A stretch of 35,281 nucleotides of DNA from an uncultured Victivallales bacterium (GTDB lineage Bacteria > Verrucomicrobiota > Lentisphaeria > Victivallales > UBA1829): contig CALXSJ010000029.1 in the NCBI GenBank assembly GCA_944391115.1, positions 1-35,281 on the forward strand, given 5' to 3'. This document shows, piece after piece, positions 1 to 35,281 of the stretch. Position 1 is the stretch's first letter; each line of letters starts with the position of its first letter. The notes beneath the pieces are model-generated. The model searched no databases. It saw only the letters and a program-made list of their open reading frames with translations, and was not told the DNA's origin. The position numbers and the translations under genes were made by a program.

Positions 1-7
1 TTTGAGA

Positions 8-26
8 GCATCTCATCAAGAGATGC
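8..26. other. Perfect hairpin downstream of tRNA-Asn
   Basis: Seven-base arms (GCATCTC and GAGATGC) are separated by ATCAA. It lies 3' of the tRNA in the tRNA's reading direction and could mark the transcript end. No T tract follows on either strand, so it is not a canonical terminator. Nothing else is recognisable in 1-97. Confidence 0.3.
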
Positions 27-97
27 GACAGGCTTCTAAAAGGGTAGATCAAAGCTGAATTTGAGGCTAAATCACAGAAAAAACGGAGGCAAAAAAA

Positions 98-172
98 TGG
101 CTCCGGCAGCTGGATTCGAACCAGCGACCAAGTGGTTAACAGCCACCTACTCTACCGCTGAGCTATGCCGGA
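98..172 (-). tRNA. tRNA-Asn (anticodon GTT)
   Basis: Read on the minus strand the sequence folds as a complete cloverleaf. The acceptor stem pairs TCCGGCA with TGCCGGA, followed by discriminator G and an encoded CCA. The D arm is GCTC..GAGT. The anticodon arm is GGTGG/CCACT with loop CTGTTAA, giving anticodon GTT. The T arm is GCTGG-TTCGAAT-CCAGC. It decodes AAC and AAU. A promoter lies just upstream at 190-217. No second tRNA is adjacent. Confidence 0.97.
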
Positions 173-189
173 ATCTCGTATGAGGCTAT

Positions 190-217
190 AATATAGATTA
201 TACTTTCAAAAAGTCAA
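190..217 (-). promoter_or_regulatory. Promoter of tRNA-Asn
   Basis: On the minus strand there is TTGACT (212-217), a 16-base spacer, then TATATT (190-195). The expected start of transcription is about 10 bases before the mature tRNA 5' end. The same -35/-10 type recurs at most other promoters in the window. Confidence 0.7.
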
Positions 218-240
218 ATCCAATTTTATAAAAAAAGTAA

Positions 241-320
241 AAAAAACATGCCCACCCAAGGACGTGTTTTTGCTGTCGGCGCCATAAACGGGTGTAAAGG
301 GCTGTAACGCCCCCGTTTTT
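241..320. other. Two hairpins, possible terminators
   Basis: Bases 242-270 form a nine-pair stem (AAAAACATG with CGTGTTTTT, one G-T pair) followed by a T run when read on the minus strand. Bases 286-318 pair AAACGG with CCGTTT around an inner GGGC/GCCC stem, followed by T5 on the plus strand. They separate the tRNA from the accessory segment. No intact gene ends here, so they may belong to a lost gene. Confidence 0.3.
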
Positions 321-352
321 CAAGGGCGGTATTACGTAGAAGCAGTCAAAAA

Positions 353-490
353 ATGATGATTTCATTTCTTGAGACTCGTTACATGCCGCACTTTTGCTTC
401 CGCGTTCAGTATTATGTAAATTTTTACAGCTCCAGGCGGATTCATTCGCATTTCAATATCGGACACCGGACGAAGTCTATTTCGGAACTT
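353..490 (+). pseudogene. IS3-family transposase C-terminal remnant
   Basis: Two overlapping plus-strand frames together recreate the end of an IS3-family (OrfB, rve integrase) transposase. The frame beginning at 353 carries YYVNFYSSRRIHSHF, up to about 454. The frame one base away then continues as QYRTPDEVYFG, to about 484. The combined pattern fits the family's closing signature, an N-x-x-R-x-H-S stretch followed by GYRTPDEVY. A single-base frameshift near 452-456 separates the halves. The rest of the transposase and both IS ends are missing, so the element is dead. This is family knowledge applied to a short match. The region from here to 638 shows nothing else coding. Confidence 0.55.
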
Positions 491-638
491 GCAATCGGGA
501 AACAATGGGATATAGTAACTCCAAGGTTTTTATATCAATCTTTCCATCAAAAGTTGTCCAACTTGGAAGGAGGCGCAAATTGGTCAAAATGAACCGCCTG
601 CAGTATCACTGGATTTAAATTTGAAGAGGAGGATTACC

Positions 639-1685
639 ATGAAAACGTTTTTATTGCCGCTGATTTATCTGTTATCTTTCCAATTGATTTCAGTGGAATT
701 GATCCCGTTTTCAAAAGGGGACAAGTGGGGATTCGGTGATAGATTCCACAACATTGTATATCCAGCGAATTTCTTTTCGGTATCCCGTTTTACCGAAGGT
801 GTTGCAAAAGTGGAAACTCAAAAGGGGAGTTATGCGTTTTTGTATCCCGTCGGAACGATGAGGAGTGAACTCTTCGTTCATCATGAATCACGCCTTTTCA
901 AAGATGGAATGGTGGCAATTCAGAATCGGCAGAGCAAAAAATGGGGTTTTGCCGACATCCGTTTGAAGATTGCAGTTCCCTGCATTTATGACCAGGCAGG
1001 AGATTTCAGTGAGGGAATGGCCTGGGTGAAGAAAAATGGAAAGACCGGATATGTCAATAAAGAAGGAGAGCTGATTATTCCTTTGCTTTATTCCGCGGGA
1101 AAGGATTTCAAGGACGGCCTGTTTCCTGTCGAAAAGGATGGAAGATGGGGGTATATAGATAAAGAAGGGAAAGTCAGAATCGGGTTCCGATATAAATCCG
1201 CAGAGCCTTTTTCGGAAAAGATTGCTGTTGTATCGGATGATTTGAAGCAGTTCTTTTTCATTGATGATACAGGAAAGCAGCTCTTTGGACGGAAATTTGA
1301 TTTTTGTGCATCGTTTTCCGAAGGGATTGCCACTGTCGGCATAAAGGCAGGCTCGTCAAGTTTGTTATATGGTGCAGTCAATACAGAAGGAAAACTTGTT
1401 ATTCCGATGGAATGTGGTTTTATTTATCCATTTTCAGAAGGGAAAGCAGTCAGCTGTTTGAATAATAAATATGGATATATTGATAAGACAGGGACTGCGG
1501 TCATTCCTTTTGAATATTATTTTGCGGAAGCATTTGACAATGGCTACGCGAAAGTATGGACTTCAGTTCGAAGCATAACGGAAAAACATGGAAATGTAAC
1601 GAGCACGATGAATGTTTTATCCTCTCCTGTCTATATCAATCACAAGAATGAAAAATATATTTGCAATGAGATAAAAACTCCTTGA
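639..1685 (+). CDS. Secreted WG-repeat protein
   Basis: A 348-residue protein starts at the ATG at 639, which follows a strong Shine-Dalgarno (GAGGAGG). The upstream TTG at 621 lies in front of that site and is not the start. Residues 1-18 form a signal peptide (K-T-F then hydrophobic LLPLIYLLSF). The rest consists of WG repeats (PF14903 type, formerly KWG): KWGFGD, KWGFAD, KTGYVNKEG, RWGYIDKEG, YGAVNTEG and KYGYIDKTG are spaced 40-60 residues apart and alternate with FSEG-type segments. WG-repeat proteins are beta-rich solenoids of mostly unknown function. This one is probably periplasmic or surface-exposed. The AT-rich composition matches its neighbours to 5100 and not the GC-rich DNA beyond. 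It could be an immunity-like member of the neighbouring Rhs remnant; that is inference from position only. Confidence 0.85.
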   Translation: MKTFLLPLIYLLSFQLISVELIPFSKGDKWGFGDRFHNIVYPANFFSVSRFTEGVAKVETQKGSYAFLYPVGTMRSELFVHHESRLFKDGMVAIQNRQSKKWGFADIRLKIAVPCIYDQAGDFSEGMAWVKKNGKTGYVNKEGELIIPLLYSAGKDFKDGLFPVEKDGRWGYIDKEGKVRIGFRYKSAEPFSEKIAVVSDDLKQFFFIDDTGKQLFGRKFDFCASFSEGIATVGIKAGSSSLLYGAVNTEGKLVIPMECGFIYPFSEGKAVSCLNNKYGYIDKTGTAVIPFEYYFAEAFDNGYAKVWTSVRSITEKHGNVTSTMNVLSSPVYINHKNEKYICNEIKTP

Positions 1686-1800
1686 TAATGTGCCTGTTGC
1701 TCGGGGGAGAATTGTATGCGGATTAATCCCGCGTGGAATCCGTGATTGTGAAGACGCATGCGCCTTCCAACAAGGTATCCTTCTGCGGTTCTGAAAAGTC

Positions 1801-2144
1801 ATGGAATATGCATATGACGCCGCGGGACGGCTTGTAAAAGAGGGTGACAAGGTCTATAGTTACATTGGATTGGATAAAATTGAATCCGTAACGGAAGGCG
1901 GACGAAAATTGAGTTCCTTCACCTACCATATCGACGGCCAGCTTGCTGCGCGTGTCAGCATCGAGTCCAGCGGGACATTCCGCTGGGATGGCCTGGCGTT
2001 GATCCAGCGCAACAGCACCAGTTACGTCAACGAGCCTGCCGTCACCGGCGGCAATCCGATCCTCGCGGATGACAAAGTCCTGTTCAACGACATGCTCGGC
2101 ACGACTTTAGGCGTCAAAGACGGCGACAAAGTCACGCAGAACAG
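1801..2144 (+). repeat. 344-bp Rhs-core direct repeat, unit 1
   Basis: This unit aligns without gaps to 2759-3102, offset 958 bases. I count about 17 mismatches, roughly 95% identity. The block from 1813 to about 1922 is identical. Several substitutions are synonymous, so the copies diverged partly while the frame mattered. The two units enclose one small gene, so recombination between them would delete it. Confidence 0.9.
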
Positions 2145-2232
2145 CCTTACCGCATTTGGAGAATCTTTGAGTCCATCTCTGGGATTATCCGTATTGATAC
2201 GAGTAAAACAAGAACAGAAACAATCACCTTAA
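1801..2232 (+). pseudogene. Orphan Rhs/YD-repeat core fragment, copy 1
   Basis: A 143-codon frame begins with a YD-repeat (EYAYDAAGRLVKEG) and passes through the stretch that precedes the Rhs core box (FNDMLGTTLGVKDG, then TAFGE). In complete Rhs proteins NDxLGTP-like and PFGE-like motifs lead into the hyperconserved box (LYYYRARYYD type) and then the variable toxin tip. Here the frame runs into unrelated residues after TAFGESL and ends. The start has no good Shine-Dalgarno and an in-frame TGA sits just upstream, so it is a fragment and unlikely to make a working protein. Bases 1801-2144 are repeated at 2759-3102. It follows the WG-repeat gene and precedes a membrane protein gene by 38 bases. 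Confidence 0.75.
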
Positions 2233-2270
2233 CCTCTCAGCGAATTCAGAAATATGAAAGGGAGTAAACA

Positions 2271-2744
2271 ATGATAAAAAGGACTAACATGTGTTGGTTA
2301 TTCACGTTATTGGCTTTCGGTATTGTCATCGTAATCATAACCAGTATTTATTTTTTGAGGCGTGCCGAATATCAGGAGTTTATGGGAAGATGGATGATTG
2401 ATTTTGAAAGAACTCGAAATGATACATTCTATGGAAAAGCGATGTCGGAAGAAGCTTTTGAACACCTGAAAAAAACTACGAAAGATAACATCTTTGAAAT
2501 CAGGAGAAATCTCTTTCGCCGAGAGATGCATGAAGATGGAAAAATTAAAAAAGTGGAGGGCACGATTCAGATAATTGTGCATTCCTCCTCGCTGCTGTTT
2601 TTCAAGACTCAAGAAGTGGCAGGTAGTGATTTGAGAATCGTATTATACCGCATTTCCGAAGATCTGATGATTGTTTGTTATATGTTGCCAGGAGTTGAGC
2701 TGAGTAATGCATCGACATTTGTTATGAAGCGAATCAGCTTATAA
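2271..2744 (+). CDS. Membrane-anchored protein with lipocalin-like start, unknown function
   Basis: A 157-residue protein with a good Shine-Dalgarno (AAAGGGAG, six bases before ATG). Residues 8-29 form one strong transmembrane segment (WLFTLLAFGIVIVIITSIYF), which leaves the C-terminal ~125 residues outside the cytoplasm if the short basic N terminus stays inside. The soluble part begins with G-R-W-M-I-D, resembling the G-x-W first strand of lipocalin-like beta-barrels. A charged helix (about 57-85) and beta-strands follow. I do not recognise the family. It sits exactly between the two Rhs repeats, the place where an immunity gene is found in Rhs arrays. An immunity role is therefore possible but is inferred from context only. 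The base composition is AT-rich. Confidence 0.75.
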   Translation: MIKRTNMCWLFTLLAFGIVIVIITSIYFLRRAEYQEFMGRWMIDFERTRNDTFYGKAMSEEAFEHLKKTTKDNIFEIRRNLFRREMHEDGKIKKVEGTIQIIVHSSSLLFFKTQEVAGSDLRIVLYRISEDLMIVCYMLPGVELSNASTFVMKRISL

Positions 2745-2758
2745 GGGTAGAATAAACA

Positions 2759-3102
2759 ATGAAATACGAGTATGACGCCGCGGGACGGCTTGTAAAAGAG
2801 GGTGACAAGGTCTATAGTTACATTGGATTGGATAAAATTGAATCCGTAACGGAAGGCGGACGAAAATTGAGTTCCTTCACCTGCCATATTGACGGCCAGT
2901 TTGCTGCGCATGTCAGCATTGAGTCCAGCGGGACATTCCGCTGGGATGGCCTTGCGTTGATCCAGCGCAACAGCTCCAGTTACGTTAACGAGCCCGCCGT
3001 GACCGGCGGCAATCCGATCCTCGCAGATGACAAAGTCCTGTTCAACGACACGCTCGGCACGACTTTAGGCGTCAAAGACGGCGACAAAGTCACGCAGAGC
3101 AG
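2759..3102 (+). repeat. 344-bp Rhs-core direct repeat, unit 2
   Basis: Partner of 1801-2144. Upstream of the ATG, and after the shared CAGAxCAG at 3095-3102, the two copies have no extended similarity, so the duplicated block has defined ends. The bases after both copies share only a loose AACAATCAC..CTCAG pattern. Confidence 0.9.
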
Positions 3103-3145
3103 TTATGTGGCTTCGAGATCAAAAGAAAACAGACAATTTGGATAA
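2759..3145 (+). pseudogene. Orphan Rhs/YD-repeat core fragment, copy 2
   Basis: A 128-codon frame nearly identical to copy 1 from its first codon (KYEYDAAGRLV) to KVTQSS, after which it diverges to SYVASRSKENRQFG and stops. It therefore lacks both the hyperconserved Rhs box and a toxin domain. A plausible Shine-Dalgarno (AAGGGTAG) precedes the ATG, only 14 bases after the preceding gene's stop, so it may be translated even though it is a fragment. The sequence in front of its ATG (AATAAACA) resembles the leader of the 2271 gene, as if the fragment had been joined behind another cassette's leader. A lipoprotein gene follows. Confidence 0.75.
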
Positions 3146-3289
3146 GGATAGAGGGGCGAAAAACAATCACTAAATCAACTCAGTGTGAGTAAAAATGTGC
3201 AAATCTATAACGGATGGGAATTGTCGGCAACATCGTCATCGCGTTGGATTTTACAAGAGTTTTTCACAAAATTCGGGATAACAACAAAA

Positions 3290-4081
3290 ATGTATAAATC
3301 GATTCTTTTGCTGGTTATTTTCTCAGGCCTCCTTTGTGGTTGTAGAAATAAGGAATTCTGCAGTCCATATATTGGAATCTACGGAACCTATGCCGGTTAT
3401 GAAAATGGCAGGCTGCCTGCCGCCCGAACCGATTATTCCGGGCCATTTCGCCAGAAGTATCCCAACGGTGTTCCTGCCTTTGAGGGGCAATACGCTAACG
3501 GTATTCCGACGGGATTATGGAAAATACGTTACCCCAATGGGCTTCTCGAAACCTTGATGGGGTACTTCCCGGAGGGTAAATTCTATAAGATTGAATACTA
3601 TCCTGACGGAACCGCAAAGTCAAGATCAACCGGGAAATACAGCTTCAAGAATCATCAATACCGAACGTATGACTGGGAAACCAAATACTGGAAATTCGAC
3701 GGAACAGAAAGCAAGAAATCCTCCGGTTTCATCGCCCGCTACAGCGGTGACGCCACCGTATGGTGCCAAACCGCCAATTCTCTTGACGGTTATGGGATTG
3801 ATGCTTATGCAGATGCAGTGGGAAATCATTTGACTGCCAAAGTATTTCTGATCCCCAATGGAAGGACAGCTCCGGATCTCTCTGTCGTACAAACCTTCAC
3901 CATTCAGGGAAATTGGAATCAGGAAAAACGTGAGTTCCAGCTCTCAGAGCTGGAGAGTAACGGTCCGCTCAAGTTAAAATACCTGAATTCGACGATCCAA
4001 GACAATTCTCTCTGGTTGACTTTTCAAGTGCCGGATCTTTCGGAATTCAGCGAATTCTCTATTGGAATTCTACTGAAATAG
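3290..4081 (+). CDS. Lipoprotein with MORN-like (YwqK-type) repeats
   Basis: A 263-residue protein is read from the ATG at 3290. The frame is open from 3185, but the signal peptide starts at MYKSILLLVIFSG and ends in the lipobox LLCGC, so 3290 is chosen. The Shine-Dalgarno is weak (GGGAT). Mature residues about 45-125 hold four short repeats of the MORN-variant type (PF07661): GPFRQKYPNGVPAFEGQY, TGLWKIRYPNGLLET, GKFYKIEYYPDGTAKSRSTG. The C-terminal half is beta-rich without a known motif. The same repeat type is found in Bacillus YwqK, annotated as the antitoxin of the YwqJ polymorphic toxin. Together with the adjacent Rhs fragments this makes an immunity-like role plausible but unproven. 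The protein is expected on the inner or outer membrane. Confidence 0.75.
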   Translation: MYKSILLLVIFSGLLCGCRNKEFCSPYIGIYGTYAGYENGRLPAARTDYSGPFRQKYPNGVPAFEGQYANGIPTGLWKIRYPNGLLETLMGYFPEGKFYKIEYYPDGTAKSRSTGKYSFKNHQYRTYDWETKYWKFDGTESKKSSGFIARYSGDATVWCQTANSLDGYGIDAYADAVGNHLTAKVFLIPNGRTAPDLSVVQTFTIQGNWNQEKREFQLSELESNGPLKLKYLNSTIQDNSLWLTFQVPDLSEFSEFSIGILLK

Positions 4082-4478
4082 TTTGTTGGCGTAATATTGG
4101 GCCTGTGGTGTCAAAGATGAGACTTCATCTGACAAAACAGGCAAAAGATGCTATATGGAAAGAGCATCGCAATGCGGTTGTTCCCGAAAACGGGATAGCT
4201 TGACTTGGGGGGAAGCCCGTTAAATTAACCTGGAAGGAAGGGCGACTTGATGAACAAACCGTATGACTCCAAAATTAAAAACCATGAGATCTCGGAAGTG
4301 CAGGGGGGGGAATTATATGTCATCCGCATTCGTGACGATCATATGACATAGGTGCCCTGTCCCCGGAATATGTGCTTGCAAAAATAAAAAAGGCAGGATG
4401 TTTTTAAATTGTCAGCAAATCTGACTAAACATGGAGGATCAAATGACAAATTCAAAAATTCTGGGGGAGATCGTGAAA
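4082..4478 (+). other. Degenerate stretch with a 33-codon frame and a G8 tract
   Basis: No intact gene is present. One plus-strand frame reads LTKQAKDAIWKEHRNAVVPE from about 4127, stops at a TGA near 4201, and reads on as GKPVKLTWKEGRLDEQT. A 33-codon frame at 4250-4351 has a good Shine-Dalgarno (AGGAAGG) and contains eight G in a row (4303-4310). A third frame from 4345 reads DIGALSPEYVLAKIKKAG to a TAA. Three short peptides of normal-looking composition in successive frames suggest one or two decayed genes. I cannot name the family. Confidence 0.4.
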
Positions 4479-5198
4479 ATGAGACATATCATATATTGCC
4501 TGATTTTGCTGGCTGCAAATCTGTTGTGTTTTGACGCGATGGCAAAAGATATTTCATCACTGACAACTGAAATAAAAAGCCGGATACAGAGAGACAATCC
4601 CGATTGGAAAGCCAGCGAAGAGAGTTTTTTTTTGTCAGAAAACCAAAACGGCTTACACATTATGATTGCAGGAGCAAATATAAAAAATTTGTCTTCTCTG
4701 AAAAAATATAATTTTGATTCGGTTTGGCTTTTGGATACGGGAATCACGGATCTTGATTTTCTCATCCCATCCCAAACAAGAATTTTAGCCTTGAGGAAAA
4801 CTAAGACACAACCGGAATTCATTGATATTTCCGCTATGAAAGGAAAAAACATTGAAAGATTGGCCTTGATCAATGTAAAAGTTAAAGACTTCTCTCCTCT
4901 ATATCATAGTCCTTTCCGTTACTTGACTTTTTGTGATATCAGTAATGTAAATTTTGAAAAATTTACAAATCTTCGGCAACTGGAAGCATTGTATTTACTT
5001 GAAACACCCATTACTGATTTAAGTTTTTTGAAAAAATGCCCGAAGCTGCGCCAGGTGATTCTTGGTGATATTGAGTTGCCAGTAGAGCTTTTTCAGGAAA
5101 AAAATAAACTCCCACGGAGCACTGCACGCGCTCGTATCGGGGATTTCGCATCCGGCGACCGGCTTGTGCAGCTGGAATGCGGCGGGAAGCATTTTTGA
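4479..5198 (+). CDS. Secreted leucine-rich-repeat protein, C terminus replaced by a repeat element
   Basis: A 239-residue product is read from the ATG at 4479, preceded by GGGGGAG. The frame is open from 4431, but the signal peptide starts at MRHIIYCLILLAANLLC and ends near AMA-K. Residues about 60-200 contain degenerate leucine-rich repeats of roughly 20-23 residues (FDSVWLLDTGITDLDFL, LEALYLLETPITDLSFL). About 27 residues at the end (from RSTARARIGDF to GGKHF) are encoded by the interspersed repeat at 5118-5252, which also supplies the TGA stop. The GC content jumps at the same point. The natural 3' end was therefore probably lost by insertion or recombination. The native domain is otherwise intact and periplasmic. 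LRR proteins occur among polymorphic-toxin immunity proteins, which fits the neighbourhood but is inference. Confidence 0.75.
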   Translation: MRHIIYCLILLAANLLCFDAMAKDISSLTTEIKSRIQRDNPDWKASEESFFLSENQNGLHIMIAGANIKNLSSLKKYNFDSVWLLDTGITDLDFLIPSQTRILALRKTKTQPEFIDISAMKGKNIERLALINVKVKDFSPLYHSPFRYLTFCDISNVNFEKFTNLRQLEALYLLETPITDLSFLKKCPKLRQVILGDIELPVELFQEKNKLPRSTARARIGDFASGDRLVQLECGGKHF

Positions 5199-5252
5199 GA
5201 GCGGGAAGCATTTTTGCGATACGGAACATCGCGCGGCATTAACCGGATTTTT
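5118..5252 (+). repeat. Interspersed structured repeat, copy 1
   Basis: This matches the reverse complement of 23871-24012 through ordered blocks: GGGGATTTCGC, TCCGGCGACC, GCAGCTGGA, GAAGCA, ATTTTTG, GCGAT, CATCGCG, ATTAACC, then a T run. One stem, CCGGCT-TGTGC-AGCTGG (5158-5174), is retained with a G-T pair where copy 2 has A-T. This copy lacks the perfect eight-pair stem of copy 2 and instead carries a 16-base tandem direct repeat (GCGGGAAGCATTTTTG at 5181 and 5201). It overlaps the last codons of the leucine-rich-repeat gene. Confidence 0.8.
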
Positions 5253-5356
5253 TATGAAATTCCTATGCGGCCTGTGTCCCGTCGGGTTTGAAATGCGCAT
5301 TGCTTGAATGGAATCGGAAGGTCTGCTGTGCAAATCATTTGCGGCATGAGAGATTG

Positions 5357-6535
5357 TTACATGACAGATGCATGGGAAGCTGCTGCCGGCACGATTTTTT
5401 CTCCCGCCGAGATCGGGGAGGTGCAGTCGATGAAACAGCCTTTCCCGTAAACGGAGGCGCGGCGGGAAGGTCTCAGTTTTTCCACCTGAATCTTTTTGGC
5501 CAGCCCCGTTTCCAGTTCCAGACGGACCGGTGCGACGGTGTAGCCGTAGCCTTCGTAGCCTGTCATGAATTCCGCCATGACACGGCATCCCGGAATCGCC
5601 GGAACGGAAAATTTCAGAGACAGCGGCGGCAGTGAGAAATTTGCCGTTCCGGCACCTTCAAATTCAAACGAGACTGCATACCATCCGGGAAGAAGCGGTT
5701 CGGAACAGGCGTCTTTGTCCCGCCAGAGATTGGTGACTTCCACCCCGAATTCCTCTCCGGTTCCGCAGGGAAAACTCTTCATCTCCCGGCGCAGCACGGG
5801 AGATGCAATTCCGGCGACAAGACGATATCCTCCGGCATTCGGATGCGCGCCCGATAAGGTTTGTTTCCACTTTGTTCCGGCCTGACGCAGCGGAGCTTCG
5901 TATTCAATCCAGACCACTCTGCCGGAGGGATGACGGAGCTGCAGTTCCTTCCGGAGAATTTCATTGGTCATGCTTCCCGCCCGGTCGCGGAGAGTCGGAG
6001 CTCCCGTCCCCGGTTCAAACGGACCGGGCAGAATGGAGCCGAGAAAAACTTTTTGCGTCCGCGGTCTTTCGAGCAGGGAATCGGCAATCCGGAAAATTCG
6101 TTCCGCAATGCCGGAAGCGATCTCCGGGATATCCTCTTTCCTTTTTGCCGCGCTTGCATCATTGATTCCGATCAGAAGATGATAGTACGGGCAGTCCGGC
6201 ACCCGTTTTCGGTCATGAATCCTGTTGAGTACGCCGATTGTGGAATTGCCGCCTTCGCCCGCATGGGAATAACCGAGCAGGGCGCTGTGCGTTCCGGCAA
6301 AAGCGAGATCCGGCAGAAAGGCCAGAAGATGCCGCCGGAACCAGTCGCCCTCTTCCGCCCAGGTGATGCTGTCTCCGATCATGCAGAGTTCCGGCTGGTT
6401 TCCCGCCAGACGCCGGATTTCCCCGTATGTCAGAACCGTATTGCCGGAAACCGGAGCGGAATCCTCTGATTTCAGTTCATCATAGGTCCGGCCCGGCAGA
6501 TCCGGAGTTTCTGAAGTGATCTCTGTCTGATTCAT
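5357..6535 (-). CDS. SGNH/GDSL-type hydrolase with C-terminal beta domain
   Basis: A 392-residue protein, the last gene of the minus-strand operon. SGNH block I is MIGDSITW with nucleophile Ser56. The block II glycine is in HAGEGGNS. Block III is GIND with Asn125. Block V is GAHPNAGGY with His231. These enzymes are esterases or acyl hydrolases, and many deacetylate sugars. The usual Asp of block V (D-G-x-H-P-N) is Ser228 here, so the enzyme would depend on a Ser-His dyad. Residues about 250-392 form a separate beta-rich domain, perhaps carbohydrate-binding. There is no signal peptide at the chosen start, and the Shine-Dalgarno is weak (CAGG), so a different start is possible. It lies 85 bases after the upstream gene. 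Removing acyl groups from glycans fits the neighbouring GH130 gene. Confidence 0.8.
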   Translation of the reverse strand: MNQTEITSETPDLPGRTYDELKSEDSAPVSGNTVLTYGEIRRLAGNQPELCMIGDSITWAEEGDWFRRHLLAFLPDLAFAGTHSALLGYSHAGEGGNSTIGVLNRIHDRKRVPDCPYYHLLIGINDASAAKRKEDIPEIASGIAERIFRIADSLLERPRTQKVFLGSILPGPFEPGTGAPTLRDRAGSMTNEILRKELQLRHPSGRVVWIEYEAPLRQAGTKWKQTLSGAHPNAGGYRLVAGIASPVLRREMKSFPCGTGEEFGVEVTNLWRDKDACSEPLLPGWYAVSFEFEGAGTANFSLPPLSLKFSVPAIPGCRVMAEFMTGYEGYGYTVAPVRLELETGLAKKIQVEKLRPSRRASVYGKGCFIDCTSPISAGEKIVPAAASHASVM

Positions 6536-6620
6536 TGCTTCTGCCTGTATCGGTTTTCAGGGGTTGCATAACCGGCGGCATCCCCTTGTTCCGGCAATAC
6601 GGAAAGAGGGATGCTTTCTC

Positions 6621-7361
6621 TTACTTTGTGATGGTCACTTCATCAATCACAAAGGAACAGTTGGAGGAAAACGCCCTGGGGGATTTATAACTTGTCGTAT
6701 GGATCCTGAGGCATTCGGTGAAATCAAAAATCGAGGAGGTATAGCGCAGGTTGTCCACGATTTTCCTCCCGTCTGCGGAAACTGTCACCTTCTTGGTGCT
6801 GTCATCCCACTTGAAACTCATTTTGTGGAACTTGCCCGCTTCCGGAATGAATCCGGTATCGACAGCCTTTACGGCATTCTGCGTCTTGGCGCTGAATCCT
6901 TTTTCTCCTGTTCCCTCCAGATAAACCAGCGATTTCCTGTAGGGCTTGTCTGCAAAATACTGGTTCCAGAGATCGCGGTCCAGAATGCCGAGCACCACCT
7001 GATACGCATTCATCGTGATGTAGAACTGGCGGACCTCGGGGAGTTTGAGCTGAAAGGAGATTTCTCCGGAACGTCCGTTCAGGGCGATATTCGCATAAAT
7101 CCCGTTCTGGCTGACTTTATCCTCGAGCATCAGCTGTTTTTTTCCGTTTTCCTCGATGATCCGTGCGCATAATCTCTCTCCCCAGCCTTTCCCGGGGACG
7201 TAATAGACAATGGAAATCCGGTCGGTGATCTTCTCGCCGTTTTTTCCCCCGCCTTTGATGCCCGGCGTCAGGCTGCCGAAGTCCTCGACTGTCGTTGCCG
7301 CGGCGGCGGTGATGAATGCCGAACTCATCGCCAGAAATGTGACAAGCATTGCCTTTTTCAT
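6621..7361 (-). CDS. Secreted protein, probable concanavalin-like beta-sandwich
   Basis: A 246-residue protein with a signal peptide (MKKAMLVTFLAMSSAFITAAAA) and a good Shine-Dalgarno (AGGAG). The mature part is rich in alternating beta strands. It ends in a pattern typical of LamG or DUF1080-like jelly-roll domains: a strand FHKMSFKWDDSTKKVTVSADG, then a closing FVIDEVTITK. No catalytic motif is visible, so it may bind or modify extracellular glycan. It starts 16 bases after the stop of the 697-residue glycosidase-like gene, so the two are co-transcribed and probably translated together. The family assignment rests on general strand pattern only. Confidence 0.7.
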   Translation of the reverse strand: MKKAMLVTFLAMSSAFITAAAATTVEDFGSLTPGIKGGGKNGEKITDRISIVYYVPGKGWGERLCARIIEENGKKQLMLEDKVSQNGIYANIALNGRSGEISFQLKLPEVRQFYITMNAYQVVLGILDRDLWNQYFADKPYRKSLVYLEGTGEKGFSAKTQNAVKAVDTGFIPEAGKFHKMSFKWDDSTKKVTVSADGRKIVDNLRYTSSIFDFTECLRIHTTSYKSPRAFSSNCSFVIDEVTITK

Positions 7362-7377
7362 GTTTTTTCTCCTGTTT

Positions 7378-9471
7378 TCAGTGTTTTTTCAATTGACTGT
7401 CGGGCGGATATTTTTTCAGTATTTCACGCAGACGCGGAGTCTGCTTCCGCAGCATTGCGTCCGCCTGTTTTTCCGTGATGAGCTTGTACCCGTCGGTATT
7501 TCCGTTTTTCGTGAGGACAAATACGCTCCAGCTTGCCGCGGGCGCATGGAGCAGGATCCCTTTGTTCAAATCCCCCGCGCTCAGGGTCCGTCCGCCCCAT
7601 GCCGTTTTGCTTTCCGGTTCAGTCAGCGTATAATTTCCCTCCGGCACGGACAATTTCAGGCGGAAGAAGCATCCGCCGTGCTGCCACAGGTTGGCAACCG
7701 GAATGACCCGCCGATCGCCGTTGCGGTATTCCAGTGAAACCAGATACCTGCTGTCAAGCTCGTTGCCGTAGCAGATCACTTTTTCAGAGTCCGCATTCTG
7801 CGGCAGTCCCAGGCGCAGTTCCGGGTTCGGGCTGACGATCTCGGTTTTTCTGGTATTTTCGATTGTCCCGTCGAGAATCAGATTTTCCCAGCGGGCGATC
7901 CGGTCGTTCGCGCGGGCCGCCGCGTTTGCCCAGCGTCCGTCGAACAGCGGCAGTTCCGGATAATTGCACGCAAAGCGGTTGCCGCAGAAAACCGCGCTTT
8001 CGTGCAGGAACTTCAATTGTTTCGGCGTGAAGAATCCGCCGCTTGCGCCCTGTTCATACCCGTAGACGCATCCGTATTTCATCTTCATTTTTCCGTTCCA
8101 GATGTGTTTGAGATGCCGTTCCAGGCCTGCGCTGCGCCCTGCCTGCCATGCATTCATCCGGTCATTGTAAGGAAATTTCCGTTCGACGGTCGGAACCCAG
8201 TAATACTGCCAGGTGGTCAGAAAATAGTCCAGATTCCCCCATTCCCCGCAATTCAGTGAAAATCCTTTTTCCCCCCATAAGGCGTCATTCGCCGTGATGA
8301 TGCACAGTTCTCCGCCCAGAGCCCGGATCGTGTCGTTCAGAACCGCAACGACTTTCCCGTCCTGCCAGTTCCTGAATTTCCGCCACTCCTCCTTGTATCT
8401 TCCCTTCGCGGCGGCAGCCAGATCCGGACCGATGTCGGACGCCTGCAGACCGGAAAACGCAAGAAATTCCTTCCGGCAGTTCTGGCAGAAACAGCCGTTC
8501 TGCAGATAGCCGATGTAGGGTTCGTGATTGGAAAAAATCCCGTGCACGCCGGAATCCTCGATCGCCTCCGTATATTTCGATTCCAGATGACGTCTGAACC
8601 ATTTTGTCCGCTTGTAAATTGTCTGAGGACAGACAAGACCCTGATATTTCTGCCGCGGACTTCCCGCAAATGCCGCATCGGGAGTGATGAAACGGGGATC
8701 GACGCCGGGAGCCACTTCATTCTGCACGCCGATCTCCTGCCAGAGTTTGAGTCCGGCTGGAAGCGCATCCCTGTGAAAGTTGCCGAGAATGGCGTTATAT
8801 CCGAGCGCGGCGGCAAATTCTCCGGCGAGCGTTTCGTTGTTTACATCCGCAATGCCCAGGGTGAAGCGTCCCATCAGCATCGAAACAACCCGCCGGGGGG
8901 TCTTTCCCCTGAAATTGCGGATTCCCTTCAATCGTATTGTTCGGAACGGACTGTACTGCGTTTTCCCTCCGCGTTTGTATTTGAGGCGGATCTGCATGGT
9001 TCCGGCGATCCTGTCCGCGGGCAGTTCCGATTTCAGCCACAGGACCAGGGGGCGGCGCGAACTGTAAGGATATCTGGCGTTTACCGGCTTCTCGCTGATG
9101 GAGACCGGATGCCAGAACAATGCCGGGAGTTCATAGGAAACGGTGTCCTTTCCGGGGATTCCGGTGATTTTATCATAAGCAGCCTGATGGTTCACCGTCA
9201 GCAGTTTTACCGGAGAGGGCAGTGTCACCTGATACGAGACCTCCTCCAGTTTTCCGCCTCTCGGATTGGCCGCGACAATCATCATCGGCGTCGGACGCTT
9301 TTCATTGAGGCAGAAAACATTGTCAGCGTCAATGAACGAATGGGGAAACACCGCGACATCCACATCGTCCGGTGTGAAACGCCGTTCTTCCAGAGGCAGA
9401 ATGTTCAATTCCGCGGCAGACGCGCACGCCATCGCCAGGAAAACCGGAAGGAAAGCAGAAAATTTTCTCAT
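7378..9471 (-). CDS. Large secreted glycosidase-like protein
   Basis: A 697-residue protein read from the ATG at 9471, because a Shine-Dalgarno (AAGG) precedes it and the signal peptide (MRKFSAFLPVFLAMACASA) begins there. The frame is open 10 codons further upstream. After an N-terminal beta domain (to about 200), residues about 215-530 look like a (beta/alpha)8 barrel with the segment GIFSNHEPYIGY followed by a cysteine cluster CFCQNCRKEF. Such C-x-C-x-x-C clusters with nearby acidic residues occur in GH42-like and other clan-A-type glycosidases. Trp/Tyr-rich stretches such as FLTTWQYYWVP would line a sugar site. A beta-rich C-terminal domain follows. The exact family and substrate are not recognisable. 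It lies 11 bases after the GH130 gene and should act outside the cytoplasm on the same glycan. Confidence 0.75.
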   Translation of the reverse strand: MRKFSAFLPVFLAMACASAAELNILPLEERRFTPDDVDVAVFPHSFIDADNVFCLNEKRPTPMMIVAANPRGGKLEEVSYQVTLPSPVKLLTVNHQAAYDKITGIPGKDTVSYELPALFWHPVSISEKPVNARYPYSSRRPLVLWLKSELPADRIAGTMQIRLKYKRGGKTQYSPFRTIRLKGIRNFRGKTPRRVVSMLMGRFTLGIADVNNETLAGEFAAALGYNAILGNFHRDALPAGLKLWQEIGVQNEVAPGVDPRFITPDAAFAGSPRQKYQGLVCPQTIYKRTKWFRRHLESKYTEAIEDSGVHGIFSNHEPYIGYLQNGCFCQNCRKEFLAFSGLQASDIGPDLAAAAKGRYKEEWRKFRNWQDGKVVAVLNDTIRALGGELCIITANDALWGEKGFSLNCGEWGNLDYFLTTWQYYWVPTVERKFPYNDRMNAWQAGRSAGLERHLKHIWNGKMKMKYGCVYGYEQGASGGFFTPKQLKFLHESAVFCGNRFACNYPELPLFDGRWANAAARANDRIARWENLILDGTIENTRKTEIVSPNPELRLGLPQNADSEKVICYGNELDSRYLVSLEYRNGDRRVIPVANLWQHGGCFFRLKLSVPEGNYTLTEPESKTAWGGRTLSAGDLNKGILLHAPAASWSVFVLTKNGNTDGYKLITEKQADAMLRKQTPRLREILKKYPPDSQLKKH

Positions 9472-9482
9472 GATGCACCTTG

Positions 9483-10478
9483 TCATTTCAGGGGTTTGCA
9501 CAAATCCAGCAGATCATCCAGCCGGGCTTCCGCCATAGCCACCACCGTGTCCGCCGCTCCGTAATAGATTTTGACGCTTCCGTCCGGTTCGGCGATCATC
9601 CCTCCGGGGAAGATGACCTGATCGCGGTAGCCGCAGCGCTCATACGGCGTCTCCGGCGTTATGACCGGTTTTTCAGAGAGTCCGATTACTTTTGAGGGGT
9701 CGTCCGGATCCAGCAGAATCAGGCTCGCCTGATAACGTTTGTTCCAGTTTTTCGACCATCCCCAGCTGCGTCCCGGTTCGATATCCACTCCATGAATCAG
9801 CGCCAGCCAGCCGCGCGGGGTTTTGACCGGAGGAGATGCCGGGCCGATTTTATCGTTCACCCAGTCAAACGCATCCACCCCGATGACGAAACGGGATTTT
9901 CCCCAGTAGACGCCGTCCGGAGATTCCGAGAGGTAGATTTCAAACGGGTCGTTCGGATAAGGTCTCAGATAACCGGCGAACGGCCGTTCCAGCCGGACCA
10001 GATTCCCGTTGATCCGCTCCGGAAAAAGCACCATGTTCCGGTTGTCCGGAACGGACAGGGAGAGAACCTCCCAGTGATCGGCGTCATCGCTGACCGCCAC
10101 GCCGCCGCAGGTCCCGCGGCGGCTGCTCTGCGCATAACACATGTAAAGTCTGCCGTCCACCACGGTAAGACGCGGGTCGTAGGCGGAATAAAGTGGATCG
10201 GCGGGATTTGTGAAAAGCGGTTCCGGATCGACCTCCCAGTGGATTCCGTCGTCACTCCAGGCGCGGCCCAGCGCCTGATTCCTTCCGTTGCGGGGATAAA
10301 GTCTTTTTTCTTCCACGCTGCCGAAATCATTGCGGAAAATCATGAGACAGCGTCCCTTGAACCGCGTGATTCCGGCGTTGAACACCAGGCCGTCATTGTA
10401 AGGCACATCGCGGCAGCTTAAAACGGGATTGCCCGAATAGCGCTTGACCGCTCCTGCAGTTTTCATGTCAGACATCAT
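9483..10478 (-). CDS. GH130-family beta-mannoside phosphorylase-like enzyme
   Basis: A 331-residue cytoplasmic protein, first gene of the operon. It shows the five-bladed propeller signatures of GH130: SGNPVL near the start, VFNAGITRF, AYDPRLT with the proposed general acid Asp101, NMVLFPE, IGPASPPVKTPRGWL, VIFPGGMI and YYGAADTVVAMA at the end. GH130 enzymes cleave beta-1,2- or beta-1,4-mannosides, mostly by phosphorolysis that releases mannose 1-phosphate. The exact substrate cannot be told from sequence alone. Two ATG codons in tandem (10478, 10475) follow AAAGGA; the second has the better spacing. A strong promoter lies about 130 bases upstream. The downstream secreted genes suggest that imported oligosaccharides are processed here. 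Confidence 0.9.
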   Translation of the reverse strand: MMSDMKTAGAVKRYSGNPVLSCRDVPYNDGLVFNAGITRFKGRCLMIFRNDFGSVEEKRLYPRNGRNQALGRAWSDDGIHWEVDPEPLFTNPADPLYSAYDPRLTVVDGRLYMCYAQSSRRGTCGGVAVSDDADHWEVLSLSVPDNRNMVLFPERINGNLVRLERPFAGYLRPYPNDPFEIYLSESPDGVYWGKSRFVIGVDAFDWVNDKIGPASPPVKTPRGWLALIHGVDIEPGRSWGWSKNWNKRYQASLILLDPDDPSKVIGLSEKPVITPETPYERCGYRDQVIFPGGMIAEPDGSVKIYYGAADTVVAMAEARLDDLLDLCKPLK

Positions 10479-10526
10479 TCATCCTTTCCGGAAAATTCCG
10501 TGCAGCGGTTCCGAAGCGCCTCCCTG

Positions 10527-10543
10527 CCGTGTCCGTGACACGG
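10527..10543 (-). other. Hairpin in the leader of the GH130 operon
   Basis: A perfect seven-pair stem (CCGTGTC and GACACGG) with a three-base loop lies in the roughly 120-base untranslated leader between the promoter at 10608-10635 and the GH130 start. A role in mRNA stability or control is only a suggestion. Confidence 0.4.
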
Positions 10544-10607
10544 GAAGCCATCCCGCCTTTTCCACCGGGGCTCAGGAAGATCCTCGATTTCTCTTTCTTT
10601 TTTATAG

Positions 10608-10635
10608 ATTATAATCTTTTTCCGGGATTTGTAAA
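10608..10635 (-). promoter_or_regulatory. Promoter of the GH130 operon
   Basis: The minus strand has TTTACA (10630-10635), a 16-base spacer and TATAAT (10608-10613). The TTTGGAT motif occurs twice just upstream (plus-strand coordinates about 10642 and 10663) and could bind a regulator. The rest of 10479-10785 shows no gene. Confidence 0.75.
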
Positions 10636-10785
10636 TAGCAATTTGGATAAAAAACTTGACACTTTGGATCATGACTCCTGTCTGCACTGGATTTGCGGAA
10701 GTGCGGATGTCCGGCCGTTTCAACGCCCCGCAGGCAATGGCGCAGGCTCCGGCATCTTCGGCCGTTTTCTGAAACGGAACGGGAG

Positions 10786-12678
10786 CTATCGGGACACGGG
10801 AAGATCGCCGGATGGCTGCGGAAGGTTCGGATACGTTTTCCCGATATAAGCGCGGAGATGCGCCGCGTCATCGCTTCTGCCGGCCGCGCGGCAGGCGAAA
10901 TGCAGAAACATGAATGCAAAATAAGGAAGTTCGTAATTTTCCGTGTCCGGTTCCCGGAACGGGGCGAGCGCGCGGCCGATTTCCGCAAGTTTCGCCTTGT
11001 TCAGAGGCGGTTTTCTGCCGATCAGGTAGGCCAGTTTGATGATCTGCGTTTCCAGATTCTCCTTCCGGAAGGAAGCCAGCGGATCCTTTCCCGGGGCAGG
11101 AGCTTCCGCCGCATACAGGAAAAGCGTATTCATATCCTGGCGGTAGAGGGTCGGCAGGAGCTTGGGAAGCGGTGCGTATGTCTGCTTGAGGCGGTATCCG
11201 AGGCGCTCCAGTTCCGGCGAAGGCGATTCCGCGATCAGCAGGGCAGGGGAGACCAGATAGATGGAAATATCGTCCGGCATGATGTCGTAAATGCCGAAGC
11301 GGTTCAGTCCGAGCTGGGCGCCCCAGGGCTGGATTTTCTTTTTCGGATGAAGCGTTCCGTCTTCCCGCATGACATAACGCGCGCCCTCTCTTGCGGAAGT
11401 CGTGTTTATGCGGACATTCGTGCAGATCCGGCTTTCCTCGAGCTCCGCCGCGAGACGGGCGCGCGGCGTATTGGCCATGCCGTGAAGAAAGTCTGCCGCG
11501 ACGGCGCTCTGCCAGACGAGGAGCAGTGCAAATGCGCAGCGCAGAATCCTGTTCCCCCCGCTTTTCTGCAGGAGACAGGCCGCCAGCATGGTGTAGAACG
11601 GCAGAAGGGGAAGGAGGAAGCGCAGATAGGTGTAGCGGACCACCTGGCAGAGGAAAAGATGCAGGGAAAGAGTGGCAAGAGCTGTTGCCAGCAGCAGGAG
11701 AACGCAGGTCTGATCCTTCATGAGGGTTTTCCTGTGCGGGAAAAGAAGAACAGCCGCAAGCGCGAAGAACAGCAGAAGCGGCAGGTCCAGAACCGTTCCC
11801 AGGTCCGCCAGCTGAATCGGAATCAGCCGGCAGTGTCCCGCAAGGGTGTTCGCCGCGATCGCAAAGGGGACGGAGCCTTCCCCCGTGATCCATTTCAGGT
11901 GCGGCAGAAAAGTGTCCTTTCCGATGCACAGATAAAAGAAAAAGGTGCCCGGCAGAAATGTGCAGAGCCAGAGAAGAGGGGGCTGGAGGACGGCGCTCCA
12001 TTTCCGGAAACGGCGGAATCGCCAGACGGCAAAGCCCGCGGCGGGCAGAAGGTAGAGCGCATACACCTGATCCTTGGTGCAGAACGCGCAGGCGATCAGA
12101 AAACCGGTCAGGAGCGAAAGCGCGGCATAGATTTTTTTATGTTCCGCCGCACGTTCCGCGAATGCCGCGGATGTGAGCGAGGCGAAGAACCAGAACGTGT
12201 AGGGGACGTCCATGTTTGTCGTCTGCGAATAGTAGAGGACGGGCGGCAGCAGAAGGAACGACAGGGCGGCCCCGAAAGCGGGAAACGGGGAAAGATTCAG
12301 GATCTTCAGTGAAAAAAGCAGAATCAGGAGGGCGGTCAGGTATTCCATGACGGCGGTGAGCCAGCGCATCTGTTTCAGGCGGAGGGTGCGGTTCTCGAGA
12401 ATCTGCTCCTGCGTCATGTGTTTTTCATCGAGATCCGGTGTCAGGGCGTCCACGATGAGATACTGCAGCGGCGGATACTTGAAGGTTTCGGCCGCCATCA
12501 TGCCGCGTGCGTTCAGAGAGGTTTTCGGGGAGATTCCATCCGGTTCCGGCGGCATGGTGTGCGGCAGTTCCCAGGAGATTGTAAAGATGTGCAGAAGCAG
12601 CCAGCAGAGGAAGAGCGCGGCCGCGCCGCGGAGGAACGGCGTTTGCGCCGCGTGTTTCAGGTACATTGCAGTCTGCAT
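10786..12678 (-). CDS. GT-C membrane glycosyltransferase (PMT/ArnT-like)
   Basis: A 630-residue protein. The N-terminal ~400 residues hold about ten transmembrane helices (for example FLCWLLLHIFTISW, LTALLILLFSLKILNL, LLLFFALAAVLLF, FLLPLLPFYTMLAACLL). The remaining ~230 residues are soluble. The first external loop contains acidic residues in PPEPDG and the signature KYPPLQYLIVDAL, matching the H/Y-P-P-L-Y motif of the PMT_2 / ArnT group. These proteins transfer a sugar from a polyprenyl phosphate donor to protein, lipid A or cell-surface glycan on the periplasmic side. Acceptor and donor cannot be predicted. The start follows AAAGGA. It has its own promoter at 12718-12745. No paired sugar-synthesis gene is adjacent. 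Confidence 0.85.
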   Translation of the reverse strand: MQTAMYLKHAAQTPFLRGAAALFLCWLLLHIFTISWELPHTMPPEPDGISPKTSLNARGMMAAETFKYPPLQYLIVDALTPDLDEKHMTQEQILENRTLRLKQMRWLTAVMEYLTALLILLFSLKILNLSPFPAFGAALSFLLLPPVLYYSQTTNMDVPYTFWFFASLTSAAFAERAAEHKKIYAALSLLTGFLIACAFCTKDQVYALYLLPAAGFAVWRFRRFRKWSAVLQPPLLWLCTFLPGTFFFYLCIGKDTFLPHLKWITGEGSVPFAIAANTLAGHCRLIPIQLADLGTVLDLPLLLFFALAAVLLFPHRKTLMKDQTCVLLLLATALATLSLHLFLCQVVRYTYLRFLLPLLPFYTMLAACLLQKSGGNRILRCAFALLLVWQSAVAADFLHGMANTPRARLAAELEESRICTNVRINTTSAREGARYVMREDGTLHPKKKIQPWGAQLGLNRFGIYDIMPDDISIYLVSPALLIAESPSPELERLGYRLKQTYAPLPKLLPTLYRQDMNTLFLYAAEAPAPGKDPLASFRKENLETQIIKLAYLIGRKPPLNKAKLAEIGRALAPFREPDTENYELPYFAFMFLHFACRAAGRSDDAAHLRAYIGKTYPNLPQPSGDLPVSR

Positions 12679-12717
12679 GGAATCCTTTCCGTCGTGGTTC
12701 AGCGTTTTCCTTCATGC

Positions 12718-12745
12718 AATATAGCTTCTCCGGAGACATTTGCAA
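12718..12745 (-). promoter_or_regulatory. Promoter of the GT-C glycosyltransferase gene
   Basis: The minus strand has TTGCAA (12740-12745), a 16-base spacer and TATATT (12718-12723). The leader is about 33 bases. It is divergent from the ribosomal-protein promoter at 12842. Confidence 0.7.
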
Positions 12746-12841
12746 TCTCCCGGAAGGTGTCCGGAAAACTTTTCGCCGTTCTTCCGCATGGCGCTTTCAT
12801 GCCTCCACCCGAAAAAAAACAGGATTTTCTTGATTCCGGAC

Positions 12842-12869
12842 TTGCGATTTTAAAATTCCGCATTACATT
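12842..12869 (+). promoter_or_regulatory. Promoter of the bS22-like gene
   Basis: TTGCGA (12842-12847), a 16-base spacer and TACATT (12864-12869). The predicted start of transcription, near 12876, gives a leader of about 47 bases. An alternative -10, TATACT at 12898, has no good -35. Confidence 0.6.
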
Positions 12870-12922
12870 TAGTCTCATTGTTTTTCAACAGGAACTTATA
12901 CTAGTTAGGAAAAGAGTCTTTC

Positions 12923-13012
12923 ATGGGAAACCTCAGAAAAAAACGTCGCACGAAAATAGCCCAGCACAAACGCAAAAAAATGCGTAAGGCCATGCGGCAC
13001 AAGAACAAGTAA
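12923..13012 (+). CDS. Small ribosomal protein, bS22/mS38 (AURKAIP1/COX24) type
   Basis: This 29-codon gene encodes MGNLRKKRRTKIAQHKRKKM followed by RKAMRHKNK. More than half of the residues are Lys or Arg. The sequence fits the AURKAIP1/COX24 domain, with MG-x(2)-KKRR-KI-x-x-HK at the start and R-x-x-R-HK-x-K at the end. That domain is shared by mitochondrial mS38 and the mycobacterial small-subunit protein bS22, and short homologues also occur in Bacteroidota. It probably binds 16S rRNA near the decoding region. It has its own promoter and a Shine-Dalgarno-like AGGA 12 bases upstream. No other ribosomal genes are nearby, which is usual for this family. The gene is short enough to be missed by gene finders. 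Confidence 0.85.
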   Translation: MGNLRKKRRTKIAQHKRKKMRKAMRHKNK

Positions 13013-13140
13013 TACGTGTCCATCCTTCGGGAACCGGCTTGCGCGGAAGTGTCTGTTTCATTTCCGCATCACGTATCTGCGGTATTCCTTCCGGAGAGAC
13101 CGCCTGACGGTGGGTTCGCTCTGCTGGGAGGAATGCCGTA

Positions 13141-14937
13141 ATGTTTGTACATCCGCCGAACTTGCTGCCTCTGCTGTTTTCCATCGGATTCTGCGCGTCT
13201 GTCTTCCTTCCTCTTTCCGCCGCCGAGCTTGCGGCCGATGTTCTGGAGGAGGAGCCCGATGCCGTCCTGGAGGCTGATCTGCCGGAGCAGACGGAGCATG
13301 ACCTGCGGGGATATGCGGAGTTCTACTCGGTCTTTCATGAACTGACGCGGACGCGGAAGATGACCGATTCCATGCGCAGCAGGCTTTTCCATGCGCTGGA
13401 CGCTACGCCGGACTCCCCGTTCCTTGCGGCGACGCTTCTTGCCGAGCTCCGGCGGAGCGGGAAAGCGGATCAGCTGACGGAGCAGTTTGCCGCTCTCGCC
13501 CGGAAACACCCTTCGCAGTTCATGCTGAGTGCGATTGCCGCCGATCTGCTTCAGGTGCGGAAACGCCGCGGTGAGGCAATCGCCCTTCTCCGGAATACAG
13601 CCGCTTTTCTCCGCAGTGCGGAAAACCGGGAAGAGCTGATCCGGTCTCAGTTCGGTTATGCCGAATATGTGCTCCTGAAGCTGGCCATCCTGCTTGCCAT
13701 GGAGAAGAATTATGCGGATTCCGAAAATCTGATTCAGGAAATCGCCGCGTGGGATATTTTCAAGGACAACCCCTTTCTCTCCCAGTTGAGCCTCATCAAT
13801 CAGGCCGCTCTGCGCAAAAGTGCATCCGACAGGCGTTTTCTGGGGATTTTTCCCTCTGAGAAGGAGAGGGCGCAGAAGAAATTCGAGGAGACTGCGAAAA
13901 TCTATCTCGGGGAGCTGGAGGCGATTCAGGCAAAGGGGAAGAATGTCGATCTCCGGAGGCATTCTCCGGCATTGCACCTGCTCGGCGCCGAAGGGATTTC
14001 CGGCGCGGATGCCGTCATTCTCGGCAATCTTCTGAATCAGCCCGGTGACATCCCGTCGCTGCTTGCACTGGCCGAATATTACAGAAAATGCAAAACTCCC
14101 CGGCTGGCAGTGCGAGTCTGGCAGCGCATTTTCCGTCTCAGTGCGAATCCTCCGCTCCGGTACTATCTCGCCTATGCCGACTCCCTTTCCGCCGCTTCCA
14201 TGCCGGACGAGGCTGTGGGGATTTATGAACTGGCCCTGCTGATGGCTCCCCGGGACGCCGGCGTCAAGTTCCGTCTTGGGCATCTTCTCTACTCCGCAGG
14301 AAAATACCGCGAGGCCCTGGAGCTTCTCGGAGACCTTTCCCTGCCTGCCGCACGGTATCTCGCCGCGCTCTGCTGCCGCAGCCTCGGAAAGCACGCGGAT
14401 GCGCTGCGGCATTTCCAGGAGCTGCATGCGGCCGGGGCTTCCGGCAAAGCGCCCTCTGCGGAGTCCGTCCTTTTTCTTTATGCGGACTCTGCGGAAAAGG
14501 CGGGGGAGCATCAGCTTGCGGAACGGCTTCTGCGCGATTTCCTCAGGCGGAATCGCGACTCGGCGGATGCATTGAATTTTCTCGGTTACACTTTCGCGGA
14601 ACGCGGCATGAATCTCGGCGAAGCGGAAAAGCTGATCCGGCGTGCGCTGGAATTGAACCCGGGCAACCGCGATTATCTGGATTCCATGGCATGGGTGCTT
14701 TACCGCAGGAAGCAGTATCGCGAGGCGCTGAAGTGGATTCTGCGGGCGATTGAATCCGAACCAGAAAAACCGTTCAGCGCGACGATTCTGGATCATGCCG
14801 GCGATATTCATGCCGCGCTCGGCGACCGGGAGAATGCCGTCCGCCGCTGGAAGGAGGCCGTTTCCAATGACAGCCCGGAAGAGGTCGATGTGCGGAAAAT
14901 TCTGAATAAAATCCGAAACGCGGGAGGAACCCTGTGA
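13141..14937 (+). CDS. Exported TPR-repeat protein
   Basis: A 598-residue protein with a signal peptide (about 1-28, ending PLSAAE) and a GGGAGG Shine-Dalgarno. The ATG six bases upstream runs straight into TAA, so 13141 is the start. An acidic stretch (LEEEPDAVLEADLPEQTEHD) is followed by tetratricopeptide repeats from about residue 95 to the end. The last three are the clearest: ALNFLGYTFAERGMNLGEAE, DSMAWVLYRRKQYREALKW, LDHAGDIHAALGDRENAVRRW. This three-repeat ending is typical of a family of periplasmic or lipoprotein TPR proteins in Gram-negative bacteria that act as assembly scaffolds. Its stop overlaps the start of the LD-carboxypeptidase gene by four bases, so the two are translationally coupled and may both serve cell-envelope maintenance. 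Confidence 0.85.
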   Translation: MFVHPPNLLPLLFSIGFCASVFLPLSAAELAADVLEEEPDAVLEADLPEQTEHDLRGYAEFYSVFHELTRTRKMTDSMRSRLFHALDATPDSPFLAATLLAELRRSGKADQLTEQFAALARKHPSQFMLSAIAADLLQVRKRRGEAIALLRNTAAFLRSAENREELIRSQFGYAEYVLLKLAILLAMEKNYADSENLIQEIAAWDIFKDNPFLSQLSLINQAALRKSASDRRFLGIFPSEKERAQKKFEETAKIYLGELEAIQAKGKNVDLRRHSPALHLLGAEGISGADAVILGNLLNQPGDIPSLLALAEYYRKCKTPRLAVRVWQRIFRLSANPPLRYYLAYADSLSAASMPDEAVGIYELALLMAPRDAGVKFRLGHLLYSAGKYREALELLGDLSLPAARYLAALCCRSLGKHADALRHFQELHAAGASGKAPSAESVLFLYADSAEKAGEHQLAERLLRDFLRRNRDSADALNFLGYTFAERGMNLGEAEKLIRRALELNPGNRDYLDSMAWVLYRRKQYREALKWILRAIESEPEKPFSATILDHAGDIHAALGDRENAVRRWKEAVSNDSPEEVDVRKILNKIRNAGGTL

Positions 14938-15836
14938 AAAATCCGTTTCCCCTGTCCGTCCATCGGATCGCCGTTCCCGCACCTGCGGGGGTTCCCGGGC
15001 GGGACGCGCTGGAGCGTTCGCTTGCGCTGCTTGCCTCGTTCGGACTGGAGGTGCGGCTCGGCGCGCATGTGTTCGCGGAGTCCGAGGAGACCTATTTCGC
15101 CTCGTCCCGTGAAAACCGCGCCGCCGATTTCAACGCCTTTCTCCATGATCCCGCCGTGGATCTGATCCTCTGCGCCCGGGGCGGATACGGTTCCATGCAG
15201 ATTCTGCCGCTGATCGACTGGGAAACGCTGCGGCGGCGCAATCTGCCCGTGGTCGGATTCAGCGACATTACGGCGCTTCATCTTGCCATGCTGGAAAGAG
15301 GCGCGGGCATTCCCGTCGCCTCGCAGATGGCGGCGCGTCTTGCCGCCGCACTGGAGGATGCGTCTACCGCGGACGGCATGGAACGAGCTCTGCGCCTGGC
15401 GTTTCATTCCGGCGGCACGGCATTCCGGAAGCTTGCCGCGCTTGTTCCCGTCGGAGCCGCCCGCGATGTCGCCGGTTCCGTCGTCTGCGCAAATCTGACG
15501 ATGCTTTCGGCAATGGCCGGCACGCCGTTTCTGCCCGGTTTCAGGGACCGGATCGTGATTCTGGAGGATATCGGGGAAGCGCCGCGGAAAGTCGACCGCG
15601 CTCTGGTTCAGCTGGAACTTTCCGGCATTCTTGCGGAGGCGTCCTGCGTGATCTTCGGCGATTTCACCGACTGCGGCACGCAGGAGGAGATGCTGCGCGT
15701 GTTCCGTCGGTTTGCGGCCGCGTCCGGACTTCCTGTATATGCCGGACTTGCGTTCGGCCATGCGCTGCCGTCCCTCTCCTTTGTCTGCGGCGAGGAGGCG
15801 GAAATCCGTTCCTCCGCGCTCTATTGCCGGACCTGA
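14934..15836 (+). CDS. ldcA: LD-carboxypeptidase (peptidase S66, LdcA family)
   Basis: A 300-residue enzyme starting with GTG at 14934, which overlaps the TPR stop as GTGA, with GGGAGGA upstream. The family triad is present: Ser110 in VVGFSDITALH, Glu211 in ILEDIGEAP and His276 in FGHALPS. The ARGGYGSMQILPLIDW segment that precedes the nucleophile is also typical. S66 enzymes remove the terminal D-alanine from the L,D-linkage of murein tetrapeptides during peptidoglycan recycling in the cytoplasm. Some relatives cleave microcin-type peptides. There is no signal peptide. It ends 10 bases from the convergent gmhB gene, with no terminator between them. Confidence 0.92.
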   Translation: MKNPFPLSVHRIAVPAPAGVPGRDALERSLALLASFGLEVRLGAHVFAESEETYFASSRENRAADFNAFLHDPAVDLILCARGGYGSMQILPLIDWETLRRRNLPVVGFSDITALHLAMLERGAGIPVASQMAARLAAALEDASTADGMERALRLAFHSGGTAFRKLAALVPVGAARDVAGSVVCANLTMLSAMAGTPFLPGFRDRIVILEDIGEAPRKVDRALVQLELSGILAEASCVIFGDFTDCGTQEEMLRVFRRFAAASGLPVYAGLAFGHALPSLSFVCGEEAEIRSSALYCRT

Positions 15837-15846
15837 AGAGCTTTTC

Positions 15847-16410
15847 TCATTCCGTTCCGGAGAGCAGGCGGCGCGCTGCCGCGAGGATGTCCTTTTCCAT
15901 CTGCACGTCTTCGGCGCCGGGCAGGTTCTTTTCTTCGGCGCCATGCCCGGTGAGAACCAGAACCGCGCTCCGGCAGCGGGCGTTTTCCGCAGTCCGGATA
16001 TCCGAAAGCTTGTCGCCGATCAGGAAGGAGTGCGGCAGATCGATGTCAAACTCTTCCGCCGCCTTGAGGAGAAGGCCGGGTTTCGGTTTCCGGCAGTCGC
16101 ATTCGCGTGAAAATTCCGGCACGATCCCTTTCCTGTGATGCGGGCAGTAGTACCATGCGTCGATCCGCGCGTTCTCCGCTTCGAGGAGCGCATTGATCTT
16201 CTGTTCGACGGCCGCAAGCTGCTCCATGGTGAAGTAGCCTCTTGCAACACCGGACTGATTGGAGACCGCGATGACCAGATAGCCGGCTTCGCGCATTTTC
16301 CGGATTGCTTCCGCCGCACCGGGGCAGAGCGCGACCTGTCCGGGATCCGCCAGATAATTCCGTTCTTCGATGATGACTCCGTCCCGGTCAAGAAAAAACG
16401 CTTTTTTCAT
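15847..16410 (-). CDS. gmhB: D-glycero-beta-D-manno-heptose 1,7-bisphosphate 7-phosphatase
   Basis: A 187-residue HAD phosphatase of normal length. HAD motif I is FLDRDGVI (Asp8, Asp10). Motif II is SNQSG at 50-54. Motif III/IV is KPKPG and IGDKLSD with Asp133. The zinc-binding set characteristic of GmhB is complete: Cys89 and His91 in CPHH, Cys104 and Cys106 in ECDC. It removes the 7-phosphate in the ADP-heptose pathway for the lipopolysaccharide inner core, which indicates a Gram-negative envelope. The start follows AAAGGGG. Other heptose genes are not in the window. It converges on the LD-carboxypeptidase gene. I see no promoter as clear as the others upstream. Confidence 0.93.
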   Translation of the reverse strand: MKKAFFLDRDGVIIEERNYLADPGQVALCPGAAEAIRKMREAGYLVIAVSNQSGVARGYFTMEQLAAVEQKINALLEAENARIDAWYYCPHHRKGIVPEFSRECDCRKPKPGLLLKAAEEFDIDLPHSFLIGDKLSDIRTAENARCRSAVLVLTGHGAEEKNLPGAEDVQMEKDILAAARRLLSGTE

Positions 16411-16505
16411 CTTTCCCCTTTCTCAAAACTTGAATGCGTGAAACCATACACCGCAAAACGGGAAATGAAAAACGGGAAAAAATTTTTTTTCGGGATTTTT
16501 CAGGT

Positions 16506-16533
16506 TTGACTTGCGCCTTCCCCGCGTTACATT
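16506..16533 (+). promoter_or_regulatory. Promoter of larB
   Basis: TTGACT (16506-16511), a 16-base spacer and TACATT (16528-16533). The leader is about 20 bases and contains the Shine-Dalgarno AGGGAG. Confidence 0.7.
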
Positions 16534-16560
16534 ACGGAAAAGGATCAGGGAGTTGCGCTC

Positions 16561-17241
16561 ATGATGGGAAACGATCTTTCACAATATGCGGAGCTGGATC
16601 TCGACCGTTTGAACCGCTGCGGTTTTCCGGAATTCATCTACGGAGCGGGAAAAACTGCGGAACAGATTGCGGGAATCATGCGGAAACTGGCGGGGGAGGG
16701 GCATCCGGCTCTTGCCACGCGGGTGCCGCCGGAATATGCGGAACGGATCCGTGCGGAGCTTCCCGAGGCGGAGTATGACCCCGCCGCGCGGACGCTGTGC
16801 ATCCGCTGCGGGATTTGTACCCGGAAGGGGAACGTCGCTGTGATTTGTGCCGGGACATCGGATCTCCCCGTTGCGCGGGAGGCTGTTGTCACGCTGGAAA
16901 TCTGCGGATATGCCTGCAGTCTGCTTCCGGACTGCGGCGTGGCGGGAATCAAACGCCTGCTTTCCAAGGCGGAGCAGCTGCGGCGCGCGGATGTCGTGAT
17001 CGCCGTGGCGGGCATGGAAGGGGCGCTCCCGAGCGTGGTCGCCGGTCTGGTGCCTTCTCCGGTCATTGCCGTTCCGACCAGTGTCGGCTACGGCGCTTCA
17101 TTTCAGGGAATGGCCGCGCTGCTTGCAATGCTGAACAGCTGCGCAAGCGGCGTGACGGTGGTGAATATCGACAACGGATTCGGTGCGGCCTGCGCGGCGG
17201 TCCGAATGCTGAATCATCTGCGGAATCCGGAAGCTGTCTGA
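16561..17241 (+). CDS. larB: LarB, nickel-pincer cofactor biosynthesis carboxylase/hydrolase
   Basis: A 226-residue protein. The N-terminal signature DLDRLNRCGFPEFIYGAGKT is the LarB hallmark. The C-terminal half carries PurE-like segments: VAVICAGTSDLPVAREA, VVIAVAGMEGALPSVVAGLV, AVPTSVGYGASFQG and the closing VNIDNGFGA. LarB carboxylates nicotinic acid adenine dinucleotide and hydrolyses it to the mononucleotide, the first step toward the nickel-pincer nucleotide of lactate racemase and related LarA-type isomerases and epimerases. LarC, LarE and LarA are not in the window, so they must be encoded elsewhere. Two ATG codons (16561, 16564) stand in tandem; the first has good spacing. The adjacent esterase gene is 111 bases away and may be separate. 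Confidence 0.93.
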   Translation: MMGNDLSQYAELDLDRLNRCGFPEFIYGAGKTAEQIAGIMRKLAGEGHPALATRVPPEYAERIRAELPEAEYDPAARTLCIRCGICTRKGNVAVICAGTSDLPVAREAVVTLEICGYACSLLPDCGVAGIKRLLSKAEQLRRADVVIAVAGMEGALPSVVAGLVPSPVIAVPTSVGYGASFQGMAALLAMLNSCASGVTVVNIDNGFGAACAAVRMLNHLRNPEAV

Positions 17242-17309
17242 CGCGCCCGGAAAAACAGGCGGCCGAGACGAGGATTCTCTGCCGCCGGAGCGTTTTGGAA
17301 AAAGGGTTC

Positions 17310-17325
17310 TTCAAATCGGTTTGAA
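17310..17325. promoter_or_regulatory. Inverted repeat upstream of the acetyl esterase
   Basis: TTCAAA and TTTGAA are separated by TCGG, 28 bases before the esterase start. The symmetry suits a dimeric regulator, but no clear -35/-10 pair accompanies it. The 111-base gap holds nothing else distinct. Confidence 0.35.
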
Positions 17326-17352
17326 AATATCTGACAAGGAGAGGATGAAAAG

Positions 17353-18705
17353 ATGAAAAAGATTGGATTTGTCCTGTTTCTGGCTGCGGGATGTCTGCTG
17401 CGGATCGCCGCGCAGGAACTGATTCTGACGGCAGGCACGGACAGGCCGGAGGCGCGTTACAAACGGAATGAGACGGCAATCTTCCGGGTTGCCTTGCAGG
17501 ATGCCTCCGGCAAGCCTGTTGCAGGGAAGACGATCCATTATCTTCTGACCGGCGACGCGGGGCTGAAACAGGAAGGAAAACTGACTTCCGGAGAGAACCC
17601 GCAGATTCTGAAAGCCTCGCTGAAGACGCCCGGTTTCATCCTGCTGAAGACCTGGCTGCCGGAAACGCCGCGGAAAGCCGTCTGCGCGGGCGCCGGATTC
17701 GAACCGGAAAAGATTGTTCCCGCGACACCGGAACCCGCGGATTTTGACGCCTACTGGGCGAAGGAGCTTGAACAGCTGAAAAAACGGGCCTCCGGCATGA
17801 GAATTACGGTGAAGGAGATCATGCCTTATCCGAAATACAAGGATTCCTGCCGGATGTATGACATCCGCCTTGAGGACGGCGTGCTGAACGCCACGGGGAC
17901 GCTGGCGGTTCCGATTCAGGCGAAAGAGAAGGGGCATCCGATCATCATGACCTTCAACGGCGCCAGCGGAATCGGAAGCGTGAGTCCCGATCTGCCGAGT
18001 CAGGCCAGAAGTTACAACGCTCTTGTTTTCCGCATGAATCTGCATGACACCGTCAACTATGTCCCGAAACGGGAGGATGTGATCCGGATGCGGAAACTGC
18101 CGCAGATCCGCGGATATCAGTTCCGGGATGCGGACAAGCCGGAAAAATACGGCGTGGGGGATGTCTTCCGCCGCGTCCTGCGCTGCCGGGAATACTTGAA
18201 AACCCGTCCGGAGTGGGACGGGAAGACGATCATTGTGCGGGGGGGAAGTCTCGGCGGCGCACAGGCGATTGTGGCGGCGGCGAACGACCCGTATGTGAAG
18301 CTCTGCGTCGCCGGAGCTCCCGCGATGTGCAATCATCTGGGCTGGAAGAAAGATCAGTTCAGCGGATGGCCGAATCTTTTCCGGAACAGCCAGTATGTCA
18401 GGGATGTTGCGAAACGGGCGGGCGCGGAAAAGACGATGCCGTATTTTGACATCGTCAATTTTGCAAAACGGGTGCGCTGTGATACGGTGATGAGCGTCGG
18501 ATTCATTGACGCGGTCTGTCCGGCGACAAGTATTTACGCCGCTTACAATGTCCTCGGAACTCCGAAGAAAATCATGTATGAAGTTCCCCTGGGGGATCAC
18601 GGGGCCAACTACGATCCGTCCCCGAAGAAGAAACCGGGCGTTTTCGGTTACGGCGGGGCGCAGGTGAGCGCTCTGATCCGGGCTCTTTCCCAGTCCGGGA
18701 AATGA
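17353..18705 (+). CDS. Secreted acetyl xylan esterase-like hydrolase (CE7/AXE1)
   Basis: A 450-residue protein with a signal peptide (1-20, ending RIAA-Q) and a strong Shine-Dalgarno (AAGGAGAGG). Residues about 21-115 form an Ig-like beta domain (FRVALQDASGKPVAGKTI) that many secreted family members carry. Residues about 125-450 form an alpha/beta hydrolase. The nucleophile is Ser299 in RGGSLGGAQA, the acid is Asp386 in GFIDAVCPATS, and the base is His416 in GDHG. FDAYW near residue 131 and the FIDAVCPATSIYAAYN block are typical of CE7 acetyl esterases and cephalosporin C deacetylases. It probably removes acetyl groups from xylo- or manno-oligosaccharides outside the cytoplasm. A terminator follows at 18757. 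Confidence 0.9.
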   Translation: MKKIGFVLFLAAGCLLRIAAQELILTAGTDRPEARYKRNETAIFRVALQDASGKPVAGKTIHYLLTGDAGLKQEGKLTSGENPQILKASLKTPGFILLKTWLPETPRKAVCAGAGFEPEKIVPATPEPADFDAYWAKELEQLKKRASGMRITVKEIMPYPKYKDSCRMYDIRLEDGVLNATGTLAVPIQAKEKGHPIIMTFNGASGIGSVSPDLPSQARSYNALVFRMNLHDTVNYVPKREDVIRMRKLPQIRGYQFRDADKPEKYGVGDVFRRVLRCREYLKTRPEWDGKTIIVRGGSLGGAQAIVAAANDPYVKLCVAGAPAMCNHLGWKKDQFSGWPNLFRNSQYVRDVAKRAGAEKTMPYFDIVNFAKRVRCDTVMSVGFIDAVCPATSIYAAYNVLGTPKKIMYEVPLGDHGANYDPSPKKKPGVFGYGGAQVSALIRALSQSGK

Positions 18706-18756
18706 TGAGCGCTCCCGGAGAAAATCCGGCATCCGCCTGATTGTTCCGGAATTTCC

Positions 18757-18793
18757 GCTCCGCGTCTCTTTTCAGATGGCGCGGAGCTTTTTT
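18757..18793 (+). terminator. Rho-independent terminator after the acetyl esterase
   Basis: A perfect eight-pair stem (GCTCCGCG and CGCGGAGC) with a 15-base loop is followed by six T. It ends the 17353 transcript just before the next promoter. Confidence 0.85.
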
Positions 18794-18831
18794 CTTCCGC
18801 CGCTCCCGGCGCGGAATTTGCGGACCGGAGT

Positions 18832-18860
18832 TTGCCTTTTGGGGCAGATGAGGGTATATT
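18832..18860 (+). promoter_or_regulatory. Promoter of the alpha-galactosidase gene
   Basis: TTGCCT (18832-18837), a 17-base spacer and TATATT (18855-18860). The predicted transcript starts near 18867. This rules out the upstream in-frame start at 18832 and fixes the ATG at 18904. Confidence 0.75.
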
Positions 18861-18903
18861 ACTCCAAAAAAGAACCATCAATTCAACATCGCAAGGAACC
18901 GCC

Positions 18904-21093
18904 ATGTCCATCCGATTTTCTGAAAGCCGGAAACTTTTCATCCTTTCCGGCAAAACGATTTCCTACGTTTTTTACATTGACGCCAACGGCCGGCCTGTGC
19001 ACCTCCATTTCGGAGGGAAAGTCCTCGGGGAGGAGGGACTTGTCCCGCAGGAGATCCGGAAAGGGCATTCCTCGTTTTCCCCCTGGGGGCCGGGGGAGAA
19101 TCCCAAGGACAGTCCGGACGCCCTCCCGCTGGAGTTCTCCGGATTCAATACCGGGGATTTCCGGATCGGATCGGCAACCGTTCTCACGGAGAACGGATCG
19201 CAGATCACTGACGCGCTTTATGTCTCCCACCGGATTTATCCCGGGAAAGGAGCTTCCGCCGGACTGCCCTGCGCTTATGCCGGGGAGACGGGCAATGTCG
19301 AAACTTTGGAAGTCACCCTGCGCGACACCGCCTGCGAGGTCGAATTCGTGCTGCGCTATTCGGTTTTCGAGGATTGCGACACGATTGTCCGCTCCGTCCG
19401 TGCGGTCAACCGCTCCGCCTCTCCTGTTGTGCTCCGTCGCCTGATGAGCGCGCAGCTTGATCTGCCGCATACGGCATTCGATTTCATTCAGCTGAGCGGT
19501 TCGTGGGCGCGGGAGCGTCATGCGGAACGGACTCCGCTGCATCCCGGAATCCAGGCGATCCGCAGTGTGCGCGGAGCGTCCGGACATCAGAACAGTCCGG
19601 CGATCGCACTGGCCGCGCATGACGCAACGGAATATTCCGGGGACGTCTGCGGAGCGCTTCTGGCATACAGCGGCAATTTCCTGATCGAAACGGAATGCGA
19701 ACAGTACGGGACGGCCCGGCTTGTGCTCGGCATCAACCCGGAGATGTTCTCCTGGACGCTCGCTCCCGGAGAAGCGTTTGAAACTCCGGAAGCCTGCCTG
19801 ACCTTCTCCGGGGAGGGGCTCGGACGCATGTCGCGCAATTTCCATGATTTCATGCGGAATCATCTGATCCGGGACGGCTGGGCGCGGAAAAAGCGTCCGC
19901 TTCTCGTGAACAGCTGGGAAGCCGCCTATTTCGATTTCGATTCGGAAAAACTTCTCGGCATTGCGAAGAGTGCGGCCGAGCTTGGAATTGAGATGCTGGT
20001 GCTGGACGACGGCTGGTTCGGCGAGCGCAACGACGACACGACTTCTCTCGGCGACTGGTTTGTGAATACGGCCAAGATCGGCGATCTCGGCGGACTGGTG
20101 AGAAAGATCAATGCCCTCGGATTGAAATTCGGACTCTGGTTCGAACCGGAAATGATCTCGGAAAAAAGCCTGCTTTACCGGGAGCATCCCGACTGGGTTC
20201 TGCATGAGCCCGGGCGGCGGCGTTCCATCGGACGGCAGCAGATGGTGCTGGACATGTCCCGTCCGGAGGTCGTGCAGTATCTTTTCGACACGATTGCGGG
20301 GGTTCTGCGCTCGGCCAACATCGAATACATCAAATGGGACATGAACCGCAATCTGACGGAGGTGTATTCCGCCGCCCTGCCGCCGGAGCGCCAGGGGGAG
20401 GTCGCGCACCGTTACGTGCTTGGCGTCTACCGCCTCCACGAGATGCTGCTGGAGGCGTTTCCGGGGCTTCTGATCGAAGGCTGTTCGGGCGGCGGCGGCC
20501 GTTTCGACGCGGGAATGCTCGGCTACGTTCCGCAGATCTGGTGCAGCGACGACACCGATGCGATGGAGCGCATCCGGATTCAGCTCGGGACCTCTCTTTT
20601 CTACCCCGTCGGCGCGATGGGCGCCCATGTTTCCGTCTGCCCGAACCACATCACGGGCAGAAGCACGCCGTTTGCCACGCGGGGCAACATTGCGCTTTCC
20701 GGCACATTCGGCTATGAACTGGATCTGACAAAGCTTTCGGAAGAGGAGCGGGAGATGGTCCGCGTCCAGGTCGCCGAGTATCATAAATATCATGACCTGA
20801 TCGCATGCGGCGACCTCTACCGCCTTTCAAACGCTTTTTCCGTCAATGCCTTCGATGCGTGGATGTATGTGTCCCCGGACCGCCGGGAGGCTCTGATTAC
20901 CGCGGTTTGCCGCTTTGACGAACCGAATTCCTGTGTCCGTTTCGTATGTCCGCGCGGTCTGGATCCGGAGAGGATATACGAAATGGACGGCATGCGCGTT
21001 TCGGGAGCGACGCTGATGGCGCTCGGCATACAGGTGAAATCTCTTGCCGGAGACGGCGCAAGCCGTCTGTATTATCTGAGGGCTCTCTCCTGA
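18904..21093 (+). CDS. Alpha-galactosidase, GH36
   Basis: A 729-residue cytoplasmic enzyme, the usual length for bacterial tetrameric GH36 (AgaA/RafA group). The start at 18904 follows AAGGA and lies after the mapped promoter. Domains are an N-terminal beta-supersandwich (about 1-320), the (beta/alpha)8 barrel (about 325-650) and a C-terminal beta domain. Barrel motifs include NSWEAAYFDF, VLDDGWFG and GLWFEPEMIS. The nucleophile is Asp479 in YIKWDMNR. The acid/base Asp lies in CSDDTDAMER near 550. EGCSGGGGRFD is the sugar-binding loop that is diagnostic of this group. It releases alpha-1,6-galactose from melibiose, raffinose-type sugars or galactomannan fragments. There is no signal peptide, so substrates must be imported. 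It is monocistronic as far as can be seen. Confidence 0.95.
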   Translation: MSIRFSESRKLFILSGKTISYVFYIDANGRPVHLHFGGKVLGEEGLVPQEIRKGHSSFSPWGPGENPKDSPDALPLEFSGFNTGDFRIGSATVLTENGSQITDALYVSHRIYPGKGASAGLPCAYAGETGNVETLEVTLRDTACEVEFVLRYSVFEDCDTIVRSVRAVNRSASPVVLRRLMSAQLDLPHTAFDFIQLSGSWARERHAERTPLHPGIQAIRSVRGASGHQNSPAIALAAHDATEYSGDVCGALLAYSGNFLIETECEQYGTARLVLGINPEMFSWTLAPGEAFETPEACLTFSGEGLGRMSRNFHDFMRNHLIRDGWARKKRPLLVNSWEAAYFDFDSEKLLGIAKSAAELGIEMLVLDDGWFGERNDDTTSLGDWFVNTAKIGDLGGLVRKINALGLKFGLWFEPEMISEKSLLYREHPDWVLHEPGRRRSIGRQQMVLDMSRPEVVQYLFDTIAGVLRSANIEYIKWDMNRNLTEVYSAALPPERQGEVAHRYVLGVYRLHEMLLEAFPGLLIEGCSGGGGRFDAGMLGYVPQIWCSDDTDAMERIRIQLGTSLFYPVGAMGAHVSVCPNHITGRSTPFATRGNIALSGTFGYELDLTKLSEEEREMVRVQVAEYHKYHDLIACGDLYRLSNAFSVNAFDAWMYVSPDRREALITAVCRFDEPNSCVRFVCPRGLDPERIYEMDGMRVSGATLMALGIQVKSLAGDGASRLYYLRALS

Positions 21094-21143
21094 AACGGAA
21101 CGTTTCTGCATGCGGAGGGTGGAGGAAAAACTCAATTCCGCGC

Positions 21144-21172
21144 TTGTTTTTCCGGCGGCGGCATGATATTTT
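21144..21172 (+). promoter_or_regulatory. Promoter of the lipoprotein-tautomerase operon
   Basis: TTGTTT (21144-21149), a 17-base spacer and TATTTT (21167-21172). The leader is about 34 bases. The -35 is only a half match. Confidence 0.5.
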
Positions 21173-21212
21173 CCTCATGAGGATGTGAAACATAAGAAAA
21201 TACGGAGTGATT

Positions 21213-22610
21213 ATGCGTCTGACTGGACTTCTGCTGTTGTTTTTTTCGGCAATGCTGGCGGTTTCCTGCGCCTCTTCTCCGGAAGAGGAACCCGCGGAGC
21301 AGCCCGATTTCTTCCGCGGGGCCGACTTTGTGAGCGCCATGGGAAATATTGCGGGGGCGCTTCGGGACGGCAGGGTTTTCATCCGGGACACGGAGGGATA
21401 CAACCGGGTTTTCGGGTTTGACAATTTCCGTTTCACGGAAAAAAATGTGCGGCCCGTGAGCATTTTTTTCCTGCCGGAGACAAACCGTTTCCATTGTGCC
21501 GCGCTGGTTCGGGATTCCGGATCGGCGGACCGTCCGTATCAGCTTGTCTTTTTCACGGGGGCGGCGGCGCAGGGAGCTCCGCTTTCCCTCGTCGGCGTCG
21601 GAAAGGCGGAAAGGATGTATCAGCGTCCGCCTGCGGTTCTTCCGGAACCTTCTGTCTTGCGCGCTGTCTGTGAAGCCATGCGGGAGAAACTCCGCTCGGG
21701 CGCGATTGTCTGGGACCGGGAGGATTCCGCGGACGGGGACGGACTGTCAGGGAAGGGTGACAATGCCGTCCGGAAGGAAAAATCCGCGTTTTATTTTCTG
21801 GAACGGGACTGGTGGAGGGACTGTCTCATGCAGGTGAACGGCACTTTGCGTCTGTCGGAACGCGATCTTTCTCTCGGCGGCGTATCCGTGTCTCCGGAGG
21901 GGGAGATCACCCTGAGCTGCGGCGTCCGGCCGCTGACGGTCCGGACAACGGGGCGGATGATTTCCTATGCCGTTCTGAACGTGGTGATGCATGCCGACGG
22001 CACTCTGCTCCGCACGGAAAAAGGAGGAGAACACTCTTTCGAGGATGCGCTGAGCGTGATCCTCTATCCTTTTTCCCAGCAGGACAATGATGAGATCTAC
22101 CGGGCGGTATTCAACTGTCTTTTCGAGCGGAGCGCGTCGAAGGTGAACGGCGCCGCTCCGGCGGAAAAATTCCGTTTCCTGCTTGTCCCGGAAACGGCCT
22201 CTCCGGATTTCATGTTGAAATATTCCTGGAGCGGGAGGCTTCCCGTCCGAAGTCCTTTTGTGCGAAGCTGGGATCTGGGGATTCCATTCAACGAGAAGGC
22301 CGGCCGTTACACCGGGCTGGGAAACGGGGAGTATTATTATTCCGCGGGGGCGATCCGTCCGGTGGATGCTTCGACGGCATATGTCATGGGGAGCATTCTC
22401 TGTCTTCCCCCGTCTGCACTTTCCGGAAAAGACGCGGCGAAAATCAGGGAAATGCCGGCGCTTGAGGACGCTTCCGTGCGCTTCAACGGGCCGGTCGGGT
22501 ATCTGAAGTTGAAAAAGGGATTTTTCGGATGGTATGTCGAGCGGGATTCCATTGTTCCGCTGGCGAAGCCGTCCGCAGAAAAAACGGGGAACGGAAAACA
22601 GAAAAACTGA
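21213..22610 (+). CDS. Lipoprotein of unknown function
   Basis: A 465-residue protein. The ATG at 21213 (CGGAG five bases upstream) is preferred to the GTG at 21207. The signal peptide MRLTGLLLLFFSAMLAVSC ends in the lipobox AVSC, and the following Ala-Ser is neutral, consistent with outer-membrane sorting by the usual +2 rule. The mature protein begins with an acidic linker (SSPEEEPAEQPD) and then alternates beta strands and short helices. I recognise no domain. A segment of conserved look is GNGEYYYSAGAIRPVDASTAYVMG near residue 370. The last 40 residues form a basic tail (KPSAEKTGNGKQKN). The tautomerase gene begins 17 bases downstream, so the two share a transcript. Its function is unknown. 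Confidence 0.75.
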   Translation: MRLTGLLLLFFSAMLAVSCASSPEEEPAEQPDFFRGADFVSAMGNIAGALRDGRVFIRDTEGYNRVFGFDNFRFTEKNVRPVSIFFLPETNRFHCAALVRDSGSADRPYQLVFFTGAAAQGAPLSLVGVGKAERMYQRPPAVLPEPSVLRAVCEAMREKLRSGAIVWDREDSADGDGLSGKGDNAVRKEKSAFYFLERDWWRDCLMQVNGTLRLSERDLSLGGVSVSPEGEITLSCGVRPLTVRTTGRMISYAVLNVVMHADGTLLRTEKGGEHSFEDALSVILYPFSQQDNDEIYRAVFNCLFERSASKVNGAAPAEKFRFLLVPETASPDFMLKYSWSGRLPVRSPFVRSWDLGIPFNEKAGRYTGLGNGEYYYSAGAIRPVDASTAYVMGSILCLPPSALSGKDAAKIREMPALEDASVRFNGPVGYLKLKKGFFGWYVERDSIVPLAKPSAEKTGNGKQKN

Positions 22611-22627
22611 AACGGAAGGGGGATTTT

Positions 22628-22975
22628 ATGCCGACTGTAAAACTCACAATCTCAAAAAAGTTCGACCGGAATGAGAAGGAAAATCTGGCCCTGGAGCTGA
22701 CCTCCATTGTCGCGAAGGAAATCGGCAAGCCGGAATCCGTGACCCAGGCGATCGTGGAAGACGATGCCTGCGTTTCATTCGGCGGCAATTTTCTGGCGCC
22801 GTCGGCGTTTCTTGCGGTCATGAGCATCGGCGGATTGAATCAGGAGGTCTGCAAGCGTCTTTCCGCGGCGATCTGCGCCCTGCTCGGGCGATACGGCGTC
22901 AGCGGACAGCGCATTTACATCAATTTCTCGGAAAAGAAAGCCGCCGAATGGGGCTGGAACTCCGATACCTTCTGA
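22628..22975 (+). CDS. MIF-type tautomerase
   Basis: A 115-residue protein starting at 22628 after AAGGGGG. After removal of Met the N-terminal Pro is exposed, as required for the catalytic base of the tautomerase superfamily. Similarity runs over the full length of the macrophage migration inhibitory factor branch: the GKPESV motif with the conserved Lys, VSFGG, MSIGGL, RIYINF, and the terminal WGWNSDTF. Vertebrate MIF has a CxxC redox motif, and here the corresponding position reads APSA. Bacterial MIF homologues tautomerise keto-enol acids such as phenylpyruvate, but natural substrates are mostly unknown. It is the second gene of the lipoprotein operon and is followed by a strong terminator. 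Confidence 0.9.
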   Translation: MPTVKLTISKKFDRNEKENLALELTSIVAKEIGKPESVTQAIVEDDACVSFGGNFLAPSAFLAVMSIGGLNQEVCKRLSAAICALLGRYGVSGQRIYINFSEKKAAEWGWNSDTF

Positions 22976-22993
22976 AATCCTTTCTGAAAAAAG

Positions 22994-23040
22994 AAACACC
23001 GTCCGGATCGCCACGGATACCGGACGGTGTTTTTGTATTT
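22994..23040. terminator. Bidirectional rho-independent terminator
   Basis: A perfect 13-pair stem (AAACACCGTCCGG, 22994-23006, with its complement, 23020-23032) has a 13-base loop. T runs lie on both sides, so it can end the plus-strand tautomerase transcript and the convergent minus-strand operon. Confidence 0.9.
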
Positions 23041-23072
23041 TTCCGGCGGAGGTGGATACGGATGCGCCTCTC

Positions 23073-23843
23073 TTACTTGTCGAGCGTTTCCAGCTTGACA
23101 TTTTTGAAGGAGACTGTGCCGGTGCGCGCAAACAGGACCAGTTCGGCTTTCGCCGTTCCCGGCCACCATTTCCCTATGGAATTGCCGGTTCCGGAGACAT
23201 TTGCCGCAACTGTCTGGAAGGTGTCCGTCAGAAGCGGAAGGGCCGCATAGAGATAGCCTCCGCTGTTCTGATGCGCCCGGATTCTGGTGCCGGCGGGAAA
23301 TTCCTGATGGACGGGTGAGCTGAATGTGACCAGCCAGCTGCCGTCCGCATTTTTTTCCGTTTTCGCGATTGTGCCGCTGCTGATGTTGAAATTGGGCAGG
23401 TCGGATTTGTCATCCGCGGCGGCAAACGCCATCACCATGCCGGGTTTGAGGCGGGACGCATCCCGGACCGTGACGGTCCGGTCCGTTTTTTTCACCGGTG
23501 CGGCGAGTTCGGATTCCGTTCCTGCGAGAGGGGAAATGTTGCGCGGGGTGATCTGGCGGTTGTTTTTGTCCCAGCACCAGAACGCCACGAAGAGCATGAC
23601 TTTTTCCGAGGGGTTGTTTTTCCGGAATTCGCCGGAGAAGCGGATGGTCTTCGCCGGATCGACGGCGAAACGTTCCGTGGAGTGGAGTTCTCCCTTTCCC
23701 GTGAACACCAGGGTGTCGTCTTCTTTCTGCGTCAGCTCCCTGCTGTCCTTCCAGTCTCCTTTTTCCGGACATTCGAGAAGCGTGCCGCCGAAAGCTCCGA
23801 GGGCGAGCGACGACGCCATTGCGAGAATCAGTGTGTTCTTCAT
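23073..23843 (-). CDS. Secreted beta-sandwich protein, unknown function
   Basis: A 256-residue protein with a signal peptide (MKNTLILAMASSLALGAFGG) and AAAGGA before the ATG. The mature sequence alternates beta strands and ends VSFKNVKLETLDK. That closing strand is typical of carbohydrate-binding jelly-roll modules of the CBM4/9 kind. A middle insertion (TVTVRDASRLKPGMVMAFAA) resembles segments seen in glycan-binding or polysaccharide-lyase-associated domains. No catalytic residues are evident. It is the last gene of the lacI-led operon, separated from the DUF4838 gene by 171 bases that contain an interspersed repeat, and is followed by the bidirectional terminator. It may help bind substrate glycans. 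Confidence 0.7.
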   Translation of the reverse strand: MKNTLILAMASSLALGAFGGTLLECPEKGDWKDSRELTQKEDDTLVFTGKGELHSTERFAVDPAKTIRFSGEFRKNNPSEKVMLFVAFWCWDKNNRQITPRNISPLAGTESELAAPVKKTDRTVTVRDASRLKPGMVMAFAAADDKSDLPNFNISSGTIAKTEKNADGSWLVTFSSPVHQEFPAGTRIRAHQNSGGYLYAALPLLTDTFQTVAANVSGTGNSIGKWWPGTAKAELVLFARTGTVSFKNVKLETLDK

Positions 23844-23870
23844 GTCTGCATCCTTTCTTTTGGTTTATTC

Positions 23871-24012
23871 AAAAAAATTTAGGTTAATACCGCGATGCTC
23901 TGCATCGCCAAAAATTGCTTCGTGCAGGACTCTCAGTCCTGCCGCGGTCCAGCTGCGTAAGCTGGTCGCCGGAGGCGAAATCCCCAATACCGCGCATGCT
24001 TGCATCGCGGTA
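23871..24012 (-). repeat. Interspersed structured repeat, copy 2
   Basis: This is the better-preserved copy, in the opposite orientation to 5118-5252. Four hairpins cover almost its whole length: 23892-23908 (GCGATGC, loop TCT), 23924-23942 (GCAGGACT, loop CTC), 23949-23965 (CCAGCT, loop GCGTA) and 23988-24012 (TACCGCG plus ATGC, with one bulged base). Both ends carry ACCGCGATGC in inverted orientation, so the unit has terminal inverted repeats. It abuts the stop codon of the 24015 gene and sits inside an operon. Whether it is a REP/MITE-like mobile unit or a structured RNA cannot be decided from two copies. Confidence 0.85.
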
Positions 24013-24014
24013 AT

Positions 24015-26333
24015 TTATTTTTGAAATTCAAGAGTTCTGTAGGAATCCGCACCATGGAACACTCCGTTGCTCCAGGAGCTGATTTCCGCCGTATTGTCGG
24101 AAAGTTTGCGGGAACGGGCTATGTTGACTTTCCAGCGGTCGCCTGGTTTGGGAGCGCCGCCGAGCGCGGAGAACGGGATGGCGATGTCCGCAATCCAGGC
24201 ATCCGGGAGAATGCGCGTCCGGATCTCCGCCCCGGAGTCGAAGGCGATATCCGAATCGGTCGCATGGAGAGTCATGGCGTCGAAGAAGACGCCGTCTGCG
24301 TTGGTGACGAGATGCAGATATTTCCCGCCGAGAGCCGGTGCGGCGAGAAAGAGCTCCAGACTGTTGTCCAGCCAGATCTGGTCGTCGCGTTCCGTCTTTC
24401 TTGTGACCATGAGACGCGGGGACGGTTCTTCCGCACGGATTCTGAAATACAGTTTCCGCGGGGACCAGAGCGCCTTGACGGAGGTTTTCCGCACAGCCTT
24501 TTTCCCGAGGGACCGGAAATCCGTGACGGCGGCCGCCTTTTCCCAGTCCTTCTCTTCCGGATCCCCGGAAATTTGTCCCGCTCCGGCTCTCATGACGGCC
24601 AGTTTTTCATATTCCGCATGCCGGAGTTCCCAGCCTTCGAAGCCTTCTTTTTCCAGCCGGAGGCGCGCAAGCGTTTTTCCGTCGCCGCGCGCGGACCGGA
24701 ACGCCTGCTCCAGAAGAGTCCGGAGCTTCCTGTGCGCGTCCTTGTCCTCCAGACATCTCCCGAGCGCGATGTTCGGACTCCCGTAGAGGAAATGCGTTCC
24801 GCTGTTTTCATAGCATCTGCGCAGGAGTTTCCGGTATTCTTTCATCTGCGGCCATGCCTTTGCATAATATCTGCTTCCGACATCCTCCATGACCTCGTCG
24901 AAATCCGCATCCGCGTTCCAGAGGAAATACGCCTGAATGTAGCGCGGAATCACATCGTATTTCCAGGAGTTCCCCAGCGTCGGCAGATAGGAGCGGATGA
25001 AGAACCTTTCCGGTTCGTCCACCATCGGAGGACGTTCGTCGCAGTATCCGGCCAGACCGGAGGATTTGTAGTATTTCAGGTCTTTCACATAAATCCCTTC
25101 CAGGGGATTGTAGATTTGATTCCCCTGCGGAATGAAGAGACTGTATTCATAGGTCGTCACGGGATATCCGAGCTTTCTCCATGCGCGGATGCGCTCCCGG
25201 AAGGAGCGGTTCACGGCGCAGGATTCATCCCCGAGGGAATGGGTGTAGCAGCGCCGCACGAGACAGATTTTCAGATGGTCTAGGCGCGGGTCCGGTTTCA
25301 CGCGGTCCGGCGGATTTTCCGCATTGATGTAGGCCATGCTCTGGAATTCCATTTGCGGAATCGCCTTTTTGACTGCATCGATCACCGTGTTGGCGTAAAT
25401 CCAGAAGCGGTTCGAAACCTGCTTGTTCAGACGTTCCTCCGGCGAATCCAGTTTCCTGCAGTTTTCACACTCGCACCACTGCATGGTGTCGTTCTGGAGA
25501 ATTTCATAGCGGTTGACGCTCCGGTCCGCCGACAGTTTCCGGATGATGGTGTCGCAGATGATTTTCATGGTTTCCGGATTGGATACGCAGGGATTCGAAT
25601 AACCGGGATCGCCCGCTTTTCCGCTGGGGGGAACCCGTTTCCCGTTCACCATCGGGAAGAGTTCCGGACGGGTCTGAAAGAGTTCTTTCGGCATCAGAGT
25701 CCAGAAATCATGGCCTCCGGTCCGGCGGATCTCATTCTGAAACCATACGGCCGGCTGCATGTTGTTGCGCAGCTGCCACTGAAGCGTTTTCAGCATCTTT
25801 TCCCCGGGAGGGCCGCCGGTCAGGTTGAAGGTGCGGATCCGGAAGGAGGGATTGACGACGCGGAGCTGTGCCGGAACGCTGAAACTCCGGCGCGTTTCAT
25901 AAGATTCGCCTTCCTCTCCGGGGAAGATCCAGCGGATTCCTCCGTGTTTTTTCAGAATTTCATACGTTCCGTAGAGAACGCCGAGCGGACGGCGCGCGGC
26001 AATGTGGAGTCCCTTGTCCGTGGCGGAGATCAGGAATCCGTCATCTTTCACCTGATAAAATTTTGCCGCGAGTTCGCGCGGCAGCCGCGCGGCGGAACGT
26101 GTCAGATAGACGGGATAGCTCCCTTGCGCCGGTGTGAGGGAGACCGGCACCCGGGCTCCTGTGAGTTTTTCCAGATAGGCGGAGAGTTCCGCTGCCGCAT
26201 AGGCTTCCTGAGTTGTGAAGTCGGGCGCGATTACGATGCCGGCGCGGGGCTGCCCGTTTTCCACTAGAAAAAACTCTTTCGCGGAGAGCGTCAGCACGGC
26301 GAAGCAGCATGTCATGAAGGCCAGAAAACGCAT
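24015..26333 (-). CDS. DUF4838 protein with C-terminal CBM9-like domain
   Basis: A 772-residue exported protein (signal peptide MRFLAFMTCCFAVLTLSA; AAAGGA before the ATG). Residues about 20-140 form a small alpha/beta domain like the N-terminal domain of GH20/GH67 enzymes (TTQEAYAAAELSAYLEKLTG). Residues about 150-560 match the DUF4838 barrel, with FWTLMPKELF, the cysteine motif WCECENCRKLD, TYEYSLFIP and YFLWNADADFDEV. Residues about 590-772 resemble a CBM9-like/DOMON beta sandwich (WSPRKLYFRIRAEE, DNSLELFL, WIADIAIPFSALGG). DUF4838 proteins are thought to be glycoside hydrolase relatives, and no substrate is assigned. A paralogue lies two genes upstream. The stop codon touches the interspersed repeat. 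Confidence 0.85.
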   Translation of the reverse strand: MRFLAFMTCCFAVLTLSAKEFFLVENGQPRAGIVIAPDFTTQEAYAAAELSAYLEKLTGARVPVSLTPAQGSYPVYLTRSAARLPRELAAKFYQVKDDGFLISATDKGLHIAARRPLGVLYGTYEILKKHGGIRWIFPGEEGESYETRRSFSVPAQLRVVNPSFRIRTFNLTGGPPGEKMLKTLQWQLRNNMQPAVWFQNEIRRTGGHDFWTLMPKELFQTRPELFPMVNGKRVPPSGKAGDPGYSNPCVSNPETMKIICDTIIRKLSADRSVNRYEILQNDTMQWCECENCRKLDSPEERLNKQVSNRFWIYANTVIDAVKKAIPQMEFQSMAYINAENPPDRVKPDPRLDHLKICLVRRCYTHSLGDESCAVNRSFRERIRAWRKLGYPVTTYEYSLFIPQGNQIYNPLEGIYVKDLKYYKSSGLAGYCDERPPMVDEPERFFIRSYLPTLGNSWKYDVIPRYIQAYFLWNADADFDEVMEDVGSRYYAKAWPQMKEYRKLLRRCYENSGTHFLYGSPNIALGRCLEDKDAHRKLRTLLEQAFRSARGDGKTLARLRLEKEGFEGWELRHAEYEKLAVMRAGAGQISGDPEEKDWEKAAAVTDFRSLGKKAVRKTSVKALWSPRKLYFRIRAEEPSPRLMVTRKTERDDQIWLDNSLELFLAAPALGGKYLHLVTNADGVFFDAMTLHATDSDIAFDSGAEIRTRILPDAWIADIAIPFSALGGAPKPGDRWKVNIARSRKLSDNTAEISSWSNGVFHGADSYRTLEFQK

Positions 26334-26357
26334 GTTGAAATCCTTTCCTGTTTGTGT

Positions 26358-27533
26358 TTACCGTCCGGCCAGCCCGACATCGGAGAGATGCAGTTTCACT
26401 CCGCGGCGGATCAGGCGCTCTGCGATATCCTCATAGGGGAGGTCGCCGGGGGAGACATTCCGCTTGGCGGCGAGAGCGGCCGCGACTCCCGCCGCCTCTC
26501 CGGTCACCGCCGCGCAGGGAATGACTCTCGTGATCTCCCACGCTTCGCCTTCCGACGCGGTCGTCCGTCCCGCCGCGACGACGCCGCGGATCTCTTCCGG
26601 GATCATCGTGGAGTAGGGAATCTCCCAGGGTGGCTTTTCCGTGCTTCTCCAGTCGCCGGCCATGCCGATGGAGTCCTCGAAGCGGGTCATGGCCTGCCCG
26701 TCGCGCAGACAGTTTTTCCCGACGATGCGGGAGATCTTCCGGTACTGCGGCATTGCGGGAAGAACAACGGGATAGAGCGTCCGGCGCGAAGCTTCTCCGG
26801 AAGCATACCGCGTGTCGTAATAGTTCCGGAGCAGGGTGCGGCTTCTCAGGATGAAATCGGAGACCTCGCGCCCTCCGACGCCGTGGGCCGTGCACTCCTT
26901 TTCCGCAAGATAACGAAGCGGAAACGAGGCGGGAAAGTTGTCCGGATCGGCCGCGGGATCGTGATGCATGGCCCAGATGCAGGTGAAATTCATGCCGTCG
27001 ACGGTCGCGCCGCCCGCGCGCCGCACGAGATCCGCGTCTCCGGTCGCGTCCACAAACGCCTTCGCCGCAAGGCGTCCGCGTCCGCTCTTGTTTTCCGCCT
27101 CCAGTGCGGTGATCCGGTTTTCCCCGTCTTTTTCCGCGCCGCAGAGAAGAGTGTCCACCCAGCAGTCCACCCCCGCGTTCAGGAGAAGCCCGTCGAGAGC
27201 GAGCGCGAAGGAGGCGGGAGAGAATTCCGTGCTGTAGGTCCCGTCTCCGGGCTGCCACGGCGTCCTGCCCCAGTCTTTCTTCTTCAAGGTGTCCGGACCA
27301 TACTTGATGCTGGCGTGAAGCAGCCGTTCCGCGAGTCCGAAGGAGACCTGCGTGCCTTTCCCGTTGCAGAGCTGAAGATAGGCGTAAACCAGCCCCGTGG
27401 TCGCGAGACCTCCGAAAAACACCGTTTTTTCCACGATCGCGGTTTTTGCGCCTTCCTCCGCAGCGGCGATTGCGGCGGCGACTCCGGCGATCCCTCCGCC
27501 CGCGACAACCACGTCATATTCCTTCTGAAACAT
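26358..27533 (-). CDS. FAD-dependent oxidoreductase
   Basis: A 391-residue cytoplasmic flavoprotein. The start at 27533 is chosen because AAAGGAG precedes it; the open frame extends nine codons further. The Rossmann dinucleotide-binding motif is DVVVAGGGIAGVAAAIAAAEEG at residues about 6-28, followed by the acidic IVEK. VDATGDADLVRRAGG is the second FAD motif, and GVVAAGRTTASEGEAWEITRVIPCAAVTGEAAG near the end completes the PF12831-type fold. Proteins of this kind are frequent in glycan-use clusters of Planctomycetota-Verrucomicrobiota-type bacteria, where they may oxidise sugars. The substrate is unknown. It sits between the two DUF4838 genes with gaps of 42 and 24 bases. There is no signal peptide. 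Confidence 0.85.
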   Translation of the reverse strand: MFQKEYDVVVAGGGIAGVAAAIAAAEEGAKTAIVEKTVFFGGLATTGLVYAYLQLCNGKGTQVSFGLAERLLHASIKYGPDTLKKKDWGRTPWQPGDGTYSTEFSPASFALALDGLLLNAGVDCWVDTLLCGAEKDGENRITALEAENKSGRGRLAAKAFVDATGDADLVRRAGGATVDGMNFTCIWAMHHDPAADPDNFPASFPLRYLAEKECTAHGVGGREVSDFILRSRTLLRNYYDTRYASGEASRRTLYPVVLPAMPQYRKISRIVGKNCLRDGQAMTRFEDSIGMAGDWRSTEKPPWEIPYSTMIPEEIRGVVAAGRTTASEGEAWEITRVIPCAAVTGEAAGVAAALAAKRNVSPGDLPYEDIAERLIRRGVKLHLSDVGLAGR

Positions 27534-27575
27534 TGTTCTGCTCCTTTCTTCTGTCTGCATTTCTGTCTGCGGCGT

Positions 27576-30101
27576 TCATTCCGGAAAGGCGTCCAGACAA
27601 TCCAGATCCAGCCCGATGAAATGAAGAACCATCAGCGGATAAACCCCTTTGAACTTCGAACAGTCCATTTCCCATTCGATGCGTTTCCACGTGTCCGACG
27701 AGACCTGTTCGGAGAAAACTCTGCTTTCGGCAGGCGGCGTATCCTTCGGGACCAGATGATCCGAGAGGCGGACGGAGAGGTTTCCCGTTCCGCGCGCCAT
27801 GACGCTGAATTTCAGCCTGCCGCGGAACACCTTGCGGATTCCGTAGGTCTGGACGTGTCCGGAGAGTCCGGATAGCGCGCCTGCGATATGCCGTCCGCGC
27901 AGGAAGCGCCTGCCTGCGGCGGCTCCCCCTTCGATGACTGCAAAGTCCCCGGAGAAATTCGCCGGAATCCGTCTGCCGTTCCGTTCCTGCACGATTTCAA
28001 AACTTCCGTTTCCGAACACGGGGAAGGCGCCGAAGGAGATCAGGCGGAGACGCTCTTCCGGAGGGGCGTTTTCCGCGCCGTTCCAGACGGAGACTTTGCC
28101 GTCCCTGCGGAAGAGAATGCCGACGGGCAGGGTTCCTCCGGTCCGGGCTTCGTGATACGGAAAGATTTTTTCTCCCGCTTCTTCCACGTTGAAGCGTTCC
28201 GTTCCGCCGGCGGCCGTCACTTCCAGTTCCGCTCCCGGTCCGCCCGCCCCGTGGACCAGATGAAGCCCCTTTTCATCGTAGAGAAAACGGAGTTCCAGAG
28301 GGATTCCCGGCGCGTAGTCGGCATATTTGACGCCGCAGGAGAGCCCGTTCCCCGCAGGAGCCGCAACGACCGCCGCATCCTCATTTGCCTTCCGGTACTG
28401 CGCATGACGCTCCACGAAGGCGTTGCGGAACATCCGGCGTTCCTCTTCGACAATGCCGCGGACGCGCGGATCGTTTTCCGCCAGTTTCAGCGCAAGGGCG
28501 AGATATTTCTCCAGTGTCTCCTCCGCGCCCGGTTTTTCCAGCGCCTTGCCGAGATCGATTCCTTTGGAACCCATCCAGAAGTGATCGTTCAGGTTTTCGT
28601 AGAGATCCGCCAGATACTTCCGGTAGGGCTTCATCGCCTTCCAGGCCGGGCCGTAATAGCGGGAGCCCGCATCGTCCTCGACCGCATCGTAATCCGCGTC
28701 GGCGTTCCACAGGAAACAGGCCTTGATGTATTCATCCAGAATGTTCTTCTGCCAGGCCTTTGTATTGCGCCCGGGAAGGAAATCCCCGTCGAAGGGAAGC
28801 ACCTCGTCGCACCATCCCGCATAGCCGCGCCTGTGGTATTCCTTCAGCTCCCTTGCGACATAGCGTCCGAGCGGGATGTAGTATCCGGCGCTGCCGCAGG
28901 GCAGGAAATTCATGTATTCGTAGGTCGTGATCGGAATGCCGTTTTTTTCAAAGCCTTCGAGAATCTTCCGGAATCGTTCGTTGCGGATGCAGGTGCGGTC
29001 GAACATGTTGTGCGTGTAGCAGCGGGTGTTTCCCGCCATCAGGAGCGTGGCGTGGCGCGACGGCGCAACCCCGGATGGTACTTCATGATAATTCTGGTAG
29101 GCGGAACCGAAGAAGGTGACATGCGGCGCAGCTTTCCTTCCCGCTTCGATCAGGGCGTTCGCCAGCGTCCAGTAACGGGTCGGCACCTGGCCTCTCGCCC
29201 GTTCTTCCGGAGGATCAAGCTTCCGGCAGTTTTCGCATTCGCACCAGCGCGGGCTGTCGTTGTTCAGCAGTGTGACAAGCGTGATGGAGGGATCGGCTTT
29301 CAGGCGCCGGACCAGATTTTCGCACATGATGCGCACCGTCTCGGGGTTGCTGGTGCACGGCTGGCGTTTCTGGCCGTCCTGCGGCAGACGCCTGCCGTCG
29401 TAAAGCCCGAAAAGCTCCGGTTTCTCCCGGAACAGGGAGTCGGGAATGAGACGGCTGAAGATATGTCCGCCCCCGTCGACTTCCGGCGCCAGACGCACAT
29501 CCCTCGTATGCGGGATCATATTGTTCCGGAGCTGCCAGAGCGGAGTTTCCCTGGACTTCGCCGCTGCAATCAGGTTGAATCTCCGCCATTGGAACGAGGG
29601 ATTCACCGTTTCGGAAAATGCGGGGATGCCGAATGCGGATTTCCGCTCGAAGAACGTGCCCTCCGGGCCGGGATGGATCCAGCGGATGCCGCCGCAGCGC
29701 TTCAGCACTTCATAGACGCCGAAGAGGACGCCGCGCGGGCATCTGCCTATGATATAAAGCCCCGTTTCGTCGGAATGGAGCGCAAATCCGTCATGGCGGA
29801 TCTTCTCCGCGAGTTTCCGCGCCGGAGCGGGCAGACGGAAACGGGGGTTGTCCGTGCATCCCGGAAAGAGATTGTATCTGCCTTCCACGGGGCGGCGGAC
29901 GACTTCGACCCTGGTTCCGGTGACGGTTCCGATCCATTCCGCCAGCTCCTTGGCCGCGAAGATTTCCGCACTGGTCGCGCCGCGCGGGCGCACGACGGCG
30001 CAGCGGACCTCCCCGTTCCGGACGAGAACATATTCCGCGGCGTTCATGGCTGTGTTCAGCAGCGGAAGAAGGAGAAGACAGAGTGGAAGGAGAATACGCA
30101 T
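27576..30101 (-). CDS. DUF4838 protein, first paralogue
   Basis: An 841-residue exported protein starting at 30101 (AAGGA seven bases upstream; signal peptide MRILLPLCLLLLPLLNTAMNAA). The domain order is like its paralogue at 24015: an N-terminal GH20/GH67-like domain (SAEIFAAKELAEWIGTVTG), then the DUF4838 region with IPDSLFREKPELFGL, WCECENCRKLDPPEERARG, TTYEYMNFLPCG and CFLWNADADYDAVEDDAG. The C-terminal ~230 residues differ from the CBM9-like domain of the paralogue and look like a jelly roll (LRFLYDEKGLHLVHG, then LMVLHFIGLDLDCLD). It follows the prepilin gene by 16 bases. The paralogues probably act on related parts of the same glycan; this is inference. Confidence 0.83.
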   Translation of the reverse strand: MRILLPLCLLLLPLLNTAMNAAEYVLVRNGEVRCAVVRPRGATSAEIFAAKELAEWIGTVTGTRVEVVRRPVEGRYNLFPGCTDNPRFRLPAPARKLAEKIRHDGFALHSDETGLYIIGRCPRGVLFGVYEVLKRCGGIRWIHPGPEGTFFERKSAFGIPAFSETVNPSFQWRRFNLIAAAKSRETPLWQLRNNMIPHTRDVRLAPEVDGGGHIFSRLIPDSLFREKPELFGLYDGRRLPQDGQKRQPCTSNPETVRIMCENLVRRLKADPSITLVTLLNNDSPRWCECENCRKLDPPEERARGQVPTRYWTLANALIEAGRKAAPHVTFFGSAYQNYHEVPSGVAPSRHATLLMAGNTRCYTHNMFDRTCIRNERFRKILEGFEKNGIPITTYEYMNFLPCGSAGYYIPLGRYVARELKEYHRRGYAGWCDEVLPFDGDFLPGRNTKAWQKNILDEYIKACFLWNADADYDAVEDDAGSRYYGPAWKAMKPYRKYLADLYENLNDHFWMGSKGIDLGKALEKPGAEETLEKYLALALKLAENDPRVRGIVEEERRMFRNAFVERHAQYRKANEDAAVVAAPAGNGLSCGVKYADYAPGIPLELRFLYDEKGLHLVHGAGGPGAELEVTAAGGTERFNVEEAGEKIFPYHEARTGGTLPVGILFRRDGKVSVWNGAENAPPEERLRLISFGAFPVFGNGSFEIVQERNGRRIPANFSGDFAVIEGGAAAGRRFLRGRHIAGALSGLSGHVQTYGIRKVFRGRLKFSVMARGTGNLSVRLSDHLVPKDTPPAESRVFSEQVSSDTWKRIEWEMDCSKFKGVYPLMVLHFIGLDLDCLDAFPE

Positions 30102-30117
30102 GGGAAATTCCTTTTTT

Positions 30118-30789
30118 TCAGTAATAGTAACACCAGAAGGCATGGGAGCTCATGGACGCGGCAGTTGCGTTGAGGAAGGAGAGTTTTTCCGTTCCGGCGT
30201 GCCAGTCGAGATAGAGCACCGGAACGATGCCCGCGTGTCTTCCCGTAATGGTGTCTTTGCTCAGTATTTGAAAATAGCCCCGTGCGGAGGAGAAGCGGTT
30301 TGCATTGTCTTCCGCGTCATAGGGATAGTGGGATTCCACCAGCGCCGCGCTCTTTCCCGGACGCTTCACGTTCCGCATCGGGATCGGCCGGAGCTGGGAA
30401 TCGTTCAGGAAGACCACCTGTCCGTAGCTCATCAGCTGAAGGCTGCCTGTCCTCCGGGATTTTCTGCAGAGGAATACGGGGGAGTTGAACGTTCCTTCCG
30501 CGGATTTCGTGTCGGAGAGATACTCCTTCAGACGCTCCGCCCATACCTTGCCGTCGGAGACGGCACCGCCTGGGTGCTTGCCGGAGGGCGGCAGATAGTC
30601 CTTGAAATCGTTCAGATACATGGAATAGGCGTTCCCGAACTGCTTCATGTTGGAGATGCAGGAGATCCGGATCCCCGATTCGCGCGCCTGATGCAGCGCG
30701 GGGAGAAGCAGACCTGCGAGAATCGCGATGATGGAAACAACAACGAGAAGTTCAATCAATGTGAATCTGTTGCGGGGCGCATGTTTCAT
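30118..30789 (-). CDS. Type II secretion-like prepilin (DUF1559-like)
   Basis: A 223-residue protein. Start at 30789, with GGAG upstream, overlaps the lacI stop as ATGA. The short leader MKHAPRNR is followed by the prepilin cleavage and methylation signal [20 protein letters not shown], including the conserved Glu5, so it is processed by prepilin peptidase. The C-terminal part contains [17 protein letters not shown], corresponding to the H-x9-DG motif of pseudopilin-like proteins in Planctomycetota and Lentisphaerota, here with DW in place of DG. Such proteins are highly multiplied in these phyla and often sit beside regulators and glycosidases; their role (surface fibre, secretion or substrate capture) is not established. 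Confidence 0.92.
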
Positions 30790-31838
30790 ATTTGTCTCCG
30801 TTGGCTGTTGGATTTCGTTTCCGGGTGAATGGCGCAGATCGAATCGCGCAGAATCAGTTCGGCTGGGATCAGGTAGTTTCCCTCCGGATCCGGGGCGATT
30901 CCGGTCTCCATGCCGAGAACAAGCCGGAGCGCGGTTTTCCCGACCTCCATGGATTTTTCCTCCGTCGTGCAGAGCGGCACAAAGGCGGAGGCGGAACCCT
31001 CGGAATTTCCGAATCCGAAAATCGACACGTCCTCCGGAACGCGCAGACCGTTCCGGATTGCGGCATGCAGCAGGGTAAGCGCCAGTCCGTCCCCGATGGC
31101 GAATACCGCGGTCGGACGCTGTTCCGGCGGAAGGGCGAACAGGGCGCGCGCGGCTTGTCCCATGATGTCGTCCGCGACGCACTGGATCAGTTTGAAATCG
31201 GGTTCCACGCCGCACTCGCGCAGTCCGGCGAGAAAGCCGTCGTGCCGCCGGACGATGTAATGATAGCGGTGCGGCGGGCAGAGCAGAGCGATTCTCCGGT
31301 GTCCGTGCTCCGCAAGGCAGTGTGCGACTTTTCCGGCAATATTGTAATTGTCGATGTTGACGGCGGGGAACTCGTCCTGCGCGGCTTCGGAGACATAGGC
31401 GAGACGCAGCTGGTTCATGCGGCAGAGCAGGGCCAGTTCCAGACGTTCGGGCTGTTCGACGCTCATGCAGATCACATGCCGGATCTGTTCGCCCAGAATT
31501 TCATCGATCCGCTTCGGCAGTTCGCGGTCGGGATAGATCTTGATGCCGTATTTGAGTTCGGAAGCCTCCTGCAGAATGCCGGAAAGGACTTTGTGCGCAT
31601 TGATGTTGATCGCGAGATTTTCATAGCTGCTGATGACGGCGACGGTTTTGTTTTCGCCGGTCCGCATGGATGCCGCAAAGGCATTGCGGCGGTATCCGAG
31701 CCTTCGCGCGGCTTCGAGAATCCGTTCCCGCGTTTCCGGACGGAGTTCCGCGGCGCGCGGACTCTGGCGCAGGGTGTTGGATACCGAAGTGATATCCGTT
31801 CCCGCAAGCCGCGCGACGTCTTTCAAGGTGACTGCCAT
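30786..31838 (-). CDS. LacI-family transcriptional regulator
   Basis: A 350-residue protein with AAAGGAG before the ATG. Residues 1-55 are the helix-turn-helix and hinge: [21 protein letters not shown] and [13 protein letters not shown]. Residues about 63-340 form the periplasmic-binding-protein-like sensor domain ([68 protein letters not shown]). The ligand is likely a sugar or oligosaccharide. It is the first gene of an operon, and its promoter carries two palindromic sites that match LacI-type operators with a central CG, so it probably represses its own operon until inducer is present. The last four bases overlap the prepilin start. Confidence 0.95.
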
Positions 31839-31860
31839 GGAAGGACTCCTTTCCGTTGAT

Positions 31861-31876
31861 ACAAAAACATTCTTGT
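31861..31876. promoter_or_regulatory. Imperfect LacI-type operator in the leader
   Basis: ACAAAAACATTCTTGT differs at two positions from the perfect palindrome at 31896-31911. The centres are 35 bases apart, about three and a third helical turns. It lies in the untranslated leader of lacI. Confidence 0.6.
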
Positions 31877-31895
31877 AAAAGGGTGTTTTTAAGTT

Positions 31896-31911
31896 ACAAA
31901 AACGTTTTTGT
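31896..31911. promoter_or_regulatory. Perfect palindromic operator at the lacI transcription start
   Basis: ACAAAAACGTTTTTGT is a perfect 16-base palindrome with the central CG usual for LacI-family sites. It begins where transcription from the promoter at 31919-31946 should start, so a bound repressor would block initiation or early elongation. Confidence 0.8.
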
Positions 31912-31918
31912 TAATTAT

Positions 31919-31946
31919 ATTATAAACGGAAATTCCGCATTGTCAA
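31919..31946 (-). promoter_or_regulatory. Consensus promoter of the lacI-prepilin-DUF4838 operon
   Basis: The minus strand has TTGACA (31941-31946), a 16-base spacer and TATAAT (31919-31924), the best match to the sigma-70 consensus in the window. A strong promoter controlled by an operator at +1 is a typical repressed-inducible design. Confidence 0.85.
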
Positions 31947-32012
31947 GGGCGGAGCGTTTTTTTTGCGCTTTTTTCTGATCCCCGTTCCCCGCCGGGCTCC
32001 GGCGCCGGAAGC

Positions 32013-32048
32013 AAAAAAAACTCCCTCCGGGTGTGGAGGGAGTTTTTT
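32013..32048 (-). terminator. Rho-independent terminator of uxuA
   Basis: The stem CTCCCTCC/GGAGGGAG, extended by A-T pairs, has a six-base loop and is followed by a run of T on the minus strand, about 30 bases after the uxuA stop. It isolates uxuA from the lacI promoter. It also has T on the plus side. Confidence 0.9.
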
Positions 32049-32079
32049 CATCCGGAAGAATCCGGGAGGATTTTTCCGG

Positions 32080-33291
32080 TTATTTCTTCAGCTCGTCGGG
32101 ATGGAAGGCGCGCATGACGCCCAGTTCCAGGCCGCGGAGTTCGGCGAGTCCGCGCATGCGTCCCAGACAGGTGTAGCCCGGATTCGGAGCGTCCGGCTTT
32201 TCCAGGTCGTCCATCATGCGGTGCCCGTGGTCGGGGCGGACCGGAATGCGCCAGTCCGCACGTCCGGCTTTCTTGCGTCTGACCTGTTCGTCGCAGAGCG
32301 CTTTCATCAGTTCATACATGTCCACGCGCCCTTCCAGGTGGTTGGCCTCGAAGAAATTCCCGTCGCCCTCGTGCTGCGTGCTGCGCATGTGCATGAAGTG
32401 GACGCGGTCCGCGCACTCTTTGAACATCGCCACGACATCATTGTCCTTGCTCGCGCTGAAGCTTCCGGAGCAGAAGCAGATGCCGTTTGCGGGGCTGTCC
32501 ACGTCGCGGAGCAGACGGCGCACGTCGGCGATGTTGCTGAAAATGCGCGGAAGCCCGAGAATCGAACGCGGCGGATCGTCGGGGTGAATCACCATGCAGC
32601 AGTTGTTCTCCTCGGCCACGGGAACGACCGCGCTGAGGAAGTTGTGCAGATTTTCCTCCAGGCGTTCGCGCGTGAAGCCTTCGTATTTGGCGAGCATGGC
32701 GCGGATGTCGTCCAGCTTGACACCCTTGAATCCGGGGAAGTTGTCGATCAGGGTGCTGGTCAGTTCGTCAATCTCCGCCGGCGAGAGGCTTTTGTAATAG
32801 GCTTCCGCCTTGGCGAGCAGCTCGGGCGTGTAATCATTTTCCGCGCCTTTGCGCCGGAGAATGAAGACTTCGAATGCGGCGAACTGCTTCTGGTCGTAGT
32901 AGAGCGTTTCGGACCCGTCCGGGAGTTTGTGGTGGAGGTCCGTGCGGATCCAGTCCAGAACCGGCATGAAGTTGTAGGTGATGACGCGCGGGGCGTTCTC
33001 CACCTTTCCCAGGTTCCGGATGGAGGTCTTGTAGTTTTCGATGAGCCCGGGAGCGGTCGGCGCGCCGGTCTTGATGTCCTCGTGAACGGGAAGGCTTTCA
33101 ATCACGCTCCACGTAAGGCCCGCGTTTTCGATGATGCGGCAGCGTTCGCGGATCGCATCATCCGTCCAGACAATTCCCGGCGCAAGCGAGTGCAGCGCGT
33201 TGACGACGCCAGTTGCGCCCGCCTGGCGGATGTAGGCCAGCGGGACCGGGTCTTCCGGTCCGTACCATCTGAAGGTTTCTTCAAAAAACAT
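32080..33291 (-). CDS. uxuA: Mannonate dehydratase
   Basis: A 403-residue cytoplasmic enzyme, close to the usual 390-400. It begins with TFRWYGPEDPVPLAYIRQAGATGVV, the UxuA opening. Other family blocks are WSVIESLPVHEDIK, VITYNFMPVLDWIRTDL, MVIHPDDPP with the metal-binding His, GICFCSGSFSA, VHFMHMRSTQ and PVRPDHGHRM near the end. It converts D-mannonate to 2-keto-3-deoxygluconate using a divalent metal, a step in glucuronate catabolism. No uxaC, uxuB, kdgK or kdgA is in the window. It is monocistronic with its own promoter and terminator. The neighbouring DUF4838 proteins carry a GH67-like N-terminal domain, so a link to uronic-acid glycans is possible but inferred. Confidence 0.96.
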   Translation of the reverse strand: MFFEETFRWYGPEDPVPLAYIRQAGATGVVNALHSLAPGIVWTDDAIRERCRIIENAGLTWSVIESLPVHEDIKTGAPTAPGLIENYKTSIRNLGKVENAPRVITYNFMPVLDWIRTDLHHKLPDGSETLYYDQKQFAAFEVFILRRKGAENDYTPELLAKAEAYYKSLSPAEIDELTSTLIDNFPGFKGVKLDDIRAMLAKYEGFTRERLEENLHNFLSAVVPVAEENNCCMVIHPDDPPRSILGLPRIFSNIADVRRLLRDVDSPANGICFCSGSFSASKDNDVVAMFKECADRVHFMHMRSTQHEGDGNFFEANHLEGRVDMYELMKALCDEQVRRKKAGRADWRIPVRPDHGHRMMDDLEKPDAPNPGYTCLGRMRGLAELRGLELGVMRAFHPDELKK

Positions 33292-33335
33292 GTTCCGTTT
33301 TCCTTATGGTTTCATTTTTGATTCCAGTTTCCGTT

Positions 33336-33363
33336 AATGTAACAGAAAAGTCTGTTTTTTCAA
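33336..33363 (-). promoter_or_regulatory. Promoter of uxuA with inverted repeat in the spacer
   Basis: The minus strand has TTGAAA (33358-33363), a 16-base spacer and TACATT (33336-33341). An inverted repeat, AACAGA-CTTT-TCTGTT, occupies 33341-33356 between the two hexamers, where a bound regulator would block RNA polymerase. It differs from the lacI operator, so another regulator is expected. Confidence 0.65.
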
Positions 33364-33411
33364 ACATTTCCGGCGGGATGACGCAGAAAAAAGCCGCTGG
33401 CGTCCCTCCTG

Positions 33412-34113
33412 TCATTTTTCCGCCGGCCCGCCGCCGGTGCGCGCCTGCAGCGCCGCTGCGAGCGGGCAGCTCCGGAGGTCGACCTTCTCTCCCGAGCGGT
33501 AGCGTTCCAGAATACGGCGCGAATGTTCCGCCAGCCGGCGGCGGACTTCCCGGCGGCTTCCCCGGACACGGGGAATTGCCATTCTGTCGTAGGCGGTTGT
33601 CTGATGGCGCATCCAGGCGATGACAGCGGCCTCCGCGCGCTGTTCCAGCGGAATCCTGCGCGTCCGTGCCACGGTTCCGCTCCCGACCGGAACGGCGTGC
33701 GCGGTGACCGCATCCGCGAGTTGCTCCGCGAAACCGCTCCATTTTTCATCAAAGGAGAGAAAGCGGAGAAGCGCAAGGCGGAACTCCTGTTCGTAGTCCG
33801 CCTGCTTCCGCTCCCGCGCCCGTGCCGCCGCCTCCCGTTTTTTCCGGAATCCGGGATCGGAACGCTCCTTTTCCAGTTCCGCCTTGACTCTCACGACCGT
33901 TCCGCCGTCCGTCCACAGTCCGATCGCCTCGACTCTTCCGCGGCGTGTATGGACGAGAACCCAGTAGTCGCCGGCCGCCTTGAGACGGCGTGTCAGCCCG
34001 GGGTCTCCGCTCGGGACGCAGATCCAGCCCTCCGGCGGAACGACCGGTGCGCCGTCATGGAGAAGCACGCCTTTTTCCCGGGATTCCCGGACCTGAAACT
34101 CCTCTTTCCTCAT
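33412..34113 (-). CDS. DUF2293 domain protein
   Basis: A 233-residue basic cytoplasmic protein. The N-terminal part (about 1-75) looks like a small beta domain (DYWVLVHTRRGRVEAIGLW). A charged helix of about 40 residues rich in Lys, Arg and Glu (about 80-110) follows. The C-terminal part carries the DUF2293 signature AVIAWMRHQTTAYDRMAIPR with the following basic VRGSRREVRRRLAEHSRRIL. DUF2293 has no established function; the helix-rich basic region suggests nucleic-acid binding, but that is speculation. Its ATG overlaps the stop of the metallo-hydrolase gene by four bases (ATGA), so the two are translationally coupled. Confidence 0.8.
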   Translation of the reverse strand: MRKEEFQVRESREKGVLLHDGAPVVPPEGWICVPSGDPGLTRRLKAAGDYWVLVHTRRGRVEAIGLWTDGGTVVRVKAELEKERSDPGFRKKREAAARARERKQADYEQEFRLALLRFLSFDEKWSGFAEQLADAVTAHAVPVGSGTVARTRRIPLEQRAEAAVIAWMRHQTTAYDRMAIPRVRGSRREVRRRLAEHSRRILERYRSGEKVDLRSCPLAAALQARTGGGPAEK

Positions 34114-34967
34114 GGTTGCGTCTTTCCCGCGCCCGGTGTCCCGTCATAAGGAAGGAACAGGAAGGACGCGTCCCCGGCGGTTCCGTCATCCTTTTTCCCC
34201 GGCGCAACATGCACATAGCCGATTCCCGGGAACGGCAGATGCGCGCCGAGGATCAGCGCGGAGCTGTCCGCCGCCTCCTTCAGAACGGCGCGCCTTGCGG
34301 CCGTCGCCTGTTTCACGTCCTGATCGTAGCGCGCGCAGATAGCGGGATCGGCGAACTGGAGCGCCGCACCGTGGATCAGATCGCCGATGAAACGCAGATT
34401 TCCGGATTCGAAAACCGTGTGTCCCGGCGTGTGCCCCGCTGCCGCGCGGGCGGTGATGCCGGGAACGGGCGTTTCCCCGAAGCGGAATCGGACGAGCTGC
34501 TTTTCACAGGTTTTCAGAATCGCGCCGGACGGTTCGCCGCCGGTTCCGAATGCATATTCCGGTTCGGAAAGATAAATCTTCGCATTCGGGAAGCAGGGCT
34601 TTCCGTTTTCCGTCAGGCCGCCGACATGGTCGAAATGCGTGTGCGTCAGCAGAATCGTGCGGACGGCTTCGGGGCGGATGTTCAGACGCCGCAGCTTTGC
34701 CGCGAGGGCGCCCCGTTTTCCTCCGTATCCCGCATCGATCATGATCCAGTCATTTCCGTTCCGGATCAGGAACACGTTCACGGACGCGGGAACGGTTTTT
34801 GCCGCGGTCCTGATTTTTCCTCCGTGGAAAATGGAGACGGGCATTGCGTTGACCGCATCCTGAATCGCAATGACTTCCGTGTCTCCCAACTGGAATTTCC
34901 GGATCCCGTCGCTTCCCGCCGCGGCGAGACAGAGGGCTGCCAGAATCAGGCTCCATACTCTATGCAT
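34110..34967 (-). CDS. Exported MBL-fold metallo-hydrolase
   Basis: A 285-residue protein read from the ATG at 34967 (AAGGAG upstream). The open frame starts 20 codons earlier but without a ribosome site. The signal peptide is MHRVWSLILAALCLAAAG. The metallo-beta-lactamase fold motifs are complete: LTHTHFDH (His109, His111, Asp113, His114), AGHTPGHT (His179/183), IGDLIHG (Asp196) and GAHLPFPGIGYV (His243). The final motif, together with GDLIHG and a bridging ARYDQD segment, is typical of the branch containing lactonase- and phosphotriesterase-like enzymes. A periplasmic esterase or lactonase activity is likely; the substrate is unknown. It is the first gene of a two-gene operon with DUF2293. 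Confidence 0.88.
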   Translation of the reverse strand: MHRVWSLILAALCLAAAGSDGIRKFQLGDTEVIAIQDAVNAMPVSIFHGGKIRTAAKTVPASVNVFLIRNGNDWIMIDAGYGGKRGALAAKLRRLNIRPEAVRTILLTHTHFDHVGGLTENGKPCFPNAKIYLSEPEYAFGTGGEPSGAILKTCEKQLVRFRFGETPVPGITARAAAGHTPGHTVFESGNLRFIGDLIHGAALQFADPAICARYDQDVKQATAARRAVLKEAADSSALILGAHLPFPGIGYVHVAPGKKDDGTAGDASFLFLPYDGTPGAGKTQP

Positions 34968-35060
34968 TGTTTTTCTCCTTCTTTTTTTGTGAGCGGTTCC
35001 AAACGGTTCTTCCGGTCCGCGGCGCACTCACTGAAAGGCTTTTGGCGCGGACCGGATAAT

Positions 35061-35089
35061 AATATAACATCCCCTGCCGCACTCTGCAA
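35061..35089 (-). promoter_or_regulatory. Promoter of the MBL-DUF2293 operon
   Basis: The minus strand has TTGCAG (35084-35089), a 17-base spacer and TATATT (35061-35066). The leader is about 85 bases. Confidence 0.7.
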
Positions 35090-35227
35090 GAATTCCATGT
35101 TTCCAGGTGCTTCCGCTCTGTTTTGCGGCGGACGGATCGGAAGAGAAATCATCTGAAAAAATCGTTTTTTCTCCGGATGGGGTCTTGACAAAAATGAAAA
35201 TCTGCTTAGAGCTTATCAACTAATAAA

Positions 35228-35256
35228 TTGATTTTAATAGCTCCTTGTGCTATATT
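35228..35256 (+). promoter_or_regulatory. Promoter and Shine-Dalgarno of a gene beyond the right edge
   Basis: TTGATT (35228-35233), a 17-base spacer and TATATT (35251-35256). The window ends in GGAGGT (35276-35281), a strong ribosome site, so a plus-strand gene should start within about ten bases outside the window. Confidence 0.7.
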
Positions 35257-35281
35257 ATCTTCACGCAAAAACAATGGAGGT

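Follow-up and report, generated by a model that had tools for sequence, protein, structure and literature searches.

A 150-bp hairpin repeat of an uncultured Victivallales bacterium is very probably a non-autonomous IS200/IS605-type element with guide-matched target hexamers

The window, the whole 35,281-nucleotide stretch of DNA analyzed here, comes from the genome of an uncultured Victivallales bacterium (G000) and carries a 150-bp element at 23870–24019 on the plus strand, with no gene inside it. Directly outside the element, in the host flank, stands the hexamer TTTATT (23864–23869, plus strand), which is the left cleavage or target site. Reading inward on the plus strand, the element contains a left guide, TAA (23885–23887); a left subterminal hairpin, GCGATGC-TCT-GCATCGC (23892–23908), in which 99% of cells are paired across 48 copies; three internal hairpins, namely GCAGGACT-CTC-AGTCCTGC of the cargo module (23924–23942), CCAGCT-GCGTA-AGCTGG (23949–23965), and the short TCGCCGGAGGCGA (23966–23978); a right guide, CAA (23985–23987); and a right subterminal hairpin with a bulged C, ACCGCG-(C)-ATGC-TT-GCAT-CGCGGT (23989–24011). 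The right cleavage hexamer, TTTATT (24014–24019, plus strand), forms the final six bases of the element and on the minus strand supplies the TAA stop codon (24015–24017) of a 772-aa open reading frame (ORF; 26333–24015). The folding energy lies far below that of dinucleotide shuffles on both strands (z of −6.2 and −5.4). The initial annotation had recognized a hairpin-rich repeat unit, which is real, but had placed it at 23871–24012 with four hairpins; we find five, and true ends at 23870 and 24019. The inverted arms that it described at both ends are likewise present (TACCGCGATGC/GCATCGCGGTA, 23888–23898 and 24002–24012, matching at 11/11 positions), but they lie 18 bp inside the left end and 7 bp inside the right end, are parts of the subterminal hairpins, and are not kept in diverged copies; the element has no terminal inverted repeats. 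A second, diverged copy on the minus strand was also correctly noted (covariance model, 91 bits, E of 1e-24), although with its flanking bases it extends over approximately 5100–5264 rather than 5118–5252. Elsewhere in the window, a fragment of a YD/RHS-type repeat protein (YDAAGRLVKEGDKVYSYIGLDKIESV...) occurs twice in near-identical form (1801–2232 and 2759–3145), at a distance of 0.9 kb and with a small ORF in between; the same piece is found in the flank of locus L015 and recurs in congeners.

The ends are exact. Copies at unrelated places share their sequence from the C at 23870 through the TTTATT that ends at 24019, and head-to-tail copies meet at the corresponding end points. TTNATT stands directly 5′ of nearly all copies, and the element ends in its own TTYATT; in the subfamily with a G in the guide, the left and right hexamers of one copy differ. 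We joined the flanks of G000-specific copies, matched them against the relatives, and obtained gapless or nearly gapless junction matches for L013 (in G001, G002, and G003), L005 and L008 (each in G001 and G003), and L011 (in G001). The match for L018 was less clean at the hexamer, and L012 and L017 were too diverged for judgment. Each of the clean empty sites (L005, L008, L011, and L013) has one TTNATT-type hexamer, with one deviating base in single relatives, and the element is the sole difference between empty and filled sites, with neither target duplication nor loss. Thus, the element inserts precisely on the 3′ side of the hexamer, without duplication. Since empty sites already contain the hexamer, it is the host's own and is chosen, not carried.

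The two copies of the window belong to a large family. BLAST gave 54 matches to the element in G000, 19 of them 98 to 100% identical over ~150 bp, and 49, 44, and three matches in the congeners G001, G003, and G002. A covariance model of 48 copies gave 149 matches in G000 at E<0.01, of which ~43 were full-length with >130 bits; these 149 are not a copy number, the weaker ones including other hairpin repeats with the central module alone, and copy numbers for G000 are taken from the sequence-search matches. Near-identical copies occupy unrelated places, and the presence of the element differs between close relatives. The site in the window is likewise filled in G001, where a further tandem copy is present. 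BLASTN and covariance-model searches, which the initial annotation had proposed, have yielded many further copies in G000 and in its congeners, so that the refuting case it had named, two copies only and no covariation, does not apply. It was right that the unit is dispersed and non-autonomous and too short, at 150 bp, to encode a transposase, and of its two readings the mobile element is the one supported. Larger intergenic repeats that consist of nearly nothing but short hairpins occur at L031, L036, L041, L042, L044, and L045 (contigs C1, C2, C4, and C5 of G000); they match the element only in its central module (element positions ~46–115), and in L044 and L045 their units lie ~410 bp apart.

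Strong covariation links guides to hexamers. Each guide is a short motif a few bases 5′ of an end hairpin, and its variable base (23886 on the left, 23986 on the right) covaries with that of a hexamer, such that the left guide pairs with the host's TTNATT and the right guide with the element's terminal TTYATT. On the left, the guide:hexamer pairs were A:T in 33 copies, G:C in 13, C:G in 15, G:T in eight, and others in 11 (11/80 thus being exceptions to the pairing), and one pair tallied as G:A comes from L009, whose hexamer is really TTGATT; on the right, they were A:T in 36, G:C in 31, G:T in 18, and others in two. Watson–Crick pairs accounted for 61/81 on the left (29.9 expected from target shuffles) and 67/87 on the right (41.4 expected). 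These totals were reached in 0 of 20,000 target shuffles, a count that is not a probability, the copies sharing ancestry. We then restricted the comparison to near-isogenic copies in G000 (95–100% identical to the window copy, tandem copies excluded): guide A stood at TTTATT in 8/8 and guide G at TTCATT in 9/11 (p of 1e-4), the two exceptions among the latter being one TTTATT and one TTGATT. A change of one guide base appears to have moved the favored target away from TTTATT, to TTCATT or TTGATT. Guide-directed target choice by IS200/IS605 elements has so far been known from structures and from engineered changes in a few model elements; here, a natural experiment offers near-identical copies in one genome that differ in one guide base and whose targets differ accordingly, together with the empty sites of relatives. 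The position of the left guide is numerically like that in IS608 (+16/+17), but we dropped this likeness as evidence; in the tnpA-bearing copy of G016, the guide lies ~5 nt nearer the end.

Transposase genes between matching ends are found in relatives. G016 has two ~540-bp elements with an intact 146-aa TnpA, one of which reads TTTATT-C..GGGTTTAATACC-hairpin at its left end and CTCCGATACC-hairpin-GGTAGTTCATT at its right, the same arrangement as in the window copy. The right-end anatomy follows tnpA pieces in G024, G029, G040, and G050 (with G016, all have GATACC-hairpin-GGTAGTTCATT) and, more diverged, in G126; G032, which belongs to a different genus, has a broken tnpA with GATACTGGGCATGCTTGCATCGCGGTAGTTCATT behind it, in essence the right end of the element. 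Copies of tnpA with matching ends reach other genera and families of the order, and in these tnpA-bearing copies, too, each guide fits its hexamer, a left A standing with TTTATT and a right G with TTCATT. The matching-end TnpA is recognized by the NCBIfam IS200/IS605 transposase model (4.5e-35, 120.6 bits), by Pfam Y1_Tnp, and by similarity to solved Y1 transposases, the nearest of which include the 2xm3 group (ISDra2 TnpA). Of the two signs of mobility that the initial annotation had looked to, flanking target duplications and an associated transposase, the former is absent, and the related transposase, with matching ends in relatives, is of the single-strand Y1 (IS200/IS605) type.

In the draft assemblies of G000, G001, and G003, the element-richest genomes, we found no intact Y1 gene and no relatives of the matching-end tnpA clade, and G002, which has few elements, has only a broken copy of that clade. 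This decayed gene (L211, G002:C4:48773–49111), in the same genus as the window, lies just downstream of the apparent 3′ end of a tRNA gene. G000 itself yielded a single Y1 gene, a broken one of IS200 type (L087, G000:C35:25416–25862), which sits after a tRNA-like stretch; being broken and without the element's ends, it was rejected as the element's own-genome transposase. Because the element is non-autonomous, a TnpA in its own genome is not required. The element-rich genomes may lack tnpA because they lost it once the element had spread, because another mobile element supplies it, or because the draft assemblies are incomplete, and the element was probably mobilized in trans by this tnpA or one like it.

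We conclude with high confidence that the repeat is a non-autonomous, palindrome-associated transposable element (PATE) of the IS200/IS605 type. It is too short for a transposase, has IS605-like near-terminal palindromes, and lacks both target duplications and terminal inverted repeats, as PATEs do; and it inserts 3′ of a fixed motif that is kept in the left flank, shows guide pairing, and has a matching-end Y1/HUH TnpA in relatives, as expected of IS200/IS605. Exact ends, a pre-existing target that is not duplicated, covariation of guide and hexamer at two ends, and the same anatomy around an intact tnpA of a relative are direct observations. For the protein chemistry and the single-stranded intermediate, we infer the following. 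The ends would serve as sites for a Y1/HUH TnpA, each combining a subterminal hairpin with a guide immediately 5′ to it and a cleavage hexamer. TnpA from elsewhere would act in trans, binding the hairpins on the single-stranded plus strand and cleaving where the guides pair with the hexamers, and the element would be released as a single-stranded circle. Insertion of the circle would follow at a fresh TTNATT, on its 3′ side, with N paired to the left guide.

Two predictions of such a route concern the strand that folds. A folded plus strand would tolerate G·T mismatches but not A·C. We counted 14 G·T and one A·C on the plus strand of the left hairpin; in the right hairpin, the asymmetry was weak (13 G·T and nine A·C), and in two internal hairpins, it was reversed. 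Insertion into the lagging-strand template is described for IS608 and ISDra2 (PMC6006769), and such use predicts that the plus strand of the element is the G-rich strand relative to its surroundings. By GC skew in the draft assemblies, this was so for 19/22 copies in G000, 8/9 in G003, and 7/13 in G001; pooled, the 34/44 exceed the 54% of control hexamers (p of 0.002), but unevenly, G001 being without bias. The excess of G·T over A·C in the left hairpin and the G-rich orientation in two of three genomes lend the predictions partial support. Compensatory change within the stems is weak (six double-change pairs versus 3.1 in shuffles), and the strong covariation is that of guide bases with cleavage and target hexamers, not of stems. 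The initial annotation was right to suspect selection on structure, here that of a folded strand. The GCAGGACT/AGTCCTGC stem (columns 64–82 of alignment A1) is lost in ~40% of copies, across genomes, with a left arm of TCTCCT or TTTCCT type, and its presence or replacement looks as if recombination had switched the module.

The hexamers also bear on neighboring genes. On the opposite strand, TTYATT reads AATRAA, which contains a TAA or TGA stop codon, and TTCATT also holds an ATG start. At 21/57 non-tandem insertions, an opposite-strand ORF of at least 80 codons has its end at the TTYATT stop, as the 772-aa ORF does at the window copy; for TTYATT sites in general within these regions, the share is 17% (p of 5e-4). 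Start codons at TTCATT showed no excess (5/12 versus 36%). Since selection would remove intragenic insertions, the excess at ORF ends need not reflect targeting; insertion nevertheless rebuilds the stop, the target motif being present again at the right end. It is conceivable, though we consider it rather doubtful, that the ends have been shaped for harmless insertion and not just for recognition, with natural retargeting having evolved by single guide-base switches (the TTTATT, TTCATT, and TTGATT subfamilies). If so, an element that ends in its own target motif would, when inserted at gene ends, rebuild the stop and keep the start. These ORF ends, together with the strong folding, could alternatively suggest a dispersed structured RNA or a 3′-end regulatory element that is kept for host function and whose mobility is incidental, the former having been an alternative in the initial annotation. 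We regard this as very unlikely: an Rfam scan of the window returned tRNA only, with no match at the element, a terminator and promoter scan found no such site there, the internal stems show little compensatory change and one of them is frequently lost, and the presence of the element varies among close relatives.

Another alternative is a repeat of the REP/BIME type, for which a domesticated TnpA-REP (RAYT) would take the place of an IS200/IS605 TnpA. REPs, too, come as many palindromic, intergenic copies, at times in tandem, and depend on a Y1-type enzyme (PMC8266576); their guide likewise lies 5′ of the hairpin (PMC8266576, PMC6006769), and a RAYT-like gene is present in G016 (L152). However, REPs are 20 to 50 nt long, have a GTAG-type tetranucleotide as guide, and rely on a domesticated single-copy gene, whereas the element has 150 bp, two different ends, and no GTAG; the matching tnpA scores 120.6 bits with the IS200/IS605 model as against 26.7 bits with the REP-associated model (cut-off 80); and searches of G000, G001, and G003 turned up no RAYT. 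We accordingly give this explanation very little weight. A classical MITE with terminal inverted repeats and a DDE transposase, which the 11-bp inverted arms near both ends might evoke, has next to no probability, given that the arms sit subterminally and disappear in diverged copies, that filled and empty sites lack a target-site duplication (the empty-site structure by itself contradicts a MITE), that guide-G copies have unequal left and right hexamers, and that guides pair with targets across the family.

As a non-autonomous IS200/IS605-type element, the repeat follows the recognition logic of IS608 and ISDra2 (PMC5934647, PMC6006769). Like IS608 (PMC5934647) and ISDra2, it inserts 3′ of a short left-flank motif and has subterminal hairpins with guides 5′ of them that pair with the cleavage sites, and the ISDra2 target, TTGAT (PMC5934647), is close to the TTNAT of the element. 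Unlike either, it carries neither tnpA nor tnpB, and it targets TTNATT, in which N switches naturally. The PATEs of Haloquadratum walsbyi are short, lack a transposase and a target duplication, and have near-terminal palindromes like those of an IS605-type transposon; some form homogeneous high-copy families, and despite recent insertions, only broken transposases were found (PMC3119063). The element repeats this puzzle in bacteria, with recently spread, transposase-free copies and no matching intact transposase found in the host genome, but it differs from those PATEs in the domain of its host, in its unrelated sequence, in covariation that is resolved per copy, and in interior hairpin modules that are common to other repeats. 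The kind of element is known; the family, its host group, the hairpin cargo, and natural guide switching are new. In the library searched, no paper on the element turned up, nor anything of relevance on Victivallis repeats or Lentisphaerae palindromic repeats, although this is no proof of absence.

Two sites are filled in both G000 and G001 (L001/L065 and L083/L093). At L001/L065, the copies are nearer to young copies of their own genome than to their counterpart (0.996 versus 0.980), and at L083/L093, own-genome young copies are again nearer (0.987–0.989 versus 0.980), a resemblance that hints at gene conversion or replacement.
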